Assembly (NCBI RefSeq): GCF_000195295.1
Contig: NC_015388.1
Span: 682,001 to 746,000, forward strand
Direction: 5' to 3'
From: Desulfobacca acetoxidans DSM 11109
GTDB taxonomy: Bacteria; Desulfobacterota; Desulfobaccia; Desulfobaccales; Desulfobaccaceae
Length of the DNA: 64,000 nt
Shown here piece by piece: positions 1 through 64,000 of this stretch; within the stretch, counting starts at the first letter, position 1; each line of letters starts with the position of its first letter. The position numbers were made by a program, and so were the translations under genes. Under the pieces are notes generated by a model. That model was not told the origin of the DNA, searched no databases, and saw nothing but the letters and a program-made list of their open reading frames with translations.

Positions 1-91
1 GTAAAGGATTGTCCTGAGCGGAGGCTGCAGCTAACAGAAAGACAAACAACGATGAAAATACGAAAACTGCACATGATTTTATCCCAAACAT
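1..91 (-). CDS. Secreted protein, N-terminal fragment (runs off the left edge)
   Basis: Only the first 30 codons are in the window. Reading on the minus strand from the ATG at 89-91, the peptide starts MFGIKS, has a hydrophobic stretch of about 16 residues (phenylalanine, leucine and valine rich) and ends in an AAASA-QD cleavage site, a textbook Sec signal peptide. The ribosome site AAGGGG sits about 8 bases before the start. It lies 74 bases downstream of the NifB-like gene on the same strand, so it may be the last gene of the same operon. The mature protein is outside the window and its function cannot be stated. Confidence 0.7.
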   Translation of the reverse strand, partial: MFGIKSCAVFVFSSLFVFLLAAASAQDNPL

Positions 92-165
92 AATTTTATC
101 CCCTTTTGGTGTACTTGCAAGGTGGTCGAATGGTCCTTTTCCTATTGCCGAAGGCAGGAAAATAA

Positions 166-1041
166 TTACCCGAAGGATTCTTTCGTTTGTGTATCAGTCA
201 AGTCAAAAAGAGTATTATTCTGGTTAAGCAGTCCGACGGCGTCGGCTCGGCAGCGAACGCAGTGGGTCATTTGAGGAACAAACTTCCCGGCCTGCCAACG
301 AAGCTGCTGCACAAGGGCCGCTGATGGCGGCGGGATGTCGGCCAGCGGGGTCCCAGGTACCGGGATCAAAGGGATTAAATTCATGAGATCTACCCGATAG
401 TCGGCTAGCCGAGCTGCGGTCAATGAAATATCGGCGTCATTGATTCCTGGAATGATCACCGTATTTACTTTCACCCGGAGGCCTTTTCTTTTCAAGAGGG
501 AGATGGCCTGGAGTTGTAGCCGGGTTAATATGGTAACAGCCTCTGGGCCTTGAACAATACGGCCATGGTGGGAGATATAGTCGTAAATCCTGGTGCCGAT
601 GGCAGGTGTCAAGGTGTTGATGGTAACGGTAACGAAATTCACCCGCAGTCTGGACAAATAATCCACATAATCCGGCAGATTGAGGCCATTGGTGGAGACG
701 CAGAGGATGATATCAGGGTGGGCCGCGCGGATGCGAGCCAAGACCTCGAGGGTGACAGCCGGATTATGAAAAGCATCACCGGGACCAGCGATGCCTACTA
801 CTGAAATTGTAGGATGATTTTTTAGGATAAATTCAACATGGTCAATTGCTTCCTGTGGTGTGAGCAACTGGCTGGTCACGCCCGGGCGGCTTTCATTGGG
901 GCAATCGTATTTTCGGTCACAATAGCCGCACTGGATATTGCATCCCGCGGCCACCGGCAGGTGCAGGCGGCCGAAATAGTGGCGGGCATTAGCGTTAAAG
1001 CAAGGGTGTCTCAGGAGCTGGTCTGCCGTAGAATCGTTCAT
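166..1041 (-). CDS. NifB-like radical SAM protein
   Basis: A 291-residue radical SAM enzyme of the NifB family. The N-terminal HPCFN...ARH segment is followed by the SAM cluster motif CNIQCGYC (Cys34, 38, 41) and then RKYDCPNESRPGV, which is diagnostic of NifB. GIAGPGDAF and the C-terminal CVRCRADAVGLL segment also match NifB. NifB joins two 4Fe-4S clusters and a SAM-derived carbide into the nitrogenase cofactor precursor. This protein stops at the radical SAM part and has no NifX-like C-terminal domain. The ATG at 1041 was chosen because it overlaps the stop of the NapH-like gene by 4 bases, although the frame is open further upstream. No nif structural genes are in view, and the neighbours suggest a metal or cofactor role other than classical nitrogenase. 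Confidence 0.82.
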   Translation of the reverse strand: MNDSTADQLLRHPCFNANARHYFGRLHLPVAAGCNIQCGYCDRKYDCPNESRPGVTSQLLTPQEAIDHVEFILKNHPTISVVGIAGPGDAFHNPAVTLEVLARIRAAHPDIILCVSTNGLNLPDYVDYLSRLRVNFVTVTINTLTPAIGTRIYDYISHHGRIVQGPEAVTILTRLQLQAISLLKRKGLRVKVNTVIIPGINDADISLTAARLADYRVDLMNLIPLIPVPGTPLADIPPPSAALVQQLRWQAGKFVPQMTHCVRCRADAVGLLNQNNTLFDLTDTQTKESFG

Positions 1042-1832
1042 GGGGCTTGTTTCCTGCGGCCGATCTTGATGGCATCCCGGGGACAGGAATTCAGGCAATC
1101 GCCGCAGTTGGTACAGTTCGCTTCGCCCGGCAGGGTTTCCATATAACAGACCTCCCGACACCGGCCGCATAAGTTGCAGCGCCGGGTTTTATACACTTTA
1201 AACAGAGAGAAAGGCTTGATAACCTCCAAGAGGCCCCCCGTAGGGCAGACGTAGCGGCACCAGGCATTGGTTAACACCAGACCCAGGACCAAAAAGCTGA
1301 GAACGAAGGCGGTGCGAACTAGCCATGACAGGTCGGCGTGTTCGAAGGTCAGCCCGATGGAGGGGAAAAATCCGCCCACCCGGATGGGTATGTCTGACCT
1401 GGGCTGACCCAAGCCGAAATAGAGATAGAGACAGATGACGATAGCCAGATACTTTCCGTAAGGGGCGACTTTTTCCCAAAGACCGTTAGCTTGCGTGCGG
1501 TAGTTCGACAGCAGGCCGAAGAGTTGGGTGACCAGGCCGCCTGGACAAGCCCAGCCGCAAAAGGCCCGGCCGAAAATTAGGGCCGAAACCGGCAGCAGCA
1601 GCCAGAAACCCCAAAACATGGAAAAGATAGCCCCGTGGCAGGTGATGACCGGACAGTTTTGACAGCTTACGTAAGGAACTAAAAAAGGACAACGGAAGAT
1701 GCCATAAAAGGACCATTGGCCTAAGATCCCTAAAAAAACCACCTGGCTTAACCGCCGCCAGATTGTCAGCCTGGTTCCGGGGATGGCGCGGGTCTGAGGG
1801 GAGGAGGGCGCCGCGGTTATCGCTTCAGACAT
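1038..1832 (-). CDS. NapH-like membrane polyferredoxin
   Basis: A 264-residue inner-membrane protein with about five hydrophobic segments and two cysteine-proline motifs, FCGWACPGG (near residue 90) and WCRYVCPTGG (near 195), typical of NapH/CcoG/RdxA-type proteins. At the C terminus two ferredoxin-type 4Fe-4S motifs follow (CNLCGRCREVC and CTNCGDCLNSCP, residues about 218-252). Such proteins pass electrons across or out of the membrane. The gene overlaps the binding-protein gene by 8 bases and the radical SAM gene by 4, so the three are probably translated together. It may supply electrons to the NifB-like enzyme or to a periplasmic reductase; that is inference. Confidence 0.82.
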   Translation of the reverse strand: MSEAITAAPSSPQTRAIPGTRLTIWRRLSQVVFLGILGQWSFYGIFRCPFLVPYVSCQNCPVITCHGAIFSMFWGFWLLLPVSALIFGRAFCGWACPGGLVTQLFGLLSNYRTQANGLWEKVAPYGKYLAIVICLYLYFGLGQPRSDIPIRVGGFFPSIGLTFEHADLSWLVRTAFVLSFLVLGLVLTNAWCRYVCPTGGLLEVIKPFSLFKVYKTRRCNLCGRCREVCYMETLPGEANCTNCGDCLNSCPRDAIKIGRRKQAP

Positions 1833-2682
1833 CTTTCACTCCTAATTTTTCGGTTAATTCTTGTCCCTGGGCTGATATGGCGGGAATAAACCCGAATTTT
1901 TCAAAAAAAGCCTGACCAACAGGAGAGGTAATGTAATCGACGTAATCATCGGCCAGGGTCCGGTCTTTGGCAGACTGCATGACGCCCACGGTGAAAGTCA
2001 GGGGACCGGGAGGGAACAATCTGTCGGGAATAGGAATGACTTCCACTTTGTTGGCAAAACGGGGTATTTTGGTCAGGCGAAATTCTACTACCGAGGCGTC
2101 ACCCCTGCCAGTGATGATGTCCTCTAGAGTTCGTTGAACGCAAGTTCCCAAAACAACGGCATTTTTCCGAACAGCCTCATATAAACCGGCTTTTTTCAGG
2201 ATGAGATCGGCGGCCTTGCCACCGGGTGGGGAGGCGTCTGGAGCCAATACAACTTTAATACCCGGACGGGCAAGGTCTTTCAATTCCCGGATGCCGGCCG
2301 GGTTGCCTAAAGGGGTTACCACAACATACGAGGTGAAGCACAGGGGTTTGAAATAAACCATTTTGCCGGTCTGACGGAGTTTTTGGGACAGGCTCAGGAC
2401 TCGGCCGCAAAAAACCTCGGTTTGAGCACTGCCCAGGAGCGATTTCCCTAACGCTGCCGCAAAGGCGCCGGTGTAGGATATTTTGACCCCGGTGCGTTGT
2501 TCATATAGCTCATGAGCTGGCATCATGGCCTCGGCCAGCCCACCGCAAGACCAGACCTGAAGGTCGGTTTGGGAAAACTGCCGGGTCTGGGCCGAGGTGA
2601 AAGGAACTGCGACTCCGGCCAGCGTGAGAGCGGCCGTTTTTAAAAAATCCCGTCGTTTCCAACCATCGTGGTGTTGCTCCAT
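1825..2682 (-). CDS. Tat-exported ModA-like substrate-binding protein
   Basis: A 285-residue periplasmic solute-binding protein. The N terminus carries a twin-arginine signal (KRRDFLK near residue 9, followed by a hydrophobic segment ending near SAQT). The mature part has the two-lobe layout of molybdate/tungstate-type proteins: an N-terminal strand ending in SCGGLAEAM, a hinge-like VVVTPLGNPAG segment, and a C-terminal YITSPVGQAFFEKFGF motif typical of ModA-like proteins. The ATG at 2682 follows a good AAGGA site; the frame stays open 14 codons further but without a better start. No permease or ATPase gene is adjacent, which is unusual for a transporter component, so it may serve as a carrier or chaperone for the downstream redox genes. 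Confidence 0.75.
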   Translation of the reverse strand: MEQHHDGWKRRDFLKTAALTLAGVAVPFTSAQTRQFSQTDLQVWSCGGLAEAMMPAHELYEQRTGVKISYTGAFAAALGKSLLGSAQTEVFCGRVLSLSQKLRQTGKMVYFKPLCFTSYVVVTPLGNPAGIRELKDLARPGIKVVLAPDASPPGGKAADLILKKAGLYEAVRKNAVVLGTCVQRTLEDIITGRGDASVVEFRLTKIPRFANKVEVIPIPDRLFPPGPLTFTVGVMQSAKDRTLADDYVDYITSPVGQAFFEKFGFIPAISAQGQELTEKLGVKDV

Positions 2683-3234
2683 AAAAATTTTCCTTCCGCA
2701 ATAATGGCTGTTGCAAGTCAGCAAGGCTTTAAGATCATACAGTCGCAGAGATACAAACGACCAAGAAGGTTAAGGTAATGACAATAATGACACGCAATTT
2801 TTCAGGTACCTGTCGGCTTTGGATTCCCTCGTTTCAATTAGGCCTCATTTGGGATAAAAAGAAAGATGCGGCAGCACCAAAAGCAAGGAGTGCCTGCTCC
2901 CAAGGCAGAAATGGGGCAAACTCAAGCAGTAACGAAGGATAATATCAACAGACTCCCTGATAATGTAATCACTATAATCTAGATATTATTAATATGTCAA
3001 ATCGCTAATATCTATAGCAAGTTGAAGATATATAGATAAATCCTGGATGGTTAGCTACGGATACATACCATATTTATTTAGACGGGAGGGGAACTAGCAG
3101 TCAGAGGCGTGTTTGTTCTGCTCGGAACAAGTCGTGGGCAAGGTTTAAAGAGGTCTGGAGGCCTGTGACGGCAAAGGGCAAAAAATAAATTAGGACGGCA
3201 GAGGATAGAGAAAAGTATCAGTTGTTAGATTCTT
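2683..3234. other. Intergenic region with paired inverted repeats
   Basis: No convincing gene. The region is AT-rich around 2940-3060 and should contain the promoter of the minus-strand operon starting at 2682. The nine-base arm TAGATATTA (2980-2988) is the exact reverse complement of TAATATCTA (3006-3014), 17 bases away. The right arm lies inside a second imperfect palindrome with GCTA...TAGC ends (3004-3018). These may be operator half-sites. No known riboswitch was recognised. Confidence 0.35.
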
Positions 3235-3329
3235 TGGCGGAAGTGCATGGGAATCGAACCCACCCATCGCCTCGCGACGATACACCGGATTTGAAGTCCG
3301 GGGGCCCCACCAGTGAGCCTTGCACTTCC
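3235..3329 (-). tRNA. selC: tRNA-Sec (anticodon TCA)
   Basis: Read on the minus strand, an 8-base acceptor arm GGAAGTGC pairs with GCACTTCC, followed by G73 and an encoded CCA. The anticodon loop CTTCAAA carries TCA, which reads UGA. The extra arm is long, as expected for tRNA-Sec. The whole gene is 95 nucleotides with CCA. Its presence means the organism can insert selenocysteine. SelA, SelB and SelD are not in this window and no clear selenoprotein was found here. Confidence 0.95.
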
Positions 3330-3364
3330 ATGCTGTTTTTGTCGCTTAGGTGCGAGACGTTTTT

Positions 3365-3392
3365 AGTATAACAATAACCCCGGTATTGGCAA
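3365..3392 (-). promoter_or_regulatory. Promoter of the tRNA-Sec gene
   Basis: On the minus strand TTGCCA (3387-3392) and TATACT (3365-3370) are separated by 16 bases. Transcription would start near 3358, about 29 bases before the mature 5' end at 3329, so the promoter fits the tRNA well. Confidence 0.6.
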
Positions 3393-3665
3393 ATCCTTTT
3401 CCTAAGAGAATACTATTCAATGCCTATCGGCCAGCCGCGCCCCATGAAAATGGTTTACCGGTAGCCTAGGCCTCCTGGCCTGTGCATCAGCGCGCCAACT
3501 GGGAAGACTGCATCACCATCTTTCATGCAAGTTTTGACCGATTGAGGGTTGCTATCGCAGGGGTTGGTCTCAGACCCACTCCACGCAAAACTTATTTTCT
3601 TGGTAATAAAGAGATCTGACCGAAAGTTGGCGCGACAGGCCGGATGCTGATGACTGAGCGCCTGT
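3393..3665. other. Intergenic region between tonB and the tRNA-Sec promoter
   Basis: No gene or recognised RNA. A short hairpin with CCAT/ATGG arms lies near 3443-3454 and there are scattered GC-rich patches, but no conserved riboswitch core could be established. The region would also hold the 3' end of the tonB transcript; no T-run terminator was seen. Confidence 0.3.
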
Positions 3666-4472
3666 TTAACTGCTTTGCAGGCGGAAGGACAATGGTACTT
3701 CGATGCGCAGGCTGGATTTTTGCAGTTCGGCGGGAATCGGGGGGAATTTGCCGACTCGGGAGACAGTCTCGGTGGCGCCTTGATCCAGGAGATTATGACC
3801 TGAGGACCGGGCTACGGACACGCTGGCGATCCCGCCGTCGGCGGAGATATTAAAGCGGAGCACCACCACGCCCTCTTCATTCCGCCGCCGGGCCATGGGG
3901 GGATAAACTTTATATTTTTCCAACAGGCTGCGCACCTTGTGCAAATAGCCCTGCAAGGCAGTGCCGGATCCGGAGCCCCGGCCGGTGCCCGAGCCGCTGC
4001 CGGAACCGCCTCGACCGGCGCCGCTGCCCGAACCGGAGCCGCCCCTGCCGCGATACGATCCTGCACTGGCGCCACTCGCTGCTGAGGCACTTGAGGAACC
4101 GACATTGGGGTAAGGCAGCGAGGGGACCGGGCGGGACATGGCCAGGGGTTTGGGAATGGATTCCGGTTCGGGAGTTGCCTTTTTAGGCGGTTTGCAGACC
4201 GGTTTTTTTTCAGGCGGTTTCGGTTTAATCGGTTGAGGCTCAGGTTGGGGCGGTTTGGGGGCACTGGTGGGCGCGCCGCCACCGCCGCCTTCAGGTTTGG
4301 GTTCTAATCTCGTCAGACAGATAGGTTCCACCTGTACAACCCGTTTGGCTGGCGGGAGGGCCAATGGTGCGGCTAATATGACGAAGAGAGCCAGACCATG
4401 CATCACCAGGGAGGCCAGCACCGCCGGTCCCCAGTGTTTTACCTGCTCGGCAATATAAACCCTGTCCAGCAC
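3666..4472 (-). CDS. tonB: TonB energy-transducing protein
   Basis: A 268-residue TonB/TolA-type protein. Near the N terminus there is one membrane anchor (VLASLVMHGLALFVILAAP). A long proline/lysine/glutamate linker follows, then an unusually glycine-serine-rich spacer with repeated GSGSG units. The C-terminal domain contains YPPMARRRNEEGVVVLRF, which matches the TonB fold. It carries proton-motive energy to outer-membrane receptors. The GTG at 4472 was chosen because AAAGGA lies 7 bases before it and it sits 11 bases after the exbD stop; the open frame extends upstream into exbD. It closes the exbB-exbD-tonB unit that would power the B12 receptor of this locus. Confidence 0.88.
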   Translation of the reverse strand: MLDRVYIAEQVKHWGPAVLASLVMHGLALFVILAAPLALPPAKRVVQVEPICLTRLEPKPEGGGGGAPTSAPKPPQPEPQPIKPKPPEKKPVCKPPKKATPEPESIPKPLAMSRPVPSLPYPNVGSSSASAASGASAGSYRGRGGSGSGSGAGRGGSGSGSGTGRGSGSGTALQGYLHKVRSLLEKYKVYPPMARRRNEEGVVVLRFNISADGGIASVSVARSSGHNLLDQGATETVSRVGKFPPIPAELQKSSLRIEVPLSFRLQSS

Positions 4473-4483
4473 TGCGTTTTCCT

Positions 4484-4879
4484 TTAGGGCTGATCCACTT
4501 CGATGCCGATGCGCTGCACTTGGAGGCACTTAAGCCGGTCGATCACTTCGATGAGGCGTCCATGCCGGGTGTGTTTGTCGGCGGCAATGACGGCTTGGGG
4601 TTCTTTGCCCTGCACCTGTGCGGTGAAAATCTGGTTGAAGTCGTTGTCTTGGTTGACCTTTATACCATTGATGGCGATCCGACCCTCCTGGTCAATACTG
4701 ATGATGACGACCGCCTTTTCCAGCCTGTCGGCCTGGGTGGCCTGGGGGAGGCAGATGGAAAAGGTGCGAGGCATCATCACCGTCGCTGTCAGGAGAAAGA
4801 TGATGAGAATGACCAAGACAATATCGACAAAAGGGGTCATATTGATCTCGGTGATGGGACCGTGCCGGTGCAGCTTCAC
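4484..4879 (-). CDS. exbD: ExbD/TolR biopolymer transport protein
   Basis: A 131-residue inner-membrane protein with the ExbD start signature ITEINMTPFVDIVLVILIIF, which includes the conserved aspartate in the single membrane helix used for proton passage. A periplasmic domain of about 85 residues follows. It works with ExbB to energise TonB. The start overlaps the exbB stop by 4 bases, giving translational coupling, and tonB follows after 11 bases. ExbD is favoured over TolR because a tonB gene follows and there is no tol-pal context. Confidence 0.92.
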   Translation of the reverse strand: MKLHRHGPITEINMTPFVDIVLVILIIFLLTATVMMPRTFSICLPQATQADRLEKAVVIISIDQEGRIAINGIKVNQDNDFNQIFTAQVQGKEPQAVIAADKHTRHGRLIEVIDRLKCLQVQRIGIEVDQP

Positions 4880-5550
4880 CGCAGTCCCCCGGCTTTGCGA
4901 GATGTCAAAGGAGTTTCTAACTCTTGTGGTTGGCGGCTTAAGCTGGCCAACAGCAGCCGCCCCAAACGCTGCGAGCGTTCCAAAACGATATGGAGGCGGC
5001 GATGGTAAAAGTTATACATCACTACTGCCGGGATGGCTACCAGTAAACCTACGGCAGTGGCTACCAGGGCCTCGGCGATACCGGCCATGACCGCCGGGCC
5101 GCCCCCGCCCTCGGTCAGGGCCAGGTCTTTGAAGGCGTGGATGATGCCCAACACCGTGCCGAATAAGCCGATAAAGGGGGCGTTGGCGCCGAGAGTACCG
5201 AGAAAATTCAGCCCCTTTTCCATCAGCAGGCCAGCCTTGATGCGCTCGGCCTCCATGGATTCATTCGCCGCTTCTTTCCCTTCCGAAACCTGACCCAAGC
5301 CTGCCAGGAGAATCTGCGGTTCCATTGCGGTTGAATTTTCACACAATGCTGTGGCCTGCCGCCAGTTTTGAGTTTGGAGCAAAGGGGTTAATTCATCGAC
5401 AAAGGCCTGATCGTTAAAGCGGCAGCGATAGAACATCAGCCCCCGTTCAACCATGATTATCACAGAGATAATGCTCAAGACCACCAAAAGCCAGAGTACC
5501 CAGGTGCCGCCTCCCAGTGCCAAATTAAGCATACTTTTAGTAATATCCAT
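4876..5550 (-). CDS. exbB: ExbB/TolQ/MotA-type proton channel
   Basis: A 224-residue membrane protein of the MotA/TolQ/ExbB family. It has an N-terminal membrane helix ([19 protein letters not shown]), a cytoplasmic loop, and two more helices with the family pattern [21 protein letters not shown] and [21 protein letters not shown]. It forms the proton channel that drives TonB. The ATG at 5550 follows a GGGGGA site closely; an in-frame ATG at 5607 has no ribosome site and would add a polar stretch before the first helix. The T/G-rich run just upstream is unusual. It is first in exbB-exbD-tonB. Confidence 0.9.
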
Positions 5551-5844
5551 TGATCCCCCAAAAAAAAAGCCACGAGGAAATCGTCCCGAATGGACAACAG
5601 CCTTCATGGCTAAAATGGACGTGCGATTGCGGTAAACCTGTCTGCTGGAAATTCATTTTCCGATTACTTTGGTAAATTATCACATGACCCCGGAGAAATC
5701 AAGTTATCAGTGATGATTAATCAAGAGCCAGATAAGTTCTCATAATTTTCAACATGGGGGAGGCAGTGGCGATTGCGCCTGAGGTGAAACTGGCCGCCGC
5801 CTTTCCCTGATAATGAATCTGATATAGGCTAACATCTGCATTTA

Positions 5845-6711
5845 TCATTGATTTTCGATCTTCTGGGGGAAAGGTGAAGCGTTTCTGCTTTTAATTTGAC
5901 TTACACCCTGTAAATTCTCCTGGATAAACCGCCCGGGAACCAGGGTTACCTGGGGCCGGTGCATGAGGGGATTTTCACCTACCAAGAGAATGCACCCATA
6001 AATCTGTTCCAACTGTTCATAGGTAAGGACAGTGGAGGGGCATCCCTGGCTGGCAACCCGTCCTTTATGCAGCAACAGGAGGGTATCGCCATACATCGCT
6101 GCCAGGTTTAGATCATGAGAGATCATAATAATCGTGAAACCACGTTCTTTTTTCAGTTTTTCCATCAGGTCCATGATATGCACCTGATGGGCCAGATCCA
6201 GGGAGGCGGTAGGTTCGTCCAGGATAATGATCTGCGGTTGCTGGCAGATGGCTCGGGCGATGACGACCCGCTGCAATTCTCCACCGCTCAATTGGTTGAG
6301 CCGGCGTTTGGCCAGGTGTGTGACATTAGTGGCCTCCATGGCCTCGGCGGCAATTCTTAGATCCCGGTTTGTTTCCAGGCCGGCCAGGGACAGGTGGGGA
6401 GAGCGGCCCATGAGTACTACTTCGGTGACGGAAAATGGCGCCTCAATGGGAGAATATTGGGGAACTACCGCCACCTGGCGCGCCAGGGATTTTCTTGAAT
6501 AGCTGGCCAGCGGGCGGCCGAGAATCTCCACCTTGCCGCCTAGCGGCCGGATTATCCCGGCCAGGGTTTTGGCAAGAGTCGTTTTTCCGGAGCTGTTAGG
6601 ACCGATGACGATGAAAAAAGACCCAGTGGCTACCTCAAAGGAGAGGTCATGGAGGATGGGGCGGTCGCCGTAGCCTACGAAAACCTGTTCAAGACAAACG
6701 GCTGGGTTCAT
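5845..6711 (-). CDS. btuD: ABC transporter ATPase for cobalamin (BtuD-like)
   Basis: A 288-residue ATPase of the FecE/BtuD class. Walker A GPNSSGKTT lies near residue 40, the signature LSGGELQR near 140, and Walker B IIILDEP near 160, followed by the switch histidine in MISHDLN. The start ATG overlaps the permease stop by 4 bases. FecCD-type transporters carry iron-siderophores, heme or B12. B12 is favoured by the neighbouring CbiZ fusion and cobalamin riboswitch. The last 40 or so residues after the ATPase core look unstructured. Confidence 0.88.
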   Translation of the reverse strand: MNPAVCLEQVFVGYGDRPILHDLSFEVATGSFFIVIGPNSSGKTTLAKTLAGIIRPLGGKVEILGRPLASYSRKSLARQVAVVPQYSPIEAPFSVTEVVLMGRSPHLSLAGLETNRDLRIAAEAMEATNVTHLAKRRLNQLSGGELQRVVIARAICQQPQIIILDEPTASLDLAHQVHIMDLMEKLKKERGFTIIMISHDLNLAAMYGDTLLLLHKGRVASQGCPSTVLTYEQLEQIYGCILLVGENPLMHRPQVTLVPGRFIQENLQGVSQIKSRNASPFPQKIENQ

Positions 6712-7718
6712 AACCGAGACCTCTGCAGCAGAAAGATAAAGAGCGGGGCGCCGATGAGAGCCGTTATCACCCCCACCGGCAGTTCTCCCTGAGAGGGCAG
6801 GACGCGTGCCATCAGGTCGCACCAGACTAGGTAGGCGCCTCCACCCAAAATGCAAGCCGGAACCAGGACCCGATGCTCCGGCCCCAACCAGAGGCGCAGG
6901 AGATGGGGGACAACCAGGCCGACGAACCCGACCAGGCCGGATTGGCAGACCGTAGCGCTCAGCATCAGGGAAGTCACCCCGAGCAGGATATAGGTCACCG
7001 TAGTTACGGCCAGCCCGAGATAACTGGCCTGTTCCTCGCCCATGGAGAGGAGGTTGAGGGGGCGGGCGAGGATAAAAATAATCAGGTGGCAGGGCGGCAA
7101 TAGAATCGCCAGGGCCAGGATCTGCTGCGGTAGGGCCACTGACAGGTCTCCCATAAGCCAATGCAGGATGTTGTGCAGGCGGGAGTCCTGAGTAATGGTG
7201 ACGAAAAACAGGATGAGGGCGGTGCATAAGGCGTTGACCATAACCCCCGAAAGCAGCAGGGCGTCCTTACCCCCGCCGGTCTGCCGGGGGGTAAGGAAGA
7301 TGACTACCGCCATGACCCCCATGCTGCCTAAAAAGGCCAGGACGGCTACACCCGGAAACGGCGCCAAACCCAAAAGGATGCCGATGATGGCTCCAACCGC
7401 GGCGCCTCCGGAGATGCCCAGGATATACGGTTCTGCCAGAGGATTGTGCAGCAGGGCTTGGAAGACCAGCCCGCCCAGAGACAGCGTTCCCCCTACCAGA
7501 GCAGCCAAGACCACCCGCGGAAACCGGATCTGCCACAGAATCGTAGGGAGGATGTCATCCGTAGGGCTGAATCCGATCAAAGCCAACAAAGATTGACGCC
7601 AATCGGCCTGGGATGACCCCCAGAGAAGACCGGCCAACAGGCTCAAGACCAGCACCAGACCTAAGAGAGCGCTCACGAGCAACAGCCGGCGCAGAAGATG
7701 AGGTTGGGAAAGGATCAT
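6708..7718 (-). CDS. btuC: FecCD-family permease (BtuC-like)
   Basis: A 336-residue integral membrane protein with about ten hydrophobic segments, typical of BtuC/FecCD permeases. Family motifs include PRVVLAALVGGTLSLGG near residue 50, PLAEPYILGISGGAAVGA near 95, and GFVGLVVPHLLRL near 265. It forms the inner-membrane channel for the substrate delivered by BtuF. It is coupled by 4-base overlaps to both btuF (upstream) and btuD (downstream). Cobalamin specificity is inferred from context. Confidence 0.88.
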   Translation of the reverse strand: MILSQPHLLRRLLLVSALLGLVLVLSLLAGLLWGSSQADWRQSLLALIGFSPTDDILPTILWQIRFPRVVLAALVGGTLSLGGLVFQALLHNPLAEPYILGISGGAAVGAIIGILLGLAPFPGVAVLAFLGSMGVMAVVIFLTPRQTGGGKDALLLSGVMVNALCTALILFFVTITQDSRLHNILHWLMGDLSVALPQQILALAILLPPCHLIIFILARPLNLLSMGEEQASYLGLAVTTVTYILLGVTSLMLSATVCQSGLVGFVGLVVPHLLRLWLGPEHRVLVPACILGGGAYLVWCDLMARVLPSQGELPVGVITALIGAPLFIFLLQRSRL

Positions 7719-8617
7719 TGCAACCCTCCGGCCAGCTCAGGGTGCAGCAGCCCGAATAACGCCTCCAGGCCAGCAAAGATACGGGGCGAAGGGCGATCGA
7801 CGATATCGGAGTCCACCAAATAGATGCGGTTGTCCCGGGCGGCCGGAAGCGTCGACCACTGATGCCAGAAGGCTTTGACCCGCTCGAAAATTTCCCCCCG
7901 AGTCATAGAGGTAATAATGATCACTTCCGGTTGCAGCGCCAATACCTGTTCTTGAGAGAAGCGGGGATAAGGAACTTTGCCGGCGGTCAGGTTTACCCCT
8001 CCCGCGGTGGTAATCAGTTCATCGAGAAAGGTATGAGAACCGGCAGAGACAATGGGAGAGATGCCGATCTGCAAAAATACCCGAGGACAGTGAACACTGC
8101 GGCCTACGAGGGAAATGATGTGCTGGCGTCTCTGAAAAAGGTCTTTTGCCAGGGTCTCGGCCTGATCCCCGGCGTTTAACAGATGACCGATCTCGTGCAC
8201 GGTAGCAATTACCCCCTCGAGATTGCGGGGGTCAACCGCATAAACCGGGATGCCCAGACTCTCCAGCCACTCCACCCGATGGCGGGGATTGCCGTCTTTG
8301 ATGGCCAGGCAGAGGTCGGGCCGCAAGGCGACGATGCGCTCGACGTCGGGACTGATGTACGAACCTACTTTGGGCAGGTTCTCCGCCGCCGCCGGATAGT
8401 TGCTGAATTGTTCGACGCCAACGAGCCGATGTTCCTGGTTCAGGGCGAAGACGATTTCGGTGAGGCTGGCAGCCAGGGTAACGAGGCGCTGAGGATTTTC
8501 TGGAATTTTTACCTCCCGCCCCAACTGGTCGCTCACGGTGCGGGCAAATGCCGGGGGAGGCAGGAGCGCAAAATACAGCACCAGACAAACAGTGTAAATA
8601 ACCTTTATGATTGTCAT
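7715..8617 (-). CDS. btuF: Cobalamin-type periplasmic binding protein (BtuF-like)
   Basis: About 300 residues with a clear Sec signal peptide (hydrophobic segment ending PPPAFA-RTVSD). The fold is the helical-backbone class III binding protein: PQRLVTLAASLTEIVFAL, GVEQFSNYPA, then LQPEVIII near residue 225. These are typical of BtuF/FepB proteins. The ATG at 8617 gives a compact signal peptide; a TTG at 8650 is possible and neither has a clear ribosome site. It heads a btuF-btuC-btuD unit. A second BtuF domain is encoded in the BtuF-CbiZ fusion just upstream, so the locus has two binding proteins. Confidence 0.85.
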   Translation of the reverse strand: MTIIKVIYTVCLVLYFALLPPPAFARTVSDQLGREVKIPENPQRLVTLAASLTEIVFALNQEHRLVGVEQFSNYPAAAENLPKVGSYISPDVERIVALRPDLCLAIKDGNPRHRVEWLESLGIPVYAVDPRNLEGVIATVHEIGHLLNAGDQAETLAKDLFQRRQHIISLVGRSVHCPRVFLQIGISPIVSAGSHTFLDELITTAGGVNLTAGKVPYPRFSQEQVLALQPEVIIITSMTRGEIFERVKAFWHQWSTLPAARDNRIYLVDSDIVDRPSPRIFAGLEALFGLLHPELAGGLQ

Positions 8618-8934
8618 TGGCAATATTATTTGTAGGCGTGCAGCAATCAATGAAAAAAGGGACTCAGTTATCAGCTTTCAGTATAAAGAAGGAAACGCTT
8701 GCAAAATATCTATTGTGATCGTCCTCAAAGCCGTGAAGGATCTTAACCTTTTAAGGACAAGAAATTCTTCGCTGCGCTCAAATTGACCCGAAAGGCAAAG
8801 ATGGATTTTGCCAGCCCTTCAAATAGTATCGGTTCCCATCCTGTCCGGCGGTCAGGAAAGATACGATTATTCCCTTGAACCCGTCATCGCAGTGATTATA
8901 GTTAATCTAATACCAGAAAGGAGGGGAAAAAACC
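8618..8934. promoter_or_regulatory. Divergent intergenic region with hairpin
   Basis: This stretch separates minus-strand btuF from the small plus-strand gene at 8935. A nested hairpin lies at about 8827-8868 with outer arms GTATC/GATAC and inner arms TCCTG/CAGGA. A strong AAAGGAGG ribosome site precedes 8935. I see no cobalamin riboswitch core here, so btuFCD seems to lack its own copy and may depend on the upstream riboswitch or another promoter. Confidence 0.35.
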
Positions 8935-9132
8935 ATGTTATGCAGTCTTTCTACAAAATTGGGGCCCGAAGAGCTCCAGGCCATCAATACCCTGGAGCAG
9001 GAATTGGCAACACCGCTGTTGGCCTTTTCCTGCCATGATTTGAAGCCTGCTGAGATGAGTTCGGCGCAGCTCAGCCAGATTCAGGCCTTGGAAAACCGCT
9101 TAGGGATTTCCTTGGTAGCAGTGAAAGTCTGA
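8935..9132 (+). CDS. Small internally repeated protein, unknown
   Basis: A 65-residue protein with a strong ribosome site (AAAGGAGGGG about 8 bases before the ATG). It has two similar halves: ELQAINTLEQELATPLLAF (residues about 12-30) and QLSQIQALENRLGISLVAV (about 45-63). Each is one helix followed by a hydrophobic strand, so it looks like a tandem duplication of a 20-residue unit. A CHD motif lies in the middle. No signal peptide. It is the only plus-strand gene in the B12 locus. I do not recognise the family. It could bind a cofactor or partner as a small regulator, but nothing shows that. Confidence 0.65.
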   Translation: MLCSLSTKLGPEELQAINTLEQELATPLLAFSCHDLKPAEMSSAQLSQIQALENRLGISLVAVKV

Positions 9133-9165
9133 GTTTTTTACCGGTTGCCGGGAAGGCCCGCCCCC

Positions 9166-11229
9166 TTACTGCTTGGTGGTAGCGGGATATTTTACCGCTA
9201 GGCCGCTGATAATGGCTTGACCGGCCATTTTGAGCGGAAGGGGGAGCTCCGTTGACAGCGCTTTTTCCTCCTCCTGTTTCAGGGGCCTTCCCGCCAACTC
9301 TTGGGAGATAGACTCACACCAGACCTTGAAGGCTTCCAGGTCCTGAACCTGTCCCTGTTCCCAGGCGTCGCTCAAACTGAGAGCCGCCTCCAAGAAGCCG
9401 GCGTAGCGCGGCTGCAAGATAACGGCCTCCCAGGCCTGCAAGATTTGTGGACGCGCTTGAGGTGGCAGGGAAGCTGTTATGACATCGTAGATATCCAGCC
9501 GCCGTTCCTGCAGCCTCTGCCAGATCGGTCGGCGGGCGCCCAGACCGTTCTGTTTCCCCACGGCCTCCCGGACTCCCTGATAAACGGCCCTGCCGATCAG
9601 TTCTCCCAGCTTGGAATGCCCTCCGGCGTTATCCAAGGTTTTGCCCTGTCCTCCTACCACAATACTATTATCGGTGCCAGTGCCCGTCGCCTGATAGGTC
9701 AGGGGTTGTTCGGTGCTTCGAATATCCAGGTCCTGCAGTGCCGCGGTCTTGGCCTCAGTAACCGCGATCAGAGCCCGGCTCATGGCCCGGGGAGACAATC
9801 GATAATTGCTTAAGACAATAATATTGATGGTTCCGGGTTCGTAGTAACGGCCCTCATCTTGGGAGAGGCGCAGGGCGTTGCTCTCCACCCCGGCAGTTAC
9901 GAGGGCGTAAAGCTTGAGGTCCTTGAAGTCAGCCTTCTGAACCGAGAGATTCCCCATGTCAGCGCCGGTAAACAGGAAGGATGTTTTGCCCTCGGTTTTT
10001 TTCAGAACATTGTACACCAGACGACGGTCTTTCTCCAGACCCAGATAGTGGCTGATGGGCCAGCACGGGGGCGGGGTATAATGATTGCCTGCCGTCAGGA
10101 TGCCGCTGCGGGGTCCTTCGAGGGTGGAGATGACCTGCACCGGTGTGGTGAAATCGATGACCAGGGATTTATGTTCAAAGTCCAGGATGCGGCTGGTGAC
10201 GACCTCAGTCTGGCGGACATACGGCAGGTCCAGATGCAGAGGCTTACGGGCGAGTATTTCCTGTTTCAGGACGACCTTTCGGACATCGCTGAGTTCTTCA
10301 GGGTATAAAGAGGTCGCCAGCCAGGAGATAAAGTCTGCGGTACGGACTGAGGCCCGGCAGGTCAGTTCGCAGGGAAAGGTGAGCAGCCGGCCCTGGCGGA
10401 CCCCCTCCACCTCCTGCCAGCCCGGCTGCTGCACCAACTGATGAAATCTCTTCCAGTCATGACCGCAGGCGAAAATGGCCTGAGGATTGAACTGCTGCCA
10501 TTCCGAGAGGGTGACGGGAACTACGGGACCCTTTTTCCCCCAGGTAGGTGGGATGCCGCCAGCCAGCCGGATAAAATCATTCTGAAAAGAGTCATCCCCG
10601 GGTGTCAACATCTCCCGGTTACTCATGAGCCGTACTACCCGCAGTTTTTTCACAGGGGGTATTTGAGCGGTTTTCTTGCCGATGAGGTCCAGTTGTGCCT
10701 GGAGGTGGCGGCACAACTCTTCGGCCTTGGACTCCTGTTGAAACAGAGCCCCGAGTAGGCGCAGATGCGCAAAAATGTCCTGGACCGCCCGGGCCGACAG
10801 ATTGATCACGGGAATCCCTGAATCCTTAAATCGCTGCTGCACCTCCTTCTGCAAATCGGCGACAAAGATACAATCCGGTCGGCATTGTTCGATGGCCTGA
10901 AGATTAGGGGAGAAAAAGCCGCCCACCACCGCGGGCTTCCCTGTCTGCGGGGGGACGTGGTCGTATATGGTAACGCCCTGCAATCTCTCCCCCAAACCTA
11001 ACGCCAGCAGCATTTCGGTAACTCCAGGGACCAGGGAGACGATTCGCTGCGGTGGCTGAGTGATGGTCAGGGGACGGTTCCAGGCATCGGTGAGGTTGAG
11101 GGCGGCATTAGCTGAAGCTGTATGGAATAGTACCGCACTCAATAAGATCAGAGAGACACTAAGGTTGGACAAACCCTTGTGATAAAATTTTTTACCGGGC
11201 AATCGTTTTCCGTTCCGCACCATTCTCAT
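9166..11229 (-). CDS. Exported BtuF-CbiZ fusion: corrinoid-binding protein plus adenosylcobinamide amidohydrolase
   Basis: A 687-residue protein. After a long signal peptide (hydrophobic segment ending SANA, residues about 22-42) comes a class III binding domain (about 45-320: PQRIVSLVPGVTEMLLAL, GGFFSPNLQAIEQCRPDCIF). A CbiZ domain follows (about 350-560), with STLEGPRSGILTAGNHYTPP, FLFTGADMGNLS, VTAGVESNALRL and a GTGTDNSIVV motif. A C-terminal helical extension of about 120 residues is unassigned. CbiZ cleaves the aminopropanol side chain of adenosylcobinamide for salvage and is cytoplasmic in the studied cases. Here the fusion order and signal peptide put it in the periplasm. The ATG at 11229 follows GAGG. 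It lies directly downstream of the BtuB-like receptor. Confidence 0.87.
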   Translation of the reverse strand: MRMVRNGKRLPGKKFYHKGLSNLSVSLILLSAVLFHTASANAALNLTDAWNRPLTITQPPQRIVSLVPGVTEMLLALGLGERLQGVTIYDHVPPQTGKPAVVGGFFSPNLQAIEQCRPDCIFVADLQKEVQQRFKDSGIPVINLSARAVQDIFAHLRLLGALFQQESKAEELCRHLQAQLDLIGKKTAQIPPVKKLRVVRLMSNREMLTPGDDSFQNDFIRLAGGIPPTWGKKGPVVPVTLSEWQQFNPQAIFACGHDWKRFHQLVQQPGWQEVEGVRQGRLLTFPCELTCRASVRTADFISWLATSLYPEELSDVRKVVLKQEILARKPLHLDLPYVRQTEVVTSRILDFEHKSLVIDFTTPVQVISTLEGPRSGILTAGNHYTPPPCWPISHYLGLEKDRRLVYNVLKKTEGKTSFLFTGADMGNLSVQKADFKDLKLYALVTAGVESNALRLSQDEGRYYEPGTINIIVLSNYRLSPRAMSRALIAVTEAKTAALQDLDIRSTEQPLTYQATGTGTDNSIVVGGQGKTLDNAGGHSKLGELIGRAVYQGVREAVGKQNGLGARRPIWQRLQERRLDIYDVITASLPPQARPQILQAWEAVILQPRYAGFLEAALSLSDAWEQGQVQDLEAFKVWCESISQELAGRPLKQEEEKALSTELPLPLKMAGQAIISGLAVKYPATTKQ

Positions 11230-11299
11230 GAATTAACCTCATTACCACCGGTGGAAATTTTCTACCAAACAGGCTCTGGCAAAACTCACCCTTTTCAAT

Positions 11300-11385
11300 T
11301 TTGCCATTTCCCTGGTTCCCAGGCTCTTGCCTGTCATTCTTTGTTCCCAGGCTCCAGCGTGGGAACCAGATTCAAGCCATTATTT
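11300..11385. repeat. Intergenic TTCCCAGGCTC repeats forming a hairpin
   Basis: The motif GGTTCCCAGGCTC occurs at about 11313-11326, and nearly the same sequence recurs at 11342-11353. The second copy continues as an inverted repeat with arms GTTCCCA and TGGGAAC around GGCTCCAGCG. It sits between btuB and btuF-cbiZ and may be a dispersed repeat or an RNA-stabilising hairpin in the transcript. Confidence 0.5.
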
Positions 11386-11400
11386 CCAGATGAGAACCGG

Positions 11401-13473
11401 TTAAAAAACAAACCGCAAACCGGTTACAAAATTGAAGCCTGGAGATGAGTAATTATACGTTTCCTGGTAATTTTGATCAAAAAGATTTCCAATCCGCGCC
11501 TGAAGCTGCATTTTTTTGGCATACCGCAGGTTCTCTGCAATATCATAGGTTGCGGCCAGATTAAAGAGGAGATAGCTCGGGTTAAAGACCCTGCCGGTAT
11601 GGGTGACAAAAAAAGGATCGGTGATGTAATAAAAGTCATCCCGTTTGCCGACGTAGAGGCCATTCAGATTGACGTTAAAGGGTTTGTGGTCATAGTTGAT
11701 GGTAAAGCTGACGGTATGTTTGGGGCGTCTTACCAACGGTTTGCCGACCTCGTAGTTGAGGCCCAGATCTTCGCCCCCGGTACTGAGCACCTGCGACAAA
11801 AGATAGGTGTAGGAGGCCGAGAGAGTTAAATAAGGTAAGGGTTTGGCCGTCAGGCTGGTTTCCAGCCCCCGGACGCGGGCGTCGCTGATATTGCCGTAAA
11901 AGGATGTGGCGGGCCAGGCCCGGGTGATGTAGGCGATCAGGTCGGTGAAGTGGTTTTCGAAATAAGTCAGTCCGAACTTCAGCCGGTCATTGAGGGCGTA
12001 TTGGTCCACCCCCACCTCCCAGGAGGTGTTTTTTTCGGGTTTGAGGTTGGGATTGCCCACGGCAGTGGTGGATTGGTAATACTGTTCACTGAAGGTAGGC
12101 GCCTTAATGGCCCGCCCCCCGGCGGCCCGCAAGGTCGTATCGGTCTCGGTGATCCGAAAGGCGGCCGAGGCCCGCGGGCTGAACTCGGTCCCGTCAAAGG
12201 CGGTATTGTCTTCCAGACGCATACCGGCGGTAAGAAACAACCGCTCCCAGAAACTGATCTGTTCCTGAAAATAGAAATCGACGCTGCGGCGGTGGGCTCT
12301 GGTTTCCGAACTATAAGGCCAGACTCCGAAACTCTCATAGCTCTGTTTCAGGCGTTCCGTAAAGGCTGCCAAGCCGATAGTAGTAGTCGTTCCTATCCGA
12401 TCACTAAAATTGAAACGCAGGTTGGAGCGATAATCCAGACTGGAACGGTCCTCAATGGGATGGAAAACCGAACCGCCGAAGATGTCCACGGGATCGAAGG
12501 CGTCATCATAGCTCCAATCCCGGTGGTAGGTAGACAGGGTCAGTTCGTTTTCCCACCAGGAATAGGGGGAATATTTGGTGGTAAGGCCAAATAAGAGGTC
12601 GGTCCGCGTCTGGTTCTGATTCGGGTCGGGTGCAGGATCTACCCGGTCACCATATTCGGTCGGATAGCCAAAGTAGGTGTCGATAAAAAGGGTAGAGAAG
12701 GTAAAAGAGAGTTTTTCCGTCGGGTCCAGGTCGAAGCGGCCATTTAGCACGTTGCTGCCGAAGCGGTTGTTGATCGGCAGGATGCCCTGATCGTCGATGC
12801 GGCTGAAACCGATGGAATAGCCAAACCGATCTTTGGCGCTCCCCATAAGACTGAAGCGATTTTCACTGATGAACTGTCCTTTTTCGCTATGGGCCCCCCA
12901 AGCCCCGGAGTAGGTGAAAGTTGGCGGCCCCACGCCCTTTTTAGTGATGAGATTCGTAACCCCGGTCATAGCGTCCGCCCCATAGAGCGAACTCATGGGA
13001 CCCCGAACGACTTCGATCCGCTCCACATTGTCAACCGTCAGGTTGGCCCAGTCATAGGTGCCACCGGCATTATTGAGCCGGATGCCGTTGAGCAGGACTT
13101 GGCTCATATTGGAATTTCCACCCCGCATAAATAAAGAGGTGTTGCCGCCCTGGCTGCCGGTCTGGTTGACCACCACTCCCGGTACCGAGCGGAGCATTTC
13201 CTCCACCCGGGTTACCTGGCGCTTTTCTATCTCCGGCGCGGTGATTACCGTGGAGGAAACACTGGTTTTTTTCAACTGCTCCTCCGTACCGGTGGCCGTA
13301 ATGATGATCTCATCCACCTTCTGGACATCCTCGGAAGTGGATGTGGATTGCCCTAAGGCTGCGACGTTCGTCGTTTCCTCCGGATTCACCCCCTCGCTGG
13401 ACGCCGTTTCCTGGGCCAAGCCAATCCCCGGATGTAAAACCAAGCATATCAATAAAAACAGTATTCTCTTCAT
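11401..13473 (-). CDS. btuB: TonB-dependent receptor, BtuB-like
   Basis: A 690-residue outer-membrane receptor. The signal peptide ends near GIGLAQ. A TonB-box-like segment DEIIITATGTEE lies near residue 54. The plug domain contains VEEMLRSVPGVVVNQTGSQG, SQVLLNGIRLNNAG and VERIEVVRGPMSSLYGADAMTGV, all characteristic of BtuB/CirA plugs. A beta-barrel of about 500 residues ends in a terminal phenylalanine (GLRFVF), as needed for outer-membrane assembly. B12 as substrate is inferred from the riboswitch and the neighbouring CbiZ and BtuCDF genes. The ribosome site contains a run of nine G (13483-13491 on the opposite strand), which could allow slippage. Confidence 0.92.
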   Translation of the reverse strand: MKRILFLLICLVLHPGIGLAQETASSEGVNPEETTNVAALGQSTSTSEDVQKVDEIIITATGTEEQLKKTSVSSTVITAPEIEKRQVTRVEEMLRSVPGVVVNQTGSQGGNTSLFMRGGNSNMSQVLLNGIRLNNAGGTYDWANLTVDNVERIEVVRGPMSSLYGADAMTGVTNLITKKGVGPPTFTYSGAWGAHSEKGQFISENRFSLMGSAKDRFGYSIGFSRIDDQGILPINNRFGSNVLNGRFDLDPTEKLSFTFSTLFIDTYFGYPTEYGDRVDPAPDPNQNQTRTDLLFGLTTKYSPYSWWENELTLSTYHRDWSYDDAFDPVDIFGGSVFHPIEDRSSLDYRSNLRFNFSDRIGTTTTIGLAAFTERLKQSYESFGVWPYSSETRAHRRSVDFYFQEQISFWERLFLTAGMRLEDNTAFDGTEFSPRASAAFRITETDTTLRAAGGRAIKAPTFSEQYYQSTTAVGNPNLKPEKNTSWEVGVDQYALNDRLKFGLTYFENHFTDLIAYITRAWPATSFYGNISDARVRGLETSLTAKPLPYLTLSASYTYLLSQVLSTGGEDLGLNYEVGKPLVRRPKHTVSFTINYDHKPFNVNLNGLYVGKRDDFYYITDPFFVTHTGRVFNPSYLLFNLAATYDIAENLRYAKKMQLQARIGNLFDQNYQETYNYSSPGFNFVTGLRFVF

Positions 13474-13512
13474 AGTTTTTCTCCCCCCCCCGAAACCATA
13501 ATCGGTACAGTT

Positions 13513-13770
13513 TCAGCCGCAGAGCCGTACCGGTGGCCGCATGGGCTGCAGATGCTGCTGCTCCCATTGCGCTACCAAAAGGCTGACATGGCCGCAGCCT
13601 CGACTCGTTAAAAAATGCCAGGCGTCCTCCACCGTGAAATAGCCCTGGTAGTTCCCCACCAACTCAACTCGGTCGGCTTTGACCCCTGCCTGCTCGCACT
13701 GGTTCTTAAGATCGTAGGGCTCCGGAATTTCCTGCCCGCCGACGAGATACACAATCACCCCTGTCTTCAT
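13513..13770 (-). CDS. Small unknown protein in the cobalamin operon
   Basis: An 85-residue protein starting MKTGVIVYLVGG, preceded by a perfect AGGAGGAAAGCT ribosome site. The frame is open 17 codons further upstream without a better start. It has no signal peptide or membrane helix. The layout (a VIVYLVGG strand, then EPYDLKNQCEQAG, RVELVGNYQGYF and CGHVSLLVAQWE) suggests a small alpha/beta cytoplasmic domain with Cys and His residues in two places. It is the first gene behind the cobalamin riboswitch and lies 40 bases before the receptor gene, so it should be expressed when B12 is scarce. I do not recognise the family. Confidence 0.7.
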   Translation of the reverse strand: MKTGVIVYLVGGQEIPEPYDLKNQCEQAGVKADRVELVGNYQGYFTVEDAWHFLTSRGCGHVSLLVAQWEQQHLQPMRPPVRLCG

Positions 13771-13934
13771 AGCTTTCCTCCTGTAGAATATTTCCCCAGA
13801 GTAATTTCTTTTGTCCCGCACCTTGATCCGCTCGCCTGCGAGAGGGAGGATAAATCAAGGGAGACACCTCCGGCAAAAGATAAAAGTGGTAATCCGTGCC
13901 ACGCTGCTGCGTCAGGAAAGAGTAAGGCCTGCCC

Positions 13935-13965
13935 AAAAAATAATCCCTGAGTCCGTGTGGACCCA
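13935..13965 (-). terminator. Possible attenuator hairpin in the leader
   Basis: On the minus strand GGGTCC pairs with GGACTC (one G-U pair) across a four-base loop, then AGGGATTA and a run of six T. It lies between the riboswitch and the first gene, where a riboswitch-controlled terminator would be expected. The stem is short and the T-run is offset, so this is tentative. Confidence 0.3.
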
Positions 13966-14061
13966 AGGATTGCACCCAGCTTAGCTTGTTCCTTAGGATT
14001 GACTGAAGAGTTTTACCTCAACTCGCTCAGCCTGGCCTGACCCAATCTGGCGTTGGGTAAA

Positions 14062-14245
14062 AGCACAAAGATTGCAGGCAGGTCTTCTGACTCCCGGATC
14101 ATCCTCTTCCCTGCGCCTTCCCATCTTATTAGCCCAAGACAGTGGCACCTCGCAAGGTTTTGTCCCCGGTTACAGCGGCGGGACCGCGCCGGACTTCCAC
14201 CGGCTTCCCTATTAAGCCCCATAATGGAGCACCTGAACCAACTAG
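14062..14245 (-). ncRNA. Cobalamin riboswitch
   Basis: Read on the minus strand, the conserved core is plain: AGGGAAGCCGGTG, then AAGTCCGGCGCGGTCCCGCC, ACTGT, and the B12-box-like GCCACTGTCTTGGG. The end contains GGGAGTCAGAAGACCTGCC. These match the adenosylcobalamin riboswitch consensus in order and spacing. It lies upstream of the small gene at 13770, btuB and btuF-cbiZ, and would shut them off when coenzyme B12 is plentiful. A short CCCAA/TTGGG hairpin just downstream (about 14040-14058) may be part of the expression platform. Confidence 0.93.
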
Positions 14246-14250
14246 GGCCA

Positions 14251-14280
14251 TTTATAATAGAATAACATCCTTCCTGTCAA
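14251..14280 (-). promoter_or_regulatory. Sigma70-type promoter of the cobalamin operon
   Basis: On the minus strand a perfect TTGACA (14275-14280) lies 17-18 bases before TTATAA/TATAAA (14251-14257). Transcription would start near 14245, exactly where the riboswitch begins. Confidence 0.7.
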
Positions 14281-14616
14281 GCAAAAAATGGGGTATCGGC
14301 TTACGGCGTTAAGCCTGTTAGCATTTTTTTATTTTCCTAATAACCTAATTTAAGATACAGTAGAGAGTAAAGACTTACCGATATCCGAATTAATTCTGCA
14401 TATTAAATTATTATTGCTATTAGGTGAGAGCAGGTTCAGCGGGTTCTTGTCCGTTGTCAGAGCACTCTGTCTTTAAGTTTTGGGTGGAGCAGGGAGGACC
14501 AGTTAGAGTCGCCTCGGGTTGTGAGTGGCAACTCCGCAGGCTGGTCTTGAAATTTCGGCTACCATCACGATATGGTGTGAAAGGATTAATCCATAATCGC
14601 AGTAGGTTAAAAGAAC
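14281..14616. other. Intergenic region upstream of the sensor kinase
   Basis: AT-rich DNA between the riboswitch promoter and the kinase gene. No further gene or RNA was recognised. It probably holds the plus-strand promoter of the kinase, but no convincing -35/-10 pair stands out. Confidence 0.3.
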
Positions 14617-17457
14617 ATGCTGGCTCTTCTGCAGGCTCAAAGAGACTACCTGTCTTTCCTGACCGGATTAGGTTGCTTATTCGTCTTTCTTCTCGGCTTG
14701 ACGTTGAGGCGCCATCCCCAATTCCCCCGCTCTTTTATCTGGCTGGGTTTTTTTGCTCTCTGTCAGTGTTGCTTCGAGTGGTTTTCGCTCATTATGCCGG
14801 TGCTGGGGGGACCGGTCCTGAGCGAACGATTGAAGTTGCTGCAACTATTGGCGAATGTCGTCTTTCTCACCGAGTTTGGGGTCTCCATTATCCTGCCCCT
14901 GAAATGGCGAGTTTGGGGGCGAGCCCTGGCAGGACTTTATCTAGTGGGGCTGATTGCCAGTGCTTGGGTCGGGCTTTCCCAGGTCTGGCTTCCGGCTGCC
15001 GTTATCGCCAGGTTGGCCACCTCAATTTGGACTATCGTGGCTCTTTGGCAGGTAGCTATCTCTACCAAGTCCGGTATCCTGCATGGTGCGGCTCTGTCAT
15101 TAGCGGGGTTGCTTTTGAGCCAAGCTCTACCGTTGTATCCTGGAATCGTTCCCTGGCAGAACTGGGAGCAATATTTTATGGCTGCGCCGGACATAATCCA
15201 GATGTCGGTCCTGCGGAGTCTATTTAGTCTGTGTCTGGCGCTAACATTATGGATTTACTACCAGAACCAGCTTTGGCAGCGGACGGCAGAGGTGGCAGCA
15301 CTTTGGAGATGGCCGCTGTACGGCTCGTTTGCTTTGGTTCTGGTCATCTTTTTGACCCTCGGTATAGGAGGTCTGGCCACGGGCTGGTATGGCCGGTATC
15401 TGGACGCAGATATGCGTCAGATATTAATTACCAGAGTCCGAACACTGGCTTCGGCACTCAACCCCGAGGCTATCAAGCAACTTCAGGGCAATGAGGCTGA
15501 TCTGGGAACCGAGGTCTATGAAAACTTGAAGAAGAAGTTAATATCGATCCGTCAGGCCAACGGCGATTGCCGGTTTGTCTATCTCATGGTCTGGCGGTCG
15601 CCCTATCCGGTTTTGCTGGTAGACAGTGAGGATGTTAGCAGCGCTAATTATTCACCCCCCGGCCAGATTTACTATGAAGCTAGTGCCGAACTGAAGACCT
15701 TGCTCCAACAAGGGCAGGCTTTCGTAAAAGGTCCTAACTCTGATCGCTGGGGTACCTGGATTTCCGGTTTTGAGTTTATTAGGGTGGCGAGCACCGGTCA
15801 GAATCTGGCTGTAGTCGGAATGGATGTAGATGCCAAGGATTGGCAGAAGAAGATTCGCCTGCACCGCCTCCTGCCACTTAGCCTGACCCTGCTCATTACC
15901 CTTCTCCTCACCGGTTTATACATTTTTCAACAGCGGTTATTTGATGCCGGACGCCACCTTTCGGAGTCCGAGGAACGCTACCGCACCCTGGTGGAAGGTT
16001 CACCTGATATTATCTGTCTCTTAGACCAGAAATGGCGCTTCTTGGCTATTAACCGTGTCGGTCTGGACCGATTAGGCGTCCAGGAAGGGAGTATCCCCGA
16101 CCAATCTTTCTGTGAACTCTGGCCTCGTGAAATGCAATCCATCCTGACGGCGGCCAAACAGCAGGTGGAGCAGGGGCGTCCGGCGGCTTTTGAAGGAGAA
16201 ATGTCTCTAAGGGGAGAGCCAACCTCGGTCTGGCAGGTGGTGCTAAACCCCATTAAAGGTAAAAATAAAGGGGGGCTGCGATATGTTGGTATCATGACCG
16301 AGATTACTGAGAAGAAGAAGTTGGAAGAAGAGCAGGCTCGGGCTGATAAACTGGAATCTTTAGGTTTCCTGGCCGGCGGCATTGCCCATGACTTCAACAA
16401 TATTCTGGCGGTCATCCGGGGGAATGCCGGGTTGGCCCTCCTAAGCCTGCCAGCCGGCAGCCGGGAACTGAATAACCTCATCGTTATCGAGGGGGCCTGT
16501 CTCAAAGCCCAATCCCTGGCCCAGCAATTGCTCACTTTCGCTCAGGGCGGGGTGCCGGTAAAAAAATTATCGGATCTGAAAGAGCTGATTCAAGAAACCT
16601 TCATTTTTGCTACCCGGGGTTCCCCGGTCCGGTGTGAATTCAATCTGGCCACGGACCTCTGGGCTGCCGAGATCGATGCCGGGCAGATCAGTCAGGTCTT
16701 TCACAATCTTGCCATCAATGCCGTTCAAGCCATGCCTACCGGAGGTGCAATTCGGGTGCAGGCCGAAAATGCCGTCCTACAAACCAGCTCAGGCTTTTCC
16801 CTGCCGCCTGGGGAATACGTGAAGATAACAGTAACCGATCAGGGCGTTGGCATTCTTCCCAAATATCTGGCAAAAGTCTTTGACCCGTATTTCACCACCA
16901 AACAGGTAGGCAGCGGGTTGGGATTAACCACCGTTTTTTCTATTGTCAAAAAGCACGGCGGCGATATTTCCGTACAGTCTACCTTGGGGGAGGGAACCGT
17001 CTTTGTCATCCATCTGCCAGCCTCCTTGAAAAAAGTATCATCGGTCATCCCCGAACGGAAACAGGTAGCCTTTGGGCATGGGCGCATTCTCGTTATGGAC
17101 GATCAGACCGATGTCCGGGAGACCTTGGGAAAGATGCTGCAGCGTTTGGGTTATGAAGTCGATTTTGCCGAAGATGGCCAGGAGGCTTTTGAGCGCTATA
17201 CTGCAGCCCACAAAGAGGGGCGGGGCTTCGATGCGGTTATTCTGGACCTGACAGTTCCCGGAGGTATGGGAGGAAAAGAGGCTCAGGCGAAGATCAAGGC
17301 CATCGATCCACAGGCGCGGGTCATCGTTACCAGCGGTTATGCTGACGATCCTATTCTGTCTGATTATCAGAACTATGGCTTTTGTGAGGCTATCGCCAAG
17401 CCGGTGGACATAGTGGAACTCAGTCGCGTTATAATAAGGGCCGGGAAGAAGAAATAG
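14617..17457 (+). CDS. Hybrid sensor histidine kinase with PAS and receiver domains
   Basis: A 946-residue membrane kinase. The first 230 residues form about seven hydrophobic helices. Another membrane helix near 240-260 precedes an extracytoplasmic region of about 170 residues with signs of a CACHE-like sensor (ALNPEAIKQL, FVYLMVWR, GQIYYEASAEL), and a helix near 430 closes it. Then come a PAS domain (about 455-570), a phosphoacceptor segment GGIAHDFNN with His591, and an ATPase domain ending GSGLGLTTVFSIVKKHGG. The C-terminal receiver domain has acidic pair Asp828/829, phosphoacceptor Asp877 (ILDLTVPGG) and Lys928. It is not next to a response regulator gene. The signal it senses is unknown. 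Confidence 0.88.
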   Translation: MLALLQAQRDYLSFLTGLGCLFVFLLGLTLRRHPQFPRSFIWLGFFALCQCCFEWFSLIMPVLGGPVLSERLKLLQLLANVVFLTEFGVSIILPLKWRVWGRALAGLYLVGLIASAWVGLSQVWLPAAVIARLATSIWTIVALWQVAISTKSGILHGAALSLAGLLLSQALPLYPGIVPWQNWEQYFMAAPDIIQMSVLRSLFSLCLALTLWIYYQNQLWQRTAEVAALWRWPLYGSFALVLVIFLTLGIGGLATGWYGRYLDADMRQILITRVRTLASALNPEAIKQLQGNEADLGTEVYENLKKKLISIRQANGDCRFVYLMVWRSPYPVLLVDSEDVSSANYSPPGQIYYEASAELKTLLQQGQAFVKGPNSDRWGTWISGFEFIRVASTGQNLAVVGMDVDAKDWQKKIRLHRLLPLSLTLLITLLLTGLYIFQQRLFDAGRHLSESEERYRTLVEGSPDIICLLDQKWRFLAINRVGLDRLGVQEGSIPDQSFCELWPREMQSILTAAKQQVEQGRPAAFEGEMSLRGEPTSVWQVVLNPIKGKNKGGLRYVGIMTEITEKKKLEEEQARADKLESLGFLAGGIAHDFNNILAVIRGNAGLALLSLPAGSRELNNLIVIEGACLKAQSLAQQLLTFAQGGVPVKKLSDLKELIQETFIFATRGSPVRCEFNLATDLWAAEIDAGQISQVFHNLAINAVQAMPTGGAIRVQAENAVLQTSSGFSLPPGEYVKITVTDQGVGILPKYLAKVFDPYFTTKQVGSGLGLTTVFSIVKKHGGDISVQSTLGEGTVFVIHLPASLKKVSSVIPERKQVAFGHGRILVMDDQTDVRETLGKMLQRLGYEVDFAEDGQEAFERYTAAHKEGRGFDAVILDLTVPGGMGGKEAQAKIKAIDPQARVIVTSGYADDPILSDYQNYGFCEAIAKPVDIVELSRVIIRAGKKK

Positions 17458-17481
17458 GGAAGCGGGGGAGAGACAAGCACT

Positions 17482-19248
17482 TCATACCGCATCTCGGCTT
17501 TTTGGGCATACCCCGCATCTACTGCAGATATCGGGTTGGCAGGGTGGAGTCTCCCGCGCGGCCAGGGCGTTTTGGTATTCTTCCCAGAGATACTCCTTAT
17601 GGATGCCATGATCGATAAAATCCCAGGGGAAGACCTCATCCTGGCGGCGCTCCCGCAAAACAAAAAAATCCGGGTTTAAAGAACTCTGGCGGCAGGCTGT
17701 AGTCCAATCCCCGCCAGCGCGATGGGCCGTCAGGAGTAATGTTCCCACACGGCGGTCGCCTCGGGCCAGGAGTGCCTGAATATAAGCCCACTTGGGCAGG
17801 TCGGCATGCACCCGCACCTCCCGCTCCCCGCGCAGCCCGCGCTTCACCATCCTGATGCGGTCTTTGAGTTCGGCCACCCCGGCAAAGGCCGACCACTGGA
17901 AAGGGGTGAAGGGTTTGGGCACGAAAGAGTTCAGGCTGAGGGTGATGCCGGCCAACCGGGAGCGCCCTTGGCTGTGCTTGACTACTGCGTGTTGCAGCCG
18001 TTTAGTCAGGTGGGGAATGTCCGCTATATCTTGCCTGGTCTCGGTGGGTAGCCCCGCCATAAAATAGAGGCGCAGATGCGACAGGCCAGCGGCATGCAGA
18101 TTGATCACCGCCTGTTCCAATTGGACCTCTGAGAGCCCCTTGTTGATAACCCGCCGCATTCTTTCATTGCCGGTTTCCGGGGCCAGGGCCACGCTTTTAA
18201 CGCCGCCTTTTTTCAAGAGGTCGAAGAGCTCGCGGTCGGCGCGATCGGCCCGGATAGAACTCAGCCCTACCTGTTGCCCGGCGGTGGTGATCCAACGGCA
18301 CAGGTCTAAAATCTCCGGGTGGTCGGCCACCGCTGTACCTACCAACCCGATCTTGGCGCCGGTGGCCAAGCCTAATCGAACCTGATCGTGCAACGTGGCG
18401 GCGGAGCGGCTGCGCGGCGGCCGGTAAATGAAACCAGCGGCGCAGAAGCGGCAGCCCCGGCCGCAACCACGGTTGATCTCCACCAGAAACATCCGGCTGA
18501 ATTCGCCGCCCGGGGCCAACAGTCGGCTGTGGACCGGATAAGCGTCCAGATTCATCAGGTGTGGCGGTCTGATGGTTGCGGGAAAACCCGGAGCGACGGC
18601 CATGCGGCGCATAGTCCCATCTTCATCATACTCCGGCCGATAGCTTGTGGGGATATATGTTCCGGGAATATTGGCTGCTAGGTACTGCAAGCGGGTGAGA
18701 CGGTTTTCCGGGCGGCTCGCGTCAGTAAGCGTCTCAAACCACCTTGCCGCATCGCGCTCCCCCTCCCCTAAAAAACAGGCATCCAGGAAAGGCGCCAGAG
18801 GCTCGGGGTTCATGGAGATTGCTATACCCCCGGCGACGATCCAGGGGAATTGCCCCTGCCGTTCTGCGGCTAACAGCGGTATCCGGGCCAGCTCCATGAT
18901 CCTGAGGACATTGAGGTAATCGGGTTCAAAGGAGATGGAAAAAGCCACGGCAGCAAAGTCGGTCAAAGGCCGCTGGGATTCAAGGGTCAGTAACGGGGTC
19001 TGGGTGCGCTGGTATTCTAGTAATTCCTCGGGGCCCGGCAGAAAGGCCCTTTCGCAGGTTAAATCAGGGTGTTCATTCAGCAGGTGATAGATGGTTTGAA
19101 AACCCAGGTTGCTCATCCCCACTTCATATTCGTGAGGATAAACCAGGGCCACCGGTCGTCGATGACCCCATTCCCGGATGATGGCGCCTTGCTCGCGCCC
19201 CAGTCGGTGCTGCAGATGTGCGATGATCTTTCTCGATAAAGAACCCAG
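17482..19248 (-). CDS. B12-binding-domain radical SAM protein next to ftsZ
   Basis: About 588 residues. The N-terminal half resembles the B12-binding radical SAM group (ALVYPHEYEVGMSNLGFQ, FAAVAFSISFEPDYLNVLRI, VAGGIAISMNPEP). The SAM cluster motif is NRGCGRGCRFCAAG. A C-terminal CQPDICSRCGVC adds a possible second cluster site. The usual start would be the GTG at 19152, but the frame continues upstream with LGREQGAIIREWGHRRP, which matches the expected N terminus of this family. The CTG at 19248, 11 bases after an AGGAG site, is my preferred start. The reaction is unknown. It is the last gene of the dcw cluster, just after ftsZ. Confidence 0.75.
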   Translation of the reverse strand: MGSLSRKIIAHLQHRLGREQGAIIREWGHRRPVALVYPHEYEVGMSNLGFQTIYHLLNEHPDLTCERAFLPGPEELLEYQRTQTPLLTLESQRPLTDFAAVAFSISFEPDYLNVLRIMELARIPLLAAERQGQFPWIVAGGIAISMNPEPLAPFLDACFLGEGERDAARWFETLTDASRPENRLTRLQYLAANIPGTYIPTSYRPEYDEDGTMRRMAVAPGFPATIRPPHLMNLDAYPVHSRLLAPGGEFSRMFLVEINRGCGRGCRFCAAGFIYRPPRSRSAATLHDQVRLGLATGAKIGLVGTAVADHPEILDLCRWITTAGQQVGLSSIRADRADRELFDLLKKGGVKSVALAPETGNERMRRVINKGLSEVQLEQAVINLHAAGLSHLRLYFMAGLPTETRQDIADIPHLTKRLQHAVVKHSQGRSRLAGITLSLNSFVPKPFTPFQWSAFAGVAELKDRIRMVKRGLRGEREVRVHADLPKWAYIQALLARGDRRVGTLLLTAHRAGGDWTTACRQSSLNPDFFVLRERRQDEVFPWDFIDHGIHKEYLWEEYQNALAARETPPCQPDICSRCGVCPKSRDAV

Positions 19249-19315
19249 TTTTTTCCTGACTCCTAACTTTTGGACGCTTGACTAATTCTCATCCGGAACC
19301 CCCTGAACCCGGTTT

Positions 19316-20515
19316 TCAATCCGCCTGGCGCAAAAAGGTGGGTATATCGAGCTCATCCTCCTCATAATGGAGATCCGGATGTACTATATTCTTCTTAGAA
19401 TGCAACAATTCCAGGCGCGAACGTTTTTTGCTGTCCGTACGGGCGCGGTCAGGCGTTTGAATCTGTTCGGCTCCTTTGCGGATGATGGTGGGAACGTCGA
19501 GCTCTTCCGGTTCTACCATGACCTTTTTGGCAAGTCGGGCGGTCTCCTCGATATCCGGTTTTTTGCCGATGCCGGTGCCGATCACCGTCACCCGCACTTC
19601 ATCACCTAGGTTTTCATCCACCACCCATCCCCAGATGATATTGGCTTCATCATGCGCCTCTTCCTGGATGAGGGCGGCAGCGTCTTTCAATTCATCGAGG
19701 GAGATTTCCATGCCGCTGGTGATATTAATTAAAATACCCCGAGCGCCCCGGATGGAAAGGTCTTCCAACAACGGGCTGGAGATGGCTTTCTGGGCCGCCT
19801 CTACGGCGCGGTTATTGCCCGAGGAGATGCCGGTACCCATCAGGGCCATGCCCATCTCGCCCATGATAGTGCGTACGTCGGCAAAATCGACATTGATATG
19901 GCCGGTCACCATGATGAGATCGGAGATACCTTTCACAGCGTAGACCAAGACTTCGTTTGCCAGTCGAAAGACTTCAAGCGCCGGGGTGTTCTTGGCGGCA
20001 ACGCTCAGCAGACGGTCATTGGGGATAGTGATCAGTGTATCAACTACTTTTTTGGTGGCCTCAATGCCGGCCTCGGCCTGTTTCATCCGCTTCCGGCCTT
20101 CAAAGAAGAAAGGTTTGGTGACCACCGCGACGGTCAGGGCGCCCAAATCTCTGCAGATCTCAGCAATCACCGGCACACCGCCAGTCCCGGTGCCGCCGCC
20201 CATTCCGGCGGTGATGAAGACCATATCGGCGCCTTTCAGGGCTTCTCGAATGATATCGGCGTCTTCCAGAGCGGCATTGCGGCCGACCTCCGGATCGCCG
20301 CCGGCTCCCAGTCCTTTCGTGAGGTTGGTGCCGAGATTTATCTTCACCGGCGCCTGATTCAGTCCCAGGGCCTGGGAGTCGGTATTTGCGGCCAGGAAGT
20401 CCACCCCCATCAACTGGGCCTGAATCATGTCATTGATGGCGTTGCCGCCGCCCCCACCGATGCCTACGACTTTGATCTTGGCAGAGGACTCATTTTCCAC
20501 CATTTGAACCTTCAT
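19316..20515 (-). CDS. ftsZ: Cell division protein FtsZ
   Basis: A 399-residue tubulin-like GTPase that forms the division ring. The nucleotide site GGGGGNAINDMI is near residue 20, the tubulin signature GGGTGTGGVPVIAE near 105, and the T7 loop NVDFADVR near 207. After a variable linker the C-terminal peptide DELDIPTFLRQ would bind FtsA. A good AGGGAGGGTGG site precedes the ATG. It follows ftsA by 49 bases in the dcw cluster. Confidence 0.98.
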   Translation of the reverse strand: MKVQMVENESSAKIKVVGIGGGGGNAINDMIQAQLMGVDFLAANTDSQALGLNQAPVKINLGTNLTKGLGAGGDPEVGRNAALEDADIIREALKGADMVFITAGMGGGTGTGGVPVIAEICRDLGALTVAVVTKPFFFEGRKRMKQAEAGIEATKKVVDTLITIPNDRLLSVAAKNTPALEVFRLANEVLVYAVKGISDLIMVTGHINVDFADVRTIMGEMGMALMGTGISSGNNRAVEAAQKAISSPLLEDLSIRGARGILINITSGMEISLDELKDAAALIQEEAHDEANIIWGWVVDENLGDEVRVTVIGTGIGKKPDIEETARLAKKVMVEPEELDVPTIIRKGAEQIQTPDRARTDSKKRSRLELLHSKKNIVHPDLHYEEDELDIPTFLRQAD

Positions 20516-20564
20516 CTAATCCACCCTCCCTCTCAGGTATAGCGCCCGTTCGTCCACCGGTATA

Positions 20565-21794
20565 TTAAATTACTTCTTTAAACCATCTTTTCATCCGCGA
20601 TAGAATACGATTAAAAATATTCTGATCCCGGATCCGAAAAGTATCCTTGGATTGCCTGGTGCGTGCCCGGGCCCCGTAGAGGACCAGACCGACTGCCGTA
20701 GCATAGGCTGGGTTATTGATGACATCAGTCAATCCGCCCACTCCTATGGGATAGCCGCGCCGAGTGGGCACGCCTAAAATTTCTTCGCAGAGTTCGGGCA
20801 TTCCCACCAGCATAGATCCACCGCCGGTGACGATCACCCCAGAGATCATCGGCATCTCAAAGCCGGCGCGGATGATCTCTTTCTGGATCATGGTCAGGAT
20901 TTCCTCTACCCTGAGGTGGATAATCTCTGCCAGAATACCTCGCGACAGGGTCCTGGCCTTGCGGCCGCCCAGACCGGGAATCTCGATCAACTGATCCCGA
21001 TCTTCCAACACGTTGAGGGTGCAACCGTGAATCTGTTTCAGTTTCTCGGCCTCAGGCAAGGCCGTTTGCAGCCCCACAGCGATATCATTGGTGAGGTTAT
21101 TGCCGCCCAGGGCCAGCACCCAACTATGCTTTATGGAATTGTCGCTAAAGATGGCCAGGTCAGTCGTTCCCCCCCCCAGGTCGATGAGAGCTACCATAAC
21201 CTCTTTTTCTTCCTCGGCCATTACCGCTTCACCCGAGGCCAGGCTCTGCAGGACAATATCGGCCACATCCAACCCGGCCTTATTACAGCACTTGATAATA
21301 TTATTTACCGCGGCGACGGCTCCGGTGACGATGTGAACCGCGGCCTCCAGACGCACACCATGAATGCCGATGGGGTCTTTGATACCGTCTTGCCCGTCTA
21401 CTTTGAATTCCTGGGGGAGAATATGGATTACCTCCCGGTCTAGCGGGATGGCCACTGCCTTGGCGGCATCTATTACCCGATTAATGTCGGATTGGAGGAC
21501 TTCCCGACTCTTAATAGCGATAATCCCCTGGCTGTTAAACCCTTTGATATGACCGCCGGCAATACCGGTGTACACGGAGCGGATTTCACAGCCGGCCATC
21601 AACTCCGCCTCCTCAACCGCCTGGCGGATTGACTTGACGGTATTTTCAATATTAACGACGACGCCTTTGCGCAAGCCTTGTGAGGGATGAGTGCCGATGC
21701 CGATGATTTCCACACAATTATTCCGCCACTCGCCCACCACGGCGCATATCTTAGTCGTCCCAATATCCAAACCAACTATGAGATCCTGCCCCAC
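20565..21794 (-). CDS. ftsA: Cell division protein FtsA
   Basis: A 409-residue actin-like ATPase that tethers FtsZ to the membrane. Phosphate-binding motifs are VGLDIGTTKI near residue 5 and LIDLGGGTTDLAIF near 205, and the adenosine motif is VIVTGGGSML near 325. The C-terminal amphipathic helix RILSRMKRWFKEV is the membrane-targeting sequence. The DLGGGTT stretch is encoded by a run of nine G on the coding strand, an odd mutable tract in an essential gene. It lies between ftsQ and ftsZ. Confidence 0.97.
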   Translation of the reverse strand: MGQDLIVGLDIGTTKICAVVGEWRNNCVEIIGIGTHPSQGLRKGVVVNIENTVKSIRQAVEEAELMAGCEIRSVYTGIAGGHIKGFNSQGIIAIKSREVLQSDINRVIDAAKAVAIPLDREVIHILPQEFKVDGQDGIKDPIGIHGVRLEAAVHIVTGAVAAVNNIIKCCNKAGLDVADIVLQSLASGEAVMAEEEKEVMVALIDLGGGTTDLAIFSDNSIKHSWVLALGGNNLTNDIAVGLQTALPEAEKLKQIHGCTLNVLEDRDQLIEIPGLGGRKARTLSRGILAEIIHLRVEEILTMIQKEIIRAGFEMPMISGVIVTGGGSMLVGMPELCEEILGVPTRRGYPIGVGGLTDVINNPAYATAVGLVLYGARARTRQSKDTFRIRDQNIFNRILSRMKRWFKEVI

Positions 21795-21804
21795 AATGTT
21801 CCCC

Positions 21805-22737
21805 TTAAGGTGTTTGAGGTTCTGTATTTCTTAAACTTACCAGTACTCGCTGCGGATAATTCAAATCTATTTTTTCGATTTTCTGCCAGTCGCCTCTCTG
21901 TTTTAGAAGCGGCATTACTTTCTGCAGACCGGCTAATTTTTGTTGATGACCCTGAAATCCGATACTTACACCAACCCCCAGCCCGGAGGGGTAGATGGTT
22001 AAGCCTCTCTCTGGGTCTACGTGGATTTCCGAAATGCTCGCTAGATTTAATGAATCGTTTTCCTTTGGCAAGGATTCCATAAAAGTAAAGACCTTAGCCA
22101 GCAAAGGGGCTATTTTACCTTCAACCCGATTAAAATGTTCAAAATGCAGGCCCGTGATGACTGGCAGATCATGAGGGTCTTCAGGCTCCAATTCTTTGAA
22201 TAAAATACCCTGTGGGTTTATGAGATAAAACTTGCCTATTTTCACCAGGGCATAGGGTTGGTGTTCATACACCACGATCCGGAGTTGATCAGGCCACTGC
22301 CTGGTCAGTTCCACCTTTTCAATCCAGCGTTGCTGCAGCAGGGCTTTTTCTACTTTGAAGGGTTGAATTGCCAAAAGGCTGGTGCCCGGCCTGATTTGCA
22401 TTGCCTGTAAGACCTGTTCCGGATGTGAGCGTGCCTGGCCCTCGATTTTCAGGCTTGCAGGGTCTTTGATGCAGAAATAAGGCAGCGTCAGCAAATAATG
22501 ATAGCTGAGCACAAACAGGAGGCTGATCCCGGCTACGACAGAGGTGGCGGCGAATACATAAAATGACCGGACCAGAAATTGCCTTATCCCCTGCCAGGGG
22601 AGCTGCCAGGAGCGGGAATTCCGTCGATACGCATTTCGCTTGAAGTTGATCTTTTCGATTTTTCTCTTGTGACTGCGATGAAACGCATTTGACCGCGTTG
22701 ACCTGCGGCTGCTGGCGTAACTGCGGGCGTAGGTCAT
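21805..22737 (-). CDS. ftsQ: Cell division protein FtsQ
   Basis: About 310 residues. A basic cytoplasmic tail of about 60 residues precedes one membrane helix (FYVFAATSVVAGISLLFVLSY) and a periplasmic POTRA-like domain (FCIKDPASLKIEGQA, GTSLLAIQPFKVEKALLQQ, then WIEKVELTRQWPDQLRIVV). FtsQ bridges early and late division proteins. The ATG at 22737 was chosen because it starts 2 bases after the murC stop with a GGAGAGG site upstream; an earlier start at 22773 would overlap murC. It follows murC directly, where murB and ddl often lie in other bacteria. Confidence 0.92.
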   Translation of the reverse strand: MTYARSYASSRRSTRSNAFHRSHKRKIEKINFKRNAYRRNSRSWQLPWQGIRQFLVRSFYVFAATSVVAGISLLFVLSYHYLLTLPYFCIKDPASLKIEGQARSHPEQVLQAMQIRPGTSLLAIQPFKVEKALLQQRWIEKVELTRQWPDQLRIVVYEHQPYALVKIGKFYLINPQGILFKELEPEDPHDLPVITGLHFEHFNRVEGKIAPLLAKVFTFMESLPKENDSLNLASISEIHVDPERGLTIYPSGLGVGVSIGFQGHQQKLAGLQKVMPLLKQRGDWQKIEKIDLNYPQRVLVSLRNTEPQTP

Positions 22738-22739
22738 AG

Positions 22740-24185
22740 CTAACACACCTCTCCCGATCGGACGGCAAAGCACCGCGAGCCGCCGCTGGCATGCAATGGA
22801 TGGGAAGCCAGGCGCCGAAGCATTTCTTCACCGGTTTTCCAGATATCTCCAGCCCCCATAGTTACTAAGACATCTCCGCGACGCAGATAATTCCAAAGCT
22901 CAGGTGCCAATTCTTCCCGGTTCCCAACGTATTGCACCGCAGTATGTCCGGCTTCTCTGATGCCGCGGTAGAGATCGCGCCCGGAAAGACCGTGGATAAC
23001 CCGTTCTCCGGCGCTGTAGATATCTGTTAAAAACAGTAATTGGGCCTGCTGAAAGATGTCGAAGAAATCCGGTAACAGGGCCTGGGTTCGGCTAAAACGG
23101 TGCGGCTGAAAGGCCACGACCAATCTGCGGCCGGCAAAGGCTTGGGCCATGGCGTCCAAAGTCGCGCGGATCTCGGTAGGATGGTGGCCGTAATCATCAA
23201 TCACCGTTACGCCCTGATTCTCTCCCTTAATCTCGAAACGGCGCTTGATTCTGCCGGTTTGAGCCAAACCGGCTTGAATATCGCGAAAATCCAGGCCCAG
23301 AGCGAATCCGACTGCCGCTGCAGCCAAAGAATTGGCGACATAATGCCATCCGGCCAAAGGAATAGTGATCTGTCCGAGTTTTTTCTCCTGTCGCAGCAGT
23401 GTATAAGAGCTGCCGCCGCCGGTTACCTGGATATGTGCGGCCCGGTAGTTGCCACCAGATTTGAGGCCGTAGGTGATTAAACGTCCTTGGACGCCATAGA
23501 GCAAGGGTCGCAGATTAGGGTCGTCGTAACAGGCCACCACTGCCCCGCCGGGCTGAACCTGATGAATGAATTTGGCGAATACTTCCTGGATGTGCGCCAG
23601 GTCTCGATAGTGGTCCAGATGTTCTCGATCGACATTGGTCACCACCGCGACGTGAGGATTGAACACCAGAAAAGAGCCGTCGCTTTCATCGGCTTCGGCA
23701 ACGAAATAGTCGCCTGGACCCAACACGGCGTTGCCGCCCAGAGAATCTACGATGCCGCCGATTACCACGGAAGGCGCCAAACCTCCCTGTCGTAGGACTG
23801 AGGCCGTCATGGAAGTAGTAGTAGTTTTGCCGTGCGCCCCGGCAATGGCGATCTGGGTTTTTCCCGCCATGAGCATTGCCAACATTTGGGCCCGGGATAA
23901 GATTTGCAGTCCCCTCGCCTGGGCGGCTTTGAGTTCCGGATTATCCAGTCCGATAGCGGAGGAGATTACGACCACCTCAGATTCCAAGAGATTTTCCGGG
24001 GCGTGGCCTTGGAAAAAGGTCACTCCTAAGCGCTGTAATTTTTCGGTCAGCGCATTGGCTGTGAGGTCGGAGCCGCTTACCGCGTAACCCCGGCGGACGA
24101 GTAATTCGGCCAAGCCGCTCATCCCAATGCCGCCGATGCCGATAAAGTGGTAATGTGTTGTCTTTGGATGCATGTAAAGGTCCAT
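22740..24185 (-). CDS. murC: UDP-N-acetylmuramate-L-alanine ligase
   Basis: A 481-residue Mur ligase that adds L-alanine to UDP-MurNAc. The N-terminal nucleotide motif is YHFIGIGGIGMSGLAELL. The ATP site is AGAHGKTTTTSM near residue 118, and the central-domain motif is EADESDGSF. The C-terminal domain contains DDYGHHPTEIRATL and QPHRFSRTQ, both typical of MurC. The gene starts 3 bases after the murG stop and is followed directly by ftsQ. Confidence 0.97.
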   Translation of the reverse strand: MDLYMHPKTTHYHFIGIGGIGMSGLAELLVRRGYAVSGSDLTANALTEKLQRLGVTFFQGHAPENLLESEVVVISSAIGLDNPELKAAQARGLQILSRAQMLAMLMAGKTQIAIAGAHGKTTTTSMTASVLRQGGLAPSVVIGGIVDSLGGNAVLGPGDYFVAEADESDGSFLVFNPHVAVVTNVDREHLDHYRDLAHIQEVFAKFIHQVQPGGAVVACYDDPNLRPLLYGVQGRLITYGLKSGGNYRAAHIQVTGGGSSYTLLRQEKKLGQITIPLAGWHYVANSLAAAAVGFALGLDFRDIQAGLAQTGRIKRRFEIKGENQGVTVIDDYGHHPTEIRATLDAMAQAFAGRRLVVAFQPHRFSRTQALLPDFFDIFQQAQLLFLTDIYSAGERVIHGLSGRDLYRGIREAGHTAVQYVGNREELAPELWNYLRRGDVLVTMGAGDIWKTGEEMLRRLASHPLHASGGSRCFAVRSGEVC

Positions 24186-24188
24186 TGC

Positions 24189-25286
24189 TCAGGAGTTCAG
24201 CAGTTTCTGACACTCCCCGACGAATAAGCTGGCTGCCTGGGGACGGCCCAAAACCCGACTGCGTTCTTCCATCTCAGTTAGTTGTAGGGGTTGGAGTATT
24301 AATTTTTCTATCATCGCAGCAATTTTCTCTCCCGTCAACTCTTCATTTAAGACAAGGAACGCCGCCCTGGCATTACTAAGAAAATCAGCATTTTTCCGCT
24401 GATGTTGGTTGACTGCGTAGGGATAGGGTACCAGTATTCCTACTCTTCCCAGTACCGTCAACTCTGCCAGGGTTGAAGCGCCGGCCCGGCAGACGACCAC
24501 ATGCGCCCGACGCATAAACTCCATGACGTGCGGACTGAACGCCGTTACTGTGGCGCTGCTCCAAAACTGTTTGTATCCTGCCCGGACCATAGCCTCGTCG
24601 GCCTCGCCGGTGAGATGGATGAAGTGCATCTGTTGTTTGTAGGATGCCAGTAATGGCAAAGCACCCAAGATTGCCAGGTTTAGATGATGCGCCCCTTGTG
24701 ACCCGCCCATCACGAGTACTGTGAAAGGCGAATCCTCCCGTTTGGCCGGGGATGGCAGACTGAACTCGGTTCGAACCGGATTACCTATCCATACTGACTT
24801 TTCCGGGGCTGGATTATTTTCGGTCTGCGGGAAGGAAAGGAATATTTTTGCCGCCGTTCCGGCCAGCATCCTGTTCGTGGTTCCCAGGACGGCATTCTGT
24901 TCGTGGATTACCAGGGGTATTTTCAAGCGACGTGCCGCCCAACCGACTGGCCCGGAAATATAGCCCCCCATTCCCACTACCAAATCAGGTTTCTCCCGGC
25001 TGAGGATGCCCCGCGCCCGCCATAGACTGAGCGGCAGGTGAGCCAAGGCCAGCAGCCGCCGTCCCTTGCCGCCTCCCCGGAGGGTTCGGACATCAAGTAT
25101 CTGCTTGGGGAAATCATACTGTTCAATGATATTAAGGGTTACCGGCTTTGGCGTCGTGATAAAGCCTACCCTGGCCTGCAGGGTGCGGCGGAATTCTTCG
25201 GCCACGGCCAGACCGGGAAACAGGTGGCCGCCCGTACCTCCCGCAGCAATCAGCACCTTGCAGGGTTTTGTCGTTTTAGCACCCAT
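24189..25286 (-). CDS. murG: Lipid II synthase MurG
   Basis: About 365 residues, a GT-B glycosyltransferase that adds GlcNAc to lipid I on the inner face of the membrane. Motifs are AAGGTGGHLFPGLAVAE at the N terminus, GMGGYISGPVGWAA near 100, VMGGSQGAHHLN near 195 and CRAGASTLAEL near 280. The ATG at 25286 gives the usual family length; the frame is open to 25331, and neither start has a good ribosome site. It lies between ftsW and murC. Confidence 0.95.
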   Translation of the reverse strand: MGAKTTKPCKVLIAAGGTGGHLFPGLAVAEEFRRTLQARVGFITTPKPVTLNIIEQYDFPKQILDVRTLRGGGKGRRLLALAHLPLSLWRARGILSREKPDLVVGMGGYISGPVGWAARRLKIPLVIHEQNAVLGTTNRMLAGTAAKIFLSFPQTENNPAPEKSVWIGNPVRTEFSLPSPAKREDSPFTVLVMGGSQGAHHLNLAILGALPLLASYKQQMHFIHLTGEADEAMVRAGYKQFWSSATVTAFSPHVMEFMRRAHVVVCRAGASTLAELTVLGRVGILVPYPYAVNQHQRKNADFLSNARAAFLVLNEELTGEKIAAMIEKLILQPLQLTEMEERSRVLGRPQAASLFVGECQKLLNS

Positions 25287-25377
25287 GACCGTAAGCGATA
25301 ACGATGATTCCTTGAAACATTCTGTTCTCATCAGAGTCGACTCGCCGGAGTGGAGCTTAGATCCCCCGCTGCAGGCC

Positions 25378-26562
25378 TTATTTGCCCGCCTGTACGCCTC
25401 TCGCAGGTATTATGGCGCCTTTGGGGCTTCGCGTCAGAGCCTCTTTGGTCCCTCGCCCTTGAGAGCTGATGTTGAGCAGAATCCCGATGGCTACCATGTT
25501 GACAATCAGCGATGAGCCCCCGTAGCTGAGGAAGGGCAGCGACAAACCTTTGGTCGGGAGGATGCCGCTCACCACAGCCATATTAATAGCAGCCTGCAGG
25601 CCGATTAACGCCGTCAAGCCAATGGCGAGATAGGCGCCAAAGTTATCCTGGGCCTTTAGGCTGGCAGCTATTCCCCGCATGAGAATAATGAGAAACAGGC
25701 AGATAACGATCAGGACTCCGAGGAAGCCGATTTCTTCGGCGAGGATAGAAAAGATAAAATCTGTATGGGAATCAGGCAGATAAAATAACTTTTCCCGGCT
25801 CTTGCCGATGCCTAATCCCCAGAAGCCCCCGGAGCCGAGGGCCTGAAGCGAATGTACCAGTTGGTAGCCAGCCTCCTGGGGGTTTTTCCAGGGGTCGATA
25901 AAGGTGGTCATCCGCTCTAGACGCATCTTATTCTTCAAGATAACGTATACCACGAGTGGTGAAGCCGCGATAACTGCCAGGAAAATATGGGTCAGACGAG
26001 TCCCCCCGACAAACAGCATCAGGAAGGTTATTCCCGCCAGGGCCATGGCCGTCCCAAAATCCGGTTCTTTTTCGATGAGAACGATAAAGATGCCGGCAAT
26101 AATAATGTGAGGGAGAAAACCGATGGAGAAATAGCGGATTTTTTCCTGTTTGCGGGCCATGGAATAAGCCAGGAAGATGATGATGGCCAATTTGGCAAAC
26201 TCCGAAGGCTGAATGACCAGAGGTCCTAACCTCAACCAGCGGGAGGCACTGCGGATCCTCACCCCCACCCCGGGGATCAAGACGATTATCAGCAGAAACA
26301 GACTGATAAAAAGAATAAGATAGGCCAGGCGATTGTATAACTGGTAGGGAATCCGCCTTATAAACAACATCAGGCCGGTTCCCAGTACTGCATAAAGCAG
26401 TTGTTTCTTCAGAAAAAAGGTGGGGTCCTGGTACCTGTCCACCGCCAGCACCCCGCTGGAGCTGAATACCATGACCAGGCCGATGCCCAAAAGCAACAGG
26501 GGGGCGATCATCAAAAGATGGTCGCATTCAGGCGGCGCAGATGCGGGAGTTGTGTCTTTCAT
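25378..26562 (-). CDS. ftsW: Lipid II polymerase FtsW (SEDS family)
   Basis: A 394-residue membrane protein with about ten helices. SEDS motifs include LGPLVIQPSEFAKLAIIIFL, KEPDFGTAM and a C-terminal LPTKGLSLPFLSYGGSS. FtsW polymerises glycan strands at the septum together with FtsI. The start overlaps the end of murD by 35 bases and has an AAGGAG site about 9 bases upstream. Confidence 0.96.
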   Translation of the reverse strand: MKDTTPASAPPECDHLLMIAPLLLLGIGLVMVFSSSGVLAVDRYQDPTFFLKKQLLYAVLGTGLMLFIRRIPYQLYNRLAYLILFISLFLLIIVLIPGVGVRIRSASRWLRLGPLVIQPSEFAKLAIIIFLAYSMARKQEKIRYFSIGFLPHIIIAGIFIVLIEKEPDFGTAMALAGITFLMLFVGGTRLTHIFLAVIAASPLVVYVILKNKMRLERMTTFIDPWKNPQEAGYQLVHSLQALGSGGFWGLGIGKSREKLFYLPDSHTDFIFSILAEEIGFLGVLIVICLFLIILMRGIAASLKAQDNFGAYLAIGLTALIGLQAAINMAVVSGILPTKGLSLPFLSYGGSSLIVNMVAIGILLNISSQGRGTKEALTRSPKGAIIPARGVQAGK

Positions 26563-27931
26563 GTGCTAAACTCCTTACGGCTTCCTGAAATACCCGACCT
26601 CTTTCGGTATAGTCCCGAAACATATCGAAACTTGAACAGGCCGGCGATAACAACACGACCTCCCCCGAAGAAGCCGCCGCATAGGCCAGTTCCACCGCCT
26701 GAGCCATATCGGCGGCCGGTTGCATCAGTGCTGCGCCACTCAAGGCGGCAGCTATTTTATCCTGAGCTTCTCCCAGCAGAATTACCTTCTTGACCCGCTG
26801 GCGCAGGAGGGCGGACAGCGGACGATAATCCCCCCCCTTATCCCTGCCTCCGGCAATCAGGACGACCGGGCGGTCAAAGTGTTCCAGCGACCGCACTACT
26901 GCGCCGACGTTGGTGCCTTTGGAATCGTCATAAAAATCGACCCCGCCGATATTCGCCACCCACTCCAGGCGGTGCGGCAATCCCTTGAAACGGGCTAGAG
27001 CCTCGGCGCACCCCTGGGGCGTGGCCCCCATCTCCAGGGCGAGCAGCAAGGCGGCCATGATATTTTCCAGATTGTGCCTCCCCGGCAGTACAATCTTATT
27101 TAGGGGGAATTTCGCCTCCGGACCGCGGGCTAAACAGACGCGGAGGCTTTCTCCCGCCTGCCAGGCGCCAAAGGTTAATTTCTTTCGAGTTGAGAAAAGA
27201 TAAACCTGACTCTGCACCTGGTCGGCCAAGGCGGCTGCCTTAGGGTCATCAGCATTAAGAACCGCCGTCTCCGAAGGGCCCTGCCGCCGGAAGAGCCCAG
27301 CCTTGGAGCGCGCGTAGGCTTGAAAATCCGGGTAGCGATCCAGATGATCTTCGGAGATGTTAAGCAGAGCGGCGGCCCGGGGCCGGAAAGAAGGCGCGGT
27401 ATCGAGTTGGAAACTGCTGACCTCCAGGATTATACAATCGGCCTCGGCCTGTTGTGACAACAGGTCCACCAGGGGGGTACCGATATTGCCGCCCACCAGC
27501 GGGCGCTTCCCCGAAGCTAGCAACATTTTTCCTACGAGGGTCGTAGTGGTGGTCTTGCCGTTGGTGCCGCTGATGGCTGCCACCGGCCGTTTGAGATGCC
27601 ATCCGGCCACTTCCAGTTCTCCCCATAAAGGGATACCGTGAGCCACGGCGTCCTGAAGCCAGGGCTGTTCCGGCGGGGCTCCGGGGCTGGGAATGATCAG
27701 GTCAAAGTTGAGCCAATCGGCAGGTTGCGGCCGTCCCAAATCCAGGGTGAGGTCAAGGTCTTGAATGGCCGTTAGCGACTGGGCCAGGTCGGCCGCGGGG
27801 GCGCTATCGGTTACCGTCACTTGCGCCTTTTGGGAGGCCAGAAAACGGCACAGACCGACGCCGGTTTTTCCTAACCCTACCACCAAGATTTTTCTGCCGT
27901 TTAATTCCACGCCGGGAGCTCCGGGAAACAT
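26528..27931 (-). CDS. murD: UDP-MurNAc-L-Ala:D-glutamate ligase
   Basis: A 467-residue Mur ligase adding D-glutamate. The N-terminal ILVVGLGKTGVGLCRFL is a Rossmann motif specific to MurD, the ATP motif is ISGTNGKTTTTTLVG near residue 115, and FYDDSKGTNVGAV near 320 is the MurD C-terminal hallmark. The start shares one base with the mraY stop (TAATG), giving tight coupling. Confidence 0.96.
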   Translation of the reverse strand: MFPGAPGVELNGRKILVVGLGKTGVGLCRFLASQKAQVTVTDSAPAADLAQSLTAIQDLDLTLDLGRPQPADWLNFDLIIPSPGAPPEQPWLQDAVAHGIPLWGELEVAGWHLKRPVAAISGTNGKTTTTTLVGKMLLASGKRPLVGGNIGTPLVDLLSQQAEADCIILEVSSFQLDTAPSFRPRAAALLNISEDHLDRYPDFQAYARSKAGLFRRQGPSETAVLNADDPKAAALADQVQSQVYLFSTRKKLTFGAWQAGESLRVCLARGPEAKFPLNKIVLPGRHNLENIMAALLLALEMGATPQGCAEALARFKGLPHRLEWVANIGGVDFYDDSKGTNVGAVVRSLEHFDRPVVLIAGGRDKGGDYRPLSALLRQRVKKVILLGEAQDKIAAALSGAALMQPAADMAQAVELAYAAASSGEVVLLSPACSSFDMFRDYTERGRVFQEAVRSLAHERHNSRICAA

Positions 27932-29010
27932 TACCGCAGTTTGAGAGTGCTCAAGGCCAAGAGCCCGAGAATGATCGCCAAAATCCAGAATCGCACAATG
28001 ACCTTGGGTTCAGCCCAACCCTTTAATTCAAAATGGTGGTGAATGGGAGCCATGCGAAAAATTCTGCGCCCATTGGTCACCTTAAAAAAACTTACCTGAA
28101 GGATCACCGACAAGGCTTCGACGACGAAGATGCCGCCCACGATCGCCAAAAGGATTTCCTGCTTGATGGCTATGGCTATCGTTCCCAAGATGCCGCCTAA
28201 GGCTAAGGCCCCCACATCACCCATAAAGACCTCGGCCGGATAGGAGTTATACCAGAGGAAGCCGATGCCGGAGCCTACCAGGGCGCCACAGAAGATGGCG
28301 AGTTCACCAACGCCCCGCACATAGGAAATCTGCAGATAGTCGGCGATTTTGATATTGCCGCTCAAATAGGCCAGGATCATAAAGAAGGCGGCGGCAATAG
28401 TCACCGGACCGATAGCCAGGCCGTCCAAACCGTCGGTTAGATTGACGGCATTGGCCGCCCCGACGATCACGAAGACCGCCAGAGGCAAGAAACCCCACCC
28501 GAGATCGGGATTTAGCTCCTTAAAAAAAGGCAGTGTCAGGGTTGTCTCAAAGCCGGGCAGGGAATAAAGCCAGACCGCCACCACCGCAGCCACAATAATC
28601 TGGCTGACCAGCTTCCCCCGGCCGCTGAGCCCCCGGTTGTGCTTTTTTATGACCTTGAGATAGTCATCCAGAAAACCGATGCCGCCAAAACTCAGGGTTA
28701 CAAAGATAAGCAGCCAGACATACGTGTTACTTAAATCTGCCCATAAGAGGGTTGAGCCGATCGTAGCCGCAATGATCAGGATACCTCCCATGGTTGGCGT
28801 GCCAGCCTTGCAGAGATGGGAGGCGGGACCGTCTTCCCGGATATACTGACCGATCTGGTGCCGGCGCAATTGCCGGATTACCCAAGGTCCCAGGATGAAC
28901 GCAATAATCAGCGCGGTCAAGATGGCGTAGATGGAGCGGAAGGTCAGGTAGCGGAAGACATTAAAACCGCCAAATACGGTCTTGAGTGGATAGAGCAGAT
29001 GATAGAGCAC
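27931..29010 (-). CDS. mraY: Phospho-MurNAc-pentapeptide transferase MraY
   Basis: A 359-residue membrane enzyme with about ten helices that makes lipid I from UDP-MurNAc-pentapeptide and undecaprenyl phosphate. Catalytic motifs are the aspartate-rich [13 protein letters not shown] near residue 110, [13 protein letters not shown] near 190, [12 protein letters not shown] near 265 and the HHHFELKG triad near 325. It lies 21 bases downstream of murF and is coupled to murD. Confidence 0.97.
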
Positions 29011-29031
29011 GGTTTTCTTTCTCTGGTCTAA

Positions 29032-30423
29032 TTATAGGCAGGCCAGGAGCTTTTCCATTGTTGCGCCGCGAGAGCCTTTGACTAACAGCGTATCTCCGGG
29101 GCGACAAAACCCTCTGATAATGTCGGCGCCCTCGGCATGGGACGCCACCAGATAAATACGGGAGTGAGGCATGCCCGCCGCCAAAGCCCCCTGTCGGACC
29201 GAGTCCTTAAATTTTCCCCAGACAACTAATAGATCGACCTGCAGCTGTGCCGCCAGGGCCCCTAACTGCCGATGTGCCGGGATGGTTTCCCGACCCAGCT
29301 CCAACATGTCTCCCAGGGCCGCCACTGCCCTGCCTTGATTTTTCAAACTGGCCAGGGTCTGCAAAGCCATGGCCATAGAGCCCGGGTTGGCATTGTAACA
29401 ATCATTGAAGATATGTATTCCAGAGGTATGGCATTGCATCTGGCTCCGATGCTTCAAGCCGGCGAAGCGGCCTAAGGCCTGAGAGATCTGCTCCGCTGGG
29501 AGACCCAGGGCCAATCCCACTGCCGCCGCCGCCAGGGCGTTATAGAGCTGGTGGCGACCGGGAAGCTGGAGTTCCAGGGGCCAGATCTTGCCCTGGTGGC
29601 GAATTTCCGCCCGCTGCCCCCAAACCCCGCACTGGCAGGGAGGTCCAGCCTGGATTTGAGCTCCCGGATCGAAGCCAAAACTCAGCGTTTGTCCCTTAAA
29701 ATGGTGGAGCGCCGCTCTCAGCCGTTGGTCATCGGCATTATAGATGATCAAGCCGTTGTTTCTCAGTCCTTGGATGACTTCCGCCTTGGCTTGGGCTACC
29801 CCTTCCAGGCTGCCCAAGCCTTCCAGATGGGCGGCATGCACATTGGTCACGACGGCGATATCGGGTCGGGCAATTTGAGCCAGACGGCGGATTTCCCCGA
29901 AATGGTTCATTCCCATTTCTACTACTGCCGTCTCATGGCCGGTGTTTAAGGCTAATAAGGTTTGGGGCAAGCCGATGAGATTGTTGAGATTCAATTCATT
30001 TTTCAGGACCCGGAAGCGGCTGGCGAGTACCAGAGCGATCATTTCCTTGGTGGTGGTCTTGCCGCAGCTACCGGTGATCGCAATGACCGGACCAGAAAAC
30101 CGCTGGCGCCAACAATGGGCTAGGTCACCTAAAGCCCTGAGCGTCTCGGGAACCAGAACAATTGTCAGGTCTTTGGGGAATTGGTGGTTCTGGCGCTGCC
30201 ACCAAGCCTCTGCCGCCACCAGGGCTCTGACGCCGCGTTTTATGGCACGATCAATGAAATCGTGGCCGTCAAAACGCTCACCTCTTAAAGGGATAAAAAT
30301 CTCTCCGGCCTGGGCGGTCCGGGAATCGGTGGAGACGCCGACGAAATTACCGCCAGCGCCGGGTTGGAGCAGCCGGCCGCCGGTGCAGGCGATAATGTCC
30401 CGGACGGAAAAAACTGCACTCAT
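29032..30423 (-). CDS. murF: UDP-MurNAc-tripeptide:D-Ala-D-Ala ligase
   Basis: A 463-residue Mur ligase completing the pentapeptide. The ATP site is ITGSCGKTTTKEMIA near residue 112. ELNLNNLIGLPQTLLAL and VEMGMNHFGEI are MurF hallmarks, and IFNDCYNANPGSMAMAL near 325 is the C-terminal motif. The start overlaps the murE stop by 4 bases. The ddl gene that would supply its dipeptide substrate is not in this cluster. Confidence 0.96.
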   Translation of the reverse strand: MSAVFSVRDIIACTGGRLLQPGAGGNFVGVSTDSRTAQAGEIFIPLRGERFDGHDFIDRAIKRGVRALVAAEAWWQRQNHQFPKDLTIVLVPETLRALGDLAHCWRQRFSGPVIAITGSCGKTTTKEMIALVLASRFRVLKNELNLNNLIGLPQTLLALNTGHETAVVEMGMNHFGEIRRLAQIARPDIAVVTNVHAAHLEGLGSLEGVAQAKAEVIQGLRNNGLIIYNADDQRLRAALHHFKGQTLSFGFDPGAQIQAGPPCQCGVWGQRAEIRHQGKIWPLELQLPGRHQLYNALAAAAVGLALGLPAEQISQALGRFAGLKHRSQMQCHTSGIHIFNDCYNANPGSMAMALQTLASLKNQGRAVAALGDMLELGRETIPAHRQLGALAAQLQVDLLVVWGKFKDSVRQGALAAGMPHSRIYLVASHAEGADIIRGFCRPGDTLLVKGSRGATMEKLLACL

Positions 30424-32015
30424 GCCCCCTTCCTCCGATTGGCAGCTTGTCGCAGCTTGTCAGGATCTGTTACATTTTTGGCCCTGGCAGATAACGCCGC
30501 CGCCGCTTCTTCCCGATCATCAAAATGAATCCGCCTGGTTCCCAGTATCTGGTAGGTTTCGTGTCCTTTACCGGCCAGTAAGATAACCTCACCAGGATTG
30601 CCGATGGCGATCGCCTGACGGATAGCCTGCCGGCGGTCGGCAATCACCAGATAGCCCCGGTGACCCTCTCGAGCTTCAGAAACATCGAGTCGGGGGCAGT
30701 TCATCTCTCTCAAGCCTGCAAGAATATCTTCGATGATTGCTAAAGGCTCCTCCGTACGCGGGTTGTCGCTGGTAATTATGACCACATCGCTGCCCCGGGC
30801 CACCACCTGGCCCATCAGGGGGCGTTTGCGCCGGTCCCGATCGCCGCCGCAGCCGAAGACAGTGATTATCCGGTCGAAATCTAGTGCCTTTAAAGCGGCC
30901 AGGACTTTCTCCAGGGCGTCCGGCGTATGGGCATAGTCAACCAAGACCAGGGGCTGTCCGGGCGCCGCTACCGGCTCTAATCTGCCATCCACCCCGGTGA
31001 TGTTGGCCAACCCGGTGACTACGTGCTCCGGACTGATCCCCAGACCCAGGGCCGCTCCGCTGGCGGCAAGGATATTATAGAGATTGTAGCGACCCATCAG
31101 GGGCGAAACAATGTCCAATCTGCCATAGGGAGTATGTAACCGAGCCTGAATACCCTGGTGCGTCAGGGTAATGTCCTCTGGCCGGATATCAGCGCCCGCG
31201 GCAAACCCATAGGTCAACACCGGCGGCGAGGTCTGCGGCAGCAGTTTCTGCCCCCAGGGGTCATCCCGATTGATCACCGCCAACTGCGGGCCATCGCCAC
31301 AGTCTGTCAACAGTTCGCAGAAAAGACGGCTCTTAACGGCAAAATACGATTCCATATCGCCATGATAATCCAGATGGTCCTGCGATAGATTGGTGAACAG
31401 TCCCGCAGCAAACCGCACCGCCTGCACCCGCTTCAAATCCAGGGCGTGAGAGGATACCTCCATTATGGCGCAATCAACCGCGGCAGCCCGCATTTCAGCC
31501 AGTAAATCTTGCAGGTCCAGCGACTCCGGCGTCGTTACCGGCGAGGAGCGCACCTGGGAACCGAAACGGCAGTTCACGGTGCCGATAACCCCCACTTGGG
31601 CGCCGCTGGCCTGCCAGATAGCCTCTAACAGATACGATGTCGTGGTTTTGCCGTTTGTGCCGGTAATGCCGACCACGGTCAGGTTGCAAGAAGGATGATC
31701 ATAAAAGGCCGCCGCCATATGCGCCAGTGCCAGGCGGGTATCAGGAACTTGAACGCAAACCACTCCAGGAGTAGGTTCGACTGCATCTTCCAGCACCACG
31801 ACGGCTGCGCCTCTCTCGATAGCCTTGTCGATATAGAGATGACCATCTGTTTGGCAGCCCTTGAGGGCTACGAAAACCTCACCCGAGGCTACTCTGCCGG
31901 AATGGTAAGCCAATCCCTGAACCGGGACCTGTTCGTCTCCCCAGATACGCAGATACTTCAACCCACTCAAGAGTTGTGCCAGGTTTTTACCGGCTGGGCC
32001 GTCTAATCCGGACAA
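30420..32015 (-). CDS. murE: UDP-MurNAc-L-Ala-D-Glu:diaminopimelate ligase
   Basis: A 531-residue Mur ligase. The ATP motif is GITGTNGKTTTSYLLE near residue 115. The substrate loop SDNPRTEEP near 425 contains the DNPR signature of ligases that add meso-diaminopimelate rather than lysine. GGDRDRRKRPLMG is also typical. The TTG at 32015 was chosen as start because AAAGGA lies 6 bases before it. The upstream gap to ftsI is 352 bases, so murE may also have its own promoter. Confidence 0.95.
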   Translation of the reverse strand: MSGLDGPAGKNLAQLLSGLKYLRIWGDEQVPVQGLAYHSGRVASGEVFVALKGCQTDGHLYIDKAIERGAAVVVLEDAVEPTPGVVCVQVPDTRLALAHMAAAFYDHPSCNLTVVGITGTNGKTTTSYLLEAIWQASGAQVGVIGTVNCRFGSQVRSSPVTTPESLDLQDLLAEMRAAAVDCAIMEVSSHALDLKRVQAVRFAAGLFTNLSQDHLDYHGDMESYFAVKSRLFCELLTDCGDGPQLAVINRDDPWGQKLLPQTSPPVLTYGFAAGADIRPEDITLTHQGIQARLHTPYGRLDIVSPLMGRYNLYNILAASGAALGLGISPEHVVTGLANITGVDGRLEPVAAPGQPLVLVDYAHTPDALEKVLAALKALDFDRIITVFGCGGDRDRRKRPLMGQVVARGSDVVIITSDNPRTEEPLAIIEDILAGLREMNCPRLDVSEAREGHRGYLVIADRRQAIRQAIAIGNPGEVILLAGKGHETYQILGTRRIHFDDREEAAAALSARAKNVTDPDKLRQAANRRKGA

Positions 32016-32367
32016 AAATATTCCTTTAACTCTTGCCAGCTTAGAAATTATTTTGGAGAAGATGAGAATTTAGTGAAGTTCTTTTTAGACTAACTGAACT
32101 CCCCTCTCTTTGCAAGTTCATATTCCAACCCAGAAATAATTCATTTGTATGTAATTAGCATTATAAATAATTATTCGCACACGAGGAAGATTCCCTCTGT
32201 CGGGGCGCTGTTGGCTGCACGCTTTTAGGGTTATTTCCCAGCCTGGGCAAAAGTAATTTTCTCACTGCGGCGGGAGGCACTTCGCTTTCCCGCCCTACCG
32301 GTTGTATTTTCTCGGTAATACGGTTGAAATCAAATTTTTCCATAAGGGCCACTGAATGCTTTAAAAT
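32016..32367. other. Gap between ftsI and murE
   Basis: An unusually large gap inside an otherwise compact operon. It contains a hairpin at about 32271-32297 with arms GGCGGGA and TCCCGCC, and a weak promoter-like pair (TTGCAA, then TAGTCT) near 32090-32120 on the minus strand. A 63-codon frame at 32161-32352 has no good ribosome site and no recognisable protein character, so I do not call it a gene. Confidence 0.35.
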
Positions 32368-34428
32368 TCAGGACTGGGGTTTAAATTTCACCCAACAGAA
32401 TTTATCTGATGGCAGCGGCTCTCCGGGTGCCGGCCGCTGTTCCACCGCGAAGCCCCGGCCTTCGATCCGATAACGCATTCCCGCCCGGTTGAGCAGAGAG
32501 ATAACCTGGCGGATGGTCATACCCTTAAAATTCGGCATCTGCTGGAGAGAATCGGTTTCTAGCGGAATGCTTGTCAGGCTGGCCTGCACCGTCGGCAATG
32601 GTTCGGGCGTCGGGGTCGGAGTCTCTTTCAAAGGTGGTTTCGGCGACTTAAGCGGAGGCGAAGTCGGGGTGGTGGGGGGGTGCTGTTGGGGGTAATAACC
32701 CAAAAATCTCAGCGATTGGGCGGCAATTTCCCGAAAGATGGGTGCGGCCACCACACCGCCGTAAATCGCCCCTTTTGGTTCATCGATGACCACCACAATG
32801 GCCAAGACGGGGTTTTCGGCCGGCGTTAATCCGACAAACAAAGAATTGTACTTGCTTTTGGAAAAGGCCCGGCCTACCACTTTTTGGGCCGTGCCCGTCT
32901 TGCCAGCTACGGTGTAGCCTGGCGGTACCGCCTCGGTCCCCGTTCCGCCCGGTTCAGTTGCGGTCTTCATCATGTCCAGCATTGTTTTCGCGGTCTGGGG
33001 GGATAGTACCTGGCGAACTGCGGTGGGGTGGAAATTTTTGACGGTTTCCCCCTTATGATCGATAATTTTTTTAACAAGCAAGGGCTGCATAAGGATGCCG
33101 TCGTTGCCCAACGCCGCCAGCGCCATGGTCATCTGCAGCGGTGTGATAGTGATGCCCTGGCCGAAGGAGACGGTGACCCGATCAATCAGGGACCGGCAGG
33201 AGGTGATATTGCGCACCAGACCGTAATTTTCTCCCGAATAACAGATTCCAGTCCGCTGACCGAAGCCGAAGCCCTTTAAATAATGCGCCGTTCGGTGCGG
33301 GCCAAGCTTGAGACCTATCTTGGCGGCTCCGATGTTGCTCGATTTCTTGATTATTTCACTGACAGTAAGGCCGCCGTAAGGATGAACGTCATGGATCACT
33401 CCGCATGCCCCCAGACTATAGGCGCCGTTCTCGCAGTGGAATTTATCCATGGGCTTTACCACCTTGGCATCCAAGGCCGCCGCCACAGTAAAGATTTTAA
33501 AAGTTGAACCGGGTTCAAGGGCCATCGTTACATTGCGATTCTGATAGTGTTCTTTAGTATATTGAAAATAGTGATTTGGATCAAAGCCTGGGATCTGGGC
33601 CATGGCCAGGATTTCCCCGGTCTGAGGCGCGGCTACCACGACATAACCACCGGCGGCATGCCACTTATTGACCCCTTGCTGTAATTCTTTCTCTGCAATA
33701 TATTGAATCGTTCGATCGATGCTGAGGATTATGTTGTCGCCCATAGTGTCATCGATTAATTCTTTTTCGCTCGAGATAACGATATGACCGCGGGCGTCCA
33801 GTATGTTAATGCACTTCTGCGGTTTGCCATAAATATACTCATCGAACTGGCGTTCCAAACCTTCCAAACCGCGTCCGTCAATGTCACAGAATCCGAGGAT
33901 CGGTCCGGCCAGAGACTGGTGGGGATAATAGCGTCGTGCCTCCGGAATCAGATACATGGCGTCTAGACTGGCATCTTTGCTGTCAATATTCTTTTCCTGA
34001 CCTAAATTTATTTTCTCATAGTTGGCTTTAAAGTTTTCCACTGCTTCGGTCTGTTGTGGCGTCAGGTGGCGTTTAACCCAGATAAACGGCCGGTCTCTTG
34101 CTAAAAGCTCAAGTAATTGAGGCGCTGGTATACCGATAAGAGGAGCAAGCTTTCTACTAAGCAGTTTCTTTTCAGTAAGACGGCGCGGGTGTGCTCCCAG
34201 GGATTTTACAAAGGTGCTGATGGCAAGTTCCGCCTGGTTGCGATCCATTATCGAGCCCCGAATAGGTAGGACGGGACAGTGCTTCTCATGTTCTCGCACC
34301 GCCATCTCTTCTAGGGCCGGGCCTCGGATGAATTTTAATTCTACAATCCGACAGAACACCGCCAGGAAGAAAATACCCAACCCCAAGCCCACGAGAATTA
34401 TGCGGACACGTATCCACTTGCCAAGCAT
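32368..34428 (-). CDS. ftsI: Septal transpeptidase FtsI (PBP3) with C-terminal PASTA domain
   Basis: A 686-residue class B penicillin-binding protein. An N-terminal membrane helix (ILVGLGLGIFFLAVFCRIVE) precedes the dimerisation domain (RGSIMDRNQAELA). The transpeptidase motifs are EPGSTFK with catalytic Ser308, SSN near 365 and AGKTGTAQK near 505. After a proline-threonine-rich linker of about 45 residues, a C-terminal PASTA domain (FKGMTIRQVISLLNRAG) closes the protein. PASTA domains are commonest in Gram-positive PBPs but also occur in some deltaproteobacteria. It crosslinks septal peptidoglycan with FtsW. It lies 5 bases downstream of ftsL. Confidence 0.96.
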   Translation of the reverse strand: MLGKWIRVRIILVGLGLGIFFLAVFCRIVELKFIRGPALEEMAVREHEKHCPVLPIRGSIMDRNQAELAISTFVKSLGAHPRRLTEKKLLSRKLAPLIGIPAPQLLELLARDRPFIWVKRHLTPQQTEAVENFKANYEKINLGQEKNIDSKDASLDAMYLIPEARRYYPHQSLAGPILGFCDIDGRGLEGLERQFDEYIYGKPQKCINILDARGHIVISSEKELIDDTMGDNIILSIDRTIQYIAEKELQQGVNKWHAAGGYVVVAAPQTGEILAMAQIPGFDPNHYFQYTKEHYQNRNVTMALEPGSTFKIFTVAAALDAKVVKPMDKFHCENGAYSLGACGVIHDVHPYGGLTVSEIIKKSSNIGAAKIGLKLGPHRTAHYLKGFGFGQRTGICYSGENYGLVRNITSCRSLIDRVTVSFGQGITITPLQMTMALAALGNDGILMQPLLVKKIIDHKGETVKNFHPTAVRQVLSPQTAKTMLDMMKTATEPGGTGTEAVPPGYTVAGKTGTAQKVVGRAFSKSKYNSLFVGLTPAENPVLAIVVVIDEPKGAIYGGVVAAPIFREIAAQSLRFLGYYPQQHPPTTPTSPPLKSPKPPLKETPTPTPEPLPTVQASLTSIPLETDSLQQMPNFKGMTIRQVISLLNRAGMRYRIEGRGFAVEQRPAPGEPLPSDKFCWVKFKPQS

Positions 34429-34433
34429 GGCGT

Positions 34434-34793
34434 TTACCTCAGGTTGACCACCTGATGTGACTCCGGTGGTGCCATGCTGAAGTTTTCCGTAGCCAAACTT
34501 TCCAACCGAGCCAGAGATTTCAGATTCATCAGTTCTATCCGCAGCTTGCGGTTTAAATTGTGCAATTCCTTCTGGTCATTGTAGGTCTGCGAGATCTGGG
34601 AACTGAGTTCGAGATATTGCAGATGCGACCAGGTAAAAAGCAGGCCGGTAAAAACCAGACCGGCCAGCAGGACGATAATGACCATCATTTTTGCCGCCCC
34701 AATCTGTGGAACCGGACTGGCTGAAGCGAACCGTCGATTATCACCCAAGAGTACTTTGTCTAATGCAATCGTGCGAACATTGTTGCGAGCCAT
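34434..34793 (-). CDS. ftsL: Cell division protein FtsL
   Basis: About 119 residues: a short basic cytoplasmic tail, one membrane helix (MMVIIVLLAGLVFTGLLFTW) and a periplasmic coiled coil (LSSQISQTYNDQKELHNLNR). Sequence similarity in this family is low, and the call rests on this shape and on the position between rsmH and ftsI. The ATG at 34793 is chosen; a perfect AAGGAGG at about 34896-34902 sits too far from it, so the true N terminus is uncertain. FtsL recruits FtsW/FtsI together with FtsB, whose gene is not seen here. Confidence 0.85.
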   Translation of the reverse strand: MARNNVRTIALDKVLLGDNRRFASASPVPQIGAAKMMVIIVLLAGLVFTGLLFTWSHLQYLELSSQISQTYNDQKELHNLNRKLRIELMNLKSLARLESLATENFSMAPPESHQVVNLR

Positions 34794-34891
34794 GGGCGCC
34801 TCGATCCTTTCCTTGCAGGTGAGTGGTTGGCAAGAAGAACCGCCTGAATTACAGGGGAAGCATGCACCGTAGACTAAACGATCGGGTTGAG

Positions 34892-35833
34892 TCACCTCCT
34901 TGAACCGGTTTTTAGGTTTTTGTCCGGGGAAGCGGGCAGTTTCTCCACTGTCCGCATCTTGGCGCTGCGGGCGCTGGGATTGCTAGCGACTTCCGCTTCG
35001 CCGGGAATCAGCGGTTTTTTATATCGACGGCGGACTGATCCAGCCCGCTCCGCCTCGATAAAGGCCCGCTTTACAATCCTGTCTTCGAGAGAATGATAGT
35101 CGATAATCACCAACCGTCCGCCCGGGGCCAGGACCTTGATAGCCTGGGGAATAAACGCGGATATTTTTTCCAGTTCCTGATTAACTGCAATTCTGAGGGC
35201 CTGGAAAACCCGCGTGGCGGGATGAATCCGTTTCATACCGGTCTTGGGTGGGAGGGATCGGAGGATAACCTCCACTAATTGATTGGTGGTTATCAGGGGG
35301 GCCTGTTGACGCGCCCGCACGATATTGCGGGCAATCCGGCGGGCCCAGCGCTCTTCCCCCAGTTCCCAGAACATCCGGCTTAACTGGGCTTCAGGTTCGG
35401 TGTTGAGCAGATCAGCGGCCGTTGTTGTCTGAACATCAGGATTCATCCGCATGTCCAAGGGTTCCTTCCCTTTAAAACTGAAACCACGGCCAGAGCTCTT
35501 GAGCTGTTCGGTGGAGATGCCAAGATCAAGCAGTATGCCGTCGACGGATTCTATCCGCCGCTGCTGTAAAATCTCCGCCAACTGCGTATAACAACTGTGA
35601 ATGAGATATACCCGGGGACCGTAAGGGAGCAATCGCAGGGCCGCAATCTGCAGGGCCGCCGAGTCCTGGTCTAAGCCCACTACCTGACCGGTAGGAGAGC
35701 TTCTGAGCAAAATAGCCTCGGCATGTCCACCCAACCCAACCGTGCCGTCGACATAGATGTGGCCGGGTTGGCACTGCAGTTCCGCCAGAACTTCCTGCAC
35801 CATCACCGGGACATGGAGAATTCCCGTATCAAT
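34892..35833 (-). CDS. rsmH: 16S rRNA m4C1402 methyltransferase RsmH (MraW)
   Basis: About 313 residues, a SAM-dependent methyltransferase of 16S rRNA. SAM site: YVDGTVGLGGHAEAIL near residue 32. Family motifs are LDLGISTEQL, GFSFKGKEPLDMRMNP and the C-terminal VIIDYHSLEDRIVKRAF. The conserved HVPVMVQEVL segment lies partly upstream of the first GTG/ATG codons (35806/35803), so the true start must be earlier. The only plausible codon is ATT at 35833, 2 bases after the mraZ stop and about 12 bases after AAGGA. A rare ATT start, as in infC, is therefore inferred. Confidence 0.92.
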   Translation of the reverse strand: MDTGILHVPVMVQEVLAELQCQPGHIYVDGTVGLGGHAEAILLRSSPTGQVVGLDQDSAALQIAALRLLPYGPRVYLIHSCYTQLAEILQQRRIESVDGILLDLGISTEQLKSSGRGFSFKGKEPLDMRMNPDVQTTTAADLLNTEPEAQLSRMFWELGEERWARRIARNIVRARQQAPLITTNQLVEVILRSLPPKTGMKRIHPATRVFQALRIAVNQELEKISAFIPQAIKVLAPGGRLVIIDYHSLEDRIVKRAFIEAERAGSVRRRYKKPLIPGEAEVASNPSARSAKMRTVEKLPASPDKNLKTGSRR

Positions 35834-35835
35834 GG

Positions 35836-36270
35836 CTAGATCCCTAATTCCTTTCTCACTTCGTCACTGTCCATGGCTTCAATACGCGTCATCTCCTGAT
35901 CCCAAAGCTGCCGGTCCCAGATTTCAAAACAACGCACCGCCCCTGCTAAAACAACATCCTTGTCCAACTTAGCATATTCCCGTAAACTGGGTGGGAGGAG
36001 AATCCGGCCCTGCCGGTCTAATGGACATTCAGACGCTCCGGAAACAAACAGCCGCTGAAAGGCACGAAAATCCTTCCGGAGAAAAGAAAGCTGGCTTAAT
36101 CGCTGTTCGATGACCTCCCATTCCGATTGGGGGAAAGCGATCAGGTAGCCGTCCAGGTTGGTGACAATGAGATGCCTGTCGGTGCGCTCCTGAAGGATTT
36201 CACGGTAGCGCGGCGGGATGGTAATGCGCCCCTTGTCATCCATGACATGGAAAAAGCGCCCCCGAAACAA
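35836..36270 (-). CDS. mraZ: Transcriptional regulator MraZ
   Basis: A 144-residue protein with two SpoVT-AbrB-like halves. Each carries the expected pattern: FFHVMDDKGRITIPPRYRE near residue 7 and CPLDRQGRILLPPSLREYA near 82. MraZ binds its own promoter and controls the dcw operon. The start is TTG at 36270 with an AGGGGGC ribosome site; no ATG is available near the family start. It is the first gene of the cluster. Confidence 0.94.
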   Translation of the reverse strand: MFRGRFFHVMDDKGRITIPPRYREILQERTDRHLIVTNLDGYLIAFPQSEWEVIEQRLSQLSFLRKDFRAFQRLFVSGASECPLDRQGRILLPPSLREYAKLDKDVVLAGAVRCFEIWDRQLWDQEMTRIEAMDSDEVRKELGI

Positions 36271-36284
36271 TGTGGCCCCCTATT

Positions 36285-36322
36285 CCCCAAATTTAACCAC
36301 TTAGTACCACTTTCTCCCACTT
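36285..36322 (-). promoter_or_regulatory. MraZ-binding boxes (10-bp direct repeats)
   Basis: On the minus strand AAGTGG occurs three times with an exact 10-base period (plus-strand CCACTT at 36297, 36307 and 36317), followed by a weaker TTTGGGG copy near 36286. Direct GTGGG-type repeats at 10-base spacing just after the start of transcription are the known MraZ operator. This implies autoregulation of the dcw operon. Confidence 0.8.
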
Positions 36323-36328
36323 ACCTGC

Positions 36329-36357
36329 AAAATACGGTTATTCATTGTTCTTGTCAA
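36329..36357 (-). promoter_or_regulatory. Main promoter of the dcw cluster
   Basis: On the minus strand a perfect TTGACA (36352-36357) and TATTTT (36329-36334) are 17 bases apart. The predicted start near 36322 is right at the MraZ boxes and about 50 bases before mraZ. Confidence 0.75.
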
Positions 36358-36661
36358 GAAAAAATTATTATTGTGAAAAATATTTCATGCTCTTCCATTT
36401 ACCTAAGCCGTGGCAATAGGACAGACATTTTCTGATTCTAAAAACAGGACCGGTCTCAACTATGCCGTCATTACCGGCGGGAAGCATACCGCGTTTTTTT
36501 ATTGGAGGTAATATTGCCAATAATTTGGTACAATAAACAAAGATAAGCTCGGGGTGACCACAAGGGAAAAAAAAGGCCAAAAATATTAGAGATCTTGCGG
36601 GAGAAGTTGAGGATGTTGTTTTGTCCTTCCAGCCGGGTTGCCTTGGATAAGTGAGGGTATT
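36358..36661. other. Intergenic region between mraZ and lipA
   Basis: The two genes diverge. The right half should contain the lipA promoter. A hairpin-like CGTCATTACCGGCGGG segment lies near 36468, but no RNA family was recognised and no further gene is supported. Confidence 0.3.
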
Positions 36662-37504
36662 ATGGCTTATCCAGAGTGGCTGCAGGGGCTCTTGGGTTCA
36701 AGGTTAAGCCCGGAGCGGAGTGCAGAGTCTGAAAAGCTGGCGTATCGACTGAGAAACCTGGAGTTAAGAACTATTTGCCAGACAGCTCGGTGCCCCAATC
36801 AGGCGCACTGCTGGTCCCAGGGGAGGGCAACCTTTCTTATCATGGGAGAGATTTGTACCCGGGGGTGCCGGTTCTGCAATCTCCGGCCCGGCAAACCCAG
36901 GGAGGTGGAGGAGGATGAACCCTGGCGACTGCTCAGGGCTGCGCAGGAGTTGCAGTTGAGGCATCTGGTCGTAACCTCGGTTACCCGCGACGATCTGGCG
37001 GACGGCGGCGTAGCGCACTTTGCCAAAGTAGTGCGGGTAGTGCGCCGCGGGGTTCCTGGCATCGTCCTAGAACTTCTGACCCCGGATTTTCAGGGTCAGA
37101 CCGAGTCATTGAAGGCCGTAGCCGCCGCTGGCCCGGATGTCTGGGGTCACAATATTGAGACCGTTCCCCGGCTCTACCCGAGCATCCGGCTCGGTGCCGA
37201 TTATCGTCGTTCTTTGCGGTTGTTGGCGCAGATCAGAACGATCCAGCCCGGAACTATCACTAAATCCGGACTGATGTTAGGTCTGGGAGAGACCGGGGAG
37301 GAAATCTCCGAGGTGTTGCACGATCTCAGACAGGCAGGAGTTCAGCATCTGACCCTCGGGCAGTACCTGGCTCCCTCACGACGCCACGTTCCGGCAGCGC
37401 GCTACGTTGTCCCGGCGGAATTTGACTTTTGGGGTAATTTCGCCCGCAGCCTGGGCTTTGCAAAAGTTAAAAGCGGACCATTGGTTCGAAGTTCCTCCCC
37501 GTAA
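36662..37504 (+). CDS. lipA: Lipoyl synthase
   Basis: A 280-residue radical SAM enzyme that inserts two sulfur atoms into octanoyl groups. The auxiliary cluster motif CQTARCPNQAHCW lies near residue 37 and the SAM cluster motif CTRGCRFCN near 63. LELLTPDFQG, GHNIETVPRLYPSIR and KSGLMLGLGET are LipA signatures. The protein ends RSSSP, which retains the RSS cluster-ligand motif. The ATG at 36662 follows GTGAGGG. No lipB is adjacent. Confidence 0.95.
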   Translation: MAYPEWLQGLLGSRLSPERSAESEKLAYRLRNLELRTICQTARCPNQAHCWSQGRATFLIMGEICTRGCRFCNLRPGKPREVEEDEPWRLLRAAQELQLRHLVVTSVTRDDLADGGVAHFAKVVRVVRRGVPGIVLELLTPDFQGQTESLKAVAAAGPDVWGHNIETVPRLYPSIRLGADYRRSLRLLAQIRTIQPGTITKSGLMLGLGETGEEISEVLHDLRQAGVQHLTLGQYLAPSRRHVPAARYVVPAEFDFWGNFARSLGFAKVKSGPLVRSSSP

Positions 37505-37668
37505 GCGCTAGCTGAAAATTATCTCCTGCGAGAAAGGTTCATTGGCAATAATGCCTCAAAAATCGCCGTTGGAGGCGCTGCTGAGTATGCTGACTTCACT
37601 TTTTAATAGACGTTGCATTCCGGCTTCCGAGCGGCTACCATGAGCCAATTAAAATCCAATATTTTTCT

Positions 37669-39975
37669 ATGCCTACCAATAAAAAAGTAAAAAAGAAGGC
37701 CGTCGCCGTTTCCCGTCGGCCAGCCCCACCGATTGCACCGCCCCCGGTTCGGCGACTCGGTCAGGAACTGGGTGCCCTCGTCCTCCTGGTGTTGGATGCC
37801 TTTCTGATTTTGAGCCTGGCCTCCTACAACCCGGCGGACCCCCAAACCCTGGCGGCCCTCGGCAAGGCTGCGGCGGTAGCGAATTGGGCCGGTAAAGCGG
37901 GGGCTTTATTGTCGGCCTGGCTCATGGGCGCCATCGGTCTGGCGGCTTTCTGGCTGCCCATCATGGTGAGCTGGCTAGCCCTGCAATGTTACCAGAGGAC
38001 CGCCGGGGTGTTGTCGCCCTGGACGGTGGTTGCCTACCTGGCATTGCCACTGACCAGCGCCGGTCTTCTGGCGTTGGGTTGGCCTGTCCTCAACTGGGGG
38101 AGCGGTCTGCTATGGGGAGGCGGCGCAATGGGGAGGTGGCTTACCGACCTGTCGCAGCCGGTGTTGAATCTAGCCGGGACGGTGTTAGTACTGACGGCTG
38201 CTTCCCTGGCCGCTTTTATGGGTGTTACGCGTCTTTCCTATGTTGCCGTTTTGCGTCGGTTGGCGGGAGTGTTGGGAAACCTGGCCCGGTCCCGGCCATC
38301 AGCGCCGCACTCTGAAGGTGAACGGGAACCGGTCATCGAACGGCAGCGATCTTTATCCAAAGTTACCGCCTTGGAGATCAATCATTCGGTCAAACAGGAA
38401 GCTGCACCTCCTATTGCCTCGGCTGGTCCTGCCAGTCCTGTTCTAGAAACTCCCCCGGCCTCTACGCCGGAACCGGCACCTGCGCCCGGAGGACCGGAAA
38501 AATCCGGCAAACGCACCCAAAAGGCCAAAATGCCGCCTATCAGTAACTTCCAGTTGCCGCCGGTGGATTTTCTGTCTCCGCCGCCGCCTTATGATCAGCA
38601 GGTTCAGGAGGAAGCCCTACTGGCCCAGGCCCGGAAGCTGGAAAACACGCTGATGCACTTCGGTGTAGAAGGTAAGGTGGTGGCCATCCGCCCCGGCCCG
38701 GTGATCACCATGATCGAATTCGAACCGGCCCTGGGTGTCAAGATCAGCAAGGTCACCGGTCTGGCTGATGATCTGGCCCTGGCCCTCAAGGCCCTGTCCA
38801 TCCGCATTGTCGCCCCGGTGCCGGGCAAGGCGGTCATCGGCATCGAGGTTCCCAATCCCAAACGCCAGTTGGTCACCCTGCGGGAAGTGCTCAGCCATGA
38901 GATCTACCACAAATCCCCTTCCCGCCTGACCATTGCCCTGGGTAAGGACATTACCGGCCAGTCGGTGGTAGCGGATCTGGCTAAAATGCCGCACCTGCTC
39001 ATCGCCGGGGCCACCGGCACGGGCAAGAGCGTCGGGCTTAACGCCATGATCATCAGCATTCTCTATAAGGCTACCCCGGAAGAGGTGCGCTTCCTCATGG
39101 TGGACCCCAAGCGCATTGAATTATCCACCTATGAAGGTATTCCTCACCTCCTGCATCCGGTGGTTACCAATCCCAAGGTGGCCACCACATCCCTTCGCTG
39201 GGCGGTGGAGGAGATGGAGCGGCGTTATGGTCTGCTCTCCGATATGGAAGTGCGCAATATCGAAAACTATAATCAGAAGCTGATCAAAGAGCAGCAGGTC
39301 TATACCGATGACGAGGATGAGCCAAAGCTGCGCCTGCTGCCTTATATTGTCATAATCATTGATGAATTGGCCGATCTGATGCTGGTCTCCTCCCGGGAGA
39401 CGGAGGAATATCTCATCCGCCTGGCCCAAAAATCGCGCGCCGCCGGCATCCACCTGATCCTGGCTACGCAACGGCCCTCGGTGGACGTCATCACCGGCCT
39501 CATCAAAGCCAACTTCCCCACCCGGATTTCTTTTCAGGTCTCCTCCAAGGTGGACTCCCGCACTATTCTGGACACCATCGGCGCCGAGCGCCTCCTGGGT
39601 ATGGGCGACATGCTCTTCATTCCGCCCGGCACCTCCCGGCTGAAACGTATCCACGGCGCCTTCGTCTCTGAAGACGAGGTCAAACGGGTGGTCGAGTATC
39701 TTAAAACCCAGCAGGCGCCGGTTTTTGAGGTGGGCATCTTAGAGATGCAGGAAGAAGAGGCCAAAGAGGAGGAGATGGGGGACAAAGATGAGAAATACGC
39801 CGATGCCATTGAAATCGTCGCCGAGACCCGGCAGGCGTCTATCTCCATGCTGCAGCGGCGGCTGCGCATCGGCTATAACCGGGCCGCCCGCATCATCGAA
39901 ATGATGGAAAAAGAGGGCCTGGTGGGACCGTCCGACGGCATCAAGGCACGGGAGGTGTATGTCCCGCGGCGGTGA
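37669..39975 (+). CDS. ftsK: DNA translocase FtsK/SpoIIIE
   Basis: A 768-residue hexameric motor that moves chromosome ends at the septum. About four membrane helices occupy the first 190 residues. A proline/alanine-rich linker follows (about 205-295). The motor domain starts near 300, with Walker A GATGTGKSVGLNAM near 446 and Walker B IIIIDELADLM near 565. The C-terminal gamma winged helix (about 700-768) would read KOPS-type polarity sequences. The ATG at 37669 has only a weak ribosome site. It lies 164 bases after lipA and outside the dcw operon. Confidence 0.95.
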   Translation: MPTNKKVKKKAVAVSRRPAPPIAPPPVRRLGQELGALVLLVLDAFLILSLASYNPADPQTLAALGKAAAVANWAGKAGALLSAWLMGAIGLAAFWLPIMVSWLALQCYQRTAGVLSPWTVVAYLALPLTSAGLLALGWPVLNWGSGLLWGGGAMGRWLTDLSQPVLNLAGTVLVLTAASLAAFMGVTRLSYVAVLRRLAGVLGNLARSRPSAPHSEGEREPVIERQRSLSKVTALEINHSVKQEAAPPIASAGPASPVLETPPASTPEPAPAPGGPEKSGKRTQKAKMPPISNFQLPPVDFLSPPPPYDQQVQEEALLAQARKLENTLMHFGVEGKVVAIRPGPVITMIEFEPALGVKISKVTGLADDLALALKALSIRIVAPVPGKAVIGIEVPNPKRQLVTLREVLSHEIYHKSPSRLTIALGKDITGQSVVADLAKMPHLLIAGATGTGKSVGLNAMIISILYKATPEEVRFLMVDPKRIELSTYEGIPHLLHPVVTNPKVATTSLRWAVEEMERRYGLLSDMEVRNIENYNQKLIKEQQVYTDDEDEPKLRLLPYIVIIIDELADLMLVSSRETEEYLIRLAQKSRAAGIHLILATQRPSVDVITGLIKANFPTRISFQVSSKVDSRTILDTIGAERLLGMGDMLFIPPGTSRLKRIHGAFVSEDEVKRVVEYLKTQQAPVFEVGILEMQEEEAKEEEMGDKDEKYADAIEIVAETRQASISMLQRRLRIGYNRAARIIEMMEKEGLVGPSDGIKAREVYVPRR

Positions 39976-40302
39976 ATCTTTTCCCTGGCTTTTTGAATAT
40001 AAGAACTTTCATATTTAGATAAAACCTATTAATTGGCCATCAATATTATCAAAAAGCTTGTCAATTAAAGAAGCCCAAAAATAGTAATGTATCATTTTCA
40101 AATTCTCATGGATGGCAGTTTATTGGAAAATTCTGGATAGTGGAATGAAAGGGACAGTATAAACTACTGTTCTGGAGAATCTAGCGGATTTGGTTCAGTT
40201 ATAAAATTGAAAAAAGAGTTAATTAACCAAGGTGGGGTAATTATAAATTTTTAGTTTGACATTGGATGATTATTCTAGATACAATCCTCCCACGGGTGGA
40301 TT
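39976..40302. other. AT-rich intergenic region at the edge of accessory DNA
   Basis: Base composition drops sharply after ftsK. No gene, tRNA or clear inverted repeat was found. It likely contains the promoter for the small genes at 40303 and marks the start of horizontally acquired DNA. Confidence 0.35.
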
Positions 40303-40506
40303 ATGACTAATTTATTTCTCTTTGGAAGCTTTGGTTTTTTTGAAGGCTTGGCCAGAGTTGTTGACATCGGTGGCACAATGGTTGTCTATAATGATTCTCC
40401 TACACCCGAAGAAGCTGATAGAAAAGCCTTATTCTCCGATTGGCGCACTGTTGGTGATGATATAAGTACTGCCGTGAACTTATATGCCAAAAAACCGGCA
40501 GAATAA
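40303..40506 (+). CDS. Small hypothetical protein
   Basis: A 67-residue soluble protein: a hydrophobic start (TNLFLFGSFGFF) followed by GTMVVYNDSPTPEEADRKAL and DWRTVGDDISTAVNLY. No signal peptide is evident. It overlaps the next gene by 23 bases in another frame, a sign that both are translated. I do not recognise the family. Confidence 0.55.
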   Translation: MTNLFLFGSFGFFEGLARVVDIGGTMVVYNDSPTPEEADRKALFSDWRTVGDDISTAVNLYAKKPAE

Positions 40507-40963
40507 AAAAAACAAAGGGGACCTTTCCTCTTGTTCCCCACTCCCATCCAGTTCTCCAAGTCCTAATAATTTACAATTTCTAAGTGCAGCCCGATCGGCG
40601 CCACTACCTCTTCCTTCAGAATTAGAAGCCTATGAATCTATTTTGCCTGGAGCGGCCCAGCGAATATTTTTAATGGCTGAGGCTCAATCAAATCATAGGC
40701 AAAGGTTGGAAGTTAAAGCGCTATCTATAGAAGGAAGAAATAGTTTACTCGGAATTTTAGCGGGATGGTTTCTGGGAACGCTCGGCCTTTTAACTAGCGG
40801 TTTATGTATTTATTCTGGTCATGATGCTGCAGGAGCGACAATCGGCGGTATAAGTTTAGCCTCTTTAGTGGGAACTTTTATTTATGGAACTCGCGAACGG
40901 CGTCTTGAACGAGAACATAAATATCTTGCCTTCCAAAATCAACGTAAAAGCCAAAAAAAATGA
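40484..40963 (+). CDS. DUF2335-type membrane protein
   Basis: A 159-residue protein. The region RSAPLPLPSELEAYESILPG and the following QRIFLMAEAQSNHRQRLE match the DUF2335 pattern. Two membrane helices follow (LLGILAGWFLGTLGLLTSGL and AGATIGGISLASLVGTFIYG), with a basic tail. The function of the family is unknown; it is often found in mobile or accessory DNA. The ATG at 40484 lies inside the previous gene and has no good ribosome site, so translation is probably coupled. Confidence 0.72.
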   Translation: MPKNRQNKKNKGDLSSCSPLPSSSPSPNNLQFLSAARSAPLPLPSELEAYESILPGAAQRIFLMAEAQSNHRQRLEVKALSIEGRNSLLGILAGWFLGTLGLLTSGLCIYSGHDAAGATIGGISLASLVGTFIYGTRERRLEREHKYLAFQNQRKSQKK

Positions 40964-41087
40964 CGGAATATTCAATTTCGGCGAATACCATAGCTGATTG
41001 TGGAAGAATGGTGGATAAACGGTGAACTTGGAATTACCACCAAAATAAGCCGCACCAAGGCCATAAATTTACTTGGGCGCATTTTTT

Positions 41088-42362
41088 ATGACGCATAACC
41101 AGCTTGATTTATTCTCTGTCGGACCCTGTAATCTGCATTGTTCTGAGGCGGAGTTTGTCGCTGAAATTGAAAAGTTTGATGAGTTCGGCAAGGCAACCCA
41201 AGTTTTTGTCTTCCCCGACCAGGCAGTCAACATTCCGGTCTATATTAATGAATTCTGGACTGCCAAACAGCGGGCGGCCCATTCTCTGCACGAAATATCG
41301 TATCGGGCCTGTTTTAAACCGCAGTTGCCGCGATTTTTTATCGAGCGCCTGACGCGCTTGGGCGAAGTGGTCTACGACCCTTTCATGGGGCGGGGCACCA
41401 CCCTGATTGAGGCGGCTCTGTGGGGGAGGGTGCCAATCGGCTGCGATATCAACCCCCTGAGTGAGATACTGATACGTCCCCGATTAAACCCACCGGATAT
41501 TTCAGAAGTGAAATCCAGGCTTACTGCTATTGATTTTAATCAGCCGGTTGACATCTTGGATGACCTGCTGGTTTTCTATCACCCTGAGACCCTGCGCGCC
41601 ATCACCAATCTGCGCACTTATCTGTTAGAGCGGGCCGGGGGAGGTGAGCTTGATCGGATCGATGCCTGGATTCGCCTGGTGGCCACTAACCGGCTGACCG
41701 GGCATTCCAAGGGATTTTTTTCTGTCTATACCATGCCGCCCAATCAGGCGGTGTCGGTGGCGTCACAGCAGCGGATTAATGAAAAACGCCAGCAAATCCC
41801 GCCCTGGCGAAATGTTCCGGATATTATCCTAAAGAAAAGCCGTTCCCTGCTGGGCAAATTGACGCTTTCAGACCGGCAGGCCTTGAAAGAAAACGCCCCC
41901 CATGCCCTCCTGCTCACCGGCTCGGCTGAGAATACTCCCGCCATCCCGGATCAGACCGTGTCTTTGGTCGTCACCTCTCCACCCTTCCTTGACATTGTCA
42001 ACTATCAGACGGATAATTGGCTCAGGTGTTGGTTCAATGGCCTGGACGCCTCCCAGGTCCGGATCTGGCAGGTGAAAAGACCACTGGAGTGGCAGGAACG
42101 GATGCAGCAGGTCTTTGCCGAACTGAATAGAGTCTTAAAGCCTGGGGGCCATGTGGCCTTTGAAGTGGGCGAGGTTCGAGGGGGGAAACTGCTGTTGGAA
42201 ACTTTGGTGGTGCCTGCGGCTCAGGCAGCCGGACTGAAGCCTCTCATGGTTATCATCAACAATCAGGCCTTTACTAAGACTGCCAATTGCTGGGGAGTGG
42301 ACAATCTCAAGAAAGGGACGAATACCAATAGGATCGTGCTTTTGAAAAAAAACTGCTTATGA
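41088..42362 (+). CDS. Amino-type DNA methyltransferase
   Basis: About 424 residues. The SAM-binding motif DPFMGRGTTLIEAAL near residue 90 is preceded by a motif X-like segment (FWTAKQRAAHSLHEISYRA). The catalytic motif VTSPPFLDIVNYQ lies near 300, so motif I precedes motif IV. SPPF is commonest in N4-cytosine enzymes, but N6-adenine cannot be excluded. The C-terminal end (LNRVLKPGGHVAFEVGEVRGG) is a standard methyltransferase strand-helix. The ATG at 41088 is preferred to a TTG at 41073. No restriction endonuclease is adjacent. The stop overlaps the next start by 4 bases, so it heads a coupled four-gene operon. Confidence 0.85.
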   Translation: MTHNQLDLFSVGPCNLHCSEAEFVAEIEKFDEFGKATQVFVFPDQAVNIPVYINEFWTAKQRAAHSLHEISYRACFKPQLPRFFIERLTRLGEVVYDPFMGRGTTLIEAALWGRVPIGCDINPLSEILIRPRLNPPDISEVKSRLTAIDFNQPVDILDDLLVFYHPETLRAITNLRTYLLERAGGGELDRIDAWIRLVATNRLTGHSKGFFSVYTMPPNQAVSVASQQRINEKRQQIPPWRNVPDIILKKSRSLLGKLTLSDRQALKENAPHALLLTGSAENTPAIPDQTVSLVVTSPPFLDIVNYQTDNWLRCWFNGLDASQVRIWQVKRPLEWQERMQQVFAELNRVLKPGGHVAFEVGEVRGGKLLLETLVVPAAQAAGLKPLMVIINNQAFTKTANCWGVDNLKKGTNTNRIVLLKKNCL

Positions 42363-42709
42363 GAACCAAACCCGATAAAAATAAGCGACCCCAGGAACTT
42401 TCTCAGGCTCAGATTTTAAACTTATTGAGAGAACTACTACCTAAGTTACGAGAAAAGTATGGTATCCAAAGGTTGGCTCTTTATGGTTCCTTTGCCAAAG
42501 CAAGGTCTCATGGGCAGAGTGACGTCGATATCCTGGTGCACCTGATAAAACCCCTGGGGTTTGATTTTATCGCTTTAGCTTTTGATTTGGAAAAGGCTTT
42601 GGGTCGCAAAGTTGACCTGACGACTTTCGAAACCCTGACCCGAAGTGAGGCAAATCCTCGCCATCAGCCTATCGTGCGGGATATTAAAAAGTCACTCATT
42701 TATGTCTAA
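42359..42709 (+). CDS. MntA-like nucleotidyltransferase
   Basis: A 116-residue minimal nucleotidyltransferase. The motif GSFAKARSHGQSDVDILV fits GS-x10-DxD, the catalytic pattern of MntA antitoxins, which attach AMP to HepT to silence it. KVDLTTFETL supplies the later strand. The start overlaps the methyltransferase stop (ATGA) and the end overlaps the HEPN gene by 8 bases. Confidence 0.85.
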   Translation: MRTKPDKNKRPQELSQAQILNLLRELLPKLREKYGIQRLALYGSFAKARSHGQSDVDILVHLIKPLGFDFIALAFDLEKALGRKVDLTTFETLTRSEANPRHQPIVRDIKKSLIYV

Positions 42710-43055
42710 ACGCCGTGACCACGATTACGTGCTGGATATTATTGAGGCCTTAAATCGTCTCGAGGCTTATACGGCCGATTTATCCTATGAGGAATTCTGG
42801 CATGATACCAAAACCCAGGATGCGGTTATACGAAATATCGAGGTCATCGGTGAGGCGGTTAAAAACCTGTCTCCTCGGTTGCGAAGAACTTCTCCCCAGA
42901 TACCCTGGAGGGATATGGCCAGGGCTCGGGATAAGTTGATTCATCACTATTTTGGTATCAATTATGAGATCGTTTGGACTATCGCCACTGAAGAACTCAA
43001 AACGTTGCAAGCCAAAATTGAGGCAGTTCTTACCGACCTGAGGCAGGAAAAATGA
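42702..43055 (+). CDS. HepT-like HEPN ribonuclease toxin
   Basis: A 117-residue helical protein of the HepT/DUF86 family. The motif RDKLIHHYFG gives the Rx4HxY signature of HEPN RNases, and VIRNIEVIGEAVKNLS is typical of the group. It would be neutralised by the MntA-like partner encoded just upstream. The ATG at 42702 was chosen because the frame upstream is covered by the nucleotidyltransferase gene. Its stop overlaps the next start (ATGA). Confidence 0.86.
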   Translation: MSKRRDHDYVLDIIEALNRLEAYTADLSYEEFWHDTKTQDAVIRNIEVIGEAVKNLSPRLRRTSPQIPWRDMARARDKLIHHYFGINYEIVWTIATEELKTLQAKIEAVLTDLRQEK

Positions 43056-43696
43056 CCCAGACCCTGGCGGGATTCAACCGACACGGCATTATCATGGCTT
43101 CCGACAGCCGAGCTACCCGTTTTAATGCTCGAGGGGAGAAAGAATATTTTTCGGTAGAGAAACTATTTCCTTTAGGCCGCTACGCCGGCATCGTTAGCGG
43201 CGGCTCCGGCGTCAGCATACCGCTCACCCATGGTCTGCGCCAGGAGGTAGTCCAACGCAGGCTGCTGGCCGTGGAGGACATCCTGGAATATGCCGAGCCT
43301 TTTCTGTCGGCGCGCTACGCTGACTATCTGGCGGTGCATGGTCCGGAAAAAGAGGAGGAGCTGCGGCGGCTCAATTTCATCATCGCCGGCTATTCCCTGG
43401 AAGACCCAGACCACCAGTATCAGATTTATCTGGTGGAAAGCGAAAACAACGCCCTGCCGTTCAAAATCACCCCGGTAAAGCCGTTGCTGGTAATGCCCCG
43501 CAATCTGAGCATGGAAATGCGGTTCCATAAGGCCCTGATCGCAGGCGCCGGTCTGGACGAATTGGCTTGTTTGTGTCGGGATTTTTTGGAAAAAGTCTCG
43601 GGTTTGCAGGAAGGAATCGGTCCGCCCTTTTACTTCGCCACTATTACCCGAGCCGGATACCGCAGCCTCGGTCCTGTGTCTGTCTCAAGAACATAA
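43052..43696 (+). CDS. Proteasome-type Ntn hydrolase, stand-alone
   Basis: A 214-residue protein that begins Met-Thr-Gln-Thr; removal of Met would expose Thr2 as the N-terminal nucleophile. Counting from that Thr, Asp17 falls exactly in MASDSRAT, matching the proteasome beta-subunit Thr1/Asp17 pair, and SVEKLFPLG gives the equivalent of Lys33 a few residues late. The GIVSGGSGVSIPLTHGLRQEV segment fits the next strand-helix. It resembles Anbu/HslV/beta subunits more than any other fold I can recall. No unfoldase gene lies nearby. It is translationally coupled to the HepT-like gene, the last of the four-gene operon. Substrate and partner are unknown. Confidence 0.7.
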   Translation: MTQTLAGFNRHGIIMASDSRATRFNARGEKEYFSVEKLFPLGRYAGIVSGGSGVSIPLTHGLRQEVVQRRLLAVEDILEYAEPFLSARYADYLAVHGPEKEEELRRLNFIIAGYSLEDPDHQYQIYLVESENNALPFKITPVKPLLVMPRNLSMEMRFHKALIAGAGLDELACLCRDFLEKVSGLQEGIGPPFYFATITRAGYRSLGPVSVSRT

Positions 43697-43839
43697 TTCT
43701 GTTGCAAGAATACCGAGTTGGTGTCAGAAGGGTAAGAACGGCGGGCTAGTATCCTGTCTGTATTATCTCGCGCCTGGTAGGGAAAAGTCCTGAGAGGAGT
43801 ACAAAGCCTTATGGCGCTCGCCCTCTGTTTCCATAAAGC

Positions 43840-43932
43840 TGGCGGAGAGAGAGGGATTCGAACCCTCGGAACACCTTTTGGGCGTTCACGCGATTTCCAG
43901 TCGCGCCCCTTCAGCCGCTCGGGCATCTCTCC
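43840..43932 (-). tRNA. tRNA-Ser (anticodon GGA)
   Basis: On the minus strand GGAGAGA pairs with TCTCTCC, with G73 and encoded CCA at 43840-43842. The anticodon loop CTGGAAA carries GGA, and the long variable arm is typical of tRNA-Ser. The T-loop GTTCGAATC is intact. Confidence 0.95.
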
Positions 43933-44013
43933 GGGAAAAGGACGGTTCGGAAAAGAAATATTTCTTTAGTGTGACCTTTTGCTTATTAGTTGTCAACTAC
44001 TAAAAAACATTTT

Positions 44014-44045
44014 TGGCGGAGGGGGTGGGTTTCGAACCCGCGTGG
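44014..44045 (-). repeat. tRNA-Ser 3'-end remnant (candidate att site)
   Basis: These 32 bases match the 3' end of the tRNA-Ser(CGA) gene at 53132-53163 in the same orientation with only two differences (CCA end, acceptor strand and T-arm). One difference breaks a T-stem pair, so it is not a working tRNA. Direct repeats of a tRNA 3' end are the usual footprint of integration, so this marks the left end of an island whose right end is the intact tRNA. Confidence 0.75.
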
Positions 44046-44482
44046 TTGAGAATCGCCTGGCAGGAACTGGGCGTCAAAGGGGCTCCTGAAACTAGTGATA
44101 ATTTGCGGATAGTAGAATACTTGGAAGCCACGCCCCTGGGTCGGCCGGGAAATGAGAATAACGAAACACCATGGTGTTGTGGTTTCGTGAATTGGGTACT
44201 CAAACAGGCCGGCATCGAATCCCGGACCAACTCCGCCTGGGCTCGGTCCTGGCTCAATTGGGGCGTCGCTGCCGACGAGCCGATACCGGGGACCATCGCG
44301 GTCTTTTCCCGAAAAGCTAACGCCGGGCATGTGGGCTTCTACCTGGCCGAAGACGCCACCCGCATCCAGGTCCTAGGCGGCAACCAGGGCAACGCCGCAA
44401 CCATCGCCTGGTTCCCCAAGGCTAACCTCTTGGGGTATCGGGAGCGACAAGGCTGGACGGTGCCAACGAGAAAGTCCTGTTT
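44046..44482 (+). pseudogene. Endolysin-like (TIGR02594-type) fragment fused to the tRNA remnant
   Basis: The frame encodes WLRIAWQELGVK, then ETPWCCGFVNWVLKQAG with a candidate catalytic Cys, ARSWLNWGV, PGTIAVFSRK and GHVGFYLAEDATRIQVLGGNQ with a candidate catalytic His. This is the pattern of TIGR02594/CHAP-like peptidoglycan hydrolases from phages. The domain begins exactly where the tRNA repeat ends, with no proper start codon; the frame continues into tRNA sequence. After GYRERQGW it runs into unrelated sequence. It looks like the last piece of a phage lysis module. Confidence 0.65.
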
Positions 44483-44593
44483 ATGGTTATCGGGGCCTTA
44501 TCTTCTATCGCCACTTCAGTGGTGGGGTATTATTTTGGTAGCTCGGAGAGGAGTGCCAAGAAAAATGAATTAGTACAAAACAAAAAATTTTAA
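44483..44593 (+). pseudogene. Holin-like C-terminal fragment
   Basis: Thirty-six codons from an ATG give one membrane helix (VIGALSSIATSVVGYYFGSS) followed by a charged tail rich in Lys and Glu. This resembles the last helix and tail of phage holins. It lies out of frame at the end of the endolysin fragment, so a deletion probably joined the two. Confidence 0.45.
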
Positions 44594-44712
44594 TCTATCT
44601 AGACACCTGCTAAATAGATTTCCTAAAACCTTCTTTGCTCTTTCCATTTAATGAGCCTGCTTTCAAAAAGCTGGTGTTGTCTATCTTCCTTTTAAAGTTG
44701 GGCGAAATTTTA

Positions 44713-44749
44713 TTGACTTCATTTAATTGTGGTATTATAATTACCACAA
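44713..44749 (+). promoter_or_regulatory. Promoter with palindromic operator for the HTH-ImmA operon
   Basis: TTGACT (44713-44718) and a perfect TATAAT (44736-44741) are 17 bases apart. The -10 box is enclosed by an 8-base perfect inverted repeat, TTGTGGTA (44727-44734) and TACCACAA (44742-44749). A repressor bound there would block the polymerase, most likely the HTH protein encoded next. Confidence 0.75.
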
Positions 44750-44802
44750 AGAGAAAATTGATAATTTTGCAAAGCCATGGAGGCAACGGTGAGGAGGAAG
44801 AA

Positions 44803-45177
44803 ATGTTTGGCGAATTTATTAAAAGGAGGAGGGTCAGTCAGGGCATAACGTTAAGGGAATTTTGCCGAAGGCTGAATGTGGATGCCAGCAATTGGAGCAA
44901 GGTCGAGAGAGGTTTGCTCTCACCTCCTCAGGATGAGGAAAAGCTCCAGGAAATAGCCCAGGTCCTGGAAATCCCCTTAAACTCTGACTCTTGGAAAGAA
45001 CTGCGGGACAGCGCCAATATTGATGCAGGACTGATCCCCAAAGACATTTTATCAGATCAACAGATAGTCAACGCCCTACCAATGTTTTTTCGCACCATCA
45101 GGAGCGATAAACCCACACAAGAAGAACTGGAGGTCCTCATAGAAATCTTAAGAAAGGATAAAGATATTGAACTATAA
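44803..45177 (+). CDS. XRE-type HTH regulator
   Basis: A 124-residue DNA-binding protein. The helix-turn-helix ITLREFCRRLNVDASNWSKVERG occupies about residues 14-37. The C-terminal half is helical and acidic. The ATG at 44803 has a GAGGAGG site 6 bases upstream; the open frame before it covers the promoter and is not coding. It overlaps the ImmA/IrrE-type gene, a pairing typical of mobile-element control modules in which the protease cuts the repressor. Confidence 0.85.
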   Translation: MFGEFIKRRRVSQGITLREFCRRLNVDASNWSKVERGLLSPPQDEEKLQEIAQVLEIPLNSDSWKELRDSANIDAGLIPKDILSDQQIVNALPMFFRTIRSDKPTQEELEVLIEILRKDKDIEL

Positions 45178-45802
45178 GGATTTTAGGTGTGCCTGGATTG
45201 ACAAAAAAATCATATGGGATATTGCCGATCGGGCAAGAGATGAGCTTTGGGCCAAAGAAAAACTACCCATAGATATGGAGGAAATAATTGAATTAAAACT
45301 GCAGCTTAATGTTGAACCGACCCATGGTCTGTTAAATCTAATTGATATGGATGCTTACTTGAAAATGGATTTAAGCGGCATCGTAGTTGACTATGATTCC
45401 TACATGGAAGCAAGATATGCCAACCGTTTGAGGTTTTCTTTAGCGCATGAACTTGGGCATTATATTCTTCATAAGGATGTTTACCTGAAATTAAACCTTA
45501 CTTCCGCCGAAGAATGGAAAAATTTTATCATAAATGTACCAGAGGACGAGTATGGCGATTTCGAGTGGCAAGCGAATGAATTTGCCGGTCGTTTCTTGGT
45601 ACCCCACAATTTTCTCAAAGCTCGGCTGGATGGAGTAATAAAGCTGATTAAACAGAATAAAGAATTGACAACGTATCTGAAAAAAGACCCTGATGCAGTT
45701 CTTTCTCGGGTGTCTCCTGTACTCCGAAAGCCTTTTGGAGTTTCGGAAGAAGTTATTGAACGCCGGCTCAAAAGGGAAAATCTCTGGCCTCCTGATTTCT
45801 GA
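45167..45802 (+). CDS. ImmA/IrrE-type metallopeptidase
   Basis: A 211-residue protein with the zinc motif AHELGHYILH (HExxH) near residue 91 and the accessory segment WQANEFAGRFLVP near 140. This is the ImmA/IrrE domain (DUF955) that cleaves a partner XRE repressor. The start is TTG at 45167 with AAAGGA upstream, overlapping the HTH gene by 11 bases. The AT-rich composition fits mobile DNA. Confidence 0.85.
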   Translation: MNYKDFRCAWIDKKIIWDIADRARDELWAKEKLPIDMEEIIELKLQLNVEPTHGLLNLIDMDAYLKMDLSGIVVDYDSYMEARYANRLRFSLAHELGHYILHKDVYLKLNLTSAEEWKNFIINVPEDEYGDFEWQANEFAGRFLVPHNFLKARLDGVIKLIKQNKELTTYLKKDPDAVLSRVSPVLRKPFGVSEEVIERRLKRENLWPPDF

Positions 45803-45833
45803 AAGATATAAAATTTAAGAGTAAAGGGTACCA

Positions 45834-46451
45834 ATGACAGGAATAGAAATTTTTTTTACTGCATTAGGTTCTGTAGTTGCGGCTTTATTAGCGGCGTATT
45901 TAGGCGGAAGATATACTTTTAGAGCAGTTGAAAAAACATTTGCAAAAAATTTAGAACTGCAGAAGGTCAATCAGGAAAATATTATAAAGGCTTTGCTACA
46001 GGCAATTCACGACGAGATTGAAACTTTATGGGAACATTACTCAAGTGAATTAGGTGCGAAAATTGATTCCTTACCAGATAATCATCCTTTAAATTATTTA
46101 TTTCCAATACTTCAAGACTATTTTACAATATATACTGGCAATGCAATATTAATCGGCCATATATTTGATGTTGAATTGCGCAAGTCAATTGTTACAACGT
46201 ATACAAAAGCTCGCGCTATGATAGATACAATAAGGTTAAATAATGAGTTAGTTCAAAAAAATGAATTCTGGTTTAGGCTCTATCAGCAGTCTAAAGACCC
46301 CACCTTAGCAAAAAATGTTGATGATTCATGGACCTTATTAATAGAATATGCAAAGGTAATAAAAAAATATCATGCAGATATGAAAATAACTGTTAATGAT
46401 TTGCTGAGGAAGTTAAGGAAGACAGGGGTTTTATATCAAGAAAGACAATAA
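45834..46451 (+). CDS. Membrane-anchored hypothetical protein
   Basis: A 205-residue protein with one N-terminal membrane helix (FFTALGSVVAALLAAYLGG) and a long helical cytoplasmic part with no cysteine. It is distinctly AT-rich and Asn/Lys/Ile-rich, unlike the core genes. It lies 31 bases after the ImmA-type gene, so it may be controlled with it. This anchor-plus-helical shape occurs in phage and defence accessory proteins, but I recognise no family. Confidence 0.65.
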   Translation: MTGIEIFFTALGSVVAALLAAYLGGRYTFRAVEKTFAKNLELQKVNQENIIKALLQAIHDEIETLWEHYSSELGAKIDSLPDNHPLNYLFPILQDYFTIYTGNAILIGHIFDVELRKSIVTTYTKARAMIDTIRLNNELVQKNEFWFRLYQQSKDPTLAKNVDDSWTLLIEYAKVIKKYHADMKITVNDLLRKLRKTGVLYQERQ

Positions 46452-46581
46452 AATCCCTTATAACTATCCCTTGAAGTCTCGGTCTAAGATGGCAGTGAGA
46501 AGAGAGATCAGATCGAAGGCGGGCTGGAGCTAAGATCAATATATCTCAGATTTAGAATATAAAGATAAGGAGAATTTGGTC

Positions 46582-46911
46582 ATGGGTGAAACCGAGAGTC
46601 ACAAGAAAGCAAAAACCAAAGCCGCCGGAAAAAAAGGGGAAACCGAAGTTCAGCTTTCAGGGAATCGTCGCCTTGATGCCCTGACGGCAAGTGGTAAACG
46701 TGCAACTGAGATTGAACGTAGCGGAGATGCCGCAAAGTTGGAAAAGGCGGCACGCCGGCTCAAGGCTTCTGAAGCGCCCCAGAAGGTACTTAAAGTTCCG
46801 CAGACGGATATGGATGTCGCTGTGGCAGCCATGCGCGCTATCGGTGTTTCGGGCAACGTAGAGAATCTTAGTGGGACTAAAAGCAAAAAAATTCGGATTT
46901 CAAAAAAATAA
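46582..46911 (+). CDS. Small basic hypothetical protein
   Basis: A 109-residue, Lys/Ala-rich soluble protein: SHKKAKTKAAGKKGETEV, GNRRLDALTASGKRATEIER, then VPQTDMDVAVAAMRAIGVSG and a basic C terminus KIRISKK. The AAGGAG site is 9 bases before the ATG. The basic ends suggest binding to nucleic acid. I believe similar proteins occur in scattered genomes, but no function is known to me. Confidence 0.6.
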   Translation: MGETESHKKAKTKAAGKKGETEVQLSGNRRLDALTASGKRATEIERSGDAAKLEKAARRLKASEAPQKVLKVPQTDMDVAVAAMRAIGVSGNVENLSGTKSKKIRISKK

Positions 46912-47056
46912 GCTGACTAATGAGAAATTACCGGAGATTATCAGTATAACGCAAAATTCCAGGTTGCCCCTGAACAAATTCAATCGGTTAGATACGAAAA
47001 ATCACCATCCTGTAGTGTCGGCATATAATACTAAATATATATAATATCTTTATATA

Positions 47057-47084
47057 TTGACAATCTAAGCTACCATGCTATAGT
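47057..47084 (+). promoter_or_regulatory. Promoter of the IS1634-type transposase
   Basis: A perfect TTGACA (47057-47062) and TATAGT (47079-47084) are 16 bases apart. Transcription would begin at about 47091, the ATG itself, so the mRNA may be leaderless. The outer left end of the element may be near TGTAGTGTCGGC at 47011. Confidence 0.5.
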
Positions 47085-47090
47085 GGCGTC

Positions 47091-48503
47091 ATGTACTTGC
47101 GGACGACCACTCGAAAACGGGGCGATAAGATTTATCAGTCCCTCCACATCGTCGAATCTTACCGGACTAAAGAGGGCAAAGTTCGGCAGCGGATTCTGGT
47201 TAACTTCGGCTCGGCTTCGCAATACTCCTCTGAACAAATCCAAGAAATTATCGCAGGATTGAAAATATTCTTTAAACTCGAAGAAGCAAAGCCGCAAGAG
47301 AGCATCCCTCCTACGGGTAGCCTGGATTTCGGCTCCATTTATACCATCTTCCGCCTCTGGGAGGAGATGGACTGGACCCAGGTTTTCAAAAAATTCCTCC
47401 AGGGTAGGCAGTTCGAGTTCGATGTCATTGCCAACCTCAAAGTTATGGTAGCCAAGCGTCTCTTAGATCCCATGGCCAAACTCCACCTCTTGGATTGGCT
47501 CGAGGGGGTGCACCTTCCCGGTATCGACCGGCAGCAGGTTGATTATAATCACTTGTTACGCTCTTTGGACTTTCTCATTGAACACAAAGCAGAATTGGAG
47601 CCCAAACTGGCCTGGCCGATCCTGACCCTCTTCGACGCACCCCTGGACTTGGTTTTTTACGACCTGACCTCGTGCTATTGTGAGATTGAGCGAGCGGATA
47701 AGGTCCGAAATCCCTCCTCCCAATCGGATAAACCGACGTTGCAAAATTACGGCTATGATCGGGACCATTCCGGTTGCCCTCAGGTAGTGCTGGGACTGGT
47801 CATGACCAAAGATGGTATTCCTCTCTGTCATCAGGTGTTTCCTGGAGAAACCACTGATAAAGCGATCTTCCGGAAAGTTATTCTCGATGTCAAAGCCCGC
47901 TTCCCGGTGCAACGCTGCGTCGTGGTCAGTGATCGGGGACTGCTCAGCCAAGACAACCTGGCGGTCCTGGGCGAAGCTCAGCTGGATTATATCGTCGCCC
48001 GGCCTTTGAGGCATAATCTCATCTCCCGGCAGGCCATCCAGGCCACGGCTCAGGATGTTCAGGCACAAATCAAACGGTGGAAGAGTGATGGCACCCCCCT
48101 GGAGGAGCAAGAATGTTTCCGGGAAGTCACCCTTGACGGCCGCCGCTTTGTCGTGGCCTATAAGGCCGAAATTGCCCGGCAGACCAAAAAAACCCGACAG
48201 CGGAAACTGGCCGTAGCCACGGAGTATATCCGGGGTCGCTTGGCTCGCTTGCAGAACCAGGAAACCGGCTTGCACATGCCGGGGAAGACTCTCACTCATC
48301 CGGAAACCCTGGTTCATCTCCACGACTATCTGAAAAAACGGCAACTGAGCCGCTATTATCAACTCAGGCTTGACCAACAGGGCCGGGTGGCCTGTGATCC
48401 GGATGAGGAAAATCGCCGCTGGGAACTGCTCATCGACGGTAAACTCCTCTTGGAAACCACCAACAAAACGCTGTCACCAGCAGAGGTCGTCCACCAATAC
48501 TGA
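47091..48503 (+). pseudogene. IS1634-family transposase, C-terminally truncated
   Basis: About 470 residues. The N terminus YLRTTTRKRGDKIYQSLHIV and QRILVNFGS are typical of IS1634 transposases. Two catalytic aspartates are visible in VFYDLTSCY and VVVSDRGLLS. The reading frame stops at LSPAEVVHQY, before the region that should hold the third acidic residue (Y-R-E-K type motif), so the enzyme should be inactive. The right end of the element is missing and an IS21 remnant begins at once. No matching inverted repeat was found on the right. Confidence 0.85.
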
Positions 48504-48504
48504 A

Positions 48505-48624
48505 GGCGACGGTGGATCTGGAGATAGCACATGATTGAGCGATCTTTCGATTACTTAATCCACAGCTCCATTTTAACCGGAGAATCTCTTTTATCTTACG
48601 CATAGATAATCTCTCTGCTGGCAT
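48505..48624 (-). pseudogene. IS21-family IstA N-terminal fragment
   Basis: On the minus strand an ATG at 48624 gives MPAERLSMRKIKEIL followed by GLSNRKIAQSCAISRSTV, the N-terminal helix-turn-helix of IstA transposases. It is cut after about 40 residues at the junction with the IS1634 remnant. It likely belongs to the IS21-type end repeats at 48960-49066. Confidence 0.75.
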
Positions 48625-49069
48625 ATGCTTCCTCCTATAATAATACAGAGGATACATATCACCGTTGGGTAAATTGACCATCGCCTATATGTTGACCAAG
48701 CCGGTTATTTTCAGGACATTCGCCTGGGTGAAGCAGGCAGCCATTCCAGCCGCCGGCCGGCCAAAGCGGATTCGGCCTGCCGGCACCAAGCGTTTGCGGG
48801 GCAGGCCGAATCCGCCCCTCATGGCACCAATAAACTTATCCCGGCCAAGGCTGGCGGGCTAAGTCCCCAAAGCGCAAACCGCCGCCGGTCAGACTTTATC
48901 TGCGATCGTCATACTCAATGCTTGGGTGATTATATCAGCGTGCTTCGCTTGGGCCGTGCTACAAGAGTTGGCCGGATTCGCCCGGAATCAGTGGCCGCCT
49001 TCCAGCGGAATCAGTGGCCGGATTGAATCGGAATGGGTGGCCGGATTACTCCGGAATCAGTGGCCGGAA
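48625..49069. mobile_element. IS21-type end remnant and intergenic debris
   Basis: No intact gene. A perfect 16-base inverted repeat lies at 48766-48781 and 48800-48815 (GCGGATTCGGCCTGCC and its complement, 18-base loop). From about 48960 a repeat array begins that resembles the multiple terminal repeats of IS21 elements. Short plus-strand open frames here have no protein-like character. Confidence 0.5.
48983..49066 (+). repeat. Four tandem CGGAATCAGTGGCCG motifs at 23-bp period
   Basis: The 15-base motif CGGAATCAGTGGCCG starts at 48983, 49006, 49029 (with GG for CA) and 49052, exactly 23 bases apart. A degenerate copy sits at 48960, and a partial one follows at about 49065. The spacing and position suggest transposase binding sites at an IS21-type end. 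Confidence 0.75.
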
Positions 49070-49759
49070 TCAGTCGGAATATGCAAATTCTAAACACTCC
49101 ATTATTTCATCGATGATATCTGACTGGATATCAAATCCAGGTAATAGGAGTTGTTGCTGTGGGACGCCTATTCTGAATGTCACGGCAAAACTTGCCGCTC
49201 GCGGTATTGACAAATATAATTCAAAACTTTCTTTTATATCTTTTTTAGTTCTCCCTTTTTCCTGGTATGGTCTCCCTGCCTTGCGCTGCGCAGTTCTAGA
49301 TAATAGTGTTTCCGTATACTTAACTCTCTCAACAAATTCATCGCTTTGGGCCATTCCATGGGATACAACCTTACCATCGATAGCAAGCTGAAACTCATTG
49401 GCTTCTAAAGAAATGCCACGCAGCTCCAAGTGCCGGAGAAAATTTATTTGATTAAACAGGTCCCGGAGTTCATCAGCGATTTGGTCCGGGGGATTTCCAG
49501 CAAGTCCCGTTGCCACCAGGCGTTCTGCCTCCCTTAAACAACCACAATCCATTGCTAGGGTGGCGGCACTTCTATGGAGAATCGCACGACTCGGTTCGGC
49601 ACTCAAATCTTTAGCTATCAATTGTGCTGGTTTAAATTCATGTTCAAAAGCCTGTTGAAGCAGGGCCTTTGATTTCTCTAAGTCTCCCTGTAATTTAGCA
49701 GCAAAGGCCAATTCTGCCAGATTCATAGCTTCTCGATGGAGTTGTGTAATACTTTTCAT
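49070..49759 (-). CDS. Conserved hypothetical protein of the HD/YwgA cluster (helical repeat type)
   Basis: A 229-residue protein. The N-terminal third is TPR-like (SITQLHREAMNLAELAFAAK, then LEKSKALLQQAFEHE and ATLAMDCGCLREAERLVATG). The C-terminal part (LRGISLEANEFQLAIDGK, SHGMAQSDEFVERV, RAASFAVTFRIG) looks like a mixed alpha/beta domain. I recall related proteins in cyanobacteria but no function. Its start overlaps the stop of the next upstream gene by 4 bases, and both are on the minus strand. The last codons reach the IS21-type repeats. Confidence 0.7.
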   Translation of the reverse strand: MKSITQLHREAMNLAELAFAAKLQGDLEKSKALLQQAFEHEFKPAQLIAKDLSAEPSRAILHRSAATLAMDCGCLREAERLVATGLAGNPPDQIADELRDLFNQINFLRHLELRGISLEANEFQLAIDGKVVSHGMAQSDEFVERVKYTETLLSRTAQRKAGRPYQEKGRTKKDIKESFELYLSIPRAASFAVTFRIGVPQQQLLLPGFDIQSDIIDEIMECLEFAYSD

Positions 49760-50292
49760 CTTTTCACTATCTGGGAAATAGGTCGGCTGAATTCCACAAC
49801 CACAATATAAGCCGAGTTAAAGCCATCAGATATTTGGGTCTGCTTGATCTTTTTTTTCACCCTCGCCTTTATGGAGCTATCATCTCCTCTACGTATGCCG
49901 GAGACTTCCAAACGAGCCTTATTTTGAAATAACTCCCCGCTGTCATCTCCAATCCAATAATCAAAACCAGTCCCTTTAATTGATCTTTCAATGACTGTTA
50001 ATCCAGTGAGGTCCAGAATTAAGAGAAAAGCTATTCCATAAGCGCCGTGTTCGGTTGCTACTTCTTCATCCTGCCAGGTCCTCCGCATTTGGTCAGTAAC
50101 AGCAGGCCAATATAATGCAAAGATTCTGTTAAATTCGCCATTAATTGTTAGATTAACACCGACGAAATGACCCTGATCTTCCAAACAAATCGCTCCAGCC
50201 TGCATCAAACAAGAGCCAAATTCTGGGGTAAGATAATGAATTTCCTGACACAATCTGGTCAATTCCAACTTTTCCACATCTTCTAATGTCAT
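49756..50292 (-). CDS. Conserved hypothetical protein, partner of the TPR-like gene
   Basis: A 178-residue protein with mixed alpha/beta character (YLTPEFGSCLMQAGAICLED, then HFVGVNLTINGEFN, GFDYWIGDDSGE and RLEVSGIRRGDDSS). The C-terminal region from ERSIKGTGFDYWIG has acidic residues in an arrangement reminiscent of PD-(D/E)xK nucleases (YWIGDD...ARLEVSG), which could make it a nuclease-like protein; this is a guess from motif spacing. It is coupled to the TPR-like gene by a 4-base overlap. Confidence 0.6.
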   Translation of the reverse strand: MTLEDVEKLELTRLCQEIHYLTPEFGSCLMQAGAICLEDQGHFVGVNLTINGEFNRIFALYWPAVTDQMRRTWQDEEVATEHGAYGIAFLLILDLTGLTVIERSIKGTGFDYWIGDDSGELFQNKARLEVSGIRRGDDSSIKARVKKKIKQTQISDGFNSAYIVVVEFSRPISQIVKR

Positions 50293-50408
50293 TCAGGGGA
50301 AATATCCTTTTTCTTGGAACATTTAAAAAAAGTTACAACTCCCCCAAAAGGCCTTAGCCACTAAGTGGGGCGAGGGTAATGGAGACAAATTTCCTTTTTG
50401 CCTCAGCT

Positions 50409-50954
50409 TCAATTAATGTGCACCCTCGCCTCGTTCGTAATACTGTCAATTTCCTCGATAGCATTTTTGGCGCTTTCCAGCGTGATATGTGGCTTCAGTT
50501 CTGTGAGTTCTTCAGCTCTTTCAGCGTTTAAGGTCTCAAAGGTTCTGTTTTTAGTAACATATAATGCCGTAGCCAAACGTTCGAGTTCTGTCACTCCTTT
50601 GTCGCCGAGTATCTCGGCAATGAAAGTAATTTTCTTGTCATACCGTGCAATTGTGTTTGAATATAATTTTTGAATATATTCGTTGAGGTCCGTTGAGGCT
50701 AATCTAGGGCCACACGGCCATCGTGGTTCAAGCTCGATTAGACCATCTGCGCGCAACGCAGTAAGTTCATCTCTCAGGTCGAACGAGAAAGGTCCGTGCT
50801 TGTATAAAATGAAATCAAACTCCATGGGAACTTGCATGAGCTCTTGAAGAAAAAATGTGGCCTTTTGAATATGGGTTTCGCCACACCAGCTCCCTTTTTC
50901 CCGTAATTTATCAATCAGCCTCAGGATTATTGCGGCGTTTTTAATTCTGTCCAT
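50409..50954 (-). CDS. YwgA-like protein
   Basis: A 181-residue protein: LIDKLREKGSWCGETHIQKATFF near the start, then FDFILYKHGPFSFDLRDELTALR and a helical C terminus. This resembles Bacillus YwgA-type proteins, a wHTH-containing family that is often encoded next to an HD-domain protein. It overlaps the HD gene by 14 bases. Role unknown; probably a regulator or partner of the HD protein. Confidence 0.72.
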   Translation of the reverse strand: MDRIKNAAIILRLIDKLREKGSWCGETHIQKATFFLQELMQVPMEFDFILYKHGPFSFDLRDELTALRADGLIELEPRWPCGPRLASTDLNEYIQKLYSNTIARYDKKITFIAEILGDKGVTELERLATALYVTKNRTFETLNAERAEELTELKPHITLESAKNAIEEIDSITNEARVHIN

Positions 50955-52281
50955 TAATATCCTCCTCTCTTTTAGGTAGTATGATTTTATCCCGGATTGC
51001 CTTCAGCCACTCGTCTGCCCTCCCGTATATCTTGCGATCACAAAAGACGTAGTCGACTGAGACGATGGGAACGCTTTTTAATGTATCCGATTTGGCAAGT
51101 GACGAAACAATCTGCCCGCCTCTGAGCCGGACCGGAAAATCGGGAGCACCTCCTTTTTGTGGATAACGGTCACGCCGAAAATGTTCTTCTCCGAACTCTT
51201 GTTTGAGAGCATTGAAGACTGACTGCCCTGCTTCAGGATTGATCCTCACATCATTGGGGTTGCGCTCATAAATCACTTTAAAATGTTCTCGCCGTAGAAT
51301 CCTACGAGCGTGTTGATGAATCGGCCTGCTTTCATCAAACGCTTCTTCCATAAATGCTACTGTAATTTCATTGTCTGTCATTTTAATATGTTGCTGTATA
51401 TCAGTAGAAAATTTGCCATTCTGTAGCCATTCCTTAAGGAAATCCTTTAAATGAATATCATAAATACGACGAACTGGATGACAATAAACTTGTGAATACA
51501 TAAAATAACGTGCTAGCATCAGGGCCTCAGAGGTGTGAATGCCACCTTCTTCAACACCAAGTGCCGGCTCTACTGAAGCCCCTTTTTCGCATGATGGTAA
51601 AAATGATAGAATCCTTAACGTATCTATTAAACGATAGTGATCAAATTTACCGTAAACCACACCAATATGATGTGAATCTCTTAGTAAATAATCCATTCTA
51701 TCAGCACCGAAGGCATCTCCAACAATAATTTCCGATAGAATAGTTTCCCAATCTGTAAATGTTAGGTCCGAAGCCTCCTTTGGGCCCACGGCAAGTTTTG
51801 TAATGTCATTAGCTCTAAGTGGAGGAGTTATACTATTCCATATTTCCTGCATTTCACTACTTTGAATAATCTCACGAGTTAATTTTTCATGGTTCCAACC
51901 TTCAGGTAGTAACTCTTTTTCGGCAGCATGGGAGAATGGAAGATGCCCAATGTCATGACAAAGTGCCGCCATGCGAAGAACAAGCCTCCAATACTGGAGT
52001 TTATTCTGATCTTTTAATTCCGGAAGCAAATTCCTTACATCGTCTGTGACATTATCTGGATTTGTAACCACGTCAAAGATTCGACTAGCGAGTTCCATTA
52101 CCCCCAGGGAATGATCAAAGCGCTTATGGGTGGCGCCGGGATATATGAGGTATGTGAGCGCCAGTTGATGAATATGACGGAGGCGTTGAAAGGGACGGGA
52201 GTCTAAGACTTTCCGCTCCTGATCGTCCAAACGGATGAATACATGAATAGAGTCACGAATCTCATGAATATTTTTAGCCAT
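50941..52281 (-). CDS. HD-domain phosphohydrolase (SAMHD1/dGTPase-like)
   Basis: About 446 residues. Metal-binding motifs are HSLGVMELASRI near residue 58, CHDIGHLPFSHAAE near 108 and the later Asp in GADRMDYLLRDSHHIGV. The DRMDYLLRDS motif is typical of dNTP triphosphohydrolases of the SAMHD1/YwfO type. Such enzymes destroy or regulate dNTPs, and in some phage-defence systems they starve phage replication. The ATG at 52281 was chosen, as the frame upstream covers the HsdS remnant. It is the first gene of a four-gene minus-strand cluster in the island. Confidence 0.82.
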   Translation of the reverse strand: MAKNIHEIRDSIHVFIRLDDQERKVLDSRPFQRLRHIHQLALTYLIYPGATHKRFDHSLGVMELASRIFDVVTNPDNVTDDVRNLLPELKDQNKLQYWRLVLRMAALCHDIGHLPFSHAAEKELLPEGWNHEKLTREIIQSSEMQEIWNSITPPLRANDITKLAVGPKEASDLTFTDWETILSEIIVGDAFGADRMDYLLRDSHHIGVVYGKFDHYRLIDTLRILSFLPSCEKGASVEPALGVEEGGIHTSEALMLARYFMYSQVYCHPVRRIYDIHLKDFLKEWLQNGKFSTDIQQHIKMTDNEITVAFMEEAFDESRPIHQHARRILRREHFKVIYERNPNDVRINPEAGQSVFNALKQEFGEEHFRRDRYPQKGGAPDFPVRLRGGQIVSSLAKSDTLKSVPIVSVDYVFCDRKIYGRADEWLKAIRDKIILPKREEDINGQN

Positions 52282-52283
52282 GA

Positions 52284-52484
52284 TTAAATTTCTCTTACAA
52301 CTCCACACCGGAAGGCCTTAGCGAAGAGCGTCGGGACAAGTGTCGCTAAATCTGCTTCGGTTTCTGCCTGCAGGCGTTTTAACTCGTCGGCTTTGACCTG
52401 GAGGCTGTTCAGATAATCCACAATATAGCGCTGTTCTTGGGGTGGGATTTTTGGCACCTTAAAAGCCCTTAGTTGGCATTGATA
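52284..52484 (-). pseudogene. HsdS C-terminal remnant (type I restriction specificity subunit)
   Basis: One frame reads QLRAFKVPKIPPQEQ, YIVDYLNSLQVKADELKRLQ and EADLATLVPTLFAKAF. This is the conserved C-terminal coiled-coil end of HsdS subunits. It has no start and is out of frame with the HsdR fragment next to it, so it is a deletion product. It ends 3 bases before the HD gene start. Confidence 0.7.
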
Positions 52485-52863
52485 TGCGGTGAATCTGGTG
52501 AATTTTTAGATTAGCCCGACGATCCAAATCTGCTTGGTTGGGAATTCCAAGAACCGGGCGGGCATCGCCGTCGGCGTAATCCCAGAAATAATGCTCCTGA
52601 CCGTTGCTAAGGATAACAAAAGGGGCGGAGAGGGCTTGAGCGTATGCTTTTGCTTGGGTTTTGGCGCTGTAAGGATCGGTGGTAAACCGTTTGGCTTCGA
52701 TTACGGCCAGAGGCTGCGTGCGGGAGTTTTTCAGAAGGTAGTCGGCCCTGCCGTCCGCCGCTGCCTCCTCGGTGGATATCTGGGTTTTATTGTGAATATT
52801 CCAACCGGCTTCTTTCAGAAGCTGATCGATTTTCATCCTGGCGTCAGCTTCCGTAGAGAACAT
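52459..52863 (-). pseudogene. HsdR N-terminal remnant (type I restriction endonuclease)
   Basis: About 134 residues. DARMKIDQLLKEAGW is followed by the endonuclease core GRADYLL...LAVIEAKR, the D-ExK motif of HsdR_N, and SAPFVILSNGQEHYFWD. Full HsdR is about 1000 residues, so the helicase part is gone. It stops soon after YFWD in unrelated codons. Together with the HsdS remnant it marks a large internal deletion of an hsdR-hsdM-hsdS locus. Confidence 0.8.
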
Positions 52864-53131
52864 CCCCGTTTTACCTCATAATAGCGATAGGGCAGCCTTT
52901 GATAATATTTTCACAATACCTTAATCTACCATGTTATCTGGTAGCTAAGAAAATGTCAAAAGAATAACGGGCAGGTCATAAGGCATTTGTTTTACAAAAA
53001 AAGCCGCCCTCCCTGCGGGGGCAATGTTTTTGCATCTCATCAGGGCATGATTTGTGGGGGTCGGAGCCTCTTGGAGGCCTGTGATACTGCCTGATTTTTA
53101 GAAATGATTATTTGATATCATATATAAAACT

Positions 53132-53225
53132 TGGCGGAGGGGGTGGGATTCGAACCCACGTGGGAGTGATGAGCCCCCAAGTCGATTTCGAGTCGACCCC
53201 GTTACGGCCTCTTCGGTACCCCTCC
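53132..53225 (-). tRNA. tRNA-Ser (anticodon CGA)
   Basis: On the minus strand GGAGGGG pairs with CCCCTCC, with G73 and encoded CCA. The anticodon loop CTCGAAA carries CGA, and the variable arm is long. The 3' end of this gene is repeated at 44014-44045, so it is the likely integration target of the island to its left. Confidence 0.95.
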
Positions 53226-53280
53226 GCAGTATTTCCTGCAAGGTGACCGTCAATATCTCCTTCGATATGATGGTACTAAC

Positions 53281-53784
53281 TCACAGTCGGCGCCGGCGGA
53301 AAAACTCCTGCAGCAGGGTGCGGCACTCAGCCTCGCACACCCCCCGAACGACCTCCAGCCGATGATTTAGGCGGGTATCCTCGGGCAGGCGGTAGAGAGA
53401 AACGCAGGCGCCGCCTTTCGGATCGTCGGCGCCATAGACCAGCCGCCGCAGTCGGGCCTGCAACACGGCTCCGATGCACATTATACAAGGTTCTAAGGTA
53501 ACATACATTGTGCAGTCGGGCAATCGGTAATTTCGGCTGCAGGCTGACGCCTGACGTAGAGCAACGATTTCGGCGTGGGCGGAGGGATCGTGGCTGGCGA
53601 TGGGTTGGTTGTGGCCTTGACCGATAATCTTTCCTGCTTTATCGATCACTACGGCTCCCACCGGCACCTCTTGAAGACTCGAGGCCTTCTTCGCCTCTCC
53701 GATGGCCAGGCACATATACGCTTGGTCAATCGCCTCCTGGTCAATTAGGGTGGGGTCGTTTAGCTGCGGTTGACTTGTTTTCAA
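53281..53784 (-). CDS. tadA: tRNA adenosine deaminase TadA
   Basis: A 167-residue zinc deaminase. HAEIVAL (His-Ala-Glu) and PCIMCIGA (PCxxC) are the zinc and catalytic motifs. VPVGAVVID and DPKGGACVSLY place it with TadA, which makes inosine at the wobble base of tRNA-Arg. Its start overlaps the preceding gene by 4 bases. It lies just upstream of tRNA-Ser(CGA) on the same strand. Confidence 0.93.
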   Translation of the reverse strand: MKTSQPQLNDPTLIDQEAIDQAYMCLAIGEAKKASSLQEVPVGAVVIDKAGKIIGQGHNQPIASHDPSAHAEIVALRQASACSRNYRLPDCTMYVTLEPCIMCIGAVLQARLRRLVYGADDPKGGACVSLYRLPEDTRLNHRLEVVRGVCEAECRTLLQEFFRRRRL

Positions 53785-54203
53785 TGCGGCGTCACCGAGA
53801 TTGAGTTTGGGATTAAAGCAAAAAGACCCTGGGCATCGCGGACATAACCCTCGAGAAGCCCGATGGCCTTTTGTTCTTCGGTGAGGATTTCCTGGTATCG
53901 GCGGTCCAAGCCGTCGCCGCAGTTAATCCGCAGCATCTCCTGCAGGGTCTGGACGTGCAGTTTATGCTGCTCCTGAAGCATGCGACAGCGCAGAATGAGG
54001 AGCTGGGACACCAAACGGGCCTTGCGTCTCTGGTCTGCTCCGGCCAGGCGCAGGTAACGGAGGCATTCGGGAAAATCATTTCCCTCGAGGGCGTCCAACG
54101 CCTGGGAATAGTAATATCTGTTGGGAAGGAGGCCGGAATCCTCCAATGGCGCAGCCACCAGCTTCCGGCCCATCCGAAAGAGCAGATTTATCCCTAATGC
54201 CAT
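53781..54203 (-). CDS. Hypothetical protein coupled to tadA
   Basis: A 140-residue, mostly helical soluble protein: a short hydrophobic start (ALGINLLFRMGRKL) and a helical body rich in Leu, Arg and Gln (CLRYLRLAGADQRRKAR). It may attach weakly to the membrane. No motif recognised. The coupling to tadA by a 4-base overlap suggests a conserved pairing. Confidence 0.6.
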   Translation of the reverse strand: MALGINLLFRMGRKLVAAPLEDSGLLPNRYYYSQALDALEGNDFPECLRYLRLAGADQRRKARLVSQLLILRCRMLQEQHKLHVQTLQEMLRINCGDGLDRRYQEILTEEQKAIGLLEGYVRDAQGLFALIPNSISVTPH

Positions 54204-54299
54204 GTAACCTTATTCCCAAATTCGAACGTTGACTAGTAGCATCCCATGCTGCCAGCAGCTATTATCCTTTAAAAAAACCGATTTTGGGTCAAACTCTTT

Positions 54300-54623
54300 T
54301 TAGGCCTTTTGGGCCGAGATGCCGGCTTCCACCAGGCGCAGAATGGTCTCCCGCAACTCTGGCAGGTCCATGGTCATTTCATCGATGCGTTCTGCTACCT
54401 GACGGTAGTCTTCATCCTCTTGAACCTTGGCTCTTCTCAGGGTGTCCTGAATGGCCTCATAGATGCGCCGGTCTAATCGGAACATGCCCACTCCAGCCCC
54501 GATCAGTTCCCACAGACCGGTGAGGATGTGGTGTCCGGTCAGTTCGGCGATGGCCAGATCAGCGGCCAAGCCGGTGAGTCCGCCAGCCAGGGCGCCGCGT
54601 ACAGAGATATTGGTATTGGCCAT
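54300..54623 (-). CDS. Small glycine-rich membrane-associated protein
   Basis: A 107-residue protein. The first half is hydrophobic and glycine-rich (VRGALAGGLTGLAADLAIAE, then LTGLWELIGAGVGMF), and the second half is charged and helical (YEAIQDTLRRAKVQEDEDYR). The GGGAGAA ribosome site is good. It lies between the other two small genes on the same strand. No family recognised. Confidence 0.6.
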   Translation of the reverse strand: MANTNISVRGALAGGLTGLAADLAIAELTGHHILTGLWELIGAGVGMFRLDRRIYEAIQDTLRRAKVQEDEDYRQVAERIDEMTMDLPELRETILRLVEAGISAQKA

Positions 54624-54665
54624 ATTGAGAATTCTCCCTTCTCCGGCTGTCTAGAAACCTTGAGG

Positions 54666-54923
54666 TTATTGGAGCTGGGACGGCGGCGGTATTCGAAGTT
54701 GGGACAGGCCCTGGACCAACTTTTCGGTCTCGGTGAGCATACGGGAGACATGGCGGTCTTTTTCATCCAGGCGACGCTTGAGATGCCGGACTTCGTCCCG
54801 CAGTTTTTTTACTTCCGAGTTTTTGAATAAATTCCTAAACTTGGCCACAGCTAACGTACCGCCCACACCTAAAACCAGGCCGGTCCCCAGCCCCAGGAAA
54901 TATTCCATGCTGAGCATCTCCAC
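54666..54923 (-). CDS. Small membrane-anchored coiled-coil protein
   Basis: An 85-residue protein with an N-terminal membrane helix (YFLGLGTGLVLGVGGTLAVA) and a basic coiled coil (KKLRDEVRHLKRRLDEKDRH). The start may be GTG at 54923 or ATG two codons later; AAGGA lies upstream. It resembles small YtxH- or YhcB-like proteins, but this is only shape similarity. Confidence 0.6.
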   Translation of the reverse strand: MEMLSMEYFLGLGTGLVLGVGGTLAVAKFRNLFKNSEVKKLRDEVRHLKRRLDEKDRHVSRMLTETEKLVQGLSQLRIPPPSQLQ

Positions 54924-54983
54924 ACAATTCCTTTACTCATCAACTTAGCAATATTTCAGCGGTTTGTCAATTAGCTGGAAAAG

Positions 54984-56321
54984 TCAGGCGGGGAATCTGG
55001 CCGCAGTCGAATTAATCCGCTCGGCCAACGCCAAGGCTTTGCGTTTGATAGTCGGCCAGTCGAGGGTCAGCAGCCTCCGGTCTAGCATGAGCCAGCGGCC
55101 ATGCACCATGACGTGTTGGACATCACTTGCGGCGGCGGCATACACCAGGTGGGAATAGGGATCGTACAGCGGAGTTAGATGGGGTTGGTGGAGATTTACG
55201 ACGATTAGATCGGCACATTTGCCCGGGGTCAGGGTTCCCGTTATCTCTCCCAGATCCAGTACCTGGGCACCTTTGGAGGTGGCCAGTTCTACGACCTCAC
55301 GTGCCGACATTACGGTAGGATCCAGGCGGATCGCCTTATGCAGCTTGGCCGCAAGGTTCATTTCACCAAATATATTGAGATTGTTATTGGATGCGGCGCC
55401 GTCGGTTCCTAAGCCGATAACCAGCCCCCGGGCCAGGAGGTCTGGAATGGGGGCAACGCCTGATGCCAGCTTCAGGTTGCATTCCGGACAGTGGCAGATT
55501 TTTACTCCGCGGCGGGCCAGAATCTCTTGATCCGCCGGGTCCACCCAGACCGCATGGGCTGCGACCGTCATTTCATCGAGAATGCCGAGGCTGTCTAGAT
55601 AGGCTACGGGACTCAGACCGGTCTGCCGCCGGATCTGTGCCTCCTCCCATCGGGTTTCGGCCAGATGGATGAAAAAGGACAGACCTCGCTGGCGGGTGAG
55701 GTCCTTGGCCTGTTTCAGGGTAGGGGCGCTGCAGGTATAAGGTGAATGACAGAACAGGGTGGAGGTGATCAGAGGGGGAGACGAAGCACTCCCGGAATCG
55801 ATAAACTCCTGCGCAACCCGGATATTATCGGTCGGATTGGGGACGCCGGGGGCCGGGAAGTCGATGACGCCTTGGGCTGCCACTCCCCGCAAACCGGACT
55901 CGGCAAAGGCCTGGCGGGCTGCGGTTTCCCAAAAATAGGCATCAGCGACGGCGGTTACCCCTCCTCGGATAAGCTCTGCTGCAGCCAACAACGTCCCGGT
56001 GTAGACAAATTCATAATCCACCCACCGGGCTTCGGCCGGAAAAATATGCTGCTGCAACCACTCGTCCAAAGGAAGATCATCCGCTAATCCGCGGAATAAA
56101 GTCATGGCGGCGTGACAGTGATTATTGATCAATCCCGGCATGACGAGATCGCCGTTCATATCCCAATACTGCCGTGCCGGCGGGAGATTTTCCCGGTCTT
56201 CGGCCTGGCCCACTGCGACAATTTCGGTACCTTGAATGGCCACGAAGCCGTGTGCCAGCGGTCGACTCCGGGGCTCCATGGTGAGCAGGAGCGCCTGATG
56301 AATGAGATGATCGAAAGGCAT
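54984..56321 (-). CDS. mtaD: 5-methylthioadenosine/S-adenosylhomocysteine deaminase
   Basis: A 445-residue amidohydrolase. PGLINNHCHAAMTLFRGLAD provides the first metal-binding histidines. FFIHLAETRWEE and VAAHAVWVD provide later ones, and GLGTDGAASNNNLNIF the catalytic Asp. DDLPLDEWLQQHIFPAEA is typical of MtaD/TrzA enzymes. It deaminates methylthioadenosine, S-adenosylhomocysteine or adenosine, which suits a genome with many SAM enzymes. Single gene, close downstream of the AAA+ regulator. Confidence 0.9.
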   Translation of the reverse strand: MPFDHLIHQALLLTMEPRSRPLAHGFVAIQGTEIVAVGQAEDRENLPPARQYWDMNGDLVMPGLINNHCHAAMTLFRGLADDLPLDEWLQQHIFPAEARWVDYEFVYTGTLLAAAELIRGGVTAVADAYFWETAARQAFAESGLRGVAAQGVIDFPAPGVPNPTDNIRVAQEFIDSGSASSPPLITSTLFCHSPYTCSAPTLKQAKDLTRQRGLSFFIHLAETRWEEAQIRRQTGLSPVAYLDSLGILDEMTVAAHAVWVDPADQEILARRGVKICHCPECNLKLASGVAPIPDLLARGLVIGLGTDGAASNNNLNIFGEMNLAAKLHKAIRLDPTVMSAREVVELATSKGAQVLDLGEITGTLTPGKCADLIVVNLHQPHLTPLYDPYSHLVYAAAASDVQHVMVHGRWLMLDRRLLTLDWPTIKRKALALAERINSTAARFPA

Positions 56322-56349
56322 TGCTAGGTCGTTCTATCGCCGGGTTATC

Positions 56350-57444
56350 TTATAATCCGCTTACCTGTCGGAACTGTTCGAGCTCGATCTTGTAATGTTT
56401 TAGCCATCGATAGATGGTCTTGGTGCACACCCCCAGTTTGCGAGATATGGCCGAAATGTTGCCCTGTTCCAAACGTAACAGCTCTACTAACTCGGTTCTG
56501 GGCGGTCGTGTCGGCAGGGTGGCTACCCCGGCTCCCGAGGTCGGTTCTCGCCAGCCGGCCGCCTCATATTCCGAGTCCAACTCCACCTCTGTTACCGCAA
56601 TGTCCTCTCGCAACAACACCGCCCGGGTGACGACGTTTTTCAACTCCCGCACGTTTCCCGGCCAGGGATGGGCCAGCAATTTCTTTTCCACCGTATTTGC
56701 CAGGTATACTGGTCCCAGGCCATAATCCTGAGCGGTCTGGGTAGCGAAATAGTTAGCCAGGAACAGGATATCGGCGGGCCGCTCTCGCAGCGGCGGCAGG
56801 TGCAGCAATAAGGTGCTCAGTCGATCGTAAAGATCCCGACGGAAGAGCCCCTGGGACATTAATGATCTTAAATCCTGGTTGGTGGCGGCAATCAAACGCA
56901 CCTCTACGGCAATCGGCACCTCGCTGCCTATCGGTTCAATCTCGCCCAACTCCACCGCCCGAAGCAGCCGCGGTTGCACCGACAATGGCAGGTCGCCGAT
57001 TTCGTCCAGAAATAACGTTCCTTGGTGGGCCAACTCAAACTTCCCTTTTTTGCTGCGATGGGCATCCGTGAAGGCCCCCCGGACATGTCCGAACAGTTCG
57101 CTGTTAGCCACGGTCTCCACCAGGGCAGCACAGTTCAACTTGATAAACTGGCTTTCGCCCTGAGGACTATGGGTCCAGAGGGCCTCGGCGACCAGCTCCT
57201 TGCCGGTTCCAGGTTCGCCGGTGATCAATATTGGTAGATCTGTGCGGGCATATAAGGGGATGAGGCTGAGAATCTTTTGAAAACGGGAGTCTTTGGTCAG
57301 GATAGGCCTTTTTAAAGCAAGCCAGGGGGCATAGCGGGAAGTGGCGCCGCCGACAACATTTGCCAACGACGATCGTCGGCCCCCTTCATTTCCTCCCGAA
57401 GCTTCCAACGGCTGACCTCGGCGATCTGTCCTGATCTTTTTCAT
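56350..57444 (-). CDS. Sigma54-type AAA+ transcription activator (variant GAFTDA loop)
   Basis: A 364-residue regulator. Walker A TGEPGTGKELVAEAL lies near residue 80, and Walker B LFLDEIGDLPL near 155. The sigma54-contact loop reads GAFTDA rather than GAFTGA. R-finger region FRRDLYDRLSTLLLHLPPLRER. A C-terminal Fis-type HTH (LVELLRLEQGNISAISRKLG) binds DNA. There is no N-terminal receiver or other known sensor domain, only a short basic region. The ribosome site AAGGAGG is strong. The target is unknown; it lies 28 bases upstream of the deaminase gene. Confidence 0.88.
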   Translation of the reverse strand: MKKIRTDRRGQPLEASGGNEGGRRSSLANVVGGATSRYAPWLALKRPILTKDSRFQKILSLIPLYARTDLPILITGEPGTGKELVAEALWTHSPQGESQFIKLNCAALVETVANSELFGHVRGAFTDAHRSKKGKFELAHQGTLFLDEIGDLPLSVQPRLLRAVELGEIEPIGSEVPIAVEVRLIAATNQDLRSLMSQGLFRRDLYDRLSTLLLHLPPLRERPADILFLANYFATQTAQDYGLGPVYLANTVEKKLLAHPWPGNVRELKNVVTRAVLLREDIAVTEVELDSEYEAAGWREPTSGAGVATLPTRPPRTELVELLRLEQGNISAISRKLGVCTKTIYRWLKHYKIELEQFRQVSGL

Positions 57445-57873
57445 GGTTGCCTCCTTGCAACACCGGGTTAACCTATTGTTAAATCAACTTCTATAAATGG
57501 TGAATTTAATATATACTACAATGCAATTTATTTGTAAATAGTTTTTTTATAATTTCAAAAAGATATACGATTATACAATTATTTCAAATAGATACTGAAA
57601 ACCATTTTTAATGCTGTTTTTTCAAGTTCTTAAAGGATTCGCAGCTTGATTTGAAAGGCGATTTACCTTCTTGTTTAATTTCCTGCACATTCGGTTTGTA
57701 TCCCACTTTGGACTTTTCAGGCGGTTGCCTGTCCGGTCAGGGACGGGCGTAGCCATACGTGGCGGTTGAGCGCAGTCTGTGCAAGGGAAAAAAAAGAGGA
57801 CTGAGACCTCTTGCCCAATCCTCTTTCTTCCAGGTTTACGGTTTGCTTTCCGTCCGAGGGCGGCGGAAAAGAA
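57445..57873. other. Intergenic region upstream of the AAA+ regulator
   Basis: The stretch 57480-57620 is AT-rich and likely holds the regulator's promoter, with no clear -24/-12 box. A hairpin with GCCTGTCC and GGACGGGC arms lies at about 57727-57748. The terminator of the TPR gene is listed separately. No gene is supported. Confidence 0.35.
57787..57827 (-). terminator. Rho-independent terminator of the TPR gene
   Basis: On the minus strand AAAGAGGA pairs with TCCTCTTT (8 bases), followed by a run of T. It lies about 50 bases after the stop of the TPR gene on that strand. Confidence 0.8.
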
Positions 57874-58392
57874 TTATTGACCGACCTTTGCTTTAGGTGA
57901 CTTCAGGTTGGCCATCATGTCTTTGACCATTTCTTTGTTGAATTTCACCATAGGTTCGAGGTCTTGATTGCCGCCGCCTATCTGCACCGGTTCTACGGCT
58001 ACGCAGATATTGTTGACGTCGCAGACCCGGTTAAGCCGTACGAGGCAGGGTTTTTGTTTCAGGCTGTCCAGAGCCTGGCCCAGCAGCGTGTCAGCCTTGT
58101 CCAGTTTGCCTTCCGTGACATTAATCGCGGCCAAATTATTCAGTGCAATAGGATTGCCGGGATCTTCTTTCAACACGGATTCCAATAACTTGGTGGCATC
58201 AGTGAGGTATTTTTTCTTTTTATCAATTTTGTAGGAGTTGTACAGGCAAAAAGCAGTGGATAGTTTCTTTTCTACAGGGCTGCCGATCTTGGCCGGGGGG
58301 CATACAGCATAATATTCTTGCGCCACCGCCACACCCAAACACAGGACCAGACCTACCATGAAGACGATAATCGCTACCGGCGCCTTCTTCAT
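57874..58392 (-). CDS. Secreted TPR-repeat protein
   Basis: A 172-residue protein with a signal peptide (MKKAPVAIIVFMVGL, cleavage after VAVA). The body contains TPR-like repeats (YLTDATKLLESVLKEDPGN, PIALNNLAAINVTEGKLDKA). Four cysteines (two in VCPP and FCLYN, two in CLVR and VCDV...ICV) suggest disulfides in the periplasm. It has a strong ribosome site (AAGGAGAGG) and a clear terminator, so it is probably a single transcription unit and well expressed. No specific function recognised. Confidence 0.75.
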   Translation of the reverse strand: MKKAPVAIIVFMVGLVLCLGVAVAQEYYAVCPPAKIGSPVEKKLSTAFCLYNSYKIDKKKKYLTDATKLLESVLKEDPGNPIALNNLAAINVTEGKLDKADTLLGQALDSLKQKPCLVRLNRVCDVNNICVAVEPVQIGGGNQDLEPMVKFNKEMVKDMMANLKSPKAKVGQ

Positions 58393-58805
58393 ATTGCTTT
58401 CCTCTCCTTCTGATATTAAGTGATAAATTGGATGTTATCGCCGCCCTTGAACCTTAATAATAAGGCCATTATACCTCAAATGTCAATAAATTTACGCCCC
58501 ATTTTTCAGGAAATAAATTTATCCGACTTCCAAGGGGAAAAAACGGGTCTCCCGAACCATAAAATGCCTGCCCGAATAGGGATTGATTCTGTTTTGTTTA
58601 CAAATTGTAACAAAAGTCCAAAAATCTGAACTAGTATCCATTCTGGAGGTTAGCTAAGTAGATAGATATACTCACATATATTTTTGGCATAAAATATGAA
58701 TCATCTAAAAGGGAGACATGGTGAGCCATTGATTTGGGCTCAAGGTAAAGAAAACCTGACGAGATCTGGTTCGCCGGACCTAACTTTGGGGTATGACATA
58801 TTTTT
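58393..58805. other. Intergenic region between the TPR gene and the FlgM-like gene
   Basis: Divergent promoter region. A 69-codon frame at 58420-58629 has no ribosome site and no protein character. No RNA gene was recognised. Confidence 0.3.
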
Positions 58806-59000
58806 ATGAAGCCAGAGGCGACTGCTCCCCCTTCATCCAATGAAGAGCAGGCTGCAAAGAAGCGGGCGGCCAAGGTCGCGGCCATAAAAGAGGCCGTTGA
58901 AAAGGGAGCCTATCATCCCGATGTCGATGTCTTGACAGATCGTCTGCTCTGCCGGCTTCTTGAGGAGCAGTGGGAAGATCTACGCCTCAAGAAGCCTTAG
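58806..59000 (+). CDS. FlgM-like mini-protein
   Basis: A 64-residue protein. The segment KVAAIKEAVEKGAYHPDVDVLTDRLL matches the C-terminal part of FlgM, the anti-sigma28 factor (pattern ikeaIa-G-Y-D-ekiA-Ll). The N terminus is a short Ala/Lys-rich helix. Full FlgM is about 90-100 residues, so this is a minimal form or only a look-alike. It is not next to flagellar genes. The ribosome site is weak, which lowers confidence. Confidence 0.55.
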   Translation: MKPEATAPPSSNEEQAAKKRAAKVAAIKEAVEKGAYHPDVDVLTDRLLCRLLEEQWEDLRLKKP

Positions 59001-59004
59001 GTTT

Positions 59005-60879
59005 TTAAACCGCGGTCCCGAGCTCTCCCAGGGTTTGAAAATAGATTCGACGTATGAGGCGTGGCCGGGACTTGAATAATAGGCCTAACTGCATGCAGAC
59101 GTTATAAAAGAGGGTAGGATTGAAGCTTAAGGCCAACGCCTGCCGGTGTGTTGCCAAGAGTTGGCTTAATTCCTGCTGTGCCTCGCGGGCCTTTTGGCGG
59201 ACGTTTTCGATCCCTTCCCAGATGGGTAATAAAACGATATCGGTCTTTTCTTGGAGGCGCGCGACTTCGGCCATCAACCGTGCGGTCTGATCCTGGTCAG
59301 CCAGACCGGTCGTTGCGGTTTCTGTCTCAGGTCCCTCCCGCACAATCTCCACCCCTAATTTACTCAGGAAATTTAGCAGGAATTCCCGCGGTCCGGACTC
59401 CCAGGCCGTCAGACCCCAGATATCCTCTGGTATCCCCACCCTTCTGATTCGACGGTGAGGAGTCAACCGCCGCCACTGTCTGGCCTTACCAAAAAGTTGT
59501 TCCTTTAGCTGCTGGAAATAGCCTGCCTTAACTTCTTTAAAGGATCGTCGCAGGTGCAGGCGGCCATGGGACTTTAGTTTGGCGAAAAACCAGTCCCGCC
59601 GCCAGAGCCGTTTAAGCACCGACGGCCAGGTATAAAAGTGCTTCATGGCCCTCAGCGTTTCCATCTGCAATTCATACGGGGTCATATAGCGGGGGACGAA
59701 GACGGCATGGTGACCGTCATAGTACTGCCAATCATGATGTAGGAGCCGGTCTTGGCTCTGCAGTTCATCATAAATAGGCGTTCCCGGAATGGGCGTCAAA
59801 ATCAGGTACTGCAGAGAATCTACATCTATTTCCTGTGAGAAACCGACGGTATCGCGCAAGACCTGGATGGTGTCTTCCTCGGACCCGAAGATGAACATAC
59901 CGTGAACTTTGATCCCATGATCATGGAAGGTATCAACACAGTAGCGGATGTCTTCAACTGTCTGGGCCTTTTTGTATGACTTGAGGGTAGCCGGATTGAT
60001 TGATTCCAGACCGATGTACACCAGGAAACAGCCGCTGCGGGCCATGAGTGACAGGAGTTCCGGGTCTTTTGCCGCTTCTACCCTTACCTGGGCGCTCCAC
60101 TCTATCTTCAAGTTCTCGGCGATGATCCGCTCCAACAATTCTTTGCAGCGGTTCCGATCCGCAGTAAAATTATCGTCGCAGAAAAAGATGTGATTGGCTT
60201 GGGTGCCGTTCTGTTTAATTTCTGCCATGATCCGGTCAACCGAATTATAGCGAAACTGCCGGCCGAACAGGAGAATAACCGAACAGAAGCGACAGCCGAA
60301 GGGGCAGCCCCGTGACGTTGCAATAGAAATGACGGCTTGTTTCCCTGACCGCCAGCCATGGATGAGGCTGTAATCGGGTATCGGAAGGCTGTCTAAATCC
60401 TGAAAGAAAGGCCGCCAGGGATTTTTTCTTATGGTTCCGTTATCATGGTAGCAAAGGTTGCCGATGGTCTCAAAACCGTGTTCGCCGTTCAGGGCCGCAA
60501 TCAACTCCGGCAGGGCTTCATCTCCCTCACCGCAGACCACGAAATCGGCATGTTCCAGACTCTCCTCGGGGGTAAAGCTCGGATGCGGCCCTCCCAGGAC
60601 CACCGGTATACCCTGCTGCCGATAATAGTCCCCTAAAAGATGGGCTCGGGGGGTAGTGGGCGTGATAGAGGAGATACAGACCAGATCTGGATTAAAATCG
60701 AGCGTTTCCAAATCAGGTCGGTGTACCTCTTCCACGACAACCTTTACTTCAAAGCCCTGATCTCTCAGGATTGTTCCTAAAAGGATGCTGCCCAGGCGCG
60801 GAATCGCCACCCGCGAAAATATATGCGGACGGGGATTCCTCGGTTCAATAAACAGCACGCGACGGATCGGTCGGCCCAT
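59005..60879 (-). CDS. B12-binding-domain radical SAM protein
   Basis: A 624-residue protein. An N-terminal B12-binding-like domain (about 20-140: DLVCISSITPTTPRAHLLGD, VVLGGPHPSFTPEES, FVVCGEGDEALPELI) precedes a radical SAM domain with TSRGCPFGCRFCSV near 195 and FFCDDNFTADRNRCKELL near 235. The C-terminal 200 residues are helical and unassigned. Classic DxHxxG cobalamin ligation is not obvious, so the domain may hold B12 base-off or not at all. Product unknown; such enzymes act on lipids, hopanoids, tetrapyrroles or peptides. Confidence 0.85.
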   Translation of the reverse strand: MGRPIRRVLFIEPRNPRPHIFSRVAIPRLGSILLGTILRDQGFEVKVVVEEVHRPDLETLDFNPDLVCISSITPTTPRAHLLGDYYRQQGIPVVLGGPHPSFTPEESLEHADFVVCGEGDEALPELIAALNGEHGFETIGNLCYHDNGTIRKNPWRPFFQDLDSLPIPDYSLIHGWRSGKQAVISIATSRGCPFGCRFCSVILLFGRQFRYNSVDRIMAEIKQNGTQANHIFFCDDNFTADRNRCKELLERIIAENLKIEWSAQVRVEAAKDPELLSLMARSGCFLVYIGLESINPATLKSYKKAQTVEDIRYCVDTFHDHGIKVHGMFIFGSEEDTIQVLRDTVGFSQEIDVDSLQYLILTPIPGTPIYDELQSQDRLLHHDWQYYDGHHAVFVPRYMTPYELQMETLRAMKHFYTWPSVLKRLWRRDWFFAKLKSHGRLHLRRSFKEVKAGYFQQLKEQLFGKARQWRRLTPHRRIRRVGIPEDIWGLTAWESGPREFLLNFLSKLGVEIVREGPETETATTGLADQDQTARLMAEVARLQEKTDIVLLPIWEGIENVRQKAREAQQELSQLLATHRQALALSFNPTLFYNVCMQLGLLFKSRPRLIRRIYFQTLGELGTAV

Positions 60880-61153
60880 GATAATCCCTCCTCACTAGGG
60901 CGTTCTTCCGGAAAAGCCGCTGGATAATTCTTCTAGAGTAAAACTTATATTCAACTAAAAGTCAAAATATTTTGAATAAATAGTTCCTTAGGGGAATGTT
61001 AGGAGACAAGATCCGAGTGAGCTTAGGAAGGTTTTGAAGCAGATTCAACCATCTATTGGTAAGAATCTGCTTCAAAAGATGTCTGCGTACAATCGACAGG
61101 GTGAGAGGGAGTTGTTCCCCTAAACCGAGTTCTGCCCTGCCCCGAAGAACGTC
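60880..61153. repeat. Perfect 15-bp inverted repeat downstream of dsrC
   Basis: TTTTGAAGCAGATTC (61032-61046) and its exact complement GAATCTGCTTCAAAA (61063-61077) are separated by 16 bases. It lies about 77 bases past the dsrC stop on the minus strand. No T-run follows on either strand, so it is more likely an mRNA 3'-end stabiliser or factor-dependent terminator than a rho-independent terminator. The rest of the stretch holds nothing recognisable. Confidence 0.7.
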
Positions 61154-61471
61154 TTAGACGCAACCGGTCGGTTTGGCCAAGCCTGCCATTTTACAGGCGC
61201 CCTTTCCCGGTCCGGAGGGGAAGAGCTCATAGATATATTTCAGTTTGAACCCGGTGACTTTGGAAAGAATCCGCACCATGGGGGCGATGCCATTCTTCTT
61301 GTAGTAATCCTGCAGCATATTGATTACTTTCCAATGATCATCATTTAATTCCTTAATGCCCTCAGAGTCCTTGACGTAATCAACCCACTCCATACACCAT
61401 TGATCCAGATTCTCGAGGAAACCATCTTCGTCGACATCAAAAGTTTTACCTTGGTATTCTACCGTGGCCAT
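61154..61471 (-). CDS. dsrC: Sulfur-carrier protein DsrC
   Basis: A 105-residue protein of the DsrC/TusE family. DEDGFLENLDQW and EGIKELNDDHWKVINMLQDYY are family motifs. The C-terminal arm GACKMAGLAKPTGCV carries both conserved cysteines, 11 residues apart, with the last one next to the final residue. This pair makes the trisulfide with sulfite-derived sulfur in dissimilatory sulfite reduction, so it is true DsrC rather than single-Cys TusE. A strong AAGGAGG site precedes the ATG, and it stands alone, away from dsrAB, as in many sulfate reducers. Confidence 0.96.
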   Translation of the reverse strand: MATVEYQGKTFDVDEDGFLENLDQWCMEWVDYVKDSEGIKELNDDHWKVINMLQDYYKKNGIAPMVRILSKVTGFKLKYIYELFPSGPGKGACKMAGLAKPTGCV

Positions 61472-61752
61472 ACATATCCTCCTTAGTTATTTTTAATCTG
61501 TACGATTTTTGATCGGGGCCATGTGATTTTTTTTACTATAGGTTGCAATCCTTGTCAACAAGGAAAATCGCCAAGATATATTAAATCGGCCAGGAAGGCT
61601 GATTATCCTTATCGGGAGGGTTGAGCAGTTGGCTTAATGGAGGAAATCATTGAGAAAGGAAATTATAAATAATCTACCCAGATTACAGGCTTACAGGCAA
61701 CATATTGTTTTAACTGCAAGCTGATTGTTTCAAACCGGCCCCCTCTTCCTGA
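61472..61752 (-). promoter_or_regulatory. Upstream region of dsrC
   Basis: On the minus strand a TATAGT box (61535-61540) precedes the gene. A perfect palindrome CCTTGTTGACAAGG (61550-61563) overlaps the -35 area, spaced unusually, so this may be a regulator site or a weak -35. The rest, to 61752, holds no gene. Confidence 0.45.
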
Positions 61753-63009
61753 TTATTCGAGGGCCTCGGCCAAAATTTCCAAAAAATGGCGTACCGGCAA
61801 TGCTGGCGTGGTCAGACTCATCAATTGTACTAAACAGCCGCTGCAAGACGTCGCCAGCAGGTCGGCTCCTGTCTGTTGGTAGCTTGCCAGGGCGTCGAGG
61901 CCGATAGCTTTTCCCATGTCAGGGTGGCAGATGCCGAAGAGGCCGCCTTGTCCGCAGCAGGCTACCGGTGAGTGCGGTTCTCGCAGCTCCAGCCGGGGCC
62001 GGGCGGCAAGCACCTGGCGGGGTTGCCGCACAATCTGCTGCCCCCGACGCCCATGGCAGGGATCATGGAACACCACGGATGTGGAGGGGACGCGAGCAGG
62101 GAAATGCAGGTGATCCAGTCTTTCTAAATCAGCCAAATATTCGCTGGCCTCCTTAACTTTGAGTGCCAGGCTTCCCGCCTGTTCCCTTTCCAGACTATCA
62201 GGGAAGAGCCGGTCTAAGCGTTTCAATTGATAACTGCAGGAAGCGCAGGCGGTGACAAGGTAATCCACCTTGAGACCGGCAAATTGTCTGATGACATTCC
62301 GGCCAAGGAGCCGGGCCGTTTTCAGGTCCCCGACGCTCGTGGCCAATAGGCCGCAGCAATTCTGTTGTTTCGGTATGATGACTTCGATGCCCAGCCGCTG
62401 GCAGATTTTTAAAAAGGCCAGCCCGGCCTGGGGGAAGAGGGCCTGCAAGCCGCAGCCGATAAAGAAAGCGATTTTCTGCTTTCCGGCGCTCGGCAAAAAA
62501 TCTGGCACCAGGTTTGTCAGGGGCTGCGAAGCGGGCTGCGGCAGACGCTCCACCAGGCCCGCCAGGGAGGGCCATAATCGATAAAGCAGACCGCTTTTCC
62601 GCCCCAGCAAGGAGATTAGCCGCGGCAGGAGGGAGGAGCTGGCGTTCAGGGCCGGAAGCAGGCGATCGGCATGGAGACTCAAATGGGCCAGGGCGAGATT
62701 CGGACTCCAGTTATGTCCTAAACGATCATAGATTTCCGCCCGTCCGGCCTTCACCAGATCAGGAATAGGGATTTTGGCGGTGCATCGTTCAACACAGGCG
62801 CCGCAGAGAAGACAATATTCCAGGATCTCCAGCAGGCGGCCGCTCGGAGAGAGGGTCCCACCCAGAAACGCCTGCAGGAGGCTGAGCTTGCCCCGGGCCA
62901 CTGCGGCTTCTCGGCCTGTCTTCTGGTAAAGCGGACAGACTTCCATACAGGCCCCGCACCGGATGCAGGCTGTGGCCGCTTTGAGTGTCTGACTGAAATC
63001 AGATGTCAT
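61753..63009 (-). CDS. GlcF/LldE-like Fe-S oxidoreductase subunit
   Basis: About 418 residues. Two 4Fe-4S motifs (CIRCGACMEVCP near residue 14 and CLLCGACVERC near 65) are followed by two CCG domains (CCGLLATSVG, TACASCSYQL, then CCGQGGLFG and SCSGCLVQL). This is the electron-transfer partner of glycolate or lactate oxidases. The ATG at 63009 overlaps the stop of the FAD subunit gene by 11 bases. Substrate is probably glycolate or D-lactate; the two cannot be separated by sequence alone. Confidence 0.9.
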   Translation of the reverse strand: MTSDFSQTLKAATACIRCGACMEVCPLYQKTGREAAVARGKLSLLQAFLGGTLSPSGRLLEILEYCLLCGACVERCTAKIPIPDLVKAGRAEIYDRLGHNWSPNLALAHLSLHADRLLPALNASSSLLPRLISLLGRKSGLLYRLWPSLAGLVERLPQPASQPLTNLVPDFLPSAGKQKIAFFIGCGLQALFPQAGLAFLKICQRLGIEVIIPKQQNCCGLLATSVGDLKTARLLGRNVIRQFAGLKVDYLVTACASCSYQLKRLDRLFPDSLEREQAGSLALKVKEASEYLADLERLDHLHFPARVPSTSVVFHDPCHGRRGQQIVRQPRQVLAARPRLELREPHSPVACCGQGGLFGICHPDMGKAIGLDALASYQQTGADLLATSCSGCLVQLMSLTTPALPVRHFLEILAEALE

Positions 63010-64000
63010 GGACGCCGGTAGAAATGGATGGCGGGACAAAGATTTTCCCGGGGTTCATGATGTTATGAGGATCAAAAGCCTTTTTCACGCGCTTACTGAG
63101 GTCGATAGCGGCTGCCGACAATTCCAGGCCAAGATAGGGGGATTTGGTGATGCCGATGCCGTGTTCGCCCGAGAGGGTGCCATCCAGCTCGCGCACCACG
63201 ACAAAGATATTTTTCACGGCGGTGGCAGCGGCCTGGGCTTGGGAGACCTGTTGCCGGTCATACATGACATTGATATGGATATTACCATCGCCGGCGTGGC
63301 CGAAGCACAGAATCGGCAGTTTGGCGTCGCGGCTGATGGCTTCCACTCGAGCAACGAGATCGGGAATGCGGCTGATAGGGACCACCACATCTTCGCTCAA
63401 TTTATGTGGATTGAGCTTAAAAGAGGCTGGGGAGACCAGTTTACGGGCCTGCCAGAGTTTTGCCGTTTCGTCGGCTCCGTCCGCAGTCATTACCAGGGCA
63501 GCGTTCTGAGCCCGGCAGAAGGATTCCATGGCCTCCGCCCTTTCCCGGACATCATGCGGATGACCGTCAACCTCCAGGAGCAATAGAGCCTGGGTCGCCT
63601 CTGGAATCGGAAAGGGCAATAACTCCCGTACGCACTCCAGGGAGGTCCGATCTAAAAACTCTAAGGCGCTGGGCGTTAGACGGGCCTGAAGTATACGGCC
63701 CACAGTTTGAGTAGCGAAGTGCAGGTCGGTAAATCCGGCCAACAGCGTCTGTCTGGCAGCAGGCTGCGGTATGAGTCGCAGGATGATGCGGGTGATAACG
63801 CCCAGAGTACCCTCGGAACCGACAATGAGCCGGGTAAGATCGTAGCCCACCACTCCTTTGGCCGTTCTGACCCCGGTATCAATAATCTCCCCGGTGGGCA
63901 GGACCACGGTAAGCCCCAGGACATAATCACGGGTAACGCCATACTTCACGGCGGCGCTGCCTCCGGCGTTTTCCGCAACATTTCCCCCGATGGTACAAAA
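62999..64000 (-). CDS. GlcD-like FAD-linked oxidase (partial, runs off the right edge)
   Basis: About 334 residues of the C-terminal part; the frame runs open to the last base. VAENAGGSAAVKYGVTRDYVLGL at the right edge is the FAD-binding motif of the D-lactate/glycolate dehydrogenase family. Also visible are GTLGVITRIILRL, CFGHAGDGNIHINVM and the C-terminal GEHGIGITKSPYLGLEL, the last two typical of GlcD. It works with the Fe-S subunit just downstream to oxidise an alpha-hydroxy acid and pass electrons to a quinone or other acceptor. Confidence 0.93.
   Translation of the reverse strand, partial: FCTIGGNVAENAGGSAAVKYGVTRDYVLGLTVVLPTGEIIDTGVRTAKGVVGYDLTRLIVGSEGTLGVITRIILRLIPQPAARQTLLAGFTDLHFATQTVGRILQARLTPSALEFLDRTSLECVRELLPFPIPEATQALLLLEVDGHPHDVRERAEAMESFCRAQNAALVMTADGADETAKLWQARKLVSPASFKLNPHKLSEDVVVPISRIPDLVARVEAISRDAKLPILCFGHAGDGNIHINVMYDRQQVSQAQAAATAVKNIFVVVRELDGTLSGEHGIGITKSPYLGLELSAAAIDLSKRVKKAFDPHNIMNPGKIFVPPSISTGVHDI

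Follow-up and report, generated by a model that had tools for sequence, protein, structure and literature searches.

Two independent two-gene modules in a tRNA-Ser island of Desulfobacca acetoxidans: a predicted HD-type dNTPase with a DarG-domain-like partner and a predicted PD-(D/E)xK-like protein with a TPR partner

The four minus-strand genes at 49070-52281 of the window, i.e., the 64,000-nucleotide stretch of the D. acetoxidans DSM 11109 genome analyzed herein, are two independent two-gene modules standing side by side as island cargo. Pair 1 consists of a gene for an HD-domain protein (50941..52281; 446 aa from the ATG, with a GTG at 52308 as another possible start) followed by a gene for a YwgA-like protein (50409..50954; 181 aa), and pair 2 consists of a gene for a 178-aa protein, referred to as N178 (49756..50292), followed by a gene for a TPR-like partner (49070..49759; 229 aa). 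The ORF calls agreed with an earlier note on this DNA in that the HD and YwgA-like genes overlap by 14 bases and the N178 and TPR genes by 4, with a gap of 116 bases between the pairs. The same note had regarded the four genes as one combination, to be given up if the pairs never co-occurred elsewhere. In our sample, pairs 1 and 2 were never found together at any other site, and each was repeatedly encountered without the other in the neighborhoods examined, and the four-gene unit was thus rejected. All four genes have homologues in other genomes in the same pair order, indicating that the arrangement within each pair is more than chance.

Pair 1 represents a known kind of enzyme with a suggestive partner, and pair 2 belongs to an unnamed family. 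As to function, we infer two toxin/restrainer-like modules carried as island cargo, the one combining an HD dNTPase with an inhibitor resembling the C-terminal domain of DarG, and the other combining a nuclease-like effector with a TPR antitoxin or adaptor; we regard the chances of this overall reading as evenly balanced.

The island at tRNA-Ser(cga)

The four genes lie within an AT-rich stretch next to tRNA-Ser(cga) (53132..53225, minus strand). Since a 33-base copy of the 3' end of this tRNA gene (44013..44045) is 94% identical to 53131-53163, the stretch is most likely a 9.1-kb island (44013-53163) inserted at tRNA-Ser(cga), with the tRNA gene as the integration site and the copy as the far attachment repeat, and no integrase was found within these 9.1 kb. 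Directly behind the tRNA gene, an N-terminal fragment of the type I restriction subunit HsdR (52459..52863, minus strand; Pfam HSDR_N, E=4e-11) and, on our reading of the sequence, what is probably left of the C-terminus of HsdS, a type I specificity subunit (52286..52458, minus strand), were recognized, in agreement with the island of defense remnants of which the earlier note had spoken. Downstream of the four genes are an IS1634-family transposase (47091..48503, plus strand; NCBIfam, E=1.5e-69), a fragment with weak similarity to the N-terminal part of an IS21-family transposase (48430..48681, minus strand; NCBIfam transpos_IS21, E=0.005, a match of just 26 residues), and a set of four 23-base tandem repeats (48969..49083) at the point where the TPR gene breaks off. 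These repeats probably represent the end of an IS21-type element, and a search of the genome for a complete copy of such an element returned short pieces only.

Several other features were observed in the window. A 110-120 base element at 48735-48855, possibly a small mobile element, has three further copies of 93-95% identity in the same genome. At 44635-45802, an HTH protein and the IrrE-like metallopeptidase encoded after it resemble the capH/capP regulators, and other CBASS genes were not seen nearby. Just outside the island, a nucleotidyltransferase ORF overlaps a HepT-like ORF (42359-43055) in the manner of an MNT-HepT type toxin-antitoxin pair. A Type II DNA methyltransferase (41073-42362; full-length PADLOC match, E=6e-271), for which no restriction partner was identified, was also noted. 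A selenocysteine tRNA is located at 3235-3329.

Pair 1: an HD protein of dNTPase type and its YwgA-like partner

The HD protein scored above the Pfam cut-offs for both PF01966 (HD; 37.9 vs 22) and PF19276 (HD_assoc_2; 54.2 vs 23.1), and its nearest solved structures in a PDB sequence search were 2hek, EF1143 (2o6i; E of about 1e-29), and SAMHD1 (E of about 1e-21). The candidate metal ligands H57, H109-D110, and D194 (H...HD...D) are all present, together with H131, and the score for the Dgt-type dGTPases (NCBIfam TIGR01353) was far below the cut-off (34.5 vs 152.35 bits). Judged by its sequence, the protein is thus of the SAMHD1/EF1143/YwfO type, a known kind of dNTP-destroying enzyme, and the earlier proposal of a dNTPase was borne out to the extent that such an activity is predicted.

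The YwgA-like identity of the second protein, likewise proposed earlier, was corroborated by an hhalign comparison with a Priestia protein encoded beside an HD gene (91.5% probability). Direct model searches returned DarG, namely the NCBIfam model (E=5e-8, profile positions 170-319) and the PADLOC model (E=2e-9), and two relatives gave E values of 9e-9 and 3e-6 against the former. The match covers the full length of the DarG C-terminal domain, and since its score of 32.5 bits is well under the whole-protein cut-off of 250 bits, only this domain is shared. No Pfam match to Panacea (DUF4065) was obtained at E<=1, and no link between YwgA and DarG was found in the literature searched. The pairing itself is well conserved, the YwgA-like gene adjoining or overlapping the HD gene in nearly all Desulfobacterota HD relatives from 198 genomes of the phylum.

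Taken together, these features suggest that pair 1 would most likely encode a potentially harmful dNTP triphosphohydrolase kept in check by the small YwgA-like protein. Once set free, e.g., when a phage infects the cell, the enzyme would deplete the dNTPs. We propose this restraint by analogy, because the DarG C-terminal domain occludes the active site of DarT (PMC11481870) and the dGTPase of the Clover system is toxic without its restraining partner (PMC12265719).

A serious competitor, to which we assign somewhat less than an even chance, is that pair 1 is an ordinary housekeeping operon of the YwfO/YwgA type for the dNTP pool, captured by the island by chance. Such a role is possible since ordinary genomes commonly contain members of the HD family in its broad sense (10 of 14 controls) and a distant counterpart of pair 1 in Priestia stands among ordinary metabolic genes, in a gene order that we take to be that of the Bacillus ywfO-ywgA region. 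The expectation that widespread housekeeping genes would speak against a specialized system accordingly holds for the HD family at large; it does not hold for the close HD-YwgA subfamily, which is sporadic, YwgA-like relatives having been detected in only 13 of 395 genomes of the phylum, mostly with an HD gene next door. Also against a housekeeping origin, the pair is here located in a tRNA island, and the direct model search pointed to DarG, whereas BLASTP gave no significant match between the Priestia YwgA-like protein and that of the window, the two being related only by profile comparison. If the restrained-dNTPase reading is right, pair 1 would suggest a general design in which a dNTP-depleting enzyme is restrained by a DarG-type domain.

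Pair 2: a strict two-gene family

A protein scan of genome contigs yielded 105 relatives of N178, of which 79 loci were kept, and three loci from viral contigs and four from plasmids were added, so that the family comprises more than 80 loci from many phyla, including plasmids and phages. No relative was found by tblastn in a phage collection; the viral contigs do carry some. None of the Pfam, NCBIfam, PADLOC, or PHROGs models provided an informative name for either protein. In 50 genomes, the TPR module lay directly downstream of N178 in 65 of 67 matches, and the other two were a 39-residue fragment and a match with a weaker TPR hit downstream. These genomes had been chosen for holding N178, which leaves the count of N178 without the TPR module unbiased and makes the 20 TPR matches without N178, some of which are decayed pieces or a further segment within a single ORF, a lower bound. 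An overlap of exactly 4 bases between the two genes was seen in 59 of the 84 loci, and the distances of the two proteins correlate with r=0.88, a value that linked inheritance would produce as well, even by itself. Beyond the pair, neither a conserved third neighbor nor a recurrent surrounding family was found.

The partner occurs in a short form of 113-154 aa (43 loci), a long form of 370-386 aa (24 loci, plus one of 182 aa), and other forms (six loci, one being interrupted by the end of its contig), all of which share an N-terminal helical TPR module. An intact long partner (locus L033; predicted with a pLDDT of 86.4) consists of a TPR-like N-terminal part and a C-terminal beta domain with weak Foldseek matches to IF1, and a PDB sequence search with the TPR partner retrieved mostly designed or consensus TPR proteins. 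A few partners carry antitoxin-like tails with weak scores (DUF2281, E=4.5e-5; VapB, E=1.8e-4). Among the other forms is a fusion of the TPR module with a bacterial sugar transferase, carried by a Hymenobacter plasmid (L004, 6453-7358). In two organisms with large genomes, the module was observed inside larger TPR-array proteins that are not accompanied by N178 (L118, L119, and L120).

The partner in the window proved to be truncated, a point missed by the earlier note. In an alignment with 25 relatives, it could be followed to residue ~225 of ~372 and stopped where the 23-base tandem repeats and the insertion-element remnants begin, so that, relative to the long form, ~145 residues are missing from the C-terminus; no remnant of them turned up at other sites of the genome. 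Because the N-terminal module is intact and the short-form relatives consist of little else, pair 2 of the window may still work in part.

Predicted fold and conserved residues of N178

For N178, a PD-(D/E)xK-like fold had been suspected from the letters alone. A structure prediction, for which the alignment was used without two plasmid-collection sequences, gave an AlphaFold model with a mean pLDDT of 93.7 that supports this suspicion. The succession of a helix (76-96), three strands (99-103, 112-115, and 126-133), a helix (138-155), and a further strand (161-167) corresponds to the order of the PD-(D/E)xK core. The VIA-align matches of the model in the PDB were restriction-endonuclease-like and tRNA-endonuclease folds almost throughout, and the best Z of 6.8, which being under 8 would be weak by itself, is accompanied by a consistent list of folds. 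Viral models agree in kind, and a PDB sequence search with N178 disclosed no convincing relative.

Across 65 sequences, the conserved residues are E81, D111, E129-x-S131, K148, Q151, and E167. Of the acids, D111 and E129 are invariant, and E81 is found in 63 sequences, with D in the other two. The position of the motif lysine, two residues after the second acid, is occupied by S131 in all 65 sequences, and a lysine in the next helix, K148, is conserved in 64. With the motif lysine missing, N178 was filed only as PD-(D/E)xK-like and may be a non-catalytic nuclease fold.

Proposed function of pair 2

Pair 2 would most likely constitute a toxin-antitoxin-like module. N178 would act as a nuclease of the PD-(D/E)xK fold through a cluster of the acids E81, D111, and E129, and the lysine absent from the motif would probably be supplied by K148 of the next helix. 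The TPR protein, coupled to N178 in translation, would bind it and restrain or direct it via the N-terminal module, while the variable C-terminal part would add sensing or targeting. In the present genome, the restraint by the TPR protein may persist with the C-terminal function gone. In its widest form, this proposal makes pair 2 an undescribed and widespread family of nuclease toxins with a relocated catalytic lysine and TPR antitoxins bearing exchangeable trigger-sensing C-terminal domains, spread over many bacterial phyla and phages; we offer this tentatively, as a possibility clearly short of even.

Two other explanations, both of which we hold to be rather unlikely, bear on the same observations. 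N178 could be a nucleic acid-binding protein whose PD-(D/E)xK fold is catalytically dead, the pair then being a regulatory or adaptor module and not a toxin, as the serine at the position of the motif lysine and the many copies standing among ordinary genes would suggest. Against this, E81, D111, E129, K148, and Q151 are almost invariant, which would be unusual for a dead site, and N178 hardly ever lacks the partner, which itself does occur on its own. Likewise, the pair could be an abortive-infection or restriction-like defense module whose TPR partner serves as a sensor activating the nuclease and not as part of a generic toxin-antitoxin system. The variable C-terminal parts of the partner, the sporadic distribution of the pair, and the carriage by phages and plasmids agree with this, one Mu-like viral contig having the pair after a Dam methylase, a SacI-like endonuclease, and AbiV; a second viral contig has it between head and tail (tape-measure) genes. 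However, there was no sign of enrichment beside known defense genes, few defense matches being present among 118 neighbor proteins in a survey without a control set.

Whichever role applies, a family that keeps strictly to its two genes in dozens of genomes from many phyla, in plasmids, and in phages has remained nameless in the model libraries searched, and the definite predicted fold of N178 with its defined invariant residues renders its activity directly testable.

Independence of the two pairs

The gene-neighborhood analysis of all four families, which the earlier note had advised, confirmed that the N178/TPR pair occurs without HD/YwgA. With the window proteins as queries at E<=1e-3, a search that very distant homologues could escape, neither an HD nor a YwgA-like protein was found in the N178 loci from genomes, viral contigs, and plasmids. 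Conversely, neither N178 nor the TPR partner was ever found, except in the window itself, at the loci of the HD/YwgA relatives in the Desulfobacterota genomes, which reach only ~1.5 kb to either side and in which very distant homologues could likewise escape. One four-gene defense system, in which the HD protein depletes dNTPs and the nuclease-like pair is a second effector, is accordingly very improbable and already largely refuted, even though the genes are adjacent on one strand with only 116 bases between the pairs, in an island with restriction remnants.

Comparison with known systems

The HD protein of pair 1 resembles the HD dNTPases of the EF1143/YwfO/SAMHD1 type in having the HD and HD-associated regions with all the expected metal ligands, and differs from them in being paired with a YwgA-like gene of the DarG C-terminal domain type. 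With Clover (CloA dGTPase and CloB nucleotidyltransferase), pair 1 shares the combination of a dNTPase of the HD class and a small neighbor that is proposed to restrain it. In contrast to Clover, the partner is not a nucleotidyltransferase and the HD protein is under the Dgt-type cut-off; instead of standing beside the dNTPase as CloB does, the nearest nucleotidyltransferase ORF (42359-42709) overlaps the HepT-like gene. The likeness to DarTG consists in the match of the YwgA-like protein to the whole DarG C-terminal domain; unlike DarTG, pair 1 has neither a DarT toxin nor a macrodomain, only positions 170-319 of DarG are matched, and the neighbor is an HD protein.

The predicted core topology and the acidic residues of N178 are those of the PD-(D/E)xK nucleases, such as the SPARDA effector nuclease, Hjc, and LHK-Exo, from which it is set apart by the serine in place of the motif lysine, the conserved lysine in the next helix, and the modest best Z. 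Finally, although pair 2 deviates from the type II toxin-antitoxin modules in that the gene of the presumed toxin comes first, the partner is of the TPR type, and neither protein is named by a library model, it has in common with them two small overlapping genes forming a two-gene operon, a sporadic and mobile distribution, and a presumed toxin that is practically never without its partner (65 of 67).
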